A stretch of DNA of 64,000 bases from Mytilinidion resinicola (taxonomy: Eukaryota; Ascomycota; Dothideomycetes; Mytilinidiales; Mytilinidiaceae), in contig NW_022985448.1 in assembly GCF_010093595.1 (NCBI RefSeq), forward strand, positions 3,077-67,076. The letters run 5' to 3'. Within the stretch, counting starts at the first letter, position 1. Each line of letters opens with the position of its first letter. Made by a program: the position numbers and the translations under genes. Below the pieces are notes generated by a model. The model had not been told where the DNA came from. It saw only the letters and a list, made by a program, of their open reading frames with translations, and did not search any database. Shown here in pieces: positions 1-64,000 of this stretch.

Positions 1-10
1 AAAACAACAG

Positions 11-54
11 GTGAACCCTGTCCAGCTGAGAAGTGAACCCTGTACAGCTGAGAC
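11..54. repeat. Two direct copies of a 22-bp unit
   Basis: Bases 11-32 and 33-54 are two adjacent copies of a 22-bp unit (GTGAACCCTGT.CAGCTGAGA) that differ at one internal base and at the last base. No function is apparent. The rest of the first 426 bases holds no recognisable gene. Confidence 0.7.
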
Positions 55-426
55 GCGTAGACAGACGTGCGTAGGAGCATTCTAACTGGCTGCCATCTTT
101 ACCATGTCTACTTTCTTGAATCCTTCTTCCCCCTTGGAAAAACTCCCGACACCTTTCCCACCGGTTTCTAAACCCTTCAACCAACAATTACGCAGCAAAT
201 AATACGGCTAGAGGCTCACATTCGCAAAGCTGAATATTGACTACTAACCACTCACCTTCATCGCGTCCCTTCACAGTCAATGCGACACGTCATCGCCACC
301 TATCACCTCTGTCAGAATCCCCCCTCCATCTTCAAATCTTCAAAACCTGGATACTTCGCGCACGAAAACACTTCAAATGTAGCCCAGCAACGCAGGTCTC
401 GAGCATAGACACACACTAACCCTAGA

Positions 427-777
427 ATGTGCCTCTTCGTCACCCCAATCCACAGCTGCCGTCACCGCCCTGAATTTCTCCTCTCACCCAAATATAAACC
501 TTCTTACATCTTCTGCAAAGATGCGACGGGCTTGACGAGAATAAAGAAAAGACCGTGCCCATGCATCGAGGGCAAGAGAAAGGAGACCGGGACGTGGTGT
601 CCGAATTGCGAGAGGTGTTTTGTGGATTGCTTGAGGAGGATGGACATGCTGCAGCAGGCAGGAGATAATGAGCTGGAGTTGTTTTTGGTGGAACAGAGGG
701 CGAGGAGGAAGGCGAGGTTGTGGAGAGAGAAGGCGGAGAGGAATTTAGGGGAAGGGGAAGACGGGCTCTCGAGCTGA
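427..777 (+). CDS. Small cysteine-containing hypothetical protein
   Basis: A single open frame of 116 residues that I do not recognise as a named family. It has an N-terminal MCLFVTPIHSC stretch, a central cluster of cysteines (CPCIEG, then WCPNCERCFVDC at about residues 55-70) that could bind a metal, and a highly charged Arg/Lys/Glu-rich C-terminal helix. Small fungal proteins starting MC(L/Q)... with scattered Cys/His are common conserved hypotheticals, so the frame is plausible as a gene. It sits alone, upstream of the 3' end of the Baeyer-Villiger monooxygenase gene on the other strand. The 5' leader (237-426) carries a second open frame with no protein-like features. Confidence 0.45.
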   Translation: MCLFVTPIHSCRHRPEFLLSPKYKPSYIFCKDATGLTRIKKRPCPCIEGKRKETGTWCPNCERCFVDCLRRMDMLQQAGDNELELFLVEQRARRKARLWREKAERNLGEGEDGLSS

Positions 778-1076
778 GAAGGAGAGCGTAGAGACCGTCA
801 TGGGCAGGATCTAGACTATTAGCAATTAGGAGAGGTGGCCATTTGCTTCAGTAGGATTCAGGGGTGTTTCGACATCATAAGCTACGTGCGTATCATATAT
901 GTGAACACGGACCCATTACCAGAAGACCTAAGGCTAATCAGCGAGAGTAGTTCACCCGCCACAGTTAGTAGAGCGCAAACGACTCAGCGTTCAGACACAG
1001 ATGAAATTCGCTTATATATGAAGTATAGGAGTATCAACCCTCGTCCTCTATCTCGACATCATACAAGAAAGAACCC

Positions 1077-3178
1077 CTACAACCTCGGCGTATCCTCAAC
1101 ATATTCCGTCACCGGAAGGACCGTCTTGATATCAGTGTACGACATATAGCCCGTGGTATCTCCATTGTCCCGTTCTGCAACCGTAAACCCGCTTCCCAGA
1201 TACGACAGCGGCGCATCTTCTGGCAACCAGGACTCGTAGTCGAAGTCTTCGTAGCGCGGGTTCTCCCACCCGAAGTAGCCGTGCATGGCGGAGCCGGGCC
1301 AGGAGGTAATGACGCGGCCTTCGGGCTTGTTGCGCTTGAACCAGGTGAAGCACTACATATAAAGTTAGTGGATTTTTGTGGAGTATAGATCTGGGAGACC
1401 AACGCTTTCGGAAAGCACTGTGGTGCTCATGTGGTGGTCGACCTGCTTTACCCAGGCGTCGACTGCCTTTTGCCTATGGTGTTCTATTAGCAACGCCGAA
1501 ATCTTCAACAACAGGAGTTTGGTGGACGTACTTGATGACCATGGACTTAATGTACTCGAGCTGGATCTTCTTGATACACTTGATGATATACTTCGCCGCG
1601 GCCTCGAACGTATGCACGATCGAGCCAGCGAACGGCGCCGAGTTCGGTCCAAACATGATGAACAGGTTCGGCATATCCGGTGCTGCGACTCCAAAGTACG
1701 CAACTGGGTCGGGATCCCAGGCTTGCTGTAGCGTGATGCCATTTCGGCCGACGTAGGGGGTATCTCGGTTGTCCATGTTCCTATCATGCTGTAAGCTTCA
1801 AATCCCAACCTCAAAATCACAGGCGCAATAGTGACTTACTTATCAAACCCTGTCGCGCAAATGATCGCCTCGTACTCCCTCTCAACCCCATCGGTGTCAA
1901 TAATGCCCTTCTCCGTGAACTGCTCCACGCCCTTCGGAATCAGATTCGCATTCGGCTTATTCAACGCCTCTAGCCACGCCTGTCCCATGATTAGACGCCT
2001 GCAGCCTGGCGCATACTCCGGCATGAGGATATCGACGAGTTCGGGCTTGGCCTTGCACGTCTGCCGCATGTTCTCTTTCAGCATCTCGCGGAATTGAGCG
2101 TTCATTTCCGTGCCTTTGAGCTGCACGGCTTGCACCATGTTGGTCCATTGCTCTTGCTTCTTGCGGTAGGCGAGGTAGGCTTCGGGGTTGTTGCAGAAGA
2201 ACTTGCGCTCCCAGCGGGGGTGGTCGAAGTTTTTCTCTACGCCTCGCTCAGCCAACTCTTGGAAGTTGGTGCCTCCACCTGGTGGCACCCAGACTTTTCC
2301 GCGGACGTAGTGGTCGAGAGATTTGACAATTGGTTGGATAGCGGGGGTGATCTGGACGCCTGTTGATCTGTGGAGGTTGCGTTAGCGAAGGTAAGACTGT
2401 AAGAGCGAATATGAATTTGTCTCACCCGTATCCAATCACTGCGACACTCTTTCCCGTAACATCGTAGCTGTCATCCCAGTTGGCCGTATGCACCATCTTG
2501 CCCTTGAACTTCTCGCGCCCGGGTACGTTTGGCCATTCCCACGCGTTCACGAAGCCAGTGGCTTTGATGAGGATTTCGGCGTAGTCGGTTTTAACCTGCG
2601 GTCGGCATTCGTGATCAGTCTCTGCTATGGGCGCTGTCTCTTTTTATGAGTAGTACTTACCGTGTTATCTTCTAGGTTCAAAACCTGGACCTCCCACTGG
2701 CCGATATCCGCGTGCCATTTCGCGGTCTGGAACTTGTGGCCAAACTTTACATACTTATAGACGTTGAATTGCTTGGACACGTCTTTAAGGTACTGCTCGA
2801 ATTCCTTGCCGGGTGGGTAGAAGCGTGACCAATTTGGGTTGCTGGCGAAGGTGTATTGGTATGTGTGCGGGGTAAGATCTGGCTGGACTCCAGGATAGTG
2901 GTTCTCAAACCTTCAGAACCGTTAGCTGGATTGCATGAGAAATGCAAAGTACTATCGTCATACCAAGTTCCTCCAACCTCCGAATTCTTCTCGTAGATCG
3001 TCAAATCCAGATTCGGTATCGCCTGGGGGAACAATGCTCCAACGGTAATACCACACATTCCGGCACCAATGCAGATGACTTTAATACGTCGGTAGTCATC
3101 TACAGGGCGGTACTGTGGGTCTGGGGGGTGTGGATTGGCGCCATCGATGTGCATGGGGTTGTATGCTGGGACGGCCAT
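1077..3178 (-). CDS. Type I Baeyer-Villiger monooxygenase (first copy)
   Basis: This multi-exon gene encodes an FAD/NADPH-dependent monooxygenase of about 600 residues that should insert oxygen next to a ketone to give an ester or lactone. Seen in sequence: an N-terminal FAD Rossmann motif (GAGMCGI, about residue 38), GGTWFENHYPG after splicing the first intron (near 2908-2962), the diagnostic family fingerprint FKGKMVHTANW (near 2450-2500), a second nucleotide-binding motif beginning VIGYGSTG across an intron, and the conserved ATGFD and MFGPNSAPF segments towards the C-terminus. The start at 3178 (MAVPAYNPMHIDG) gives a normal N-terminal extension. It is transcribed divergently from the MFS transporter at 3880, with about 700 bp between starts. 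The substrate cannot be read from sequence; steroid-, terpene- or cycloalkanone-type ketones are typical for the family. Confidence 0.93.
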
Positions 3179-3879
3179 CTTGAATACACTGTCTTCTCTA
3201 CCAGCTCTATCTCAAGTCCAAAGAGTGTTCGAAAAGTAGGTACAAAAAACAAAGACGAATTGATCAAGCAAAATGCAGAAGCTACCCATGCTTTAAAGGC
3301 GCGTCCCCAAGCTAGCTCCGCCCGCCTTCACGTGCCTCCTGCTACCACTGCGCCCCATGTTCAGGACCTTCGCCGCACCGCGGGTAGCTAGTCAGACCAA
3401 AGGCGGAATGAAGGTGTTCATGATGCTCGACTGACCGCGGATCGCGTCCAACCGGTCAGCCGAGCCCGCAGCTCCAAGCGATGCGCTAGAGCTGTACCGG
3501 GCTCGGAATGCTCAGATGCCGATATAGAAACCATACATCCGGCGGGCCCCCAGATTATTTTTTCTGAGAAAGACGGGCCCGCACACCAAAAGGTTAGCTG
3601 CTGAAGCGACGGGTGTGGCTGCAATCTAGATCGCAAACCGGGAATAGGATTTGGACTGTATGCCGAGTAGCCCACTTGCCGGACGGACCCTGCATGCTTC
3701 AGTCGGCGCGAGGTCAGTGAATCGGACTTTTGTTTCCAGTGGTACGGATCTGGGATTGCTTTTGGAAGCAGGTGATTCTTGGTTAGCAGTCGAAATTTCG
3801 AGCGGGTGGTGTTTTGCCCAGAGGATTCGCGGACGCAATCTGAACCACCCACCCCGGACCACGCCTCGTACTCTGGAAA
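3179..3879. promoter_or_regulatory. Divergent promoter region, BVMO / MFS transporter
   Basis: About 700 bp between two start codons facing away from each other. Two CGGGCCC cores (3543-3549 and 3574-3580, the second inside the palindrome GCGGGCCCGT/ACGGGCCCGC) lie mid-region and could be regulator half-sites. No coding features are recognised. The spacing fits a shared promoter; no binding factor can be named. Confidence 0.4.
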
Positions 3880-5747
3880 ATGTCGCACGAGGCTGAAGAA
3901 AAGCCTTCCAAGGAGTTCAACAGCGTTGCTTCCATTGCCTTGACGGAGGTGGAGAAACCGGCCTTGGATGATCCCGAGAGTCGAGAATTGGACATTGAGA
4001 AACAAGAGCCTACAGAGACTCTGGAAGAAAAGCAAGATGGCCTCACCGAGGTCAACAATAACATCGTAGATTGGGATGGAGAAAATGATCCTGAGAATCC
4101 ACGGAACTGGTCGAGGGGGAAGAAGTTGCTCAATGTTGGGATCATCTCAGCTTCGTCTCTCACTTCGTACGTTTGCAACAGCACTACTCGCGAAACCACC
4201 GCAAATACGGCCATGGTGACTGACACTATACATATCAAGACCCTTGGCATCTTCGATGGTAGCACCAGGTGTAAAGGCTCTCATGGCCGAATTCCACAGT
4301 GACAGTCGTTTATTATCATCATTTACTGTTTCATGTTATATTCTCGGCTTTGCCTTCGGCCCCTTGGTGTAAGTCCCCATATTTCTTACAAGAAGTCTGC
4401 ATTGATCACTTGAATGACTCTTCAAAGACTAGCTCCGCTATCAGAACTCTACGGAAGACGCAAGGTCTATTTGTTATCATGGCTCATGTCATTTGGTTTC
4501 ACTCTCGGTTGCGCCAAAGCTCCGTCACTTGGAGCATTCATCGTATTCAGAGTGCTAGCAGGCTGCGGAGGTGTCGTCGCCCAAGTGAATGGAGGTGGAA
4601 CTATAGTTGATGTATATGACGTTCACCAAAGAGGGGCTGCTATGTCCATCTTCGCCATGGGCCCTCTACTCGGTCCCGTGATAGGGCCCATCGGTGGTGG
4701 ATTTCTGGCCGAAGCCAAAGGATGGAGGCAAGATACCTCCTCTATTCATTCGGAATCCCGCTAATAAGTGAATTGTAGATGGGTATTCTGGTTTCTCACT
4801 ATCCTCTTTGGGGTCTCAACTGTCGTTGGAGTCCTATTTTTACGGGAAACCTATGCTCCAACACTACTCGCGAATAAAACTAAGCGCCTCATCAAAGAAA
4901 CCGGCAACCAGAACCTCGAGTCCAAACTCGCCATCAAAAAGACACCAAAGGACATCTTCTGGACGGCCATACGACGTCCAATGACGATGTTGTTTCATGA
5001 CCCGATTGTGGCTATCCTATCAGTGTAAGTCTAATGAACCACCATCGTGACGCGCCCTATTTCGGGATGCCTACTAACCATATCTACAGTTACATCGCGA
5101 TCATCTTCGCGTTCTTATACCTCCTCTTCGCCACCTTCCCCACCGTCTTCGCGGAACAGTACCATTTCAACACAGGCATCCAAGGTCTTGCATACATCGG
5201 GATGGGCGTAGGTAATTTGTCGGGCGCCGTCTTGACAGCATTCACGAGCGATCGGATATCCATTGCCCTAGCTAAGAAGCACGGCGGACCTAAAGCTGAA
5301 TTCCGACTCATCACAGTGATGATGACGTGTTGGGCCTGCCCTGTCGGGCTGTTCTGGTATGGCTGGGCTGCTGAGGCAAAGGTCCATTGGATTGTTCCGA
5401 TTATGGGGACGGCGCTGTTCGGGCTTGGGCTTTTTGGTACTATGGTGAGGCTGAACTATGCTTCCTTGGATTTTCGAAAGCTGATGACTTGCGTGCAGAT
5501 GCCAGTACAGACGTACTTGATTGACTCGTACAAACGATACGCTGCGTCAGCTCTTGCAGCGTCAACGTTGCTGAGATCGCTTCTTGGTGCGCTCTTACCT
5601 CTCGCGGGACAAAATCTGTACATCAAACTGGGGTACGGGTGGGGAAACTCCCTCCTGGGGTTTATTGGGGTTGCGATGTTGCCATTCCCCTTTCTGTTCT
5701 ATCGATACGGCGAGGCAATAAGGAATAAGTTCAAGAGGGAGTACTGA
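3880..5747 (+). CDS. MFS transporter, DHA1 (drug:H+ antiporter) family
   Basis: This is a membrane exporter or importer of small molecules with about 12 predicted membrane segments and roughly 510 residues. The long acidic N-terminus is followed by the DHA1 landmark ENPRNWS, then [17 protein letters not shown] across intron 1, the loop motif [11 protein letters not shown], the RVLAGCGG helix, and [15 protein letters not shown] (antiporter motif C). At least five introns are needed. One (4728-4778) has a GC-AG boundary (AG|GCAAGA...TTGTAG). Another (5445-5498, 54 nt, GTGAGG...GTGCAG) is a multiple of three without a stop, so it is silently translated if missed. Divergent from the BVMO, it probably moves the cluster's substrate or product, which is inference from position. 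Confidence 0.92.
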
Positions 5748-6010
5748 TAAGTCGCGTCGGAAAGGGGAAGCTGACTGCACAAAGACTAAATTGATAGCTA
5801 TTTGGGGGCTAGGCTTTAAAACATATGTAAATAGCCACGATATCATAGAATAGAGATAATCCCGGGGGCTTGAAGGACAGGCTTCCAATGTCAAAAGCTT
5901 ATTACCCCATTTCACACGCAGCACACTTAATTTCATTACTAATAGTATCACGTGAAGGCAATGGCTTGAAAAGCAATGAAGCATGTATTATGTGCTGTAT
6001 GTATGAGCGT

Positions 6011-7745
6011 CTAGTGTACTTGCGCATCGCCAGCCTTGTAGTAATGCAGAACCTGAAGATCGCAGTACGTCTTGATGGCTCCTGGTCCACCTTCAACACC
6101 GATACCACTTTCCTTGTGGCCACCGAAGGGGATCTTGATGGATACCTTCTCCATACTGTTAATGTGAACACTCCCAACATCCAGCTGCTTCGCGATTCGT
6201 GTAGCCTGATCCAAGTCGTTGGACCAGACGCTGGCGCCCAAGCCCATTTCCGAGTCGTTCGCGAGCTCAATCACCTCCTCTTCCGTCGACCAGGGCATAC
6301 TTGGCACAATCGGTCCCTGTATTAAAAGTTAGCAATTAGAAGGACGTGTAAATTCCGACGGCTTAGGCTTACAAACTGCTCCTCCGTTACGATTCTAGAG
6401 TTGGCTGGAGGCTGATCCACGATGGTGGGCTCAAAGAAAAACCCCTTCTTATCGATGACTGCCCCATTGCCAATAGTCTTATGTCCCTGCGTCTTGGAGT
6501 CTTCAAAAATGCTCTTGACCTTGTTATATTGCATTTCGTTCTGGACGGGGCCAATGGTCACACCCTCCGCATCGCTGGCCCCGACTTTGAAACTCCGCGC
6601 AGCCTTCGCTATGGCTTCAAGGAACTGGGGATAGATGTCTTCGTGGATATAGATTCGCTTTGTTCCCGCGCAGACTTGTCCTGTGTTGAAGAAAGCGCCC
6701 AAGATAACCTGAGGAGCAGCTTTCTCGATATCGACGTCTTTGCAAACGATCGTGGCGTCATTTCCTCCACTACAAGACTGTCAGCTATATGTTCGAAAAA
6801 AGAACTTAGAAAGATCGTACAGTTCAAGAGTGACTCTCTTCAGAGTCTTCGCCGCCGCTTCTGCGATTTTCTTGCCAGTTGCAACTGATCCAGCGAATGA
6901 TATCTTCGCAATGGAAGGGTGAGTGGTCAGGAGCGGGCCAAGGTTATCGTTCCCGTTGAGCACTGAAAGAACACCCGGAGGGAGGATTCCCTGAGCTATC
7001 TCTACTAGCTTTAAGGCTGAATAAGGCGAGAATGGCGACGGCTTTACGATGACGGTGTTTCCGGCCATCAGACCAGGGAGGAACTTCATGGTTGCCTGTC
7101 CAAGAGGATCTGCAAGCTGTTTAGCAACTGGAAAACACTTTGGTCAAAATGATACCTTGGGGGCCGCTTACAGTTCCAAGGGCATATGGCAGCCACCACG
7201 CCCAAGGGCTGGTATCTCAGGACATACTCTCGGTCTTCGCCTTGGACTACCTCATCTTCAAGCGTCAAGTTTGCTGATCTCGTTAGGTCACAATCTAAGA
7301 CGAAGGATGCTTGGAACATCGTAACATACTGAAAAATTCAAAAGCCTCGGCACAGGCATAATGAGCTTCATGGTGAGCAAAGCCTTTCTGTCGCGTATTG
7401 TGAGAAGTGAATTCATTGAAGCTTGGAAGCTTGACGAACCGGCTTGCCGATTTCCTTCATGACCAAATCTCCAAGGTCCCCAAGATATGGCTTGATGGCC
7501 GCCGCATATTTTTTCAACAGGACCGATCTCTCCTGGAGGGTCGTTTTGCTCCATGATTTGAAGGCAGTCTTCGCGGCCTGGATCGTGTCCTCAATGTCTT
7601 TAGCGCTCGCAATCGGGACATCCCATAGATCCTGCTGAGTCGATGGGTTGAACCCGTGGAGGAATTCCTTGCTGCTTCGCTTCTCACCGTTGACGATGTT
7701 GTAGAATTGAGTGAAATCAACCTCGGTCGTCCTTGCGGGTGCCAT
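6011..7745 (-). CDS. Aldehyde dehydrogenase (NAD(P)+-dependent)
   Basis: Oxidises an aldehyde to the acid. The spliced protein (about 475 residues) shows the whole family order: FNPSTQQDLWDVP near the N-terminus, QPLGVVAAICPWN, the cofactor segment MAGNTVIVKPSPFSPYS, FAGSVATGKKI (nucleotide binding), VTLELGGND with the general-base Glu (formed across an intron near 6770-6830), the catalytic cysteine in NTGQVCAG, and the C-terminal PFGGHKESGIGVEGG. The start at 7745 (MAPARTTEVDF) is the first in-frame Met. It is divergent from the FAH-family gene at 8375. In a ring-degrading pathway it would oxidise the semialdehyde or aldehyde produced by cleavage. The specific substrate is unknown. Confidence 0.95.
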
Positions 7746-8374
7746 GATGAACGAGAATATGCCAGAGTGCTTTAAAGTCCTAAGCCTCGAAGCAACCTAT
7801 TTGTAGAAAAAATGCTAGACAGGTGTTCGGACGAAACGCTGCAAGCCTGCAATACGTTGACTGGTGTTAGAGTAGAAACGGAGATTAGAGCATGAGAACA
7901 AGTCCGGCTGAATCAGAGGAGGCAAATGGCCAATGAATACAGTACTTTCGCGTTCTTTGCCACTTCGCAAACTATGTTGTGTCTGCTTGAACTTATAGTT
8001 CGGGTCCGGGTATACTGGCTTCCTCGTGGTTCCGATATTCCACCGGGTGTCGTCCTCTTCCAGCATTGGTGCTCGGCCCGCTACCATCGCATTGGATCCT
8101 CACAAGCTACACTGCAAGCACCCCTCTTTCACCCCGCATTTCTAAGCACCAAAATTATGGAGGATATGTCGGATAAAACGGATCGACTTCGGTCTAGGGT
8201 TGGCCGGCCATGGCGAATTCGATGTCACGTGTGGCGGAATAAATTCGCGGAATGGCGCAAGCAAGACTACATATAGAGCGAGAAGAATGCCATGGCTATT
8301 GGATATTTTGCTCAGACTCGTGATTCACTTCAAGATATCGCCAGTGAAATTTCCCAGCTCAGAAAATAATCAAA
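7746..8374. promoter_or_regulatory. Divergent promoter region, ALDH / FAH-family hydrolase
   Basis: A 629-bp gap between divergent starts. It contains the 10-bp palindrome TGGCCGGCCA (about 8204-8213) and a nearby CACGTG E-box-like site (about 8225). No gene is recognised here; the open frames are short and without protein-like features. Confidence 0.35.
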
Positions 8375-9357
8375 ATGGCCGATACTTGGACTCATCTTGT
8401 GCGGTTCTACCACAACGGAATCCCTACCTTTGGCCAATTAGTCGACTCTTATGATGGCGGAGACCTTCCTGATACATTCAAGGTGAAGGTTGCGAGCGGT
8501 GATCCAGTCAATGCAACCATCAAGTACACTGGCGAAACCGCCGAAGTGGTGAAGAAGGATCTCCTGGCGCCGGTTGCGAACGTCCCGATTGTCATCAACG
8601 TTGGGTTGAACTACAGCGATCACATTGAGGAGTCGCAATTCCATCTTGCAGTATGCTTTCTAGGTCCTATTGCACGTCTATTAATGCTCATTTCTCATAG
8701 GATCTTGCCGCCCCAATTCCTTACATTTTCTACCGACCCACCGAGTCAATCGCTGCGCCCTACCAGGATGTCAGGGTATACAAGGTGCAACAAGAATGCC
8801 TCGACTACGAAGGCGAAATGGTATTCCAAACGGACAGGTTTCCCCTGAGGGATATTTCCGTGGAGGAAGCGTCGAAGCACATCATTGGTTTCTCAGTCGG
8901 AAATGACTTCTCGCCTCGTCCTGGCAAAGTACTCGGCAAGATGAATTTCATCTACTCGAAAGCCTTCGATGACTGGACTCCAGTTGGGCCGGTGCTGGTG
9001 AACCCGAGCGTGGTGGGAGACCTGCCGCAGCTCGATCTGAAAACCACAGTGAATGGAAAGGTGAAGCAGTCGAGCAACACGAAGAACATGATCTTCAATG
9101 TTGCCGAGATTCTATCGAACATGTCTGTGGGCCATACTGTTGCTCCCGGAACGGTCGTCTTCTCTGGGTAAGACATTCTACTACGAGCAATATTTGGCTG
9201 ATTACTGACTTCATATTAAAGAACATGTTCCGGCGGTGAATGGTTTGCGGCCCAGGGTAAGGGAGGTTATAAATCTGGATTGGTAAACGGGGATGTCGTT
9301 GAGGTCGAGCTTGCTAAGCTCGGCAAGATCCGCACCAAGGTCGTGCTTGACGAGTAA
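8375..9357 (+). CDS. Fumarylacetoacetate hydrolase (FAH) family protein
   Basis: Members of this family cleave C-C bonds in diketo acids or act as hydratases, decarboxylases or isomerases on ring-cleavage products, using a divalent metal. Three exons (introns near 8650-8700 and 9168-9221) give about 290 residues. Visible are NVGLNYSDHIEES, the metal-binding region PYIFYRPTES...DYEGEM (Glu residues of the ExE site), GFSVGNDFSPR, and the C-terminal barrel with the GTVVFSGTCSGGEWF turn, where fungal relatives usually have GTPxG. It is divergent from the aldehyde dehydrogenase and 4.6 kb upstream of the extradiol dioxygenase, which fits a role after ring opening (inference). True tyrosine-pathway FAH is longer, so this is the short FAH-domain subfamily. 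Confidence 0.9.
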
Positions 9358-9744
9358 ATATATCTATCCGAAGCAGCTGAGAAAGCTCAATCGTGAATGT
9401 TACCACATAGCTCAACATGAGCTGCAAATCAATGAATGGTAATATAATCCAAATTTAGATTACAACTTAAAGCGTTTTGCGTTGCCATGAAATCTAAAAA
9501 GCGTGAATTTCTGGAGTATGTTCACCGTCAGGCACGTGCTCCTCACGTGACTGTCAATCTAATTTTGATCGCTCTTATTACTCTGAAGAGGGAGACGTAG
9601 GTATTTATCCGCGAGAACGGACTTCGGAATCGACGAAGCCGATCACTCACATGATCTCTGGGTTCTTAGATGAAAGTTCGCGCGGCATGAAGTTGACCAT
9701 ATACACCTTCCATGTGAACTCTCGAACGAAAACATCAAGCGCCA

Positions 9745-10579
9745 ATGGCGACCACATTAATTCAAGACCTCTTCGAGACTATTCGAAAGTCGTTTCCAGA
9801 ATCGCTTCCCCAGGATTCTTGGTACATCCCAGTCGTAACTCAAACACCTTCTCCATCTCAACTTGCGCACTTCACCTGACAGTCCCAGGCATCAGCGTTG
9901 CTAGCAACAGATGGAGGAGAAAACTTCGCGGCTCTTTACAAATACGCGATCAAGCAGCTAGGACCTGGCTCTAGCAGTGAAGCACGAAAAAACGTATCCC
10001 GCCGCCTCCGCGAAGTCATTATCAAGACATGGACGCTCCTGGGCCTTCCGAAAGTCTTTCCAGCATACTACTCGCTTGCCAGCGCCGAAGCCCCTGGAGA
10101 TGCTGCCGCAGATTTCGAAAGATCTGAGCGCCGGGCGAATCTTCATCCAGATGAAGTATCTGCACGGGGCCAGGACTGGATCGAAAGGGAGCTCGCAGAT
10201 GATGGGGAGGTGGTCAGGAAGTCGCTGTCTACAAACCCAGACCTGGGTATGAACATCCTCGACTTCACAGAGTTTGAGAGTCACTGAACTAATTTGTGGC
10301 GGATATAGCTTGGACAATGAAGTTCATTCAGTACGGCTACTTCTTCGCCGACACTTCCGTCTTGGGCACCATCGAGAATGAGATGTGCATCCTCGCGGCT
10401 CTGATGGGGCAGGGAGCACAGATCGCAACGTTTGTGCATATGAAGAGTTTAAGAAGACTGGGGGCTTCAAAGTCCGAGGCGGAAGCTTTCCAGGACGTTG
10501 TGGTGAAGGTTGCTGTGTTTCAGGGGAAGAATACGAGCTCGTGGCATCGATTCGAGGAGATTGAGCATTTGTTCGAATA
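9745..10579 (+). CDS. Carboxymuconolactone decarboxylase / AhpD-like protein
   Basis: An alpha-helical protein of about 240 residues. The likely start is MATTLIQDLFETIRKSFPES at 9745. A first intron (GTAACT... to CAG at 9882 or 9888) removes an in-frame TGA, and a second (from about 10245, GTATGA, to about 10309, ATAG) joins STNPDL to WTMKFIQYGYFFAD. The central VSRRLREVIIKTWTLLGLPKVFPAYYS and C-terminal TIENEMCILAALMGQG segments resemble the AhpD-like fold of fungal proteins annotated as carboxymuconolactone decarboxylase. The CxxC of peroxidase-type AhpD is absent, so a peroxide-reductase role is unlikely. It may act on a lactone or ring-cleavage intermediate. The family call is moderate and the exact first splice is uncertain. 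Confidence 0.7.
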
Positions 10580-10827
10580 GCTTCACGTCGGATAATCAAT
10601 TGCTCTTCCAGACATGAAAATTCGGTGAAAGTGCGGAGTAGAGCTTAGTCTCAGAAATATGCATTCGGCTCGTGTGCCGGTGCCTCGGAACGGGCAGATC
10701 CGCGGCGGAATGACAGCATCTTGAATATATTTCCTCGAGGTTACTTCTTAACTCCGCCAAACTTTTCGTGGGGTTCAATCGCGATATTCTAATATTGAGC
10801 CAGCAACGGCTCATGCATTCCTTCACA

Positions 10828-13134
10828 ATGCGATTATCCTTACTAACCGCCCTCTTCACCCTCGCGTCATTTTCACAATGCCATGAACAACAGCCCTTAG
10901 TAAACACACAACTAGGTACCCTTGGCGGTCTCCACCTCCCTAAATTCAACCAAGATGCATTCCTAGGAATACCATTCGCTCTCCCTCCAACTAAAAATCT
11001 CCGATTCGCACGTCCGCAACCCTACAATGTTACCTGGAAAGGCGTAAAAGAAGTCACATCATACGGCAAATCATGCTACGGTATGAGCAGTTTCTCCGAC
11101 GGTCTCCCACTGGACGAAGACTGCCTATTTCTCAACATAGTTAGGCCAGCGGAATCGAGCGGCGTCTACGAAAACGCATGGACTGGATTGAAAGAGAAGG
11201 TGTCTGAAGGCTTGGAATATGCGGGATTGGGCTCGTGGCTTGAAGAGGGGGGAATAGCGCAGCAGGTCCTTGAGAAGGCGCCAGGGAAGAAGCTGCTTCC
11301 TGTGTTTATCTGGATTCATGGAGGAGGTATGACTGATCAGTATCTACAATCTGATTCATACTCTGGAACTGGATGGCAAAAGAAGCTAATATTGGAGACA
11401 GGATGGATCGGAGGGGGTTCCGCGGACCCGCGCTACAACCTCTCTTACCTCGTCAGCCAATCCGTAGAGATGGGTAAGCCGATGATTGGCATATCTCTAA
11501 ACTACCGTATGCTAGGCTTTGGGTTTCTGTCTGGGGGAGATATGGAATCTACGGACTTCAATGCAGCACTGAAAGATCAGAGACTAGCGCTTCAGTGGAT
11601 TCATGATAATATCGCGGCGTTTGGGGGCGATCCGGGGCAGGTCACCCTCGCGGGGGAGTCCGCGGGGGCGTGGTCGACTGGGTTTCAGCTCGTGGGTCAT
11701 GGAGGGGATGCTGCAGAGAAGGGATTGTTTCAGCGTGCTATACTACAGGTGATTCGCTTTCCCTTAGGAGATGCTCACCAGACTAATGTTTGATAGAGCG
11801 GAAGCATGTATGGGAAGAAGAGTAGGTCAACCAGGTCCAAAAGGGGGTCCCGCCAGGAGACTAATTTACTTGCAGTCACTTCAAACGAGTTTTATACCAA
11901 ACGTTACAATGAATTGGCAGGGGAGATGGGGTAAGTCATTTTTCAAGTTCGAGTCCCAAGCTTGCTGATGCTAAAGAACCAAGATGCGATACTTCGCCTA
12001 GCAAACTCGAGTGCCTCCGGGAGATCCCACCGGAGAAGCTATTTGACTATTTCGTGGGGCACCTGCTGGAATACTTCTGGGATCCTACTCTAGACGGCGA
12101 TTTCCTTCAAAAAGAGCCATGGGAGCTAATGGAGAACGGACAGTTCGCCAAAGTAGACATCCTGATAGGCACAAACATGGTAACCCAAAGAGCACCGCTA
12201 CGAAGCCAGCTTTCACTAATTCCCCCCACAGGACGAATGCACATGCCCCACCCACGGCCCTCGAGGCTTCTTTAACACGACCGAGCAATTGCGGGATTTC
12301 TTGATAAGTACGTCTACTTCTTTTCCATCTCAGAACCTACCCTTAACTCCACCAGATGGCGCACCCCACCCCCCGGAATACCGCATCCTCTCCCCCCTTC
12401 TCCCCCCCGAACTCGCCGACCGCCTCCTCTCCGCCTACCCCGACTCCCCCTCGGACGGCTGCCCCTTCAAAACCGGGCCCGAGCGCTTCGAAGAGCACGG
12501 CTACCAGTACAAGCGCGGCGCCGCGATGATCGGCGACTGGCTGATGCAGGCCGGGCGGCGACATGTGGCGCAGCAGTTCGCAGACGTCGGGAAGAAGGTG
12601 TATTCGTATCATTTTGAGCAGGAGCCGGTGCATGGGGTGGAGTTTGGAGTTGTGGAGGAGCATCCCGTGGGCGTGGCGCATTTTACGGATGTGAGTGAAG
12701 ATTTGCAGATTCGAAGATTTTAAGGGGGGAAGGTAGGGGGTTGGCTAATGTGGTGGTAGGTTGCGTATATTTTTAATATCCCCGATCCGGAGCTGGTCAA
12801 TCACTTTGGGGTTGATCCGGGCCATGTGGGGCTTGGAGAGTTAATGTCAAGGATGTGGATCTCGTTTGTGACGACGAGGGATCCGAATAATCATGGGTGT
12901 AAGTGATTTGCTTGCGAAGGAAAGGAGAGAAGTGCTGACGGCGAGATAGTGGATGTTGGCGGCTTGAAATGGCCGCTGTATAAGCGTGAAGGAGGAGAGA
13001 ACATCATCTTCAAGGCAAACGAAACGAGGATTGAACCTGATGATTTTAGGAAGGAGGGAATGCAGTTCTGGGCTGAGACGTGGGAACAGACGAGTAAGTC
13101 GATGCAGGAACACGAGTTGATGAGGGAGGTTTGA
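10828..13134 (+). CDS. Secreted type B carboxylesterase / lipase
   Basis: A serine hydrolase of the cholinesterase-like family that hydrolyses carboxylic esters, probably outside the cell. The start at 10828 (MRLSLLTALFTLASFSQCHE) gives a clear signal peptide; the upstream in-frame Met at 10768 does not. Landmarks: FLGIPFALPP, EDCLFLNI, the oxyanion-hole HGGG, the nucleophile elbow GESAG (about 11655), GTNMDEC with the probable acid Glu (formed by splicing out 12180-12231), and AHFTDVAYIF with the probable catalytic His. At least six introns are required, including one at about 11751-11794 and one at about 11822-11876. The protein is roughly 590 residues. It is immediately downstream of the CMD-like gene on the same strand. 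It could release the cluster's substrate from an ester or lactone. Confidence 0.9.
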
Positions 13135-13974
13135 TGAAGCGCTCTCATGGGAGAGAAGGACTCAGGGGAGAGATATGAGTTGGAAAGATAATTCACTGTT
13201 AGATAGCTTGATGCTTTCCCTGGAGAAAAGGGGTACTTGATTCACTCCCCATGACACCAGATACATCCATAGAGGCAAATAATACACGCCAATCGAACAT
13301 TACAGCCGTGTTTTCAACATTCACAATTCTGCACAATCTGCATGTCTCAAAACACCCCGATCCCAGTCGTCGACATAAGCTTAGACCTTCCCCACGTGGC
13401 AGCGCCCCGCGCCGGTACCCCGCAGAACGCCACCCCAAATCCCCAGCTTTTGCCGTTCTAGACTCTCCAGAACGCCGGCCCTAGCGCGGTCCCCAGCTCC
13501 CGGCGAGCATCCGCGATCCGGGTCGGTGCCCTGCGGAGCTGGCGGAACCCGAAACCTCCCTGCCTTCCGCCCTGGACCCCACTGATAACCATCATGAGCT
13601 CCTCCACCCCGCGCCCGTGATACGGAGACTGGGATAGCGCTCGAGTCGCCTGGGCGCATGACGATGGGTGCGGGACGGCATCTTCGACGATGCGAAGCCT
13701 GCCGTAGCAGGTGGCGAGCGTAAGGGTGAGGTGATGGGTCGAGGCGCAAGCAGGGCGGAGAAAGCATCGCGACGCCGGCTGGGTGTAGTATCCGACCAAT
13801 AGCGCGCTGATAAAGCCGGTGGCCTGGGAGGTATTCGTATACATCCGCCAAACCTCTCACAAGCGTATAAATCTCTACTGTCAAACTTCTTCACTCATCG
13901 TCAACTTCAATATCTCACATCTACAACCCGCAACTTCAAGCACAAGCCCCAGAGACCAGAAAGAAACAAGCACA
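13135..13974. other. Intergenic, GC-rich, no supported gene
   Basis: An 840-bp gap between the esterase and the dioxygenase. The minus strand is open for 128-167 codons in two frames (13381-13884), but both translations are Arg/Pro/Gly-rich and match no family I know. The openness is what a GC-rich stretch gives by chance. The segment just before 13975 should hold the dioxygenase promoter. Confidence 0.4.
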
Positions 13975-14838
13975 ATGGCCGTCACAGAGGAAACCCCAAA
14001 GAAGACCGGCCGCGCGCCCTCCTTCTTCGTCTCGCACGGCGCCGGCCCCTTCGCCATCCTCAACGCCCCCTTCCAGCTGCAGCTCGTCGACCTGTGCGAG
14101 AAGACGCGCTGGGTGCTCGATGGCTGGAAGGGCGTTATCCTCGTCACGGCGCACTGGGTCACCGACCAGCCGCACATCTCCTCGGGCCCCAAGCCGCACA
14201 TCTACTACGACTACATCGACGGGCTCGAGGGCATTCCGCCCGAAGCGTGGGAGATCAAGTACGAGAGCCGCGGCGACACCGAGGTCGCGCACGAGATCAA
14301 GCGGCGCCTTGACAAGCAAGGCTTCAACTGCGTGCTCGACGACGAGCGCGGCTGGGACCACGGCGTGTGGGTGCCCATGAAGCTGCTGCGGCCCGACGGC
14401 GACCTGCCCATCGTGCAGGTCAGCGTGCCGGGCAACATGGGCGAGCGCGAGACGCCCGAGGCGCTCAAGCTCGGCGCTGCGCTCGAGAGCTTCCGCGACG
14501 ACGGCTGGGTTATCTTGGGGAGCGGGTCCAGCTACCACAACTTTGATGCAGTCATCCCCGCTATCATGGGCGTGCCGGGCGCCAAGGACGCACCAGATAA
14601 TAGGCCGTTTGAGGCGGCGTTGCAGAAGGTGGCGTTTACCGAGGATGTGGAGGAGAGGCGGAGGCTGATGCTCACGTGGCGGGATTGGTTTCCGGAAAAC
14701 GAGGTTGTGCAGCCGATCGGGAAGGCGGAGCATTTCATGCCGTTTATTGTGAATATTGGGGCGAGTGGAGGGGATAAGGGGACGTTGTTGGGGACGTGGG
14801 ATCTTTTTGGGACGAAGATGACGAGTTATGTTTGGTAG
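13975..14838 (+). CDS. Extradiol ring-cleavage dioxygenase, LigB/DODA type
   Basis: An intronless gene of 287 residues. The family uses a single metal ion and O2 to open a catechol-type ring next to its hydroxyls; fungal and plant members are annotated as 4,5-DOPA-type dioxygenases. Visible hallmarks: the N-terminal metal His in SFFVSHGAGPF (about residue 21), VTAHW (about 60), GWDHGVWVPM (about 125-134) and SGSSYHNFD near residue 184, matching the histidines that bind metal or sit in the active site. AEHFMPFIVNIGA closes the domain. The start at 13975 (MAVTEETPKKTGR) is the only sensible one. The gene is very GC-rich at third positions compared with its neighbours. It supplies the ring-opening step in the proposed pathway, although family members also act on non-aromatic substrates. 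Confidence 0.93.
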   Translation: MAVTEETPKKTGRAPSFFVSHGAGPFAILNAPFQLQLVDLCEKTRWVLDGWKGVILVTAHWVTDQPHISSGPKPHIYYDYIDGLEGIPPEAWEIKYESRGDTEVAHEIKRRLDKQGFNCVLDDERGWDHGVWVPMKLLRPDGDLPIVQVSVPGNMGERETPEALKLGAALESFRDDGWVILGSGSSYHNFDAVIPAIMGVPGAKDAPDNRPFEAALQKVAFTEDVEERRRLMLTWRDWFPENEVVQPIGKAEHFMPFIVNIGASGGDKGTLLGTWDLFGTKMTSYVW

Positions 14839-15164
14839 GGGGCTTGTGCTGGTAGTTCTGGGGTGGATATTTGAGATAGCATGCTTTTAGGGGGTGTGGT
14901 GTCAGATTCGGAATTGGGAGTACAGCTAGATCATGTTACATCTATAAAAATGAAGTGTTAGATCACATAATAGTTCGACCTAAGTGAGAGTATTAACAAC
15001 ACGTGAGATATGTGTAAGTGATATTTTTGAAGCGCGATGAAAAATGGATTAACTCCTAGCTATGCTGCGTTGCGGACGTCGAAGTGATTGAAAGGGCGCC
15101 GTGTTGCCTCATGACGCCAAAGTCCCCAAGACGCCTATGTAAACATCTTTTCCCAACCGGCATT
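14839..15164. other. Convergent 3' intergenic region
   Basis: 326 bp between the 3' ends of the dioxygenase and the F-box gene. It is AT-rich, as expected for terminators of both genes. No other feature is seen. Confidence 0.4.
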
Positions 15165-17421
15165 TCACATTTCCGATCCGTCCATTGCCCAAATACTCCA
15201 GTGTTTGAGAACATCCCATCCTACAGGTCGCACTCTCCGTCTCCATACAAATCGTTCGGTCTCTTGTGGCGCGTCCTCCATTTCTTTATCCATATTCTGA
15301 ATGTGGACAGAAGGAACACCATTTGAATTCTCGTTTAGCGACGAGTTGGACGTCGATCTAAGCTCGCGCGTCCGTTTGCCTAGGGTAGACTGAAGTGGTT
15401 TCCCAGCTGGCGTAGACGTCCTTCGGGTCACTCTCGGCTGCGCCGTGGGTGTCCCGGGAAGAGAAGGCGGCCGCGATCCTATCAGTGGCTCTGCGTATAT
15501 CTCACCTAACTCATAAGACTTCCACCCGAGTCCTATGAGTTTGAGGTGGCCCCATGCTTCGTTGTCGCCCAGCGTGAGACCAATCTTCTCAATGTGCACA
15601 CTTTCGTCAAGTTCTACGACTTCGCACAGCGGGCGCGACCTCAGTGGAACTAACAGGCCATGCGTGTTTGCCTTTACGGGTTTGGGCGGCCCGCTGTTGG
15701 AATTAGGGGGGTATATGGGGACGAGGAGGCGGATCGCGACTAGGTTACGGAGAAAGGGTATCAGTAGAGTCATGGTGTCGAAGCTGGACGTTTCAGTCGC
15801 GTATCCGAGCTGCACGAGGTTCGGACATGTGTGCACAAGGCGTGCGATCATCGAGGTGGAGAGGTGCCATGTCGCGGAGAGGAGGAGATGAGTCAGCCAC
15901 TGCCCGTGATTTGAGAGGATCGTCGTGAAGTAGTTGTCTTTGAGGTAGCTTTGAGTCTTGGGGTCGTCGGCGAATGTTGGTGAGGGGTGGGATGTGCCGT
16001 TGGGGAGCACTCGGATAGTATCCATGTCGTGGTCTACCGAACCTCGCCTGAAAATTGCCGGCGGGGATGCAGAGGGCCGCTCAATGTAGTATCTCGCGTC
16101 GTGGTTGACGAAATAAATTTGTTCAAGTCCCATCATCGAGCCCAAGAAGTCGCAGTGAGCCCTGGAGATCTTGTCATGTCTCATGACTTTGAAACCGGGT
16201 TGCGCGATTGGTGATGGGTGGCGAGAATTGGCAGAGGGGTTGTGGAAGATCATCGAAAAGGTACAACTGGAACTGTTCAAAATGGTGACTTCTTCAATGC
16301 GCTCTTGATCTATCGCCTGGTACAGATCGTCGGTGGCCTCAGTGTGGAGATTCTGAAAAGCCAGTTTCTTGATTCTGAGTCGAGATGACCCAGTCGATTT
16401 TTTAAAGTAGTCGTGAAGTCGGACGCAGGGTTTTTTGGAGTCTACCATTCGAGGCGACCATTGCATCCTCAGATCCTGAAGCTTCTTGCTGCAAAGCAGA
16501 GTCGAGATATCGTCCTGATTTAGTGTAGGGTCGATGTTGGTCACGGATAAGGCAACGAGGTGCGGCATGACGGGGACAACAGTGACAGGCTGCGTGCCCC
16601 GGGTTGACGGAAATCGCAAATGTAACTCTGAGATTTTCAAATTCGCTAGACCCAGATACACGGTGTCCAGCATTCTGATATCGAGTTCCCAGCTGTGAGC
16701 GAATTAGGTCAGCGCTCTGCAAAATTCGTTGGATTCGTTTCGAAATACGTTCATATCCAGCTATCGATACCTGGGGGCTAGCGGATGACGCGGATGACGT
16801 AGAAATCCAATCCAATTTCGATGCAATTCACGTACCTGAACTGTTGTAATCTTGTCGTCTTGTCTAGTGCAGCTCTTACGGCAATATTCAGAATCGTGAG
16901 GCGATCCATGACGAAGTCGTTGGAATGTCGTTGGATGGTATCCTCTTTCCAGACGCCTCGTAATGTAAGAGAATGGACCATTGGACCGAGACTGCCTCTG
17001 ACCAGTGAATTGAGGCCAGTCGCGAAAGCGCTTCCACGACCACCGGTTGGCAGCTTCTGATTATGGGGGCTTTCTTCGCCCGTGCTCAAGACGAGAGTCT
17101 CGTAGAGAAGTGGCACAGCCATGTAATTGAGGACCCGACATGTTGAACATACTCGCGCAAGGTCTGCAGGAGTGTCTATCTGTATAGCAGCAAACATCGC
17201 AAGTCAGCGGACGAACTCTAGGGCGACACGGATGAGCAAAACCTGTGGCTCGATGCACTCACATATGAGACTATCAAGGCGATTATCTTCAGCGGGAGCT
17301 GGACGAGCGACGGTGGACGGGCCGAGTAAGGCGACTCGCTGCCAATGCTGTCGCTGGAAGTCAACATGAGCGATCTGATAGCTACCATGGCTGCCGGCCG
17401 TCTTTTGCGGGGCTCCGGCAT
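15165..17421 (-). CDS. F-box domain protein with leucine-rich C-terminal region
   Basis: The N-terminus spliced from two exons gives a degenerate F-box: SLVQLPLKIIALIVSYV, then after an intron (about 17175-17257) IDTPADLARVCSTCRVLNYMAVPLLYETLVL. F-box proteins recruit targets to SCF ubiquitin ligases via Skp1. The rest (main exon 15165-16673, about 500 codons) has Leu-rich stretches such as LKISELHLRF, LVALSVTNI and LVQLGYATE, compatible with irregular leucine-rich repeats, and a Ser/Pro/Thr-rich basic tail before a conserved-looking WRRRVRPVGWDVLKHW end. The start is at 17421 (MPEPRKRRP) or the next Met (MVAIRS). The target is unknown. It lies within the metabolic region but has no obvious metabolic role. 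Confidence 0.75.
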
Positions 17422-18047
17422 TCCTTATGATGCAGTGAAGCTACCCCTGTATCCAGACTACGCTTAGAGCGTGCTTAGCCGACGTTAGCCACCGGGGAGC
17501 TGCATGCAAAGAGAAAAGAGCGCGGGGAGTCGTCGTTTTCGCGATCTGTGAGGGTCGTTGCTGCACTGTGAGTGGGTGGTGGGAGGGAGCGGGTCATATG
17601 GCGGAGAGTCGTGTTCTCGTCTCGACTCTCAGTCCGCCGCACTGAATCTTTCGGCGCTAGACCCGTGGACGGAGGCCTTGGCCCAATTGGCACATGGGCG
17701 GTGGGCTGGACGGTGGCGGCTTTGGCCGTGGGCGGCGCTTCGTGCGAATTGGAATCAAAGGGGGAGAGTCTGGGGATCGCGACTGGGGTGTGCTGGGGTT
17801 CCCCGCACAGGGGGTGGTCAGTGCTCCGGGGTCCGGGGACGCGGGAGGAGCTGGGGCGGGGCGGGCTTTCGCAGTCTTGGCTTTAGTCAGCAGAGAATGG
17901 TACTTCGGTCGGTACGAGTGCAGCTGCAGTGTCTAGTGTCAAATTTCACAGGTATACGCCTTTGTACCGATCAAGATGGTATATGCAATGATTTCGACAA
18001 GACGCCTATTTGCAGCTTTTGACGACCAACCCAGGATCGCTCGGACG
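17422..18047. other. Intergenic region, G-rich on plus strand
   Basis: 626 bp between the F-box gene start and the 3' end of the NTF2-like gene. Three plus-strand frames are open (17558-18022), but the translations are Gly/Trp/Arg-rich low complexity arising from G-rich DNA. I do not call a gene. Confidence 0.4.
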
Positions 18048-18680
18048 TCACGCGGCGGCCTGCAACGCCTTGATCATCGGCCCGGAGTCCTGTGCAGCCG
18101 GATTAGCAATGTGCGTCTATGCAAGGTTTGTGCACATCACGTGACTCGGCACGGCTGCTGCACTGCGGATTCAGACTTACCCCCCACACCTGGAAGTATT
18201 TGATGCGCACGTTGTCGGTTCCCACGTCTTTGAGGACTATGCGCGCAATCAGGTTGCCAGCAATCTTAATGTCATTCTTGTGCAGCACGATGCTGGCGTC
18301 CCCGATTGCGAGCAGGTCTGAGCCGTCGTCCGTGCTTGTGTATACCTTGATCAGTGTGTGCACCCGCTCCTTCACCACGTCGTAGGCGTGTTCTCTCGAA
18401 ACTTTGATTTCTATCGCAAGTCAGCCTGCTGCGGAGCTGCATTGGAGCTTTCTTTCCTGGAGTGGAAACGGGCAAGCTCAAACATACCGTCGAACCCTGT
18501 GAATTTCTCGCTGGATGTAATGAAAGTTCCGTCAGGCGTGAAGATTCTGGTGGCCAGCTTCTCCCCGGCGTCTGGTGTGTCCTCGTCTAGAATCACGAAA
18601 AAGTCGTCCAAGAGTTGTTTTGTGCTGGGTGCAACGCCGATTGACGGCCATTCCGTATTCGTGGTTGCGAGTTCTGCCAT
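18048..18680 (-). CDS. NTF2-like / SnoaL-like domain protein
   Basis: A small protein of about 150 residues with the cone-shaped fold used by small isomerases, cyclases, dehydratases and hydratases. The start at 18680 (MAELATTNTEWPSIG) is chosen because the longer frame adds a cysteine-rich leader unlike the family. Two introns are needed. The first joins FTGFD to EIKVSREHAYDVVKERV; the second (GTAAGT near 18180 to ACAG near 18090) joins YFQVWG to DSGPMIKALQAAA and the stop at 18048. Typical features are the N-terminal helix ending FFVILDED, RIFTPDGTFITS, and paired strands IVLHKNDIKIAG and NVRIKYFQVWG. Such proteins often accompany P450s and monooxygenases in fungal clusters. The catalytic role is unknown. 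Confidence 0.8.
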
Positions 18681-20314
18681 GGCTCCAGTCCGTGAAATGT
18701 GGGAGTAAGGGAGAAAAGCTCTGCGTCCTTCAATACAGAGAGGACAGTAGGTGGCTAGGCTCACAGGTGAGCGGTGTCTTGATATCTCTGTACCATGTCG
18801 GCTCCCACGGGAGTTGCTTGGCCCCGTCCCTCCTTACGGCTACGTGGATCATCCGAAGGCTTGCATGACTGACCCGGTAATTCTATTAAGGTGAAGCCAA
18901 TGGGGCAATTCATTCACTGTGCGAGCGGTAGCCGCAGTAGCACCCAGGTAGCACCGTGCCTTAGCGAGCTGTGTTGGTGTTTCGCATGAATCCATCTTGA
19001 TTGTTTCCTGGGTCACGAGGAGCATGACGAGATCGGCTCCGCATGTATATCCACCTTCAGGAGCTCTTTTCGGTGATAATCGGTCAAATGAGGGGATAAC
19101 TTGTTCGGGCTCGTAGAGCACTTCTTGTTCATTGTTAGTCGTGGAAGCCAATTCCTCTCAACATCGTTATTACCAGACGCCTTTGAACTCCCTTCAGAGA
19201 TTCCAGCAATTGGCATAGCCTTGCTCGCAAACATTGGCTCCTGTAATTACACAGAAGGATCTCACATGAAAGAGATGCCGAATTTAGCCACCCCGAGGCC
19301 AATGCCTGAATATGTCAGGATATCAATGTGCCACAGCGGCAAAGTTCCATTCGTTGCTTACACAACACATATCAGTACATGTGAGATAACATCAATTCAT
19401 CACCGTATCTTCACTCGATCAAATACGCATGTGGAGCGAAGTTCAATTCTACGGAAACTCGAAGGCATCTTCGCTTCCGTGCGGAATAGCTATGAACCGG
19501 TACCCAGCGCTAGCCTCGCTTCAGTGAAGTGAAGTGGGTCTCTTCAACCTGGTTCCCACCTCTATTGGGCAAGCCGAGTGACGTCTGTTCTTCTTAGAGT
19601 TGAGCTAGACCAAGGTGGCTGGTAGTTTTGCGATTCAATTGGTGCTTACATACTAAGCTTTTCTCAGATGTTGTCATAAGCTTAGGATCAAAGTGGAAGT
19701 GTGCTGAGTGGCTCCCTAAGCGAGGGTTCGCAATTCGTTTGCTTCGGACTTGCAAGTATCACTGAAGTATCTTTCAGTCGAGTTCGGGGAATTGGAATCG
19801 TTCTCAGCCGTCCTACGTTCTATAATTCCCCTTGTATGAGACTGAACTTCCAAGTCGGCAAACATGGTGGCACTGTTGGCAGTCTGAAATCTATGACTGC
19901 AGCATTCTGTAGTTAGGATACGACCCGAAACTTCTCTAGTCAATGATAGAGTAAGTAGGGAACTTGTTATTCCAAAGGATTACCGGTTTGGCTGGCACGA
20001 AGCATAAAAAAGCTTCCATGAAGCTTTCGAACTTGCAGCCACGCTACCCGATATCGTGGAAGCACTCAAAGCCTAGCTTAGCCTCTATGCTCACGTTATT
20101 ACTGCGGGGTAGGAACTTATGTCGAAGCCGTACAGGTGCCCGCACGCGGGGTACGTATGTAATATGGCTAGTAGACAGAGCTAGGCGTGCAGATGATTTC
20201 AGAAACTAAGATAGATTCTCGCATTAAGCTTTCCCATGAGACGACACATAGTACAGTTTTGCCTAAAGCATCCGCCCAACTATTAACTTCAGGTCTCAAC
20301 GAACTCCAAAAAGC
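18681..20314. other. 1.6-kb region without a supported gene
   Basis: Only short open frames occur: minus 18849-19151 (100 aa, starting MASTTNNEQEVLYEPEQ), minus 19013-19234 and plus 19101-19532. The first has a moderately protein-like composition and could be part of a decayed gene, but I recognise no family. The last ~100 bases before 20315 should contain the SDR promoter. Confidence 0.4.
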
Positions 20315-21298
20315 ATGTCGTCACCAACAGACGCAAAAGTGGCATTGGTCACAGGTGGAGGTAATTTCCAGAAGCTCTCCACTACCACTTCATACTAAGA
20401 AAAGCCAGGATCCGGGATGGGCAAAGCCGTCGTCGAATACCTCGCCTCCGAAGGCTGGAAAGTCTCAATCGCAGACATCAACGAGAAGTCCGGCGCTGCA
20501 GTCGCAAAGGCCACCAGCGGGATTTTCAACAAAACCGATGTCTCAAACTACGATGGCATGCTCAAAGCATTCTCAAGCACGTTCGAGAAATGGAACCGCC
20601 TGGACTTCGGTCAGTACTCCACGTTTCCAAGCCATCCAGCATAGATCCTCTTGTTGACAACTTGCGAGCGTCGAAGTGTTTGCGAATGCTGGGATTCTAG
20701 ATCCTACCAACTTCTACGCTGAATCCACCCTTCCCCCACCGAAACCCAGCTACAAGGCCACCGAAGTTAACTTGAACGGCGCGATTTACTCGGTGTATCT
20801 TTCGATGCATTACACGCGCAAGAACCCTGTCCCGGGCGGTTTCGTCCTCGTGACTGGCTCAGGTAAGCCAGCCACTCCCTTTCGCCATCAGCAAGCCAGT
20901 CGCTAACTCACCTTTCCCTTCCAGCCGCGGGAATCTACGCCAACGCCGCGATGCCCACCTACGGCGCCGCCAAACACGGCGTTGTCGGCCTCGTGCGCGG
21001 CGCTGGACGGCGACTCGCAAGAGAGAACATCAGGGTCAGCACGATCCTGCCGGGTCCCGTGAATACTAACATCACGGAGTCGACGGCTGTGGAGATTGTG
21101 CCTGGGGGCGTAAATCCGTTTGGGGATGATGTGTGGACGACGACGCGGAATATTATCGATGCCGCAATGCAGCTGTATAATGATCCGGAGGCCGGTGGAA
21201 AGGTTCTAGAGGTTAGCAAGGGGAACTTTTATGAGAGGGAGCAGCCGGATTGGGGGGATGAGTTGATGAAGAAAGTTTTGATGGGGACGGTGTATTAG
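20315..21298 (+). CDS. Short-chain dehydrogenase/reductase (15-PGDH-like)
   Basis: Four exons encode about 265 residues of a classical SDR that interconverts an alcohol and a ketone with NAD(P). Intron 1 (20361-20408, 48 nt) splits the cofactor motif, and splicing restores VALVTGGGSGMGKAV (TGxxxGxG). Intron 2 rejoins LDF to VFANAGI, giving the NAG motif. Intron 3 rejoins VTGS to AAGIYANAAMPTYGAAKHG, carrying the catalytic Ser and the YxxxK pair (Tyr-Gly-Ala-Ala-Lys). An acidic residue after strand 2 (SIADINE) suggests NAD(H) preference. Start ATG is at 20315 (MSSPTDAKVALV). It would supply or reduce a keto group for the neighbouring monooxygenases (inference). Confidence 0.92.
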
Positions 21299-21743
21299 AT
21301 TGCCGTATCAGGAAGCTGGGTTGGTGAAGGTGATCTGAGAGAAGAGTAGCTGCCACGGGAGCGTAGCGTTGTATGCCAGTTCGCGAGCTAAATTTAATTG
21401 TATTGTGCTTCTTATTGATCTAGAGGAAGGAAAGGAGTTGTAGCAGCTGTAGAGCTCCTAACTTTCCTGCGTTAGAGACGTACCTGACAGTAGCAAGCGG
21501 GGTATAGATGGCATTTATGTCTTCTATCTGCATTAGTGTGCTACAACTGTCTAATTAATCATCAACTTGTTCGATCAAGATCGTTCAGGGTCGTCCAGGT
21601 TCATTCACTTCACAACGTCATTGACTTTGTCATTTGAAATCGTCAACTCGTACTGGAAATCGTATGAATGGTTCAAATGATGCACAAGTGAAAGTTTCAT
21701 GGACTATCTGCACACTTCCTGGCTACAAAATGATAAAGAAAGA
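21299..21743. other. Convergent 3' intergenic region
   Basis: 445 bp between the 3' ends of the SDR and the flavoprotein gene. Near 21570-21600 are short direct repeats of the type GATCGTTCAGGGTCGTCCAGGT. No gene or RNA is recognised. Confidence 0.4.
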
Positions 21744-23471
21744 TCACTTCCCATTCGGTTTCCCATTCGGTACAGCCTTCCCAGATCTGGTCTTGATCAT
21801 ATGCAACGCACCTAGGTGGCCATAAAGCAAGCCCCGGTTCATGGCAATACCGCTGTTGTACCCCCCTCCCCAATCCCGCCATGCCGCAGAGTTTCCAGTT
21901 GCATAGAGGCCTGGAACTGTTTTACCCGCCGCATCAATGACATTGCCATTGGTGTCAATTGGTAAGCCTGCCGTGGGTACTCCCATCGTGACACGCTCAA
22001 GTGGGACAGCGTAGAAAGGACCTTTCTCGATCTCTCCAAAACTAGGATACTTCCTCTTGAAGTCTCCGGTCATGATGTGGCCCCATGGCACCTCTCCTCT
22101 GGCAAAATCTGGATCCTTGCCTGTCTTACAGAATCCATTCCATCGGTTCACGGTTGCTTCAAGTCCTTCTGTATCAATGCCGGTAGCCTCAGCTAATTCG
22201 CGCAAGGTATCGGTCTTGGTCGCAACGCCTTCAGGCACTGGTTGACCAGGGAATCCAGGAAGAAGGTTGTGATCGTCAACGAAATCTTGGTCGAAAACGA
22301 TCCACGCTGGCCAATTTGGCGTTCCTTGCTCTTGTCCATCGAAACGGCTCACTTTGGTCGCAATATCGGGGTAAAAAGAGTCATTTCCAAATCTGAGTCC
22401 CTTTTTATTTACGACGATCGTGTGAGGGTACCCAGGAGTGTGTAGACGACTAGCTTGTCGTCCATATATGATCTCGCTCGGCACCTTATAGCCAATGAAG
22501 ATCGGTGATTGCGTGGGAGTTCGACTTGGCATGGGGAGGACTCCGGCCTTGGAAGCCATAACGATGTGATCACCAGTGATTGTTGGCATGGTCATGTTTC
22601 CTGCTTCTGGAAGAGCGTCAAAGCTCTTGACGAAGTCTTTTCGCCACTTCCGAAAGTTAGTAAAAGTGATGCGATACTTCAGATTGAACGAACTCACGTC
22701 ATAGCCTCCTGTAGCCAATACCACTCCTAAGCGTGCCCGGATTCGATGATCGCAGCCCGGAAGACGAGCAACGACGCCAGTCACAACTCCGTCTTCGATC
22801 ACCAACTCAGTGACTTCCGTATCCGTATGGAGGTCAATACCCAACTTCAACGCTTGATACACCTGTGCGGAGGCTAATCCCGAACCCGCACATCGTTCAT
22901 CTTTGGCAACATGGCGTTGAATGCATGCCCCCATACTCTCTCCATTCCGAATCTGGGCTTTGATGAACTCACCCGAGGTCGAGTAGCTATAGTAGAATCC
23001 GAATGGCGACGTCATCACCTTGTCCTTCCACTCACCCAGCTTCTCGCTGGGAAACGGCTTAATTTCCAGGTACCGTCCTTCGACCGCGGATCCCTTCACG
23101 GCGGGATAGTAGTAGTCTGGCAAATCTCTAACAACCTCGAGCTCGAGACCAATCTTGTCGGTGAAGTATCGAATGCACTCCCGACTCCGCTCAAAATACT
23201 GGTCGCGCATCTCCGGCGTGGAGTGCCCTTGGCCCAAATGTTCAATATACGACTTCGCATCTTCAAGTGAGTCTTTGATTCCAGCCTCCTCCGAGATGTG
23301 AGTAGGACCTGGCCATAGCTGCCCCGATGAAAGGGCCGTTACACCACCTAGTTGGTTGAACTTCTCAAGTACAATCACTTTTGCGCCCTCTTTTGCGGCT
23401 GTAAGGGCTGCTCCCATGCCACCAATACCAGAGCCCACGACCACGACATCGTATTCATTGTCCCAAGCCAT
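21744..23471 (-). CDS. FAD-dependent dehydrogenase, 3-oxosteroid 1-dehydrogenase-like
   Basis: A flavoprotein of the FAD_binding_2 superfamily (fumarate reductase / KstD group). The open frame is uninterrupted for 575 codons, but 22647-22697 has all intron signals (donor GTGAGT, branch ACTAAC, acceptor AAG on the minus strand). Removing its 17 codons restores the family motif GGYD-WRKDF, so the mature protein is probably 558 residues. Seen: the FAD motif VVVVGSGIGGMGAALTAAKEG with the acidic end of strand 2 (VLEK), LGGVTALSSGQLWPGP, VLATGGYD, and the C-terminal FAD segment GLYATGNSAAWRDWGGGYN. KstD-like enzymes introduce a double bond next to a ring ketone. It is divergent from the MDR gene at 24065. 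Other FAD_binding_2 activities cannot be excluded. Confidence 0.88.
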   Translation of the reverse strand: MAWDNEYDVVVVGSGIGGMGAALTAAKEGAKVIVLEKFNQLGGVTALSSGQLWPGPTHISEEAGIKDSLEDAKSYIEHLGQGHSTPEMRDQYFERSRECIRYFTDKIGLELEVVRDLPDYYYPAVKGSAVEGRYLEIKPFPSEKLGEWKDKVMTSPFGFYYSYSTSGEFIKAQIRNGESMGACIQRHVAKDERCAGSGLASAQVYQALKLGIDLHTDTEVTELVIEDGVVTGVVARLPGCDHRIRARLGVVLATGGYDVSSFNLKYRITFTNFRKWRKDFVKSFDALPEAGNMTMPTITGDHIVMASKAGVLPMPSRTPTQSPIFIGYKVPSEIIYGRQASRLHTPGYPHTIVVNKKGLRFGNDSFYPDIATKVSRFDGQEQGTPNWPAWIVFDQDFVDDHNLLPGFPGQPVPEGVATKTDTLRELAEATGIDTEGLEATVNRWNGFCKTGKDPDFARGEVPWGHIMTGDFKRKYPSFGEIEKGPFYAVPLERVTMGVPTAGLPIDTNGNVIDAAGKTVPGLYATGNSAAWRDWGGGYNSGIAMNRGLLYGHLGALHMIKTRSGKAVPNGKPNGK

Positions 23472-24064
23472 TGTCGCGAAGAGGACGAAAAGTTAGAAAA
23501 ATATGAGATTTGAAGCCAGCCTGACTATCTGCGATAAAAAGCAGGAACTAGCGTACTATGCATATTTCTCATTTTAAGTTCCCGCAACGAGATGAAGTCG
23601 CACGTGGCTGACATAATATGTGAAAGTGTTAGCGTGCACAATTTTATGACATTTACCCCGGATCCGAAGCGTCAATGCGCGATATGGGTTCCCCGCTAGA
23701 CTACCCCGCACGCGATTTTGGTGTACTAGTATATCGGCTACCCAATTCTAACGTCCGCTGGTGGTGAGAAAGTGCCGGCACGGATATCTGCAATCGCAAA
23801 CGGATGAAACATGACCATAATCCGTGCCGGAAGTCAAATTCTTAACACACGCTTTTCGGAGGCAGTCCAAAGCCGTTAAATCCATCAATCTCCAGATCAG
23901 TAGGTTCGGCTTATCAAAGCTTCCCAAGCGTTCCAGTGGCTTTCACACCCCTGATAAGTCTTTCATTGCTTCGACTTTGCCAAAGTTATCTACGCACGAG
24001 CAAGACGAATTCTCCGATATAGTCTCAAACCCCATTTCGTTATCACATTTATCGAATTATTTCT
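23472..24064. promoter_or_regulatory. Divergent promoter, KstD-like flavoprotein / MDR reductase
   Basis: 593 bp between divergent starts. A perfect 11-bp inverted repeat occurs: CCGGCACGGAT at 23775-23785 and ATCCGTGCCGG at 23820-23830, with a 34-bp spacer that carries another CGGAT. Two CCCCGC motifs (23691-23696 and 23704-23709) match the carbon-repressor CreA consensus (SYGGRG on the other strand). The spaced CGG triplets are the kind of site bound by zinc-cluster regulators. All binding is inference. Confidence 0.5.
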
Positions 24065-25219
24065 ATGGCCTTTCCAGCTCTCACAACTACTCAAATCAGC
24101 TTGGACACCCCAACTCTCGAAGACCCAGCGAAGAAGATGCCTAGTTGGACCAACACCCCCAGCGGCACCATGGCCGCGAGCGTGCTCAGCGCGTTCTCCA
24201 AGCCCAAGCCTTCGGACTGTTTCACGTACGTTACGGACTATCCGAGGCCATCCCTGCCATCTAAAGACTGGGTCCTGGTCCGCGTCCATGCCGCAGGACT
24301 GAATCGCGCCGAGCTGCGCGCAAGAAACCAGGAGCACGTGTCCAAGCTCGAGTTCGGCATGTTTATCGACGAATTCCACGAGAACCACCCGAAGATTATA
24401 GGCGAGGAGTTTGTTGGGGAAATCGCAGAAGCCGGGACTGACAGCGGATACAAGGTTGGCGACGCCGTTTGTGCATGGGCCTACGGTGGCGGCAAGGCCT
24501 ACGACGGTGCTTATGCAGAGTACACCATCTGCCACAAGAAGCGAATCTGGCCGCTTCCAGACTCCGCCAAGCAGATTCCGTGGGATGTTCTTGGAGCAGT
24601 GCCCATGGGTCTATGGACCGCATATGGTTCGATATTCCACGCAGGCCAGACGAAACCAGGCGACACTGTATTCATTCACGGAGCCACCAGTAGCGTGGGT
24701 ATTTGGGGCATCTTGGTTTCCAAGAATGTGGGCTGCACCGTTATTGCAAGCACGAGGCAAGAAAGCAAGATTCAGAAGCTGAAGGATGCGGGAGCCGACC
24801 ACGTCGTGCTCGAGAAAGACCTGCTGGCAGACCCGGGCCTGATCAAGAAGCTAGTCCCGGGAGGTGCGAATACCGTTTTAGAGATTGTGGGACTTGGTAT
24901 GCTGAAGCCAATCGCATTTCCCGCGTGTGCTATGTATGGTACCGTTGTTTCAATGGGTATTTTGGGCAAGGTGTGGTCGATCCCGAACTTCAATGCATCG
25001 TTCGTTCCAACGACTCGCAAGTTGACTACGTACACCACCCTGGATGAGGACTATGAACCTGCGAAGAAGGTACTGGCAGACACTGTGGAGAAGATCCTGA
25101 GTGGTCAATACAAAAAGGAGCAGTTCTTGGATAGTGTATATGACTTGAAGGACGTTGGTAAGGCGCATGAGCGAATGGAAGCGAACGAGGCTACCGGCAA
25201 GATCGTCTTGCGTTGTTAG
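24065..25219 (+). CDS. MDR-family NAD(P)H-dependent reductase (quinone-oxidoreductase-like)
   Basis: An intronless gene of 384 residues from the medium-chain dehydrogenase/reductase superfamily. It has the GroES-like N-terminal half (VLVRVHAAGLNRAELRAR, IIGEEFVGEIAEAG) and the Rossmann half with GDTVFIHGATSSVGIWGI. The catalytic-zinc Cys/His ligands and the structural four-Cys lobe are missing, pointing to the zinc-less quinone oxidoreductase / enoyl reductase branch. Three possible starts exist (24065, MPSWTN about 24137, MAASVLS about 24170). The GroES domain aligns from MAASVLSAFSKP, so the first about 35 residues may be an extension or untranslated. It shares a promoter with the KstD-like gene. 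Likely chemistry is reduction of a conjugated C=C or quinone. Confidence 0.9.
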   Translation: MAFPALTTTQISLDTPTLEDPAKKMPSWTNTPSGTMAASVLSAFSKPKPSDCFTYVTDYPRPSLPSKDWVLVRVHAAGLNRAELRARNQEHVSKLEFGMFIDEFHENHPKIIGEEFVGEIAEAGTDSGYKVGDAVCAWAYGGGKAYDGAYAEYTICHKKRIWPLPDSAKQIPWDVLGAVPMGLWTAYGSIFHAGQTKPGDTVFIHGATSSVGIWGILVSKNVGCTVIASTRQESKIQKLKDAGADHVVLEKDLLADPGLIKKLVPGGANTVLEIVGLGMLKPIAFPACAMYGTVVSMGILGKVWSIPNFNASFVPTTRKLTTYTTLDEDYEPAKKVLADTVEKILSGQYKKEQFLDSVYDLKDVGKAHERMEANEATGKIVLRC

Positions 25220-25465
25220 TTGAAATACGTAGCAGTAATTGCAGTCTATACTTCACTCCGTTCGCTTTGAAAATATATCCCTCGTCACTTACATGTAAGC
25301 CAGAATCTTTCATTTTCACAATATGTCCAGTCTTAAAACATCAAGTAGCTAGCTTTGACATCACGGGAAAATTCATGAGAACAATTCAGATGGTAGCAAA
25401 TGCCATCGATTCATTTAAAGACTTTTTGGGGTGAGATTGTATCAACAGTACGGCCGTATCGTAAC

Positions 25466-26334
25466 CTAGTGTAATCCGTGCATGACGTGACTGTAATCTG
25501 CAGTAGGGTCCAGCCCGTTCTTCGCATACTCTACCAGTATCTTATCGAAGTTCGGGAATGTAAAAACCATAAACTTCTCCTGTCGGACACCCTCAACGAA
25601 ATCTACCGCCGCTACTTCTGGCGCCACTCCGTTGTTCTTGAAGTACTCGTGGATGGCATCGGTGAATTCTTTTGGTGCGTTTCCCCCATTGAATGCGGCG
25701 CCCGTTTTCGTAGCATCCGGATATATCACTGAAACTCCAATTCCATACTTCTGCAAGCCTGCCTTCAGGGCCTGGCTCAGGGAGATGTCTGCCGCTTTAC
25801 AGACGTTGTAGGGCAGTCCGTACTCGGCATAACTGCTCGGTGGTGTGATACCGTTTGGGGAAGATGTGTTGACAATCCATCCACTCTTCCGTTCGATCAT
25901 TGGAGTGAGGAAAGCCTTCACGATGCGAAGGTATCCCAAAACGCTGACATCAAGCGCCTTGCGGATGCCATCGATCTCGATGTCCTCGACGCAGCCATTT
26001 GGAGCCCAGAAAGCATTGTTGTGCAAGATATCCGGGACACCAATTTCTTTGATAATCTTTTCTCCTAGGTCTGCTACGCCTTTGTCGCTGCTCAGATCCA
26101 CCGTGAATGAATAAGCTGGAAATTGAGTGAGTCGTGAAACGAAGTCAATATGGCTTTCTGCATACCCGTATGGCCCGCTTTCTTCAAAGCATCAGCTGTC
26201 TCGTGCACCGTCTCCAATATATCCAGCAGAATAATTCGAGCCCCAAATTTGGCGTATTCGGCCGCAACAGCTTGTCCAATTCCACGTGCGCTTCCAGTCA
26301 CCAAGATTAACTTGTCCTTGAAGTCGAGGACCAT
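25466..26334 (-). CDS. Short-chain dehydrogenase/reductase (second SDR)
   Basis: Two exons with a 50-nt intron (26116-26165, GTATGC...CCAG) give about 270 residues. Splicing turns GHT|AYSFTVDLSS into the usual strand-3 segment. Seen: cofactor motif LVTGSARGIGQAV, acidic LLDI at the end of strand 2 (NAD-type preference), LHNNAF in place of the usual NNAG, NTSSPNG with the catalytic Ser, and YNVCK (YxxxK). The start is chosen at 26334 (MVLDFKDKLILVTG); five extra codons are possible upstream. The neighbour on the other strand is the TRI12-type transporter, sharing an 0.88-kb upstream region. It is a ketone/alcohol oxidoreductase for the pathway; the substrate is unknown. Confidence 0.92.
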
Positions 26335-27218
26335 GGTGGCGCTAAGCACGGTGTGAAGTTCTGGATATGTTTACCTGAACTGTCGATAAGGTAGCGTCGT
26401 GTGGAAATGATGAATGAATGTATGAGACTGGCGCAGACAATATTGGGCGAATAAAAAGCGAAAGGGATCTTTGCCCGATGTCACTTTGCAGATGCAATCT
26501 TCCCCAGGAGTATTTGGGGCGTTCAGTCGAGACTAGGGTTCTCAATACAGCTTTGTTCTGGGGTAATGAAGTACATTGTGTGCAACTTTGTGAAACTTAT
26601 ACTCAGTTTTATGGATTTATGCAGAGATGGAATATCCGAGCCGGTGAGGCTACGCCAAATGCAATTCATGTGGCCCGGGAACCACGTCTAGGCCTCCCGC
26701 AGCGGGTAGCGGCATATCAAGGCAATAGCTACCCCGGTCCTGGAAATTCTCGGTGAAAGGTAATCATTCACTGCGGGAATGCTGGTCTCGGAGCTGAGTG
26801 CATACCGACTGTACGGCTGGATCCCAGACCTGATCCCATCCGGCCCGCGGTTACGGTATTATCCGGCTACATTCGTATCTTATGCCATGAGGCGTCTGTT
26901 GGGATGGTACCATGTCATACGAACTAGTCGACTCAACATCATCTAATTGGTTGGCTTACGTCTGAGTCCGCACGGTTCCGGGCCTCGACTATCATTGCTA
27001 TTTGCAATCACTCCCATGGGGCACTCGTGGTATTTGCGGGGAACTTGGGGAAGCACTTGGCTTTTCTGGGGAAAATACCGAATTGGCGACAAATCCTTCC
27101 GTCCTTTAGTGCGCCTGCAAATATATAGCATAGACGCTATTACAGCTGACATTCACTCTGTGTCAACTCGACTATTCACTTCGCCTTCCCCCAGTTTTGG
27201 ATATAAACATCCGCCATT
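26335..27218. promoter_or_regulatory. Divergent promoter region, SDR / TRI12-type transporter
   Basis: 884 bp between divergent starts. It contains two ATCCGG sites (about 26838 and 26861) and the palindromic CCCGCAGCGGG (about 26696-26706), which are CGG-type candidates for regulator binding. No gene is recognised. Confidence 0.35.
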
Positions 27219-29464
27219 ATGTCGATTTCGCCGACGGAGAAACAATCTCACAATATGGCGGCTCCTTCTCATATCGAGAAAGTGGAGCAGCCGACTCCTG
27301 ACGAGAGTGTGAGCCATGAGGATGAAGCACATTACAAGTTCACATGGGGCATGGCCTTTGCGATTGGGGTATGTAGCCTGGATACTCACATAGATTCATC
27401 AATTCTAACCATCACAGTCACTCATGCTTGGTTACATGGCCGCTGTCTTTGCGATTCAAATGTCAGCTTCTGTTCTGACACAAATCAACAACGATATCGG
27501 TGAGTTTGCTGCCAAACGAGATATCTTTTCAAACCCTGTTTACTCTGAGTTCCGTTCATGAGCCTCATAATCTAACTTCAGCCGATAGGACCAAGTACCT
27601 CTTTTGCCTGGCTATCTACCAGTCAGGTTCTTCCAGTCGCGACGCTGGGACCTATGGCTGGACGCCTGAGTGATATCTTCGGTCGACGAAATTTCATTCT
27701 TTTCGGGAATCTATGTGGCCTCATCGGGTGCGCGATATGTGCTACCGCAAACAACATCCCCGTCGCAATCGGTGGCGGCGTTTTCATTGGCGTTGCATCT
27801 ACCTTACAGCAACTTGCATGGACCGCCGTCGGCGAGATAGTCCCTAGGAAGTATCGAGGTCTCGCACTTGGACTTTTCGAGATGTGCGCAGGTAAATGAT
27901 ATCATTGAGCCCCCGAAACGACATTGGTCTAACGGTTTATTAGTGCCGCCGGGAGCATTTGGCGCTATAATGGGTAAGTGATGATTACCTTCAGGGCATT
28001 ATTTAGAAGCTTACATGCTCGGCAAACAGGTTGCGCCATTGGGAAGTATAGTACATGGAGATGGGTTTTTTGGGTTCCATTCATCCTCAACACGTGTGGT
28101 CTCTTCGCCGTGTTCCTCTTCTACCGACCGAAGAACCAGTGTGTAAAAGCCCTTCCGTTGTGTGAAACGTCGCTGATCGTCCTTAGATACATCATTGAAG
28201 AAGGAAAAACCAGACGTCAAGAACTCTGGGATCTGGACTGGATAGGCTTCTTCCTTTACGGCAATGGCTTGCTATTCCTGCTTCTTGGAATCTCGTTCGG
28301 GGACAACGTTTTCCCGTGGTAAGTTTCGAGTCGTTTCTCTCATTGAGAAAGGGTCTGAGACGGCTAACGGTTACATAGGAAGTCTGCTGGTACAATCACG
28401 ATGATCGTTCTCGGAGTCGTTCTGCTCATCGCTTTTGGGATATACGAAAGATTCTGGGATCAGATTTTCCCGCTATTCCCGCCCGTGGTTGTGCACAAGA
28501 TACGCGGTGTCATTTTCGTAAACGTCGGCATCTTCCTGTTCGGCATGATGTACTACTCTGTGGCAGTTCTTTGGCCACAGTTGATCCAGGGTTTGTACAC
28601 CACCGATCTTCTGAAAGTTGGTTGGTATGCGTCTTCGCTCGGTATGACTGGAATCGTCTCCTCGTTCATCACCGGTTATGTGATGACTCGTTATGGACAC
28701 GCTCGACTTATTTTCGCCACCATCATCGCCATTGGAACTATCGCCGCTGGGTGCATGGCGATCAGTAAGTACTATATAAATACTTCAAATCGGCTCAGTG
28801 CTAACAGTTCATCCAGAGCCCCAATCGTCGACAGCGTGCGTGATTCTGGTTTCACTTCAAGGATTGACTGTCGGTGGCGGTATGATCGTGTCCACCGCAA
28901 TGATTCAGCTAGCTGTAGAACATGAGTATATCGGCCTCGCTACTCAGATGGCCGTCACTGCTAGGAATGCCGGAGGTGCCGTCGGTACCGTTGTCTACAC
29001 TGCAATCTACACGGGCCAGATCAGAAAAAACATCAAGCAACGAGTGGCTCTGCCATTAGCCATGGCTGGAGTTCCTCCTACGAGCCTTGCCGCCGTGGTT
29101 GGAGCCCTCATGGGTCAAGCTCCACCATCTGTTCTCGCAGCTCTTACCCCTGAGCAACTTGGCCTTGCTCTGGCTGGTCTAAGGCAGGCGTTCATCCACT
29201 CTTTCCGAGTCGTGTTCCTGAGCTCTATCGCTTTTGGGGTTGTTGGAACCGTCGCGGCGTGTCTAACGAAGGATGTTGACCAGTAAGATCCCCACCAGTG
29301 AATGCCCCCGGAGATATACTGACATGCGCTACAGTCTCATGACCAATAAGGTGGAAATGACTCTCGATGTGGGTGCAAAATTCACCTCCAATAAGACCGA
29401 CACTGGTGAAGGACATGTCATTGGAATTGAAGAGCAGAAGCTACACACCAGGCACAGGGTTTAA
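27219..29464 (+). CDS. MFS transporter, TRI12 / siderophore-transporter-like
   Basis: A polytopic transporter of about 14 membrane segments and roughly 580 residues, in at least seven exons. Landmarks: the acidic N-terminus, FTWGMAFAIG, STSQVLPVATLGPMAGRLSDIFGRRNF (the GRLSD(I/L)FGRR loop typical of the trichothecene efflux pump family), EIVPRKYRGLALG, YSTWRWVFWVP, and the late ARNAGGAVGTVVYTAIYTG helix. The last intron joins KDVD to HLMTNKVEMTLD, giving the family's C-terminal end; the stop is at 29464. TRI12-like proteins export secondary metabolites or import siderophores. Here it may export the cluster's product or import its substrate. Confidence 0.9.
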
Positions 29465-30428
29465 ATCACGGCTGCGAAGGGGTGATCTGATGCGAAATGT
29501 TGGCCACTTTGCCTCCTTTTCTAGTCATCTCTCCTGTTCAATTCATCCGTTGCTTGGCCCATGTGCTCTCAGCAGTCGTAATCATTACATGTTCAGCAAT
29601 GAGTGGGTCGAACGTACCGTCGTACTATATAGACTCGGTTCATCGCAGATAGTAGTCCCACAGTAATGTTTTACCACTTGCTAAATATCTTGAACTACCG
29701 CATCGCTTCGATGGCGAGCTTCTTTGGGTTTTTTGAGGCTATTCGTCGTTGGATGGTGGTATATATATAGCTTCAAGCAGCTACGGCTCAACTCAAAGTG
29801 CTAACGTCCAATCAAAGGAAAGAGAATTCGATTTGCAAATACTAACAAATTGATCACGATACACGCCCCTCTGACCTCAAAGATGTGAGAACGAGACCTG
29901 CTCGTTTCAAATGGAATTCTGATAAGATACACCTCTCCGCCTTTATATAGAGCCATATGTCGAGGAAGGGCATATTTAGAGTATATACTCTGGTCCATGT
30001 GTCTTACTCTTTCGGTGCGAGTCGAACCACGATCATTCGGTGGTGGTGAGAACGGATATGCGGATGCCATAACGCTCGTGCCCGAAGTTATGTAGCACAG
30101 CGGCACTGCAGCAATAAGCCATCCGGCGGGCTTGTGACTGGCCGACAAGGTCGCTCCGAATAAGCCTGTATTGTGCATCCGCCGGGAGTGCCGGTGACCA
30201 ATGCCCGGTTGCTGATTTGCGGTCGCGCAGCACTCGGATATGTTCAAATGTAAGGCAAGCCGTTGAAGGCTGCCGTTCCTTCTTTCGTCTCCTCCTTTAT
30301 CGAAATCTCAGGCGACATTTTGCGCGTTTTTACTCTGAAACTAATTCTTTCCGCAAAGTCGTTCCACTGAATCAATCCGCAAGTCACGCTCCTGAGACTC
30401 ATATTCTGGACCACACTTTCTAGGCAAA
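29465..30428. other. Intergenic region, no supported gene
   Basis: 964 bp between the transporter and the cytochrome b5 gene. Minus-strand open frames (29801-30247) have no protein-like features. The final 250 bp probably hold the cytochrome b5 promoter, with CCGG-containing sites at about 30120-30200. Confidence 0.35.
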
Positions 30429-31022
30429 ATGCCTAAGGATTACACATATGCAGAGGTGTCGGAGCACAACAGTCCTGGGGACGCGCTGCTAGTGATAGAG
30501 GGCAAGGTCTATGACATCTCAACCTTCGCCGAGGACCACCCGTACGCATAATTTTCTCATGCCCACTATCCCACACCAATGCCTCGCGTTCATTGTTCCT
30601 AGCCCGGAAGCTTTGTTATGAGATTGGGGGCCTTCTGTGCAGTACTCAACATGTGAATTCTCACCTTACTAACTACGTCTTGTTTAGTGGCGGCGAACCT
30701 ATCATTCTGGACCAAGCAGGATCGGATGCAACAGAGGCATTCAAAGATGTCGGACACAGCGATGACGCAAGGGCGATTCTGCGTACTTTGCTAGTTGGAA
30801 CCTTGAGGCGCACTGTAAGGAACACGACAGTGGAATATCCTAAACAAAGTCAATATACTGATTTAATTTGGAACTCAGGCCGGTGACTCAGGAGGTACTG
30901 CGACCGTTCAGAAGATAAAGCCAGCCAAGACTACTTCCAGCTCCCTTCTTGGAGGACCCGCGATCGGTTTCATAATACTGGCTGTGATAGGCGTTCTGGT
31001 AGCACGAAAGTATCTAGCATAG
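30429..31022 (+). CDS. Tail-anchored cytochrome b5
   Basis: An ER-surface haem protein that passes electrons to P450s, desaturases and hydroxylases. Three exons encode about 132 residues. Exon 1 ends in DHP and exon 2 resumes GGEP, restoring the haem-ligand motif HPGG. The second haem His is in VGHSDDAR. After a linker ([12 protein letters not shown]) the C-terminus has one hydrophobic segment ([17 protein letters not shown]) and a short basic end RKYLA, the layout of a tail anchor. The start at 30429 ([13 protein letters not shown]) is the normal family start. Its place among three P450s and a BVMO suggests a dedicated redox partner (inference). Housekeeping b5 genes are usually not in clusters. 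Confidence 0.95.
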
Positions 31023-31710
31023 TATGAAGGTTCTTGACATTTATCTTAGAGTTCACTTAATCGAATGCAATTGGGAATATGGGGAGACTTTCCAAACCGT
31101 AGAACCAGCTTTTGAGACCATTCCACAGTGCGTGACTTCAGTGCCAAGGATACCAAGATAGAAGAATGACCACGCAATGAATGCCTTCGAGTTCTGGCAT
31201 TGCCCTATTGATAGTAATTGAGACTTTCGAAAGTGTGGGGCGTATCGTGACGAGATTAAGATCCTGGGGAACTTGACCCCCCATGTGATACTAGCTAGGT
31301 CTACTTGGACCCCACAGTCGGAGCGGCCCAGACAGCTTGGAAAATGCTATGCATACTTCAGCCCGGCAGCACAGGGTCTAATCCGTGCGGCGTTTGTGCA
31401 CGCCTGGATACCTCGCTTACCCCTTTCCAAATCCGGTACTTTTCGGCACGTCACGGGAGTATCGGCTGGACCAGACGGCACGGAAGGAAACGATGCTAGC
31501 ACCCCGCAACGGATTCTCCATTCCCGAGCCCCAGACGCCCCAGATTCTATGCGGCGCTTGAGCTGGGTACACATGCTGGCGTGACAAGCTCGCCATTCCA
31601 GGACGCGTTCCGCAGCCGGGGGCATATATGTAATCTCGAATTTCAATGCAGATCCAACCACAACTCTCAACCTGTTCCTTTGTACATTTTTGCCAGCCTT
31701 ACAGCCCATC
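31023..31710. other. Intergenic region upstream of the second BVMO
   Basis: 688 bp. Open frames on both strands at 31270-31850 overlap each other and the BVMO start and look random. CGGCACG-like sequence at about 31453 resembles half of the inverted repeat in the KstD promoter. No RNA gene is seen. Confidence 0.35.
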
Positions 31711-33670
31711 ATGGTGGTCGCACTCACACAACCGGATGAACATCGCTTTGCGATCATTGTTGGCGCTGGAATCGCTGGAATCGTGCAAGCTTGCGAGTTT
31801 GTCAGGAAGAAAATCATTCCTCTGGAGGAGTTCGCAATCATCGACAAGAATGACGGCTATGGGGGTGTCTGGTTGACGAATACCTATCCGGGATGCGCGT
31901 GCGATAGTGAGCTCAAGCTGGACGCATGATTCAGTGGGACTAAATTAACATTTTCCGCAGTTCCAAGTCATGTTTACAGCATAAGCTGGGCAATGAACCC
32001 AGGTGAGCTAGCACCCTCTATTCCCGTCTGTGAGATGAACTGCGCCATCTAACATCCTCGTAGACTGGGGTAGGAGATACGCCCCTCAGTCGGAGATTCA
32101 GAGGTACTACGCAGAGATCGCGGAGAAGCACCGGCTTCCCGAAGTCACGACATTCAGCACCAAGGTCGATTCTGCAGAGTGGAATGACGGCTTACTGTTG
32201 TGGGTTCTTCAAACAACAAACCTCAAAACCGGAGAGAAGAAGACTTGGACATGCAATGTGGTATGGGCAACTTATTCTATGTTGAATGATAGAGGTCGCT
32301 AACAGAGTTTGCCATAGCTCATGAGCCCTACCGGTCAATTCAGCGTCCCGAAAAAGGCTCCCATAGAAGGTCTTGACAGATTCACTGGTGAGGAATGGCA
32401 CACCGGTTTATGGCCCAAGGACGCTTCCATCAAGGGCAAGAGAGTTGGCATTCTCGGTACTGGTCCCTCAGCTGCGCAACTTCTTCCCAAGATCTACAAG
32501 GACTGCAAATCACTCGTCGTCTATCAAAGGAGCCCTTCATTCGTGCTGCCTCGAGACGATTATGAGGTATCGGCTCTTCAAAAATGGATCTTTCGGTACG
32601 TTCCGCTAGTGATGCGACTTCACAAGTGGTATGTGTATCAAATGGTAGGTGATATAAGCAACGAACTTGTTGGACGGCTATGTTGACACAATTCTCAGAG
32701 CGCTTTCCTCAACAGACACGTGTTTGTCGTTGGCTCGTGGTTCCAAAAGAAGGCCATTCAAATGGCTTGGGGACATCTCAACAAGCAGGTCAAAAACGAG
32801 GCTACTCGAGAGAAACTTCGGTCACATGACAATTTCGGATGCAAGAGACGTAAGACTTTTCATTTCTCACTCTCAAACGTATAGCTAATATCAACCAGCG
32901 TTGTTGTTAGATGACTACTACCCAATATTCAACTCTCCACACGTAGAGTTAGTGACAGACCCGGTTGTCGCTTTGACAGAGCACGGCATTGTGTCTAAGA
33001 GCCCCAAGAGCAACGCCAAGACGGAAAAAGAAGTCGACGTTCTGATCTGGGGAACTGGCTATCGGCCTGCGGAGTTTGGGATAGCTTATCCTTGCAAGGG
33101 ACGAAGCGGAGTTCTTTTGTCCGACAAATACAGACCGGAGAACTTCTCTCTCTACGGTAAGTATGATTCAATAGCTCAAATTTCTCCAATCTGACGAGAT
33201 GTGAATCTAGGTGTCGCAGTCGACGACTTCCCGAACTTCTTCACCTACCTCGGACCGAATAGCTTGGCCTTCGAAGCCAGCGTTATCGACGAGTTGGAAA
33301 AGCAATCAACGCATAACGCGTTAGTAGCAAAGTATGTCTACGAGAAAAATAAAGGGAGTTTCAGATTTGCTGTGGAACCCCGCGAGGATGTCGTCAAGAC
33401 CTGGACGTTGTCACTGCGAGATGGGCAGGCAAAACACCCGGCAAATGTTCCTACCTGCCAGAGCTACTACAAGGTCAGTGATGCTCCCTTCTCCCTTGTT
33501 TCAGTTCCTTGGTACTGACTGGTCAAAAGTCACTAGAAGGAAACATCTACTTCTGGCCCTTCGAAATATCGAAGTACTACAAGATCATCGCAAACCCCAA
33601 TCTCAAGCGCGATTGGCGGTTGCTATCTACGCGACCGGGTCAAGGAGTGAAGATCTCTGACGTCGACTGA
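31711..33670 (+). CDS. Baeyer-Villiger monooxygenase-like flavoprotein (second copy)
   Basis: A multi-exon gene (about nine exons) for an FAD/NADPH monooxygenase of roughly 510-530 residues. Seen: FAD motif IIVGAGIAGIVQA near the N-terminus, GGVWLTNTYPGCACD, the family fingerprint FTGEEWHTGLW (about 32380-32412), the second Rossmann motif GILGTGPSAAQLLP, and GCKRPLLLDDYYP across an intron near 32849-32898. The last intron joins YYK to SLEGNIYFWPFEISKYY. The start at 31711 (MVVALTQPDEHRF) gives a short N-terminus. It belongs to a different BVMO branch from the copy at 1077-3178 (GVWLTNTYPGC rather than GTWFENHYPGV), so the two probably act on different ketones. It lies between cytochrome b5 and a P450. 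Confidence 0.9.
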
Positions 33671-33935
33671 GAATGATATGATATAGTTGCGTTTGTGTAC
33701 AGACTAGCTTTGATAGGGAGGGGAGATGGTGGTGGCTTGATATCTCATTTTCTTTGGGGACATTGGTTCAATTGATGTAAAAACACGCACGTGTTAGCAC
33801 TTCAGGCTTGGGCAAATGCATCAGAAGTGAATTTCAATCGCATTATTTTTTCCTACTCTGACTCCTCTCGTGTGCCTTATGAAGCTGTCATGCTTCAAGC
33901 TCCTAGACGGTGTTGATTTGCAGCAAGCATCCACA

Positions 33936-34264
33936 GATCTACGCAGCGTGGTTAGTAAACCGTCCGATTGATTACCGGCCTTAAGATTAGATTAGACTAT
34001 TCAAACCAAGATAGGGATTAGATTGGATTGGCCGGATAAAAGTGCGGATTGATTGGACGGATTGAGAGATCTCTAGCCAAGACCTCAAAAAGAGTATAAA
34101 TCTTTCCGCTTTAGGCTAAGCGAGAGAGAATTGGAGCGGATTAGACGGATTGAGGATTGACAAAGCTTTGGATTGATTGATTGGACTGTTAAGAGTATGT
34201 TTTAACAAACCGGCCATCAATCCGATTGAGGATTGGACGGTTTACTAACCACGCTGGATCTACG
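33936..34264. mobile_element. hAT-like MITE with perfect 8-bp target-site duplication
   Basis: Bases 33944-34256 (313 bp) begin CAGCGTGGTTAGTAAACC and end with the exact reverse complement, giving inverted repeats of about 22 bp (through GGACGG). Both sides are flanked by the 8-mer GATCTACG (33936-33943 and 34257-34264). The 8-bp duplication and CAGnG ends are hallmarks of the hAT superfamily. The interior has no open frame and is packed with short ATTGG/GATTGA motifs in both orientations, like the subterminal repeats of hAT elements. This is a non-autonomous miniature element inserted between the BVMO and P450 genes. The rest of the 33671-34594 gap is AT-rich and empty. Confidence 0.9.
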
Positions 34265-34594
34265 AGCATGCATCATCAATTTGTGGCTGAAGTCTAAAAT
34301 ATCCCCATGTGTCTCAGGGGAAAATCATTCTTCAAAAGACAGCCTTCACTCGCAACCAGATTGTGTGTTCAGGAAATGGTGATCTGGGTAGCAAATCGAA
34401 TTCTTTGTTGTGGTACACCTACTGACTCGAAAGCGAAAGACATTTAGCGTGAACCGTATCTAAGCTAATTGATTTCAAACAATTTCGAGGCCAGCTTTCT
34501 ATAAATAGCATCCCCTACTGACAGGCAACAAATAAATCACCCCCATCAACTCGATTCATGGTTCCTTGGGCATTCTTTTCAAGTCCGTGAAGCT

Positions 34595-36583
34595 TCATCG
34601 GCCCTTGTGAATGTGATCCAGATCAAGAGACACCTCCGGAGTTCTCGACTTGTACAACATAATCGCCTCCGGATTCGTCACATTCTCAAGGCCATGGGCC
34701 CTGATTAGGGGTTGGCCCTGGTCTTCTGGGAATTTGAAGTCGTATTGCAGCAACGCGTAGGCCAAAAGGATCTTGATCTCGTTGGATGCAAAGAAGCGTC
34801 CAGGGCACGCATGCTTTCCATGTCCAAATGGCAGATAATCGTCTCCGGTAGTCACGAATTGGTGCTTGCTCTCCTCTCCGGCGCGTTGCCGCATGTCGTA
34901 GAACCGACGACCGTTGAATACTTGCGGGTTCTCGTAGTATTCTTCGTCGTAGAGCCGGGTGTTGGGGACGGTCAACGCTGAGCCTTTGGGTATCACGGTA
35001 CCGTCGGAAAGAGTGATGGTCTCATTCGCGATTCGATTCACCGTCACTCGTGGATAGTTAGCACTCGGAGTTAGTGGGTTGAGGAATTCACATACTGAAT
35101 GATGCGGGGTGCATGCGGTTGCTCTCTTTCATATAGCTGTCCATCATCTTAAGTTGATTGAGAGTTGTCTTATCCCATGACTTCGCCGAGCCGAGCACCT
35201 CGATGAGTTCCTGTCTCAAAAGCTCCACTGAACCGGGGCTTCCGACGATGTTGTACATGCAATTCGTGAATGTGATTGAAGTAGTGTGGACTGCTCCAAG
35301 GGAGTAGTTTAATTGCCTAGCGTTCCTCTATGTTAGCCCTGGTGTCCATTATTTGATCTAACTATGGTCGATGACGATGAGAGATCATACCCATGAACGG
35401 CATCACACATGTCTCCAGTCTTCTCGGTGATAGCATCCATCCATGCGAATGCATCTGAGTACTTCTTAGGCTTCCGGCCAGCTTTGATATCCGCAGCACG
35501 CTCCTTTCTACGCGCAAGAATAGTGGGCTCTATAATGCGACGAGCAGTTTCTACATCTTCGCGCAGCTGCTTAGTCTGTGGCAAGAACCAATGGACAATC
35601 GGTCGTAGGATCGGGGGAATCGCTCTCATGACGTATCCTCCTTTGCCGAAATGCAGGGTGTACTCGACCGAAATGCGTAGCCAATCTTCATTCTTAGCAA
35701 GCTCTGGTGGCATGAAAGTGCGTGCGGACAGTCTTGCGATAAATCTAAGAGCTATGGCATTGAACTTGACAGGGGTCCAGTCTGCTACCTCATCAGTATT
35801 TCTCGTTCAATTGTGAGACACCTTACGGGAGATTTACCGTCTGCTGGAGGGAAAGACTCTTCGTAACATTTTTCAGCTTCCTCTGCTAGCACGTGTACTA
35901 CCGTTGCTGCAGAGCATGTTAGATATGACAAGTTTAACGCAGTGTCAAAGACATGACGTACCAAGAGACTGCGTCAGGCCCATTCTCACGGAGTCAATGA
36001 ATACATTGTTGTCGACAGCCGGCCTGGAACACATTAGGACGAGACGTATAAAAGCAGATACGTGAACCTACCTGAAACCTTCAAATCCAGGATAATTTGT
36101 AAAGAAGTCCTGTCGAGTTTGAGCAAGACAACAAGCTTTCGGAAAGAGGCACAAATTACCCTTTTTAGCCAGCTTTTGAAAGTCATGCGCTCGTCCGTCC
36201 GAACCTCCGAAGTCATATGAGGTGGAATAATGATGAGGGGTCCGTTCATCCCGAACACCTGGAAGGGGTGCTTCCTCTGTATTGACACAATGTCAGTCGC
36301 CAATTCAGAGATTCTCAGAGCATTCGCTAGACCATCTTACCGTTCGGACAGCGTTGTTCACGATCTCTTTGGCGGACGACATCCATCGTTTCTTCGCTTC
36401 AGTGTAGTCCTTCTCGCCGTCTTGCTTACCGATGAGGGGTATTCCAGAAATCGGTTTATCGTTCGAGTTACCAAAAAAGAAATAGAATGAACCCAGTAAC
36501 ACGACAGTAGTAACGGCGAGTACTCCGACACCCCCCAGGAGACTCAGAGGGCCTAGCGAAAGGCTGTTGCTTGAGGAAGCCAT
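34595..36583 (-). CDS. Cytochrome P450 monooxygenase (A)
   Basis: A membrane-anchored haem monooxygenase in many exons, about 500 residues. The N-terminus (MASSSNSLSLGPLSLLGG then LAVTTVVLLGSFYFFFG) is an ER signal anchor, followed by the proline-containing ISGIPLIG. The K-helix ExxR region (KESNRMHPAS) lies near 35100, and PERF-equivalent FNGRRFYDMR and the haem-binding FGHGKHACPGRFFA are near 34800-34920. The FGHGKHACPGRFFASNEIK form is typical of fungal P450s related to ent-kaurene oxidase and indole-diterpene enzymes. The stop is at 34595. The start at 36583 is preferred; an upstream in-frame Met adds three residues. Divergent from P450 B over 575 bp. The substrate is unknown, although that family prefers terpenoids. 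Confidence 0.92.
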
Positions 36584-37158
36584 TATGATCAAGCGTGTAG
36601 GTGTTTGGGACTTCTCGAACGCTCACGCTTTGTGGGAACTTATATCTGGACTGGGCGGGAAGCGACTGAACCGGATATATGCCTACTGCAGCCACCGGCT
36701 CATGCATATCTTGGTTGGTGTAAGCTCCCAGGGTTGTTGTCGGCTTAGGTAGCATCCTCTAAAAGCCGTGCGCTCTTTTTGCACTGTGCTCACTCGTACG
36801 AGCACTGTAGCCAATCACACGAGAGCGAACGTGTTAAGAATGGTCAGCCGTGCTTACCGTAGCGAAAATTTATGCAAATGCATAAAGGCAACATGGTTCC
36901 GGCCACGACTAGCGCATGGGGACCCCAGAAATGCCTTTCGGATGTTTCTGGGGCATGAGATGCGGGGAAACGCAACCGGCAACTGCCCCCCTCCGCCGGT
37001 ATAGCAGGGATTCCAGCCACCCGAGAGGATGCCGTCCGCGAGCACAACTCTGGACATGGCTGGAATCTTTCACGACATCGTCCGAAAGGGAATCAGTTCC
37101 CAGCTTCATTCCCTCTACGATCTTGGACCTGCAGCCACTGACATTCAGAGAGTTCGTC
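36584..37158. promoter_or_regulatory. Divergent promoter region, P450 A / P450 B
   Basis: 575 bp between two P450 starts. A perfect 10-bp palindrome CTCGTACGAG (36793-36802) lies inside a wider imperfect inverted repeat (GTGCT at 36786-36790, AGCAC at 36801-36805), next to a CCAAT box (about 36811). These are plausible shared regulatory elements. No gene is recognised between the two starts. Confidence 0.4.
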
Positions 37159-38859
37159 ATGGCTGTTCCCTCACTGAACGAAAGTGTGGAGACATATCCT
37201 CACCCAGGCTTGATGTTATTGGCCGCGGGAATTCTCGGCGTGAGTAATGACTGACTCTCAGAAGCATTATTCTACATACTCAGGTCTTAGTTCTGGCTCT
37301 ACTACGTTTCCACTGCAATATACTGTGTATACTTTCATCCTCTATCGCATATACCAGGGCCAACTTTCGCCAAATTCTCAAAAGTCCCGTTTGCGTCAAG
37401 TCTTGTCAGGGGCAGCTTTCACGATGACATTCGATCAATGCACGATAAATATGGAGAAATCATTCGCTTCACACCAAACCATATTTCCTTCACCAACCCT
37501 GAGGCATGGAAAGACATGTATAACTACAACAGCGCCGTTCCCCATTTCATGAAGGACAAGATGAACTATCTGACCCCTATCAATGGAGTTGAGAGCCTTC
37601 ATTCCACTCCAAATGACCTCGACCACCGCCGTCAAAGACGTTTCTTGTCTCATGCCTTTTCCGAGAAAGCTTTGCGCGAGCAAGAGCCGCTGGTGGTGTC
37701 CTACGTCGATCTTCTCGTGAAGCGACTAGGCGAGGAGGTCGATGGACCAAACCAGGGAAAAACGGATCTGGTGCGGTGGCTGAATTGGACAACCTTTGAT
37801 CTTGTGGGGGATCTGACCTTTGGTGAACCCTTCAATTGTCTAGCGAGCAGTGACTACCACCCTTGGATTGCAATGGTGTTTGACTCGATGCGTGCCGCCA
37901 TCTGGATGGTTGCGTCAAAGCAGTTTCCAGCTCTGGATTGGGCTCTAGAGAGGTTGATCCCCAAGGCCGTCATGCAAAAGATGCACGATCACCACAATCT
38001 GAGCGTGCAAAAGATGGATCGCCGTCTCGCGACCAAGACCGAGCGTCCAGATTTTGTAACATACCTAATCGAGAGATCTGGAGGCCTTGAAAACATCAAT
38101 CTTCCTGAAATGCACTCCAACTCCACTCTTATCATTCTAGGCGGCAGCGAAACGAGTGCCACGGCTCTTTCAGGGGCTATTTACCACCTTGTTCGGAATC
38201 CAGAGAAGTTCGAGAGACTGGTCAAGGAGGTTCGCACGAAGATCAAGACGAAGGAAGATTTCGCGCTGAATGACCTTGCGCATTTGCCCTACCTAAATGC
38301 GTGCTTGGAGGAGTCTATGAGGATCTACCCACCGGTGGCAGGATACCTACCCAGAACTGCTCCCAAGGAAGGCTGCATGGTTGCTGGATACTTCGTTCCT
38401 CCATTTGTATGATTGAATACACTCTCTTGTGTTTCCTATCACTGATCACTTCATCTCAGACCCAAGCCTCGATCACTCCATGGGCCATAACTCATTCCAA
38501 AGAAAATTTCAAAGATCCGGACAAGTATTTTCCTGAGCGCTGGCTCGATGAAGGTATTTATGGCGAATTTGCGTCGGATAAGCGTGCTGCATCCCAGCCT
38601 TTCTCCGTTGGTCCCAGGAACTGCATTGGGAAGAAGTGAGTGCTCGAGTTGGAAATCGATCTGGGATTTCGTACTGATTTTTTTGGGTAGTCTTGCCTGG
38701 GCTGAAATGCGCTTGATTTTGGCTAAGCTGCTCTGGAACTTTGATATTACCATTGATCCGGAAAGTGATAACTGGACCCAGCAGAAGACGTACATCCTGT
38801 GGCAGAAGCCTCCACTGGTCTTGAAGCTGCGGCATAGGAGCTATGGCAGTGAGAAATAA
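37159..38859 (+). CDS. Cytochrome P450 monooxygenase (B), TRI11/CYP65-like
   Basis: About 510 residues. The start at 37159 (MAVPSLNESVETYPHP) precedes the signal anchor. Intron 1 (37240-37290, GTGAGT...CTTAG) joins ILG to FWLYYVSTAIYCVYFHPLSHIPGP, the membrane end and proline hinge. Then come the C-helix DHRRQRRFLSHAFSEKALREQE, the I-helix GGSETSATAL (oxygen-activation Thr), the K-helix EESMR, PERW, and the haem motif FSVGPRNCIGKK completed across a short intron (near 38637-38693) by SLAWAEMRLI. It resembles isotrichodermin C-15 hydroxylase-type fungal P450s. It is a close paralog of P450 C 0.6 kb downstream, pointing to tandem duplication. Confidence 0.93.
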
Positions 38860-39446
38860 GAAGGGAAACGGCACTCAATCGTCTCGTGTTTCTGATACGC
38901 TCGAGTTGAAGGGGAGATGAATGTAAATAGGAATTGAGTAGTTTTTCGAGACCTGTTCTCTCCATCTCGATGAATTAATTACCACGAAGTTCAACGTTTG
39001 AAGATAGCAGTCCTTCAAAATACTCATAATAACCTAATCTGCACCACTACAGTCATTGAGTCAAAGTCACAAGAATTTTACAGAGTTTCTTTCGAAACTA
39101 AGACGGCTAAACCCATTAACGCATCATAATCATGAACTTGAGAAAAGGGTGTGCAGTGGGCACGCTAGATACACGATATTCTTAGCTTGAGATCATGGCA
39201 TAATCGTGCTGATGGGAGTGGTGGATAGCACGGCAAGATCCAGCACGCCGCGCGATTTTATGCACACCTCTCGGAATCATCTGATCCAGACATGCCTGGA
39301 CTCGGAAGCCCACGCCCTGACCCCTCAGTTCGGGAGGCTTGTATCCGCCCCGCAGCAAGCTCGATATTTCTTAAGGCTTGCAATAAAACCCGTGCTAAAG
39401 CCACCTTCAATTTTTTCTGTGCGTATCTCTATCCGTCTTTCTCAAA
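38860..39446. other. Intergenic region between tandem P450 genes
   Basis: 587 bp. It presumably holds the P450 B terminator and the P450 C promoter. An open frame at 39206-39568 runs into P450 C out of frame and is not supported as a gene. Confidence 0.35.
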
Positions 39447-41144
39447 ATGGGGTTCGTAGACGATTTCACGTCCTTCAAGCTTGCCAGCCCAGCGGGACTG
39501 GTCCTCATACCCACTCTCGGCATTTCCGCTGTAAGTTATTTCGCAATGCTTCATCAGCCTCAATATGAAAAAGTACCAATCCGTCGTCACTAGATCTTGA
39601 GCTACTACATCATCATCGGGCTGTACAACATCACGTTCCACCCCCTCGCCAAGTACCCAGGTCCAAAAAGCTACGGCTTCACGCGTCTGACATGGTCTCT
39701 GGACGTTATTTCCGGAAAATCATGCTTCCGCCTCGCCGCCCTCCACGACAAATACGGCGAAGTCGTCCGCATCGGCCCCAACGAGCTCTCCTACACCAAC
39801 TCGAAAGTCTGGAAAGAAGTCTTCGGCTCGCAGCCCGGCGGCAAGCCGCAAATGCAAAAGGATCCCCTCCACTACCAGAAACATGATAAGACGCCATCCT
39901 TGCACGTGTCTGGGGACGCGGACCACACGCGCATGCGACGCTTGATAGCCCATGCGTTTTCCGACAAGGCTTTGCGCGACCAGGAGTACATCATGCAGAA
40001 TTACTCGAGCTTGTTGATCAGCCGATTACGGGAGGTGAGTGCGGGCGGCACAACGGTGAATATCCGCCAATGGTATCACTGGGCCCTGTTCGACCTCTTC
40101 GGGGATCTCTGCTACTGCGAGCCGTTTGGGTGTCTCCGGGACGGGAAGAGTCATCCGTGGGTTGATATCATCGGGGAGTCGATCCAAGCTTTCGCGTATA
40201 TCGGACTCGCGAGACGGATTCCGGGGCTGCAGAAGCTGCTGTTCAAGATGATGCCGAAGAAGAAGATCGAGCAGGCGGCGTGGCACACGAAGTTCAGCAG
40301 CGATTTGGCCGATAAGCGAATGGCGATGCAGACGGACCGACCGGATTTCATGAGCTTCTTGCTCAAGTATAATGATGAGAAGGGATTGTCGATTCCGGAG
40401 ATTCGATCGAACTCGAATGTGTTGATTCCAGGTGGGAGTGAAACAACTGGGACGTTCTTGGCGGGGACGACGTGGCATTTATTGAAGAACCCCGATAAGA
40501 TGAAGAAGCTTGTTCAGGAGGTGCGCGGAGCTTTTGCTACTCAGGAGGAGATCACAGTTGTCAAGTTAAACCAACTGAAATATCTTACGGCTGTTATCGA
40601 AGAAGGCCTGCGGGTCTATCCTCCAGTGCCCTCGAACATGCCTCGATCGATTCCACCAGAAGGCGCAACAGTGTGTGGGAAATGGGTACCTGGCGGAGTG
40701 AGTTCATTGACTTCAATTTGCGACTCCCTTGCTTACAATGACAGACTTCCGTTGCCATAGCACCATGGCCAATGTTTACGAGCGCCGCAAACTTCTCCGA
40801 CCCGCTCTCCTTCATCCCTGAGCGATGGCTTGGAGATCCGCTCTTCGCGCACGATGACAGGGCCGCATTCCAGCCTTTCTCATCTGGTCCCAGGAACTGC
40901 ATCGGAAAGAAGTAAAGTCACCCCTCGTGTTCACGATTCCCAAAGCTAACATATCGGTAGTCTTGCTTACGCGGAAATGCGCATGGTATTGGCAAAGATG
41001 GTATGGAACTTCGATCTTGTATTGCAGCCGGAAAGCGAGAATTGGTTCCCACACGAAATGGTCGTCGTTTGGAACATTCCGCCTCTTCATATCAAGCTGA
41101 TTCCGGTGGTACGCGAGCCTGCAATTACCGTTACCGAGTCGTGA
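39447..41144 (+). CDS. Cytochrome P450 monooxygenase (C), paralog of P450 B
   Basis: About 510 residues. The start at 39447 (MGFVDDFTSFKLASP). Intron 1 (39532-39594, GTAAGT...ACTAG) joins GIS(A) to ILSYYIIIGLYNITFHPLAKYPGP. The large second exon carries DHTRMRRLIAHAFSDKALRDQE, the I-helix GGSETTGTF and the K-helix EEGLR. A third exon has PERW and FSSGPRNCIGKK, and the last exon SLAYAEMRMVLAKMVWNFDL and the stop at 41144. Exon structure and motifs parallel P450 B, although exon 2 here has more G/C at third positions. Adjacent paralogs in one cluster often oxidise successive positions of one scaffold (inference). Confidence 0.93.
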
Positions 41145-42162
41145 AGATTGTATTCTCTCGGAGAAAACTTTTGTTCAGACGGATGTATGCTCACAGCTAC
41201 TACGTTTGTTAGGGTAGCAAGGGCTTGAGGTTACAGAGTTTTGAGGAGGTACGATAGAGTATAAAGCAATAGAAAAACTATATCACTAGAAGATTGAATA
41301 CTCGAGCATTCGGTGTGACAGTCTATGAGGAGGTAAAAGCAACGGTAAAGAAAGGACTCCGGCTCAGCTCTTCCGCGACCCGGCAAAAATGCAAAAATGA
41401 ATCGAAGCATTTACGTGAACCGTGTGGCATCAGCGGCGATGTGACCACCTGAGTGGTGAGGGTCTGTCTAGCGCTTTCTGAGGCAAATACACGCGTGAAC
41501 AGGCTTTGGTCGAGTGCTAAGAGTCTAGGACTGCTTCAATTATGATGGGTCCTTGATGGAGTTGTGATGATGGAGACGAACGAAGAGAAGTGTCCAAGTG
41601 GACAATTGCTCAAGCGAGGACTGGTTTAGTCGGCATTTCACGTAATATAGCAACATGTGGTTCATAATAACTACCAAATAGAGTAACTGACGGATCTATT
41701 CTCTTCATAAGAGTCTTATAAGAAGATCTAGGGAAGTGACACTATACCTCATCACAATTTTGTTCACACTCTTCTGCCAGTGCGTGTAGCGCTTCGACAC
41801 ACCGACACCCTTGTAGTGATTCGGGGCGAGGGATACGATTTTCAACCGGGGTACTCCCTTATGCTGTTGTTTGGGACTGCATGCCCAGTTTAGACTTCCT
41901 CAACTGGTTTATCAACATGAGAAAGGGTCGAAGGACTGTATGAAGGCGTATGTACCAATACCGAGATGGCTTACCCTGTATCGTAGTATGCAGAGCTTCT
42001 TGCGCTTTTAGTTGGTCTCTTTCCACCCAATCTTCTCTCCCTTCGTCCGAGACTTTCTCTTGACTTAATTGCTCACTTGTGTATGAGCATGCCTCGCTTT
42101 GCATATTGAGTGCCCGACGTCAATCCCTATCCAGACATCATCTATTCAATCCGAAAGACTCG
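41145..42162. other. Intergenic region, boundary of the metabolic gene set
   Basis: About 1 kb without a recognisable gene, RNA or mobile element. Open frames are short. It separates the last P450 from the HET fusion gene and is a reasonable right-hand limit of the metabolic cluster. Confidence 0.4.
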
Positions 42163-45100
42163 CTAATGTAAGGCAAAGCTACCCTCTCTTACATTCTTAC
42201 CACTTAACTTCATAGCTTCACCATGCATAAGATCGTGAATATACGCCTCCCCGATAATTTTGTACGAACCATCAGTACTGGGACGCAGAATAAAGGGAAC
42301 CCGCCCCCCTACTAGAACACAAATAACATCCCCAGGAGCTGCACCTCCGGGAACAAGCCCCAGCCTGCCAGCGGCAGTACAGCAGAACCGCCTGTACTGC
42401 GCCCAGCGGATGACCGCCGGCTCGTGATAGTTTAATAGTCGGGACATTGCCGATACAGGATCTTTGAACTCGAGGAACCCATCGAGCGGGACATAAGTCC
42501 GCCACCCGTAGTCAGGGATGCGAAACCCCAATTGAGTGGCTGCAACGGTGAAGGCATAGAGCCACTTTCTTTCAAGTGGCCTCCCGCTGGCGTCCATACC
42601 GCAAGATAGGGTAGGCCACCACATCTGGAAGACTTCGAACGATAACGCGCCGGTACCCCGAGTGGTGATCATAAGGGTCTCCCTGAGCCAGTCATTGATG
42701 CGTGTGTAGGACGAGCCGACCGAAACTGGTTGCCCGCTCATGTTCGGATCGTAGTAAGGCACTATCGCGAAGTTCGCCACGGAGCCTACTTCCTTGATCT
42801 CGTCCACCTTCCGGCCATGGACGCGGAGTTCAGTGTTGTTGTCTTCAAGAGAGACACTAGGTTGGTTCCGCATGCTTGACACCCCTCGAATTGTCGATTC
42901 GAAGGCTGAGCTATCTGCGTGGAACACGTCTCGTTGCTTCAGCCGAACTGTTAGCCCTTGGGTCCATGAGGCTTCGCTAGCGGCGCTCAGTAAGTTGGGC
43001 ATGACTGGCAGAGGATCGGCTTTGTTTGACCTTTTCAAATCGGGGACCCAAGATGGTAAGGATAGCGTAGGCGGCATTAGCGGGTCAGGTGTGAGTGCAA
43101 GAACCTGCAGATCGCGTCGTTTGGTGATGCTCCAGAGAGCAAACAGTTTATAGACATCTTCAGTAGGACGCGAGTAGTCGGGTGTGACCTCCCAGTCGGT
43201 CGACTCGACGTCTTTTGCCAAGCCGACGAGTGCGAAGACCTTGTCCCTCGGATCAGTACATTCGAAACCCCTGGTCAATAGTACAAGGTCAAGTAACGTG
43301 TGCCCGCTTGTTTTGCTTTGATATTTCGACCTCATCAGATGCATAGTCAAGAGGTTCGTTCGTGCGGTGAGCGTGTCTGCCGGCGGCGGTCCCAGCTTAT
43401 AAGTTTCTTTCGCGTACTGATGCGGTATGATAGGCCAGAGAAAATCAACAACGCCTTTGAAGACGTTCCAAGAGAGTTCCGAGTTGCCGCACATTACGAC
43501 CGCGCTTCGAGCACTCGCCAGCTCTTGAGTGACCCATATGCGCCGAAACCAAGAATGGCGAAGCAGCTCTGCAATAGGCTCCGTCCGTATTTGCCCGGAA
43601 ATCAACAGCGTCGAAGACTCGGATACTTCGCGGTCATTGGTAGGCTGTTCGACGAACATGTTCTCGAAGAAACTGTGAAAGTCGTCATCCCAATCTCTCC
43701 AGTCTTCCACGTTAGACAGATACCCAAGCTCTCGAGCCTCGTCTACCCAGCGAGACACCTGTCTTGGATATTCGGCACAAATTGCACGGATCATCTTGAA
43801 CGCTCCGCGATTGGCATCCGTCTCTTTGCCCAGCCAGATCAAAACTCGTTGCGCAGTCGAGTAAACATCTCCTATCTGCAGTACTTGATGCGTTCGTTCT
43901 TTAATGTCGGCTTGATTGATACCTAGAGCATCGATCCAGAGTACTCGCTCACGATCCGGAAGTCTGAGGCCCTCCAGTGCCTCGAAAAGATTGATCCCAA
44001 TGTCGACCTCCGAGCCCCCGCAGATGATATCTCTCTGCTCGCGGCTGTCTCCCCAAACATATGACAACGCCTCGAACTGTGGACCATCTGTCAGACACAC
44101 ATGTCGCAGCTCACAAGAAATCTTCTCCTCGCCTTTCCCGGGTTCAATAATGAGCAAGCGGATTTCATGCTCGAGGAGAAGAGGTTCGTATCGGGGCTGT
44201 CTACGGGGCTTGCGGGCTTGCTGCCATTCGTGAATCTTCAGCCCGACGGTGTTTTCGAAAAGGAGATAGGCGAGGGATAAAACCATGCAGACTGGAACAC
44301 CGAGCATGATCAATTTGATTAAAAATTCGAGTGCGGTGGGCGGGTTTCCTTTGGAAGAGAGGTATCTGTTATGTCTCTCATCTTCTTTTCCTTCTCTTAT
44401 GTCTTTCTCCACTCGCTCGATTGCCCACTCGATCAAAGATGCCATTTCGGGGATCTTGAAGTGTTCTCCGATGAGCTTTCCCATCCCGGGATGTAGTATC
44501 ATGCTGTCTTTAGTCTCCCTTTCAACCCAGAGTCGCCAGCGCTCCGTACGGAGTCCTTGATCGGCACCGGAGGACGAACCGTCTTGATGGATAAGATCAA
44601 CGCCGTATATCTTGTCCAGGTCCGTAGATGGCGAAGGTCTAATAGCATTCTTCTTAAGAAGTAACTCGAGGTGACGGGATCCATGGAATGCTGCACAGAT
44701 CAGTCCCAAAAGGTTCTATTGAGGAGAACAACAAACCTTGCCAATGCGACCATGCCCTGAACACTAAGTAAAAAAGTGGAAATTTAGGTATTCTTATCTC
44801 GGTCAGCTAAATGCCAAGGAAAATTTGCTGTACTCGCTCACATCGGTACCAACGCAAAAGGCATCGCAAACGGCAGGCCAGCATAACTCCAAAACATGCG
44901 ATCCGAATGCCTCGACTGGCCCTGAAGCGCGTACCGCTCCAACGTCTCCCTCAACTTCTCTTCACTCATGAAGCGTGCCGGAAACAACACCTCGACACTC
45001 TTGACCTTCCCATTCACGATATCCACGCGTCGTTTCCTACTCAAGGGCGGGATACTCTTCAGACCCCATTCTTGATACGGGATCCGTTTCAGAAGCTGAT

Positions 45101-45293
45101 TATCTGTGGCTGTTGAATTCTTCTTCCAGCCACCGGATATGTTTTCCCAGTTCACCAATGTCTGCAGCGCCTGGCTTTCAACGCGCCTCACGAGGCCGTC
45201 AAAGACGGAGTGTTGACCGAGATTAGATTTGGAGATGCACTGGCAGTATATGAGGGAGTGACGGGTGGAGATGGGAAGGAGGAAAATGCGCAT
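42163..45293 (-). CDS. Fusion: mitochondrial K+/H+ exchange-related (Mit_KHE1) + HET domain
   Basis: Three exons: 45293-44842, 44792-44737 and 44690-42163 (introns 49 and 46 nt). Joined length is 3036 nt, giving 1011 residues. Residues 1 to about 267 are a full Mit_KHE1 protein: MRIFLLPISTRHSLIYCQ, RIPYQEWGLKSIPPLS, then FALVPIIPKFPLFYLVFRAW and SHWQAFHGSRHLELLLKK across the introns, and the usual tail IGEHFKIPEMASLIEWAIERVE. No stop follows. A hydrophobic segment (about 289-313, LIMLGVPVCMVLSLAYLLF) leads into a HET domain: SCELRHVCLTDGPQFEALSYVWGD (about 361-384) and VLWIDALGINQADIKERTHQV, followed by a complete HET C-terminal region to 42163. HET domains trigger cell death in vegetative incompatibility. 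Mit_KHE1 proteins act at the mitochondrial inner membrane. Alternative: two overlapping transcripts, with HET starting at an internal Met before the membrane segment. Confidence 0.8.
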
Positions 45294-45466
45294 TTTGTAG
45301 CCTCTGCTGCTACCGGGAAGGGCAGGTTTGTGCGGCGGGGCAGATTTCGCAACTCAACGCGTCGTGCGTCTTTCCAGCCTGCCAGGCCGCGCACCGCTGT
45401 AGTATTACAGTCCAAGGCATAGTTCAGCCTCAGCCTCGTGGGGGAGGCGGCAAGAGATTGTGGGGG

Positions 45467-46831
45467 TCAAAAGCCCCACCTCTGCTCAAACCCCAGAACT
45501 CTCCTCCACTGACCCAAGATCATGCCCGCTCCCCTAAACTTCTCAAAAGCGTCAAACCATCCCTCGTTCGGATCTTTCTCTTCCTCAAATCCTGCCCTTC
45601 TGCACTTCTCCAAGCTCATTTGCCTGTCGAAGTCGAGATAGAAGCCATACGAATCCAGAAACTCCGCTTTCCATATGAGAATACCTATGCCGTTCTCTTT
45701 CAGCGCTTTTTCATGCCTATGGGCATACTGACTGGGCAAAAGAGGCGCTTCGCTAGACTCAGAGGCTGGGCCAACTCCCACAAGCCCGAACCAGGACGCG
45801 ATCTTGGGCCACCGATCGCGCATGCTTTCCGCTTTTGCACTGTCTGCAACGTTGATAATTTGACTCGCGGAGACCTCGGGGTGGAGCGACGCCCAAATGG
45901 CGAGGCGGGCGATGATCGAAGAGGATGCTTCGTTGAAAAGCGAGTTGTATGCGTTTTCGGTGCCGGGAAAAGCAACGCTAGAGCCGGCACTTTCGATATT
46001 GGCGTAGAGTGAGAGGTAGGTGGCCCAGTGGGCGGTTAGATTGTAGGTGGAGCCTGTTGGGGCGAATCCGACCTGTGATACAAAAGATTAGACGTACTCT
46101 GGGCTGGATAGTGGCGGTACTCACGACGGCGTCCGGACGAACGTCGCACCAGGTCCATTGCTTTCCTTTGCTCTTCTCGGTCAGGAGATGCTGGAAAGCG
46201 GCGTAATGGATGCTGCTGTCGTTTGGGTTAGGAAGAATCATATCTTCGGTGTACGGGGCTTTGAAAGGCTTGGTTTCGAGATGGATGCCGTAGCCCTGCT
46301 TTCATCAGAACCTTGCTTCCAGAGTGACTTTCTCATACTCGCCAGCCTACCTTTGAGCCGCTAGGAATCACGATGAATTCAAGCTTCGGATAAAGTGCCG
46401 TCAGAGCACCCATTGCGCGCTCAAGCATCTTCGCATTCTCCGCGGTCTCGACTCTCGAATTATCATCCTGCTTGTATGCTGGCGATGTCAGCAGCACCCT
46501 TTCTCACACGTTCGATTCCCTCACCGAAGTAGTAAACATGCGTCACTGCCTCTATTCCTACCACTTTCTCCTTCATTACCTCGGTGAACTCCTCTATAGT
46601 GCCAGACGCAAGATTGATCCCAGAGATGAGCTGAAGTTCCGGCCGTGACCGATCTGGAGTTGGCCAGTACGAATTCTCGATGTTGAGCGGTCGATTGACC
46701 AAAGCCGCTACTTTGGAAAAAGTGGAATTCTCAGGATAGCCTTTCAAAAGCTCATCCACGAGAGCCCAGCCAATCAGCCCGGATGCGCCGAAGACTAAGG
46801 CGTGCGCGCCGGAAGCTCTGGAGGTTGACAT
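45467..46831 (-). CDS. PRISE-like NAD(P)-dependent reductase (extended SDR)
   Basis: About 390 residues in four exons, related to progesterone 5-beta-reductase/iridoid synthase-like enzymes of fungi. The first exon has the Rossmann motif ALVFGASGLIGWALVDEL. Intron 1 (GTGAGG...GCCAG, near 46478-46526) splices VTHVYYF to AYKQDDNSRVETAENAKMLE. Intron 2 gives IPSGSKQGYGIHLETKPF with the family's catalytic Tyr region. Intron 3 (GTGAGT...CACAG, near 46075-46124) joins RPDAVV to GFAPTGSTYNLT. The C-terminal exon ends near SLEKCRRAGFEE...GWFDAFEKFR. Family members reduce enones or bicyclic ketones. Its 3' end is 173 bp from the start of the fusion gene on the same strand. Relation to the metabolic cluster is uncertain. 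Confidence 0.9.
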
Positions 46832-48160
46832 ATTGAGCTAAGATAGAAGGGAAAGTAAAGATTGGGGCACATGGAAAAGCGAAAAGAGATAGAAGATGAA
46901 GACAGATGGAGTGGGGACAGAGTATATAAAGTACTCCAAAATCGTAAGTGGTCCAAAGCGGTCCAGCCGGAGACTATTCGTCGAAATGACTCATTTCTAC
47001 ATAGGGCTCTCGTTTGAGTAGATCCCAACGTACAGACCAAGAAAGGTAGCCACGAAGTTGGTGTCACATATCAAGTCTCAATCAATCGAAGGAGGGTAGA
47101 ACGCGTTAATGGACTGTGTGGTCTCGACAAGGATGATCTATTGATGGATAGGTCGAGAAGGCGGGGTATGCTAATCCAGACTACTGGCCTAAGTAGCCTT
47201 TCTCGAATTATCAAACTATCACCACACATGACAACGTCCAACAGGAGGTCGTCTCCCCTATCAATGAATCGCGCCTCCGAGGACAGCGTTGACTACTCCT
47301 CGGCAACGTGTCCTATGTTGTGCGATCTTGTAGGTGTCCGACGCAATGATGAGATTTCTGGCAAGTTCGGAACATTATGAATTGAGTAGCTTTTCTTCTA
47401 AGCGTGCGTATTTAGAGCTCGATCTTTCCAACTCAATCTTTCCAAAGCTAGGAGTCCGTGACCCTCTGCTTGCTCAGGCCTTGACAATTTCAGGAAACCT
47501 CAAGCAGATGAGGACAGAGTCGATCTCGACATAGATTTCATTTCCCCTTCGCATCGGATTTCTAGTCTTTCATCTTCGATGGCGGCACATCTTCGATGGC
47601 GGCAGCGGCGAGAGCCCTTCCATATGATCCAGAAGGATGGTTAGACGAATTTAAACACATGTGATATGCACGTGATTTATCGACAAAGCTGAGGTAGAGC
47701 AGCCAGCCCTGAGCGTGGCCATGTGCAGCACATCGAAGTACGTCGCTTCAAAGGTTGAAATACTCAAAGAAGGACTCAAAATTGATCCGACATGGCACAA
47801 TGGCAAGCATGGTCAATCAAGCAAACCATCTGACAAGTAAGTCGCGCGCGTACTTAAATCTGAGTCTGGTTCCACATTCGAGCTCCTTGTAAGCAACATC
47901 CTCCTATATATATATACGACACGAAGTCTAAAATTGGTACCCGGCACTTGACAAAAGCAAGGTTGACGGAGATGGCATTCGTCCGCCAACTTGCCGCTCC
48001 GGTGAACGGTGACTCGAGAGCCCGCCCATGAAGTTCACCGCGATGCTACCGCTGCTCTCAAAATCTGCCTATATATTTTGCCGATACTAGGGGCTTTTTC
48101 AACAAACCAGTCCCCCACACACCACGTCTCAAAACACCACCATCGACACTCCAACTCGCC
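46832..48160. other. 1.3-kb region without a supported gene
   Basis: Short open frames only (for example 47141-47380 and 47334-47534), with no recognisable domain. A small direct repeat ATCTTCGATGGCGGCA occurs twice near 47573-47605. The upstream part presumably carries the PRISE-like promoter on the minus strand. Confidence 0.4.
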
Positions 48161-49657
48161 ATGGCACCCGCCCTCCATACCATTCCGAATGAGATGCTCT
48201 TGGAAATCTCACAATGGCTGCCTCATTCAGATCTCTTCAGACGCACTCCAACATTCGCGTGTTCTTGCAAGCAGAGTTACACAAGCCTGCCATTATGGAC
48301 AGGCCCGGATGTAACCATACGTCTAGCCGCCACAATGCGGTTTGCCCATGCAAGCACGTGCCAGCTATGAAATGGACTATTCACTACGATGACCATCGTC
48401 TACTTGAGTATCTACTGCGTCACCAAACTAGTGGCAAGTTTGAGAACAAGCATTGGCCGGCTGTTGATTGGGTAATTGAATATGGCTATTGCGAATCCGA
48501 ATTCATCGTTGTGCTTCTACAGTATGCACAGCGCCTTGGCAAAGACCGTAATATCCTCAAAAACCAGATGACAAGCTTGCTGGAGAGTCATGTTGGGGGC
48601 CTTCATGCTTATAGAGTGGAAGCTCATAAGTCCACAAATCGAGCTCGATATCACTGGGTATATGTGGCGACCAAGGCCGATCTGCAAGTGGTGAGTCCCC
48701 ATGACATACTTCTAAGCATTATGCACATCATAAACAACCCTAACCTCTAACAGGTCAAATTGCTACTCCAGCTCGGAGCAGATCCCATAGGTTTGTCAAC
48801 CTTAGAAACGAAATGGTCACAGCACGCGATCCAGCCATCTTTCCCTGTTCCCCACGTATTCAGAGTTACGGTTCCGAACATTCTTAAGGAGTTCATAAAG
48901 TACGGGGCGGATTTCTCCTAGTCTTCAGGTGCGGGTACGGGTAACATACTATGGAACGCCGTAGAAAACCATCACTACCCTATCGTCAAAGCACTGCTCC
49001 AACCAGGGATGAATCCAAACGCCGGCAGGCCAACCAATATGTTCCATCCGCTGAATTGCGCACTCGCCTTTCCTCCGATCCGATATGCTATGAAATGGAC
49101 TAAGATCGAGCGCCGAATGATTGCAGAGCTGCTCATTGAGAAAGGCGCCGATTCCAACGTCCCTTTCCCTGACGGTGATTACCCAATTCATAAAGTCGTC
49201 GAAGACTTTCGGGAAGAATACAGGACCGATGTGCCCGACGCTGGCCACGATCAAGACTTCAAGAAGATGAGTCGCGAGCATTTCACCCTCCTTATGTCCC
49301 GCTGCTCAAACATCGACATCCAAAACAGCGAGGGAAATACGGCTCTCCACATAGTGCTACAACACCGATACTACTCGTGGAGCAATCTTGGTGGTCTGGG
49401 GTATGCGCAGATGCTGCTAGAAGCGGGTGCGGACCCATTCTTGCCAGACCACTCGGGCAAGACACCATACGAACACTCCCTTGACGTCTCCACCTCCTCA
49501 ACTTCCAGCGATTGGACCGCCTTAAAATTCCGTACCGACGACTTTTACACTCTCCTGCATTTCTTCACTTCATGCGCGCTCAAGTCCAACCGCGTGCAGC
49601 TAATCCCGGCAAAGCTCGTATACGAGCAAGCATACGCCGAACACTGCCTTAAGCTGC
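48161..49657 (+). pseudogene. F-box/ankyrin-repeat gene, broken copy 1
   Basis: It starts with an F-box-like MAPALHTIPNEMLLEISQWL at 48161, then ankyrin-like repeats (PAMKWTIHYDDHRLLEYLLRH, VKLLLQLGADPIGL, RRMIAELLIEKGADSNVPF, NTALHIVLQ, MLLEAGADPFLPDHSGKTPYEH). A 63-nt intron is at 48691-48753. Three lesions: the F-box frame (frame 2) and the ankyrin frame (frame 1) do not connect (apparent frameshift around 48300-48335). An in-frame TAG at 48919-48921 stands where copy 2 has TGG (Trp in DLTWSF). The homology stops after AEHCLKLL near 49657, losing about 95 C-terminal residues that copy 2 retains. Ankyrin/F-box proteins mediate protein contacts or ubiquitin targeting. Probably non-functional. 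Confidence 0.75.
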
Positions 49658-49669
49658 TATTGTCCGCGG

Positions 49670-51337
49670 ATGCCCTCGATGCGATGGGCAATACGCAAGA
49701 ACGACACAGCAGTAAGCAAGTACTTGCTACGGCACAATGCAAGCGGCAAGTTGGAGAATGGGACTTGGCCGGCTATCGACTGGATGAACGAATTCCCGGA
49801 CGATTGGGACACTGAATTCGTCATCCCTTTTCTACAGTATGCCCAGCAACTAGGAAAGAATAATAACGTCATCGGCAGTCGGATCATGAAACTGTTGGAG
49901 ACCTTTCTGGGTCGCTTTTCAGTTCGTATCGACGGTTTGCTCGATAACAGTACTCGCCGCGATCAACCCATATGGGCCGCGGATGAGAAAGTGGGAAGAC
50001 TTGAGCTTGAAGCGGTAAGTTGCTGTACACCCCGTACGCATCAAGCCTTCGCAGAGTCGACTAATGACTAGTAGGTAGAATTGATACCTCGGCTTGGAGC
50101 TGACCCCATGGGCCTATCAGCTTCAAGTGTATATTGGCCACGACGTAATATAACGTTTCCGTCACCTGTGCCTCATACATTCAGAGCTCAGTCGCCAAAA
50201 ATTCTGAAGCTATTCATTGAACATGGGGTAGACCTTACCTGGTCCTTTGCCGCGGGCAACATCCTACATCAAGCCGTAGAAAACGACAACGTACCCATGA
50301 ACAAGATCCTACTTGAGGCAGGAGTGGATGTAGATATCAGTGGAACTAGCGATGGCTTCACTCCGCTCAATCGGGCACTTGTTCTCACGCATCTCCCACA
50401 TATGTATCAGGGACCTAACAAACTGGAGCGCCGAATGATCGCTACCCTTCTCATTCAGCATGGAGCAGATGTCAACATACCCTCTCCGGACGGCGATTAC
50501 CCGATACACAGCGTCGTCAAGCATTTCCACGACCGCTCTTTTCAGTATCTAGGAAGCAGTTCTGTAAGTAGAGTTGTTGAGTTCTTCTACCACTACGGCG
50601 ATTCCGACAAGATGGGCCGAAAGTATTTCAGGATGCTCATGTCTCGGTGCTCGAATATCAACGTCCAGAACCGGGAGGGAAAGACGGCCCTTCACGTCGC
50701 TCTACAACGCAAAGCGCCCTTCCCTTACAGACCAAACGATTTAGGGTACGCTGAGATGCTTCTAGTTAAGGGAGCGGATCCCTTTCTACCAGACTCATTT
50801 GGAAAGACACCATACCAATACGCTCTTAATGCCTCCAACTGGGGGGCGGATGAATCTGTCGGCATGCTCGCCCTCAACTGCCCTTTCAACCAGCTTTACG
50901 ATCAGATCCACTTCCTTACGGCCATGGCGCTCAAAATTGACCGCGTTCAGCCGATCCCAGCTAGACTCGTCTACGAGCAAGCTTTCGCGGAGCACTGCTT
51001 GAAACCACTGCCACGCAAAATCTTTCCGCCGTTCCCTGCATATGCAGGCCAGCCGCCACCACGCGAACTACACATCGACCCGCGAATTGTCAAGGTCTTT
51101 CTAGACGTAATGCACGCGCTAGAGCAGTTCCCTCCAAAGGTAGGACCCATTGGCTTGAAAAAGCTAGACAGGTCGTTCTGGAACCAGTATTCGGAAGGGA
51201 TTATAAACCCTACTTTCAAGGCAGACGTCCACATGTTGGAGTGGCGAGAGGAATGCCAGGGCTGGCCGGATTGGACGCCGGAGGAGTGGCAGAAGTGGCG
51301 GGATAGCCGGTGCTGGATGAAGGAGGCAGAAGGTTGA
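49670..51337 (+). CDS. Ankyrin-repeat protein, copy 2 (F-box part lost)
   Basis: Two exons (intron 50015-50074, GTAAGT...TAG) encode 535 residues if translation starts at 49670 (MPSMRWAIRKNDTAVS). Ankyrin units include ILKLFIEHGVDLTWSF, AGNILHQAVENDN, NKILLEAGVDVDISG, GFTPLNRALV, RRMIATLLIQHGADVNIPS, KTALHVALQ and MLLVKGADPFLPDSFGKTPYQYAL, with a C-terminal Trp-rich end. The first residues align to the linker after the F-box in copy 1 (CPRMPSMRW versus CKHVPAMKW), so the F-box exon is missing here. The repeats are intact and free of stops. It may still be expressed from a new promoter, or be a 5'-truncated pseudogene. Confidence 0.7.
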
Positions 51338-51861
51338 CGAGTGTTTCTACCTGACCTCTAGACTATGTCAGGGGCAATCGATATATTCTCGATGGCTCTG
51401 AATGAAGCGTAGAAACCGAACGGTAAGTGCGTTAAGCTAAGAGTATCCGTGCAAGTTTCTAAGATAAGGGAATTAAATGCACGCTGGTTCTTTCAAGTTC
51501 TCTGACTTCTTTCTTCAACATGAGCGAAATGCGACTTCTCCGAAAAAACTCCTCTCTCCGGAACCTTATGACTGATCTACAACAGATAGATGCCGCCTTA
51601 CAAGCAAAGCGATATTTATCTAGGTAGGTATGGGCCTGGCTGCGATATCGTGTCTATTTGATGCTCTACAAGAAAAACAAAGCAGCAAAAGAGAACCCCG
51701 GCGATTGGGCAGCATAAGCACTCATTCCAGCAATGCTACCAAAAGTATCGATATACTAAAATGGAAATTAGAGTCTACGTCTAATCTCCAAGGATGAAAT
51801 ACCAGCCATGCACAAAGCCGAACCTCATTCAACAGAAAATGAGATGATCTATACAGTTCTC
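51338..51861. other. Intergenic region
   Basis: 524 bp between the ankyrin gene and the convergent hypothetical gene. Nothing is recognised. Confidence 0.4.
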
Positions 51862-52416
51862 TTAAGACCACTCATCCTGCTCCGGGCGCGGCGTCTTAGG
51901 TCTCTGAACGGTCTCAGGCCTCGAACCCGAATTGCCAGAGCACTCCCTACATCTCAAATGATAATCGTCCTCTCGGTGATTATAGCACACCTCCGCCCCA
52001 ACATCCACGTACACCTCCTCACACTTACAGCACCTCCACCACTGCTTTGGCGTTCCCCTTGCCGCCATATCCCGCGGTCTCTTCCCATCCGGTGATGTAG
52101 TCCCATCAGCGGTCGCACCAGCTCTGATCTCTGCACTCTTCTGTTCAATCCTAGCAGCGACGCCGGGGAGCATCTCGCCGTACGCGTTCCCGTGGAGTTT
52201 CTTGTTTGCGGGCACTGGGGCCCCTGAGAAGTCGTACGGGGCGGGTTTGAGCCACTCGGGGTGCCCTTCGGGGAGCTTGGCAACGGGTTTGGATTGGCGC
52301 AGGGCTTCGTCGGATTTAGACTTAGATAGCTTTTCTCCTCTGCCTTTGGATAGTATTCTTCTCTTACCCTTCGCTGGCGATGTTCCCTTTCCCTTTGGGG
52401 ATTCGCTTGAGGACAT
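51862..52416 (-). CDS. Conserved-looking hypothetical protein with C-terminal zinc-binding pattern
   Basis: An intronless frame of 184 residues. The N-terminal third is Ser/Lys-rich and disordered (MSSSESPKGKGTSPAKGKRR). The middle has LPEGHPEWLKPAPYDFSG and LHGNAYGEMLPGVAARIEQKS. The end carries a Cys/His set, WWRCCKCEEVYV-DVGAEVCYNH-REDDYHLRCREC, spaced like a small zinc-binding domain (CxxC...CxxH...CxxC). Fungal proteins with this kind of C-terminal 'C-x-x-C...HxxC' domain are usually uncharacterised. I do not assign a function. Similar codon use to its surroundings and a clean Met start support it as a real gene. Confidence 0.65.
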   Translation of the reverse strand: MSSSESPKGKGTSPAKGKRRILSKGRGEKLSKSKSDEALRQSKPVAKLPEGHPEWLKPAPYDFSGAPVPANKKLHGNAYGEMLPGVAARIEQKSAEIRAGATADGTTSPDGKRPRDMAARGTPKQWWRCCKCEEVYVDVGAEVCYNHREDDYHLRCRECSGNSGSRPETVQRPKTPRPEQDEWS

Positions 52417-53819
52417 GTTGGAGAGAGAGCGCGGTGCTTCTATGTTTCGAGGGTCAGTTACTAGCCTGGAGCTGAACGTGATGGATTTATACCGATGGAT
52501 AGAAGGGCAAACAGCAAGCAGGAAATCCGGAAAACCAAGGCAGTTAGCAGCGAGTAGCAGGTGGTATTCCGCTTGTCATCTCGCGGTCATTCGTAAACTT
52601 CCACGGCCACAATTTGAGCTCCGGCCCCTGACCATGACCTCAGAAAGCATACGTGACTTTGCAATCGTTATAGCCGTCGCTAGGCGCACCACCACCTTTT
52701 CCTATCTGCGCCGCCTCTCCTTCTTCACCGCATTGTTATTGGTTAGACAAGCCAGGCCGACACCCTGCCTAGAGCAATTCACCGGCCACTATACTTCCAT
52801 AACAAAGGAGTCTGTGTAGCATTTTCTTCAGTCCGTCGCCACTGGAAATAGCTATACAACATACAGCTAGCCCATCAGCTCGCTTGACACGGTGTGTTGG
52901 CAATGTTGAAATGGATGAATCTTTAGATGGACCTTGGATGAAATAGCCCTCCGAGGAGTCGGCCCGGCTGATCTAGCCTATAAAAGCCTGGTAAATAATA
53001 GTGGAGGGGAGTGGCATACGTAGAAGACGAGGGTGGTGCGTGTAGCAAAAGAGTGGTGCATTCAGCAACGGCCATCGTACTATAAAGCATCGATACAGCA
53101 ACTCAAAATCAGTTTCAGTCATCCTGTGATGTCTACTTAGAAAGCATCTCGTGCGCTGCAGAGGTGTTCTTGAACGACGTTCTTGAAGTGAGAGGGGTAA
53201 TTTGGGATGATTTCTAGCCGCTTGGTTACGTGAAGAAATGGGAGTACGTTAGTAGGTGCACGTAGCGTACCCTTGTAAGTGCCCTGCGCGTCTACCCAAA
53301 ATCATCTCACGCGGTTAGATTCGTGACTCCTAATAAAAGGGACTATGCTAGGGACACCCAGTGTACCTCCTTACCCTCCACGTCTACTGAAATACTTCTT
53401 GCGCGGTTAGATCCGTGACTTCTTCTAATAAAAACGACTACGATAGGTGCACGTGGCGTATCCCTTTGCGTGCCCCTTTACGTGTTTACTAAAATTGCTT
53501 TCACGTGGTTAGATTTGTGACTTCTTCTAAATAAAGGGACCACACTACGATAATACAGTATACCCCTCCTTGTGCCTTCTATATCTGCTAAAAATCCTCT
53601 TACGCGGTTAGATCCGTAACCTTTTCCAACATTAACGTCCACGGAAAATATCACGATCGTAAGCCTAGACGATCGAGTGAATACCTTGCGGCTATTGAAC
53701 AATTATGACAATAACCTACGGCAATTAAAGCTAGTTAAAAACCCGCAATACATCTCCCAGCACTCCAAGCGCTGAACGGGAACAGAGAAATAACCAGCCT
53801 CAAGAACACAGCCACCACC
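52417..53819. other. 1.4-kb non-coding region with decayed tandem repeats
   Basis: The first 400 bp is open on the plus strand only as a run-through antisense to the hypothetical gene. The distal half contains the repeat array listed separately. No gene is recognised. Confidence 0.4.
53165..53660. repeat. Degenerate tandem repeat, about five units of 89-102 bp
   Basis: Units share the core GCGGTTAGATCCGTGACTTC followed by TTCTAATAAA and, about 60 bp later, a GTGCACGTGGCGTACCC-like segment. GGTTA anchors lie at 53224, 53313, 53405, 53507 and 53606, so spacing is 89, 92, 102 and 99 bp. The first unit is the most diverged. No coding potential is visible. It may be a decayed minisatellite or the remnant of a repetitive element. 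Confidence 0.75.
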
Positions 53820-55771
53820 TCACATCACGCCTGGCTCCTCCTTCAACTTCAACACATCAACCCAAGTCTCCGGCTTCCTCCTCCCGCCCTCCAGCCCCGA
53901 ATTCACCCACGCCTCCCCATCATACCCGAACTCGATCAGCGCATCTTCACTGCCCCACTCCCCGTTTCCAGAGAGGCCGATGGGGATCTTCCCCGTGCCT
54001 GCTACGGAATCTACATACCCAACCGGGAACTGAATGCACGGAATCCCCGTGAAATTGGCGAGCCACACATATTCCATATTCCTTACGGTCATATTGCCGT
54101 CGCTGCAGCCGTATTTCAGATCCGCTTTACCGCCCGAGATATGCCAGCCCGGTATCGGGCTCGTGGGCGTCACGATAATAAGGCCAGGGTGCTTTTGGAA
54201 GAGGTACGCGAGATGCTCCATAATCACCGTCCGCAATTTCTGCGCGAGCAGGAAGTCTGGCGTTGGCGTCTTTGAGCCGACCTTGATGAGGACCTTATTC
54301 GCGGCTGTCAGGCCCGTGACATCAGGCACGGTAACGGCAACTTCTGCGAGAATGGTCATGGCGTGGGCGAGCTGGCCTTCGTGGATGAAGGGGAGGGTGA
54401 TGTCTACGATTTCGTAGCCGAGCTTGCTTGTGAAGTAGTCGAGGGCTTTTTCGCAGGCGGCGCGCACTAGAGGGTCTGCGCGGTTGAACCAGGTTTTGTA
54501 GATGCCTAGTAACTTCTTCCGTTTGTTGGAGTGTGCTTTTGGTGGCGAAAATACAGAAGAGGAGGGATTGGCAGGATTGGGGTTTGCCATGACTTGATAT
54601 GAAACTTCGAGATCAGCCATGTTACCAGCCAAAGGGCCTAGGACGACTGTTGTGTTTGCAATTGAGGGTGAAGGGCTGGAGGAAACTCGTCCGTGTGAGG
54701 GCTTGAGTCCGTATACACCGCAAAAGCTTGAGGGTATGCGAATGGAGCCTCCACCGTCCGTTCCAATTGCGAATGGTATTAGTCCAGCACCGACAGCGTA
54801 TGCGGCTCCTCCTGAAGAGCCACCGGTGTAGTAATTCTCATTGTATGGATTCAAGGGCGTGCCGTGATTTGGATTGTTGTTGGTGGTGTCTGAGAATAAT
54901 TAGTTTTGTGAACAACAAGACCCAATTCGTACCCCACAACGTAGCCTCTCAGACCTTCACATCTTCAGGCAATATTGATTTGGTAAGCAGACATCACAAC
55001 CTACCCATCCCTAACTCATGCATATTCAACTTCCCCAGCACCACGGCTCCCTCCTCCTCCAGTTTCACCACACACCAGCTCGTCGCATCCCTCTTGCTCG
55101 TATAATCCCTCAGCGTGCCATTACACCTCTTGTACCCCTTCAAATCCATCTCATCCTTCACAGCCACCGGCACCCCATCCAGCACCCCCAACGGCCTCCC
55201 CTCCTTCCACCGCGTCGTCGCCGCCTCAGCAGCTTTTGTCACAATATCGACCCTCGTCTCCAAAAAAGCGGTCGAGTGTTTCGTAGGCGTTTGCGCATCC
55301 CGCCGTATCAGCGGAAGCAGCGACTCGACGACATCCGTGGGCGTCAGCTTGCCGGACTTGTACGCGTTGTGGAAGTCGGCGACGGAGTAGAAGCGGAAGG
55401 CCACGTCTTGGGGCAGAACTCGGAGGTTTTGAGGGTTTGTATAGGTATGAGGAGCTTCGTCGGTAGGTTGTTTGAGCGGGATTACGGTGGGATCGTAGCG
55501 GTTTTCGACGTCGTTGAGCTCTCGGAGCCCGCGAAGGACGGAGAAGCCTGCATTGTTCCAGAGGTAGGTTTGGAGGGATGGTAGTGCGGCGACTCTGTTA
55601 TTGTTAGCTCAATTGGAGGGATTGGAGATGGGGAGCATACATTGAAGCGCCGTAGTATAGTGGGAGGCCTCTGATGACGGGGTTGGAGGGAGGTGGGGGA
55701 GCTTTGTACGGAACTTCAAGCGATCTGGGAGTTGGATAATTGATGAATCCTGGCACCGCAGAGTCGGACAT
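53820..55771 (-). CDS. Amidase (amidase-signature family)
   Basis: About 600 residues in three exons. Start at 55771 ([16 protein letters not shown]); intron 1 (near 55588-55636) leads to [17 protein letters not shown]; intron 2 (about 54890-55010) joins LNMHELGM to [15 protein letters not shown]. The Ser-cisSer-Lys triad is visible: catalytic Lys in [10 protein letters not shown], the cis-Ser in the glycine/serine loop [12 protein letters not shown], and the nucleophile Ser in [13 protein letters not shown]. The family hydrolyses amide bonds (amides, acyl-glutamine, fatty amides). The extended N-terminus before the signature is usual for fungal members. The substrate is unknown. A standard accessory or housekeeping gene. 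Confidence 0.93.
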
Positions 55772-56322
55772 GACTAGTGAAAAGTACTAATTAACGGGTG
55801 AGAGCTTCGCAAATTAACTTTATACATTCGCAGATTAATCGTGCGGTTGTTGACGCCCTTGGAGGGGAAAGAGGTAGAGTAAGCTGAAGCTCCTCGAGTC
55901 AGTGAGATACACGGGTATTCATTCCTAAGTCGCTAAATGATCAATCGACGCGTCCTCCAATATCAGCAAAGTGTGGAAGCATGTATAGAAGAGCATACGA
56001 TGTGCGGGGAGATATCGCATGTTCATGAGGAGGCACTGTTTAAGGATTGTCACATGCTTTCTATCATTCAAAGTCGAAACCAGTTACTACAGACAGCCCA
56101 GTTGCCTACTGCGCCCATTTTTGAATACCAAGGGAACGCATCGCCAATAGGCATAAACATGATCTGTCGTACGGATACTAATGTACGTGTGCCCTCGTCT
56201 ACCGTTATGAAGTTCCGATAGCGTATACATCGAGGGGGTGGTTTAGGCGATGGTGTAACCACAATCATCCGAGCGATCGAACGTTGCTGCGGATATGACG
56301 CCCTTTCCATCCCGGTAAGCAT
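55772..56322. other. Intergenic region
   Basis: 551 bp between the amidase start and the 3' end of the BAP31-like gene. A plus-strand open frame (55937-56221, 94 codons) has no recognisable features. Confidence 0.4.
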
Positions 56323-57200
56323 CTACCGATCCTTCTTGGGGATGGAGTCGGTTCCAGATACTTGATCGCCCAAGCGGTTGTACTCCGCCGACATGCTCTC
56401 GACCTGCTTCTTCAAGTTCGCCATATCCCGGTCCTTCGCGGCAAGCTGCTCCTTGAGCTTCGCGACCTCGCCGACATTTCCAGCATCCTTGAGGCTCTTG
56501 CCACCCTTGGTAGCTGGGTCGCCCCTGAAAGTCTTGACCTCCTCTTCGAGACGGAGGACGTCGAGGATCATGACGTAGGTGCGGTTGAGAATGAGGGATA
56601 GGAAGAGCGTGAAGCCGCAAAGGTACATGTTGCGCTGAGAGTAGAATTTGCGCGCTTGGACTTCCATGCGCTCGGATCCACCAAGAACAGCAGCTCTGTA
56701 CCGACTCAGCAAATTAGCCTAGTTCTCAACAAGTGTGGCATGGTCGGGGAAACGTACCCGCCAGTATTCTGGCTCTTATGTGCAGCCGCAAGCTCAATCT
56801 GGACCCGATAGACGCGGTTGACGCTATCAATGAACAGAATGAGAATGAAAATGAACGTGATCTTCATGCCATATTGCAGCTTGGCTATAATAGGGCTCTC
56901 CGAGATGAAGGTGAAGAGCTTGCGGCGCCATGTGAACGGGAGAGGGACGATAAGGGCCATGAAGATGACCATCTCGGCCACCAACAGGAGGAAGACCTAG
57001 AGGCAGCACGAATTAGCATCCCCGTTACGTGAATTTTGGATGGTGTTGTGGTCGTGTGTGGGGCATGTTGACAGATCAGGCTCGCGGGAGAGACTCCGGA
57101 AGCTAATCACAGCATCGAAGGAGTGTAGAGCGATGTGCAATATCGATTTCAGAAGCATTGAGTGTGGTCGAGTGCTTACCAGACTGTAGTAGAGTGTCAT
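56323..57200 (-). CDS. BAP31/YET-family ER membrane protein
   Basis: Homolog of mammalian BAP29/BAP31 and yeast Yet proteins, which act in ER export or quality control of membrane proteins. A tiny first exon (MTLYYSL, start 57200) joins across an intron of about 175 nt to VFLLLVAEMVIFMALIVPLPFTWRRK. Three membrane segments follow (about residues 5-25, 45-62, 105-125; KITFIFILILFID, LCGFTLFLSLILN). The last third is a charged coiled coil (VAKLKEQLAAKDRDMANLKKQ). The C-terminus ends KKDR, a dilysine (KKxx) ER-retrieval signal as in the family. Total about 215 residues. Divergent from DUS3 over 371 bp. Confidence 0.94.
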
Positions 57201-57571
57201 GTTTGCTGCGTAGGCTCAGGGTGGAGGTTGAAGTTGCGGTGGGCTAAGGGCTTGCTTGTTGATCCAAACGTGTAGGGTTTGTAGGTAGGTTGGGATAGTG
57301 GTGGGAGACTTCAAGGACAATGCGAAGCCTTTGAAAAGGAGATGAAGTTGACAAGAAGTGGTGTGGTGGAGTGAGGGAGGAGTTGTGGTGGTGCTGTGAA
57401 CGAGGAAACTTGTCTTCAGGCAGCACGGGTTGGCACCTCTTCCAAAGTGACGTATTTTATTTACCGCCTTAAGCCGCTTTAGGCTAGCGCGCGACTTTCC
57501 ACAGAGGTATTTCTCACTCCTTCAATTCGTTACCACACTCCAAGAAGCCATCAACACTGCACCTCGTCAAC
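57201..57571. promoter_or_regulatory. Short divergent promoter, BAP31-like / DUS3
   Basis: 371 bp between two housekeeping starts, presumably containing both promoters. The minus-strand side is pyrimidine-rich. No specific motif is assigned. Confidence 0.4.
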
Positions 57572-60225
57572 ATGGACCCCGAAGTGCAGACAAAGGAGCC
57601 AGTGTCTGAGGGCAAGGCCGCTGCAATTGCCCCGGCCGAGCAGGCAGCGCAAGCCGTCGACTCGACCGCCACCAAACTGGATAAGGCAGAACGTGACTCT
57701 GTTCCTGAGACTACCGCCGAGTTCGAGCAATCACCGTCCAAGCGACAGAAGCTTGGATTCGTACCCTATGGACCCATGGATGGCCTGACTGCATGGCCTA
57801 CTCCAGAGCGGCGAAAGGGTGTAGCTCAGATCAAACCAGAGTTCCTCATTCACCCAGCGGGTGGTAGAACAGAAGAAAGTGCAAGTGGTGTTGAGCGCGA
57901 TGACGCTGCTGAGGCCTCTGGCAGCCGATACCAGGCTGACAATAGGTCTGACAATCGGTCTAACAATCGATCCAACAGATCCGACAACCGTCAGAATGGC
58001 CGGGACAAAAAGAACAAGCAAAAGGGCCAGAACAGCAATCGTCACTTCGGTAGCTCTCGCGACAAATTCCCGCTTTGCAATTCACGTGTCACCAAGCCAG
58101 AGTTCTCCCCAGACGAATGCCAGTTCGGAGATAAATGCAAACTCGAGCACAATCTCCGGAAGTATCTGAAGGAGGGCAAGCGTGAAGACCTCACCGTTCT
58201 TGGTGGGCTATGCCCTACCTGGGACTCTACAGGAGTCTGTCCCGTAGGATGGAAGTGTCGTTTCGTGGCGTCTCATTCTGAAGAGCGAGATACAGAAGAC
58301 GGTAGAAAGGAGCTCGTCCTCATCGAAGATGCCGAACGCATAGCAAAGGCAAAAGAGCTGCCCGGAACTGAAGACGAGGTTGGAGTAGTAAATGTCGTTT
58401 CTAAAGAGGCCAAGTCCAACCTGTCAAAACGCATCACGAAGACTCCCAAGTCAGATGCTTACCTAGAATGGACCACGAAAATCATAGATCAAGGCCGCAA
58501 GAACAATGAGAGGCAAGGAATCAGAGAGGACATCGGCCTTACAAAGGCCATGGCAGATAACGCCTCTGCCAAGCAGGAGGCTGCTGAAAATGACGCTCCC
58601 TCTAGGGGCAAAAATGCAGAGGGCGCCTCTGGCAAAAATGAACCTATGGAGGGTGTATCTGCTGAAAAACAGACGAGAGAGGATACTTCCTCCGTGAAAG
58701 AGGACGATACTTCCATTATCAAAGATATCTTAGAGGCTTCTGCCAAGAAAGAGGCTGCTCAAGAAAACCAAGCCCAATACATCGAGCCACCCTTCCTTCC
58801 ATCCGAGAAGCGCCGCATCTACTATGGGCCAGAGACGCCAATCCTCGCACCTCTCACGACCCAGGGTAACCTACCATTCCGACGCCTCTGCGTTGAACTC
58901 GGCGCACAGGTCACGTGGTCCGAAATGGCTATGGGCATGAACCTGATCCAAGGAGAGCGAAGCGAATGGGCTCTGATGAAGGCGCATGAGTCCGAGATCC
59001 GACCGCCCAAGTACTCTCCGACCGCCGGCATCGTCGAAGGCTACGACAACTCCAAAGACATCAAGTTCGGCGCTCAAATCGCTGCCAACAAACCCTGGCT
59101 CGCCGTCAAGACCACAGAGATCCTGACCTCGCATTGCCCCAACCTACGCGCTATCGACTTGAATTGTGGATGCCCCATCGAGCTCGTCTGCCGTGACGGC
59201 GCTGGATCCGCCCTCCTAGACAGCGCCGGCAAGCTCGAGAACATCCTGCGCGGCATGAACGCCGTTTCCCAAGAAGTGCCTATCACGGTCAAAATCCGCA
59301 TGGGCACCAAAGACCGGGCGCCCACGGCCGACAAACTCATCAAGCGCCTCGTGCTCGGCGGCTACGAAACCCACGCCGCCGGGCTCGGCATCTCGGGCGT
59401 GGCCGCCATCACCCTCCACGGCCGCAGCAAGCAGCAGCGCTACACGCGCAGCGCCGACTGGGGCTACATCGCTGAGTGCTCCGCGCTGATCGCCAGCCTC
59501 AAGAAAGAGCGCTGGGACGCGACCGACACGGCCCGCGAAGCCGACGCCCGCCACGCGCCCAGCAACGGCAAAGTCTACTTCGTCGGCAACGGCGACTGCT
59601 ACTCGCACACCGACTACCAAGACCACCTGCAGCACGCGGGCGTCGACTCGGTCATGGTCGCGCGCGGCGCGCTCATCAAGCCGTGGATCTTCGAGGAGAT
59701 CGAGAGCGGCCAGCACCTCGACAAGAGCGCGACGGAGCGGCTCGCGTACGTCGAGAAGTTTGTCAAGTACGGCCTGCAGAACTGGGGCTCGGACGAGATC
59801 GGGGTGGGCACGACGCGCAAGTTCTTGCTCGAGTGGCTGAGTTTCGCGTGTCGCTATGTGCCTGTAGCGATGCTAGAGCATCTGCCGCCGAATATCCAGG
59901 ACCGCGCGCAGCCGTTCAGGGGCAGGAATGAGCTGGAGGCGCTGATGAGTAGTGATAACTACAGGGACTGGATTAAGATCAGGTAAGCAGATTTTTTACT
60001 ATTTTCTTTTCATTCCTCCGAGCTATGTAGGGCAGCGAGTAGCCAGCAGGGCCAGAACTCCTTCGAGACACACATCACTTCCACTTCATTGCTCTATCCT
60101 CAGAAGACGAAGCCAGCTGCTAACGCCTCCCAAACAGCGAAATGTTCCTCGGCCCCATCCACCCAAACTTCCGCTTCGAGCCCAAGCACAAGTCAAACAG
60201 CTACGACATCCAAGCCGAGGGCTAG
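57572..60225 (+). CDS. DUS3: tRNA-dihydrouridine(47) synthase, DUS3 family
   Basis: Reduces uridine to dihydrouridine in tRNA using FMN/NADPH. Exon 1 (57572-59982) encodes a disordered N-terminus, an Asn/Arg/Ser-rich tract (residues about 127-155), two CCCH zinc fingers (...[13 protein letters not shown] and [23 protein letters not shown], about 185-230), a long charged linker, and the Dus TIM barrel: [37 protein letters not shown], and [22 protein letters not shown] with the catalytic Cys in GCP. Reading on from exon 1 stops at once; a 155-nt intron (59983-60137) leads to a short last exon restoring the family end [19 protein letters not shown]. The total is 832 residues, ending at 60225. 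The two fingers plus barrel define Dus3 rather than Dus1, 2 or 4. Confidence 0.95.
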
Positions 60226-61394
60226 CCAGCCTCCCATTCCCATTCCCCAAAAACTCTCATCGCACCCGAAAACCTGGAAATCGAAGAACGGCCTGAGATA
60301 GGGGAGCAGGTCTTCGGCCCGGCCCGATCACGTGATTTCGGCAATCAGATCGGGCGATTACCCATGGCGGATACCGGGAAAGCGATGTTGGTCGATGGTG
60401 GGCTTGATGCGCGATCGATGGTGGGTGTTTTGCGCGTGCGGGGTGGATACCTTGGGAACCCGTGGAATACGGTATTGTAGCGAGCCTAGATGCATCGAAT
60501 CGCCCAAAGCAGAAAGCTTCGAGAATTGATTGGTTGATTGGGGAAATGCTTATTTCTTTCTGTGATGGTGATGTTGGAATTTTGCGCGTGCGATTGTTTT
60601 GGGGAAACTATGGGCATGCGTGGAATTGCGATCGTGAAAGGGGATGGAGGTGCGGAATTGCCCATGGCTTGCGGCGACCAGGCCGTGTTCCCCCTATCGT
60701 GATTGAGCGGACGTGGACGAGCGGCATGCGTGCGGGGATGAGGATTGTGGGAAATTGGCATTGGGAGTGAAACAGGTTTGACTAGAGAAGGTGAAAAGGG
60801 TCGACGGATGCAGGGTTTATTCAGAGCCGCCTGAGTGTGTCAATCTAGGACTCACGTCGGAGCTTGGCATGATGAGAGATAAGTAGATGTTTGGAAATGA
60901 TGAATAGCGTATATAGCTACTGTTGTAACGCATGCGTTTGAGGTAAGGAGCGGGAGATCGAGATGTTGGAGCCAAGATGGAGCCGCCTGAGTTCATGAAT
61001 CCTGGGCTCCCGTCGTTGGCCGCCTGGGAAACAAGTTAATGTTTGCGAATGACGAGCAGCATACGTACCCACTGTTTCACCTTCTGCAGCTAGGTTCTAG
61101 TGAGGTGCAGAGGTGTAGCCGAGATGCGGTTAGTATGGTGCAGGTGTATTCTGGCCGAGGTTTGATCAAGTAGAACAGGAACCTGGGAAAGTTGAAGCGG
61201 TGCTGCAGGAATGATTCATTGAGCAACTGGACTAAAATGTTTATATGCAGGATCGCCTCTAGAGGCGCCTGGGTTACTAGATCCTAGGCTTGCGTCATCG
61301 CTTTTCGCGATGGGAGATTGGTAGTTAGTTGGGAATGGCGAGGCGCGATGTACGTACCGCCGTAAACTGTGCGCTTGAAGTTACGAGCGAAGAA
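60226..61394. repeat. Gene-poor region with decayed repeats (units A-C)
   Basis: After DUS3 there is no supported gene. From about 60805, a repeat family appears: a lead ATGCAGGGT/AT, then GAGCCGCCTGAGT-like, a CCTGGGCTCCCGTCGTTGGC-like block, then AGAnA.TAG.TAGTT.GGAATGACGAG and a CTACTG end. Unit A starts about 60807, B about 60980, C about 61243. Their divergence suggests old copies. Confidence 0.55.
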
Positions 61395-62105
61395 GTAAAA
61401 AAGGCCGGTGCTAGGTGGCCGACCCCTTTTTGCTATTCGGCCGATGCGTATTGCTATGTAGCCTACGCACCCACTCGCGGACCTTTCACCGCGTTCTGAT
61501 TGGCTCGCTTATCGGGCCGACTCTTCCGGAGCATAGATAGCGTACATTAATCAGCCGCCTAGGAAGCGCAGTAGGCCACCTAAGAACTCAACACCAGGAG
61601 GTCCTACAAAGAAGCAACGTGCGAATACAAAGGCAGACCTTGAGCGGAAGATTGCCCTACTAGAAGCGCAGGTACGGGGTTTACAGCCTGTCGTAGGAAG
61701 TACAGCGGAGTCGACAGGCCTGCCGCAGGCTCGTGAGGTGGCTGATGAGGATTTCAATGAGTATGCGGAGGATCTTGTTGATGAAAATTTACGTAGGTGC
61801 TTGTAGGCCAGCGGCGATGGAACAAGGGCCTCTATTAGGTGCGAAATCGACGGTTTGGGCATTCTCCTAGGCAGCTAAGGCACGTAGCTTTACACTAAAT
61901 GGGAAGACTGCAGATGAAACGGAAAGGCTGAATATCAAACGGAAAGGCTGCACGTGCATTGAGTGAAGGCCCGGAGGAGCCGGCCCGATAAGCGAGCCAA
62001 TCAGAACACGGTGAAAGGTCCGCGAGTAGGTGCGTAGGCTACATAGCAATACGCATCGGCCGAATAGCAAAAAGGGGTCGGCCACCTAGCACCGGCCGTA
62101 AAAAA
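61395..62105. mobile_element. Non-autonomous DNA transposon with 128-bp inverted repeats and 8-bp duplication
   Basis: Element 61403-62097 (695 bp) is flanked by the 8-mer GTAAAAAA (61395-61402 and 62098-62105). The left end GGCCGGTGCTAGGTGGCC is matched in reverse complement by the right end, and the similarity runs about 128 bp (61403-61530 versus 61970-62097) with only a handful of differences, mostly C/T transitions. An 8-bp duplication fits the hAT superfamily; the terminal GGCCGG is not the usual CAGnG, so the superfamily is less sure. It has jumped into decayed repeat unit C, so it is younger than that repeat. The interior carries a short open frame. Confidence 0.88.
61552..61806 (+). 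pseudogene. Open-frame remnant inside the DNA transposon
   Basis: 85 codons without a stop but also without a start Met; an in-frame TAG lies just upstream. The translation is strongly basic at first (QPPRKRSRPPKNSTPGGPTKKQR), then a Leu/Ile heptad helix (ADLERKIALLEAQVRGLQ), then an acidic tail (ADEDFNEYAEDLVDENL). This basic-plus-coiled-coil layout could be the end piece of a transposase left after internal deletion. No catalytic residues are present. I cannot name the family. Confidence 0.5.
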
Positions 62106-64000
62106 TGTAGCCGAGATACGGGAAACGCCAGCAGGGGTTAGAAAGGCCCGAGTAGAGTGCGGATGTGGACTTTTGGATTGTAGATGAGACTTGAGGGAAC
62201 TGGGACCCAATTTCGGAAAGACGGAAGCTATGCCGAAGAATTACCTGCTTGAGATGACGATTAGTCGACATACATGCAGGGTCGCCTCTAGGACTTGCTT
62301 GAGCTGAGTAATCCCGAGCTCGCTTCGTCGCTTGTTGCGACGAGAAATAGATAGTTGGGGATGACGAGCCTACAACGTAATCTACTGCCCGCAGAGCATG
62401 GCGCTTGAAGTTATGAACGGAGGGATCTAGAGTTGTAGAGCCGGGATGCAGTCAGGACGGTAGTGGCTGTTGATAGTGCCATTTGCCGCTTTCGGCAAGT
62501 TCCGCTTTCGGCAAGTTCCGCTTTCGGCAAGGTGCCGCTTTCGGCAGACTAGTCTAGTTGAAGAGCTAATGTGCTTAGGTACCGTCGGCGGGCTCGGGAC
62601 AGCGCAGTAGGTTCACTGGAGTCGGCAGGCTCGGGGAGGATGGGGTAGGTGATTCTGGGAACCAGCGGGGGCTGGAGCTTTGATACACAAGGTTGCGGCT
62701 GGGGATGGGTATAGTGGCGATTGGTGAGTTGGTGGAGTATGGGGTGAGTCGCGGATACCTCGTATCTGGAATTGGTACGTTCGGAGATTCGCCTGATACA
62801 CACGATTGAAATCTTTGTGTTCGGGTTAATGGATGATAAGCTACGAAGCCGAATGGATGGGAAGTATGTAGGGCCATGTGGGTACATAGGGCCAAATACG
62901 TAGGTGGCACCTCCCGTCTGGATCTAAGCACGTCCGAGATCTCGGGGGGTCGGTGGGTCGATACACAAGATCAGAATTCAAGATACTGATGTTTGGAAGT
63001 ACCTCGGAAAGAGATGCAACATAGATCCGGGGATTCGTGGGAGGCATGTCGGTGGTACTTCGCTTCTAGGCTTTAGCACATACGTGAAACAGTAGTTCGA
63101 TAAAAAGGAAAGAAATCCCGAGGTCTAGATAATGATGGATAGGACTGAAAAAATGGCTGGGTATTTTTCCAAGCACTGGGTACGTACTTGGTACCTCATC
63201 TCTAGAATTCAATACATTGGGCATATAGAGGCTCGGATGATAGGATCGACACTCGAGATAACGATGTCATTGATAGCGCTTTATGGAAGATAGATGTTCT
63301 CAAGAGATAACAGGCCGTCGGAGATGGGACATCTTCAGGATTCTCATGTCTAGCATGCCGATACCTCGGCGGGTCGGCTGCTTCATCCACAAGATCGAGA
63401 TCGAAGATGGCGATTGGAGTGTCCTCGGAGCACGTAGGAGAGATGGTAGAGAGAACCTGAATTTTGCGTGAGGTACGTAAGCTGCATCTCACCTCACCTC
63501 TAGATTTTAGAACATCCTGTGATCCGGAAGGCGGGGATTCGATATCCGGGATCAAAGTTCGAGGCTGTGGAGTGATGGGGTGCAATGAAGATTTACAACT
63601 CCATCCGAGAAATCGCCTACCACTGAGAATTGGTGAGAGATTGATAGGCAAACCCAGGGTCGACCAAGCCAGAACACGGATAGTGACTCGCCTCTCCAGA
63701 CTCTATAGGATACCACCACTTCTCGCTGGCCGATTCTCACTCGGGGTCGAAGACGGTAGTTGTGCTAAGTCATGGAATGTCATGGGGCGTAAGCGAGTTG
63801 CTATCCTCGTCGGGGTTCCAACCTGTGTATCAGTCTCGTCGCTACCACACTGTTATCGCTGAGATTGGACAGAGTGGATGTATTTGGAGACTAACTAAGC
63901 ATGGATATGATTAGGTAATTGGGTGAATAGTGCGTGGTATGTAGGTAGGCAATCAACTGCACATGGGTATTCGGGAAAGTCACCACCTAACGTCAGGATC
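62106..64000. repeat. Decayed repeat region continuing to the window end
   Basis: A fourth unit (D) of the 60.8-61.4 kb family lies at about 62274-62420 (ATGCAGGGTCGCCTCTAGG..., GACGAGAAATAGATAGTTGGGGATGACGAG, CTACTG). From about 62740 a second family appears; its clearest pair is 62943-63007 and 63366-63428, sharing GGGTCGG...ATnCACAAGATC and ending TGGAnTnCCTCGG. Open frames on both strands (such as 63202-63651 and 63464-63862) overlap each other and match no family. No gene is called. Confidence 0.5.
62485..62548. repeat. Four tandem copies of CCGCTTTCGGCAAGTT-type unit
   Basis: Four consecutive 16-17-bp copies, the first three nearly identical and the last truncated (CCGCTTTCGGCAGA). Each unit holds the inverted pair GCCG...CGGC, so each can form a small hairpin. 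Nothing adjacent is coding. Confidence 0.8.

Follow-up and report, generated by a model that had tools for sequence, protein, structure and literature searches.

In fungi, HET domains are already known in proteins that join them to another part. For instance, the HNWD NLRs of Podospora (HET-E, HET-D, and HET-R) and BH, which combines HET with a lectin fold, carry HET at the N-terminus and the partner at the C-terminus, and the parts of their descriptions available to us name no mitochondrial partner. Outside fungi, human SARM1 is a death enzyme of the TIR type that carries a mitochondrial targeting sequence. Passages in two publications (PMC10890737, PMC10197012) describe the way in which HET domains kill as unknown or undemonstrated.

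The gene described here lies on the minus strand, at 45293-42163, of a 64,000-nucleotide stretch of Mytilinidion resinicola DNA (hereafter, the window). Like the Podospora proteins, its product joins HET to another part, but the order is reversed, with a Mit_KHE1 domain followed by a hydrophobic helix, the HET domain, and a long C-terminal part. To our knowledge, this is the first known case of a mitochondrial protein joined to a fungal death domain, a deposited Monosporascus sequence being the second. An earlier note on this DNA stated that it knew of no described protein with this order, which still applies to publications, as our literature search, judged on titles and opening lines, found no paper describing a Mit_KHE1-HET order, but not to databases, where the Monosporascus sequence has been deposited as a hypothetical protein. 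The architecture is new, of a familiar type, and apparently in a new cellular place. Canonical Mit_KHE1 proteins (PF10173, named mitochondrial K+-H+ exchange-related in Pfam), of which we take Ydl183c to be the yeast member, have the first domain in common with the fusion, and the M. resinicola example that we found has no HET half. Ydl183c itself is listed in the mitochondrial exchanger system in the parts of PMC3744574 and PMC9105532 available to us.

Structure of the fusion gene

Mit_KHE1 and HET are encoded in one frame of this DNA, and the in-frame fusion that the earlier note had read is real at this level: three exons on the minus strand give a CDS of 3036 nt and 1011 amino acids with a single, terminal stop and one frame through the junction. 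Exon 1 (44842..45293) holds the start codon and most of the Mit_KHE1 domain, exon 2 (44737..44792) its IPKFPLFYLVFRAWSHWQ segment, and exon 3 (42163..44690), which is stop-free inside, the end of Mit_KHE1, the linker, the hydrophobic segment, HET, the C-terminal part, and the stop. Enumeration of splice pairs showed that many alternative pairs at this gene also keep the long frame; the chosen pairs restore the Mit_KHE1 motif, and intron 1 (44793..44841; 49 nt, GTGAGC...GATAAG) and intron 2 (44691..44736; 46 nt, GTTTGT...GTGCAG) stand at the positions of introns 1 and 2 of an unfused Mit_KHE1 gene on contig C1 of the same genome. A single open frame of 850 codons (44715-42163) runs from the end of Mit_KHE1 through the hydrophobic segment and the HET part. 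We rejected chance as its source, given that the longest open run among 500 first-order Markov sequences of equal length was 262 codons. The window sequence is free of N, the contig's first bases, examined for a telomere, read N, and the repeats near the gene are short pairs only.

Pfam recognizes both domains over the full length of their models. Mit_KHE1 covers residues 2-181 (44656..45290, introns within the span; E 1.7e-50, 172.3 bits against a cut-off of 22.5, model positions 1-188 of 188), and residues 182-270 (44389..44655) form its C-terminal part, which aligns to the C1 copy and to Monosporascus (38% identity). Over residues 1-270, the fusion keeps 51 of the 62 columns that are at least 90% conserved among 118 family members, while the unfused copy keeps 60. 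Residues 286-314 (44257..44343) are, on the Kyte-Doolittle scale, a likely membrane helix, the highest 19-residue mean being 2.46 at residue 296. HET (PF06985) spans residues 375-559 (43522..44076; E 2.2e-27, 96.6 bits against a cut-off of 22.5, model positions 1-146 of 146), and over exon 3, the protein retains 51 of 55 columns at least 90% conserved in 43 relatives. The departures are at residues 171 (an artefact, as the comparison begins there), 426, 442, and 445; at 426, within the ALCINQ of HET, a near-invariant Cys is replaced by Gly. Residues 560-1011 (42166..43521) make up the C-terminal part, 70% identical in Monosporascus. Among the matches listed, most HET relatives carry a precomputed PF26639, a figure that concerns these relatives and not the window protein. 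In the fusion protein, Pfam at E ≤ 1 found no domain besides Mit_KHE1 and HET, and no NACHT or NB-ARC core of a fungal NLR.

Recurrence of the order and integrity of the junction

The protein search returned one further full case. The predicted protein DL770_004631 of Monosporascus sp. CRB-9-2 has Mit_KHE1, helix, HET, and C-terminal part in the same order and is 58% identical to the window protein over 999 columns. The order thus recurs in a distant fungus; its presence in relatives was, together with one transcript, what the earlier note had named as support for fusion. Between the domains, the segment and stalk (residues 286-345) are 42% identical in the two. The Monosporascus model is without about 31 Mit_KHE1 residues and, unlike the window protein, terminates in an FAD_binding_4 part, which is probably a neighbouring gene. 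Beside our gene, at 36000-42163, there are 11 further ORFs with 110 residues or more; Pfam was run on 2 of them, both P450, and an FAD_binding_4 frame may lie among the others. In Lophium mytilinum, the gene model reads HET-start DNA behind Mit_KHE1, in a frame other than that of HET: its tail matches an alternate frame of 44097..44222 on the minus strand (57% identity, with E 5e-10 in a comparison to 3.1 kb of the window), a stretch that encodes residues 327-368 in the HET frame.

These comparisons bear on whether the halves belong together. Mit_KHE1 could end early, through splicing or polyadenylation, with HET starting anew, for example at Met299 in the hydrophobic segment, so that there would be two transcripts or a spliced-out junction. 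At this locus, the public annotation has a model of 273 residues, marked partial, that ends within Mit_KHE1, and the 120 matches listed in the protein search include no HET half from M. resinicola. Furthermore, the Lophium model departs from the HET frame directly behind Mit_KHE1, its tail match begins only behind the helix, the FAD-binding end of the Monosporascus model suggests that its predictor may over-join, and 44 GT...YAG pairs of 40-250 nt begin within 44450-44200. However, the partial public model itself lacks a stop codon, Monosporascus shares the order, with a short linker, and a HET product initiated at Met299 would have its start within the helix and lack its relatives' N-terminal address. 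The earlier note had named an intron or stop in 44200-44450 as a possible separator, and we found no stop codon and no strong donor there. None of the 8 GT in this interval matches our list of 13 strong-donor hexamers, a list that omits GTTTGT, the donor of the gene's own intron 2; one of them, GTGGGC at 44428, fits GTRNGH, and the closest strong donor is GTGAGC at 44114, within the HET start. Two separate products are improbable in our judgement. We do not favour separate genes, since one frame continues through and the order recurs, but we retain them as a rival, and we infer that both halves lie on one transcript. Nor is an assembly error at the junction favoured, since two other fungi speak against it, Monosporascus by sharing the order and Lophium by a model in which Mit_KHE1 runs on into HET-start DNA.

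The run-on frame might also be a neutral accident or a decaying relic without function. Its distribution is patchy, with one other full case in the protein search and a Lophium model off the HET frame, and the Cys at 426 has been lost. Nevertheless, the frame is open, and although the window protein comes from a Dothideomycete and Monosporascus is a Sordariomycete, their HET halves are 65-70% identical; we judge a relic very unlikely. Of 13 single-base differences in the Lophium stretch, 9 lie at third positions of HET-frame codons, where 42% would be expected (binomial p 0.046); this suggests, weakly, that the HET frame was once under constraint.

A likely mitochondrial address

Among the matches listed, those next after Monosporascus are 31-33% identical, and none of the 119 listed below it carries a precomputed PF10173. 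By a charge rule of our own, not a trained predictor, 22 of the 32 Met-starting relatives at ranks 2-35 have presequence-like N-termini, against 1 of 83 at ranks 36-120, among the matches listed and with the boundary at rank 35 picked after inspection of the list. With the Arg condition removed, nine pairs of charge and acid limits gave 17-22 of 32 against 1 of 83. As a rough positive control, 67 of 119 Mit_KHE1 family proteins pass the rule. The N-terminus of the window protein, where Mit_KHE1 stands, fails it, with a net charge of +3 in 40 residues. Unfused HET proteins with a precomputed PF26639, some of them named het-6-like at the source, resemble the fusion in HET and the C-terminal part, and at ranks 36-120, 82 of 83 fail the rule.

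The presequence-like proteins, which come from Trichoderma, Ilyonectria, Patellaria, Massarina, and others, appear in the tree below as the nearest HET kin of the fusion; the grouping is defined in this analysis, and its members are deposited as HET or hypothetical proteins. They have a presequence-like start where the fusion has a whole Mit_KHE1. Behind it there is usually a hydrophobic segment, weaker in most than that of the fusion, at a distance of mostly 47-90 residues from the HET motif (60 for the window protein). At a 19-residue mean of at least 1.0, this segment is present in 19 of 22, compared with 2 of 18 distant relatives whose N-terminal extensions are long; at a mean of 1.6, the counts are 3 of 22 and 2 of 18, so that it is weak in most unfused relatives, and it is absent from relative P0007. 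In a HET tree built with N-termini removed, the presequence label needs 7 changes, whereas shuffled labels need 18.6 on average and were as low in 0 of 500 cases. Around the fused pair, a clade of 31 rows comprises 22 that are presequence-like, 5 that are not, the 2 fused ones, and 2 unlabelled, and the clade uniting the fused pair with the presequence-like rows has an SH-aLRT of 91, unstarred, in a quick tree with many long branches. Since most positive rows are Trichoderma or its close kin, they represent few independent lineages. In the M. resinicola genome, HET relatives reach at best 32% identity; two of the five tried gave a frame for the tree, and neither open frame starts presequence-like.

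The closest unfused relatives look addressed to mitochondria, an observation new in this analysis and suggestive of a mitochondrial branch among the cell-death proteins of fungi. The earlier note had suggested that the fusion tethers a death domain to mitochondria, and the predicted N-termini of these relatives support the address in that suggestion. Its further ideas, control through mitochondrial ion status and a 'guarded organelle' design, gain no such support, nor does the killing of the cell by this protein. If true, a mitochondrial HET clade would be a fungal parallel to SARM1; its likely address would give the question of how HET domains kill a place to look, and the fusion protein, carrying its own anchor, a tool.

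As the likeliest reading, we somewhat favour a HET protein anchored in a mitochondrial membrane, in which a duplicated Mit_KHE1 has replaced the presequence, our confidence being tempered by the weak segment of the unfused relatives. An N-terminal presequence, as a rule with a hydrophobic segment behind it, would direct the unfused members of the HET half's clade to mitochondria; in some ancestor of the present gene, a duplicate of Mit_KHE1, from a mitochondrial membrane family, would have been joined before that segment in place of the presequence, and would now supply both address and anchor. For the fusion protein, we infer its import, topology, trigger, chemistry, and cell death as follows. 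The putatively TIR-like death protein would sit in a mitochondrial membrane, most likely the inner one. Some trigger would make its HET domains cluster and then either attack NAD or a similar substrate within the organelle or send a signal from it, and the cell would die as a result.

Alternatively, the HET half of the protein may be located away from the interior of mitochondria, either elsewhere in the cell or on the side facing the cytosol, and Mit_KHE1 would then do no more than anchor it in a membrane. Consistent with this, 52 of the 119 Mit_KHE1 proteins fail the presequence rule, as does the window protein, and the charges flanking the helix are mixed across 12 proteins, giving no consistent orientation. 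Set against it are the Pfam name of the family, the place of Ydl183c among mitochondrial exchangers noted above, and the presequence-like starts of the HET relatives, and we consider a cytosolic position rather unlikely.

Origin of the fusion and a possible sensor role

The second, unfused Mit_KHE1 for which the earlier note had proposed a search is present on contig C1 and is 41% identical to the fused half over 278 columns, which supports the view that the latter is a duplicate of a cellular protein. In the HET tree, Monosporascus is the sister of the window protein (100, starred), and in the Mit_KHE1 tree the two form one group with Lophium (99/97, starred), which fits a single origin of the fusion. 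Inheritance of the Monosporascus Mit_KHE1 half within its own order was rejected by AU tests that constrained it to group with 12 Xylariales, with p 0.00011 on all rows and p 0.0029 once those of the window and Lophium were removed, a result compatible with gene transfer. An old duplication basal to the Dothideomycete copies stands under the same test (p 0.249, 0.483, and 0.376), and the Monosporascus row is flagged as a long branch; for these reasons, transfer of the gene between fungi is a lead only.

A more speculative combination, which we hold to be unlikely as a whole, is that filamentous fungi possess a mitochondrion-resident branch of HET (TIR-like) death proteins, with presequence, membrane segment, and HET, and that in this gene a duplicated mitochondrial ion-exchange subunit serves as built-in bait and anchor. 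The product would be an immune sensor at the level of the organelle, directed perhaps at mitoviruses or selfish mitochondrial DNA, and the gene would have moved from one fungal class to another by transfer. The bait itself is a tentative idea that we doubt: beyond giving an address, the Mit_KHE1 half would mimic a mitochondrial target of invaders, and its disturbance, for instance by mitoviruses, selfish mitochondrial plasmids, or compounds of competitors, would release the death activity of HET. The idea of decoy domains has been raised for fungal NLRs (passages in PMC5658179), and here a copy of a cellular protein precedes a death domain presumed to be TIR-like, while the original is retained, although the fusion has no NLR core. 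The window and Monosporascus differ more in the Mit_KHE1 half (45% identity over 234 columns) than in the HET half (69% over 565 columns), a faster change of the sensor half that relaxed constraint equally predicts.

The fusion gene and its unfused counterpart

The fusion gene lies on the minus strand at 45293-42163, and its three exons (45293-44842, 44792-44737, and 44690-42163) join into 3036 nt encoding 1011 residues, with the sole stop at the end. Pfam finds a Mit_KHE1 domain at residues 2-181 (172.3 bits, E 1.7e-50, 188 of 188 model positions) and a HET domain at residues 375-559 (96.6 bits, E 2.2e-27, 146 of 146 model positions), with no further domain in the protein at E ≤ 1. Residue 171 through the stop is a single exon within an open frame of 850 codons, while the longest open run in 500 first-order Markov sequences of equal length was 262 codons, and GC at the third codon position is similar across the three parts of the gene (0.60, 0.56, and 0.58). 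The in-frame fusion that the earlier note had claimed from the sequence is thus real, given this single frame, the Pfam domains, and its recurrence in Monosporascus. Splicing at the junction, or two transcripts instead of one, is unlikely, though not negligibly so. No strong splice donor is present in 44450-44200, but 44 weak GT...YAG pairs (40-250 nt) begin in this stretch, and the first part of the HET region contains a GTGAGC at 44114.

The best match of the Mit_KHE1 search was BDZ99DRAFT_418956, a partial Mytilinidion resinicola protein identical to ours across its 273 residues. Its model spans the Mit_KHE1 half only and breaks off, with no stop codon, at a point from which the frame continues. 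For the HET half, there is no M. resinicola protein among the best 120 of 789 matches (candidates of ~556-1769 residues). A second, unfused Mit_KHE1 in the same genome had been named beforehand as a check, and it is present on contig C1; the four Mit_KHE1 matches of a six-frame genome search correspond to two exon matches in each of the two genes. As spliced in this analysis, the unfused copy has 324 residues, is 41% identical to the fusion half over 278 columns, and carries its introns at the same places. The genome (47.1 Mb) contains at least 151 HET domain matches, several with internal stops.

Directly upstream of the fusion gene lies a PRISE-like reductase gene of at least two frames (46837-45467, minus strand). 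Two cytochrome P450 frames are found downstream (37291-38412 and 39594-40760, plus strand), and two ankyrin-repeat frames also lie nearby (48922-49815 and 50075-51337, plus strand).

Recurrence and history of the Mit_KHE1 half

A search for the same order (query residues 1-330, admitting proteins of ~556-1769 residues) gave a sole match among 2961 candidates, the 1423-residue DL770_004631 of Monosporascus sp. CRB-9-2, which is 58% identical to our protein over 999 columns. Identity is 52% in the Mit_KHE1 segment (146 of 181 residues aligned, the Monosporascus model being without ~31), 38% in its C-terminal part, 15% in the linker (13 of 15 aligned), 42% in the helix and stalk, 62% in the 29 residues preceding HET, 65% in HET, and 70% in the remainder. 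Residues about 953-1423 of DL770_004631 are a FAD_binding_4 part, probably a neighbouring gene merged by the gene predictor, and the entire model should therefore be read with caution. In Lophium mytilinum, of the same family as Mytilinidion, the deposited protein has 316 residues and a Mit_KHE1 half 78% identical to ours. Its odd tail matches, in another frame, window 44222-44097, where the HET half begins with residues 327-368 (57% identity; E 5e-10 with 3.1 kb as the subject), so that HET-start DNA follows Mit_KHE1 in this species too. Single-base changes account for 13 differences, of which 9 lie at third codon positions of the HET frame, compared with an expectation of 42% (binomial p 0.046); with every minimal change included, the figure is 13 of 21 (p 0.055). 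This hints weakly at past constraint on that frame.

We built a Mit_KHE1 tree of 42 rows, comprising 39 of the best 120 listed matches, hand-picked for spread, together with the window, C1, and Monosporascus copies. The window protein groups with Lophium and Monosporascus (99/97), and the main split (100/99) puts this group with the Dothideomycetes, where Monosporascus stays when the window and Lophium rows are omitted. Placing it with 12 Xylariales, its own order, was rejected (p 0.0029 without window and Lophium; p 0.00011 with all rows). The tests did not reject an ancient duplication that predates the Dothideomycete copies (p 0.25 to 0.48). From the tree and these tests, a single origin of the fusion is probable, and its transfer into Monosporascus is plausible.

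Of the 62 columns that reach 90% conservation across 118 family matches, the window protein keeps 51, C1 60, Lophium 53, and Monosporascus 46 (6 gapped). Between the window protein and Monosporascus, more change has accumulated in the Mit_KHE1 half (45% identity over 234 columns) than in HET (69% over 565). A duplicate retained beside the original, with the putative sensor half changing faster, would suit a Mit_KHE1 half serving as sensor or bait, although relaxed constraint accounts for the same facts, and we consider this role doubtful. The predicted fold of the half is confident (pLDDT 83), and Foldseek found no related solved structure at E ≤ 0.001.

Unfused relatives of the HET half

Searching with residues 285-1011 (7993 candidates scored) gave the 789 matches; within the best 120, Monosporascus is 66% identical and the next matches 31-33%. 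We called an N-terminus presequence-like if its net charge reached +5 over 40 residues and it held no more than one acid in 30 and two or more Arg. Such starts occur in 22 of 32 Met-starting proteins at ranks 2-35 vs. 1 of 83 at ranks 36-120, the cut at rank 35 having been chosen after the list was inspected. When the Arg criterion is dropped, 17-22 of 32 vs. 1 of 83 pass across nine pairs of limits. N-terminal net charge also declines with rank across 115 Met-starting relatives (Spearman -0.49). All 22 proteins (P0003-P0016, P0019, P0020, P0022-P0024, P0026, P0030, and P0031, matches from several fungal genera) have more than 100 residues ahead of the HET motif, and among proteins with such extensions the rule is passed by 22 of 25 vs. 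1 of 18 in the two rank groups. They are a possible mitochondrial HET group, notable independently of the fusion.

A hydrophobic segment ahead of HET (mean ≥1.0) is found in 19 of the 22 vs. 2 of 18 long-extension controls, or in 3 of 22 vs. 2 of 18 at mean ≥1.6; P0007 has none. A membrane anchor is thus likely in this group, though weak in sequence, while it is clear in the window protein (mean 2.46) and Monosporascus (2.00).

In a HET tree of 66 rows with N-termini removed (ranks 2-65 apart from two that do not have the motif, plus the fused pair and two own-genome HETs out of five that were tried), the window protein pairs with Monosporascus (100) within a 31-row clade (SH-aLRT 91) of 22 presequence-like, five non-presequence, two fused, and two unlabelled members. 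Judged from their starts, P0002, P0017, P0021, and P0027, shorter models adjoining presequence-like kin, may lack a first exon; the fifth, P0034, has the hydrophobic segment only. Given the many long branches and heavy Trichoderma representation, the label has few independent origins.

A proposed mitochondrial address for the HET half

The Mit_KHE1 family (PF10173) is located in the inner membrane. Since the HET half is akin to presequence-like proteins and the Mit_KHE1 compartment is known, our best reading, held at slightly better than even confidence, is a HET protein anchored in a mitochondrial membrane, in which Mit_KHE1 would have replaced the presequence as the address and anchoring would lead to cell death. 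The earlier suggestion of a death domain tied to mitochondria is strengthened by separate evidence; control by mitochondrial ion status, which the note also raised, is hypothetical. Charge balance around the helix gives a mixed picture of which way the HET half faces, and a position outside mitochondria or on their cytosolic face seems improbable. A fuller version, in which a mitochondrion-resident HET branch acquired the duplicated Mit_KHE1 as built-in bait and anchor, forming an organelle-level sensor transferred between classes, is speculative. The weak membrane segment of the unfused relatives lowers our confidence in the anchored protein, the bait, and this fuller version alike. The readings with two transcripts or with a HET half outside mitochondria gain slightly in probability.

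The yeast member of PF10173 is presumably Ydl183c. Passages on mitochondrial potassium homeostasis place Ydl183c alongside Mdm38 and Mrs7 (PMC3744574, PMC9105532). HET is described in published passages as a remote TIR relative (PMC12881547, PMC10197012, PMC10890737, PMC4986451), with few HET genes functioning in allorecognition and a mode of action undemonstrated or unknown (PMC10197012, PMC10890737). The literature matches listed (titles, abstract openings, and passages, with most subscription journals outside coverage) include no Mit_KHE1-HET or mitochondrial HET protein. For Trichoderma, HET gain is reported and TargetP was used, the two not being connected in the passages (PMC6560777). 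Excerpts elsewhere propose decoy domains for fungal NLRs (PMC5658179), report a virus that turns down most of its host's HET genes (PMC5363999), and describe a mitochondrial targeting sequence in SARM1 (PMC11749472).
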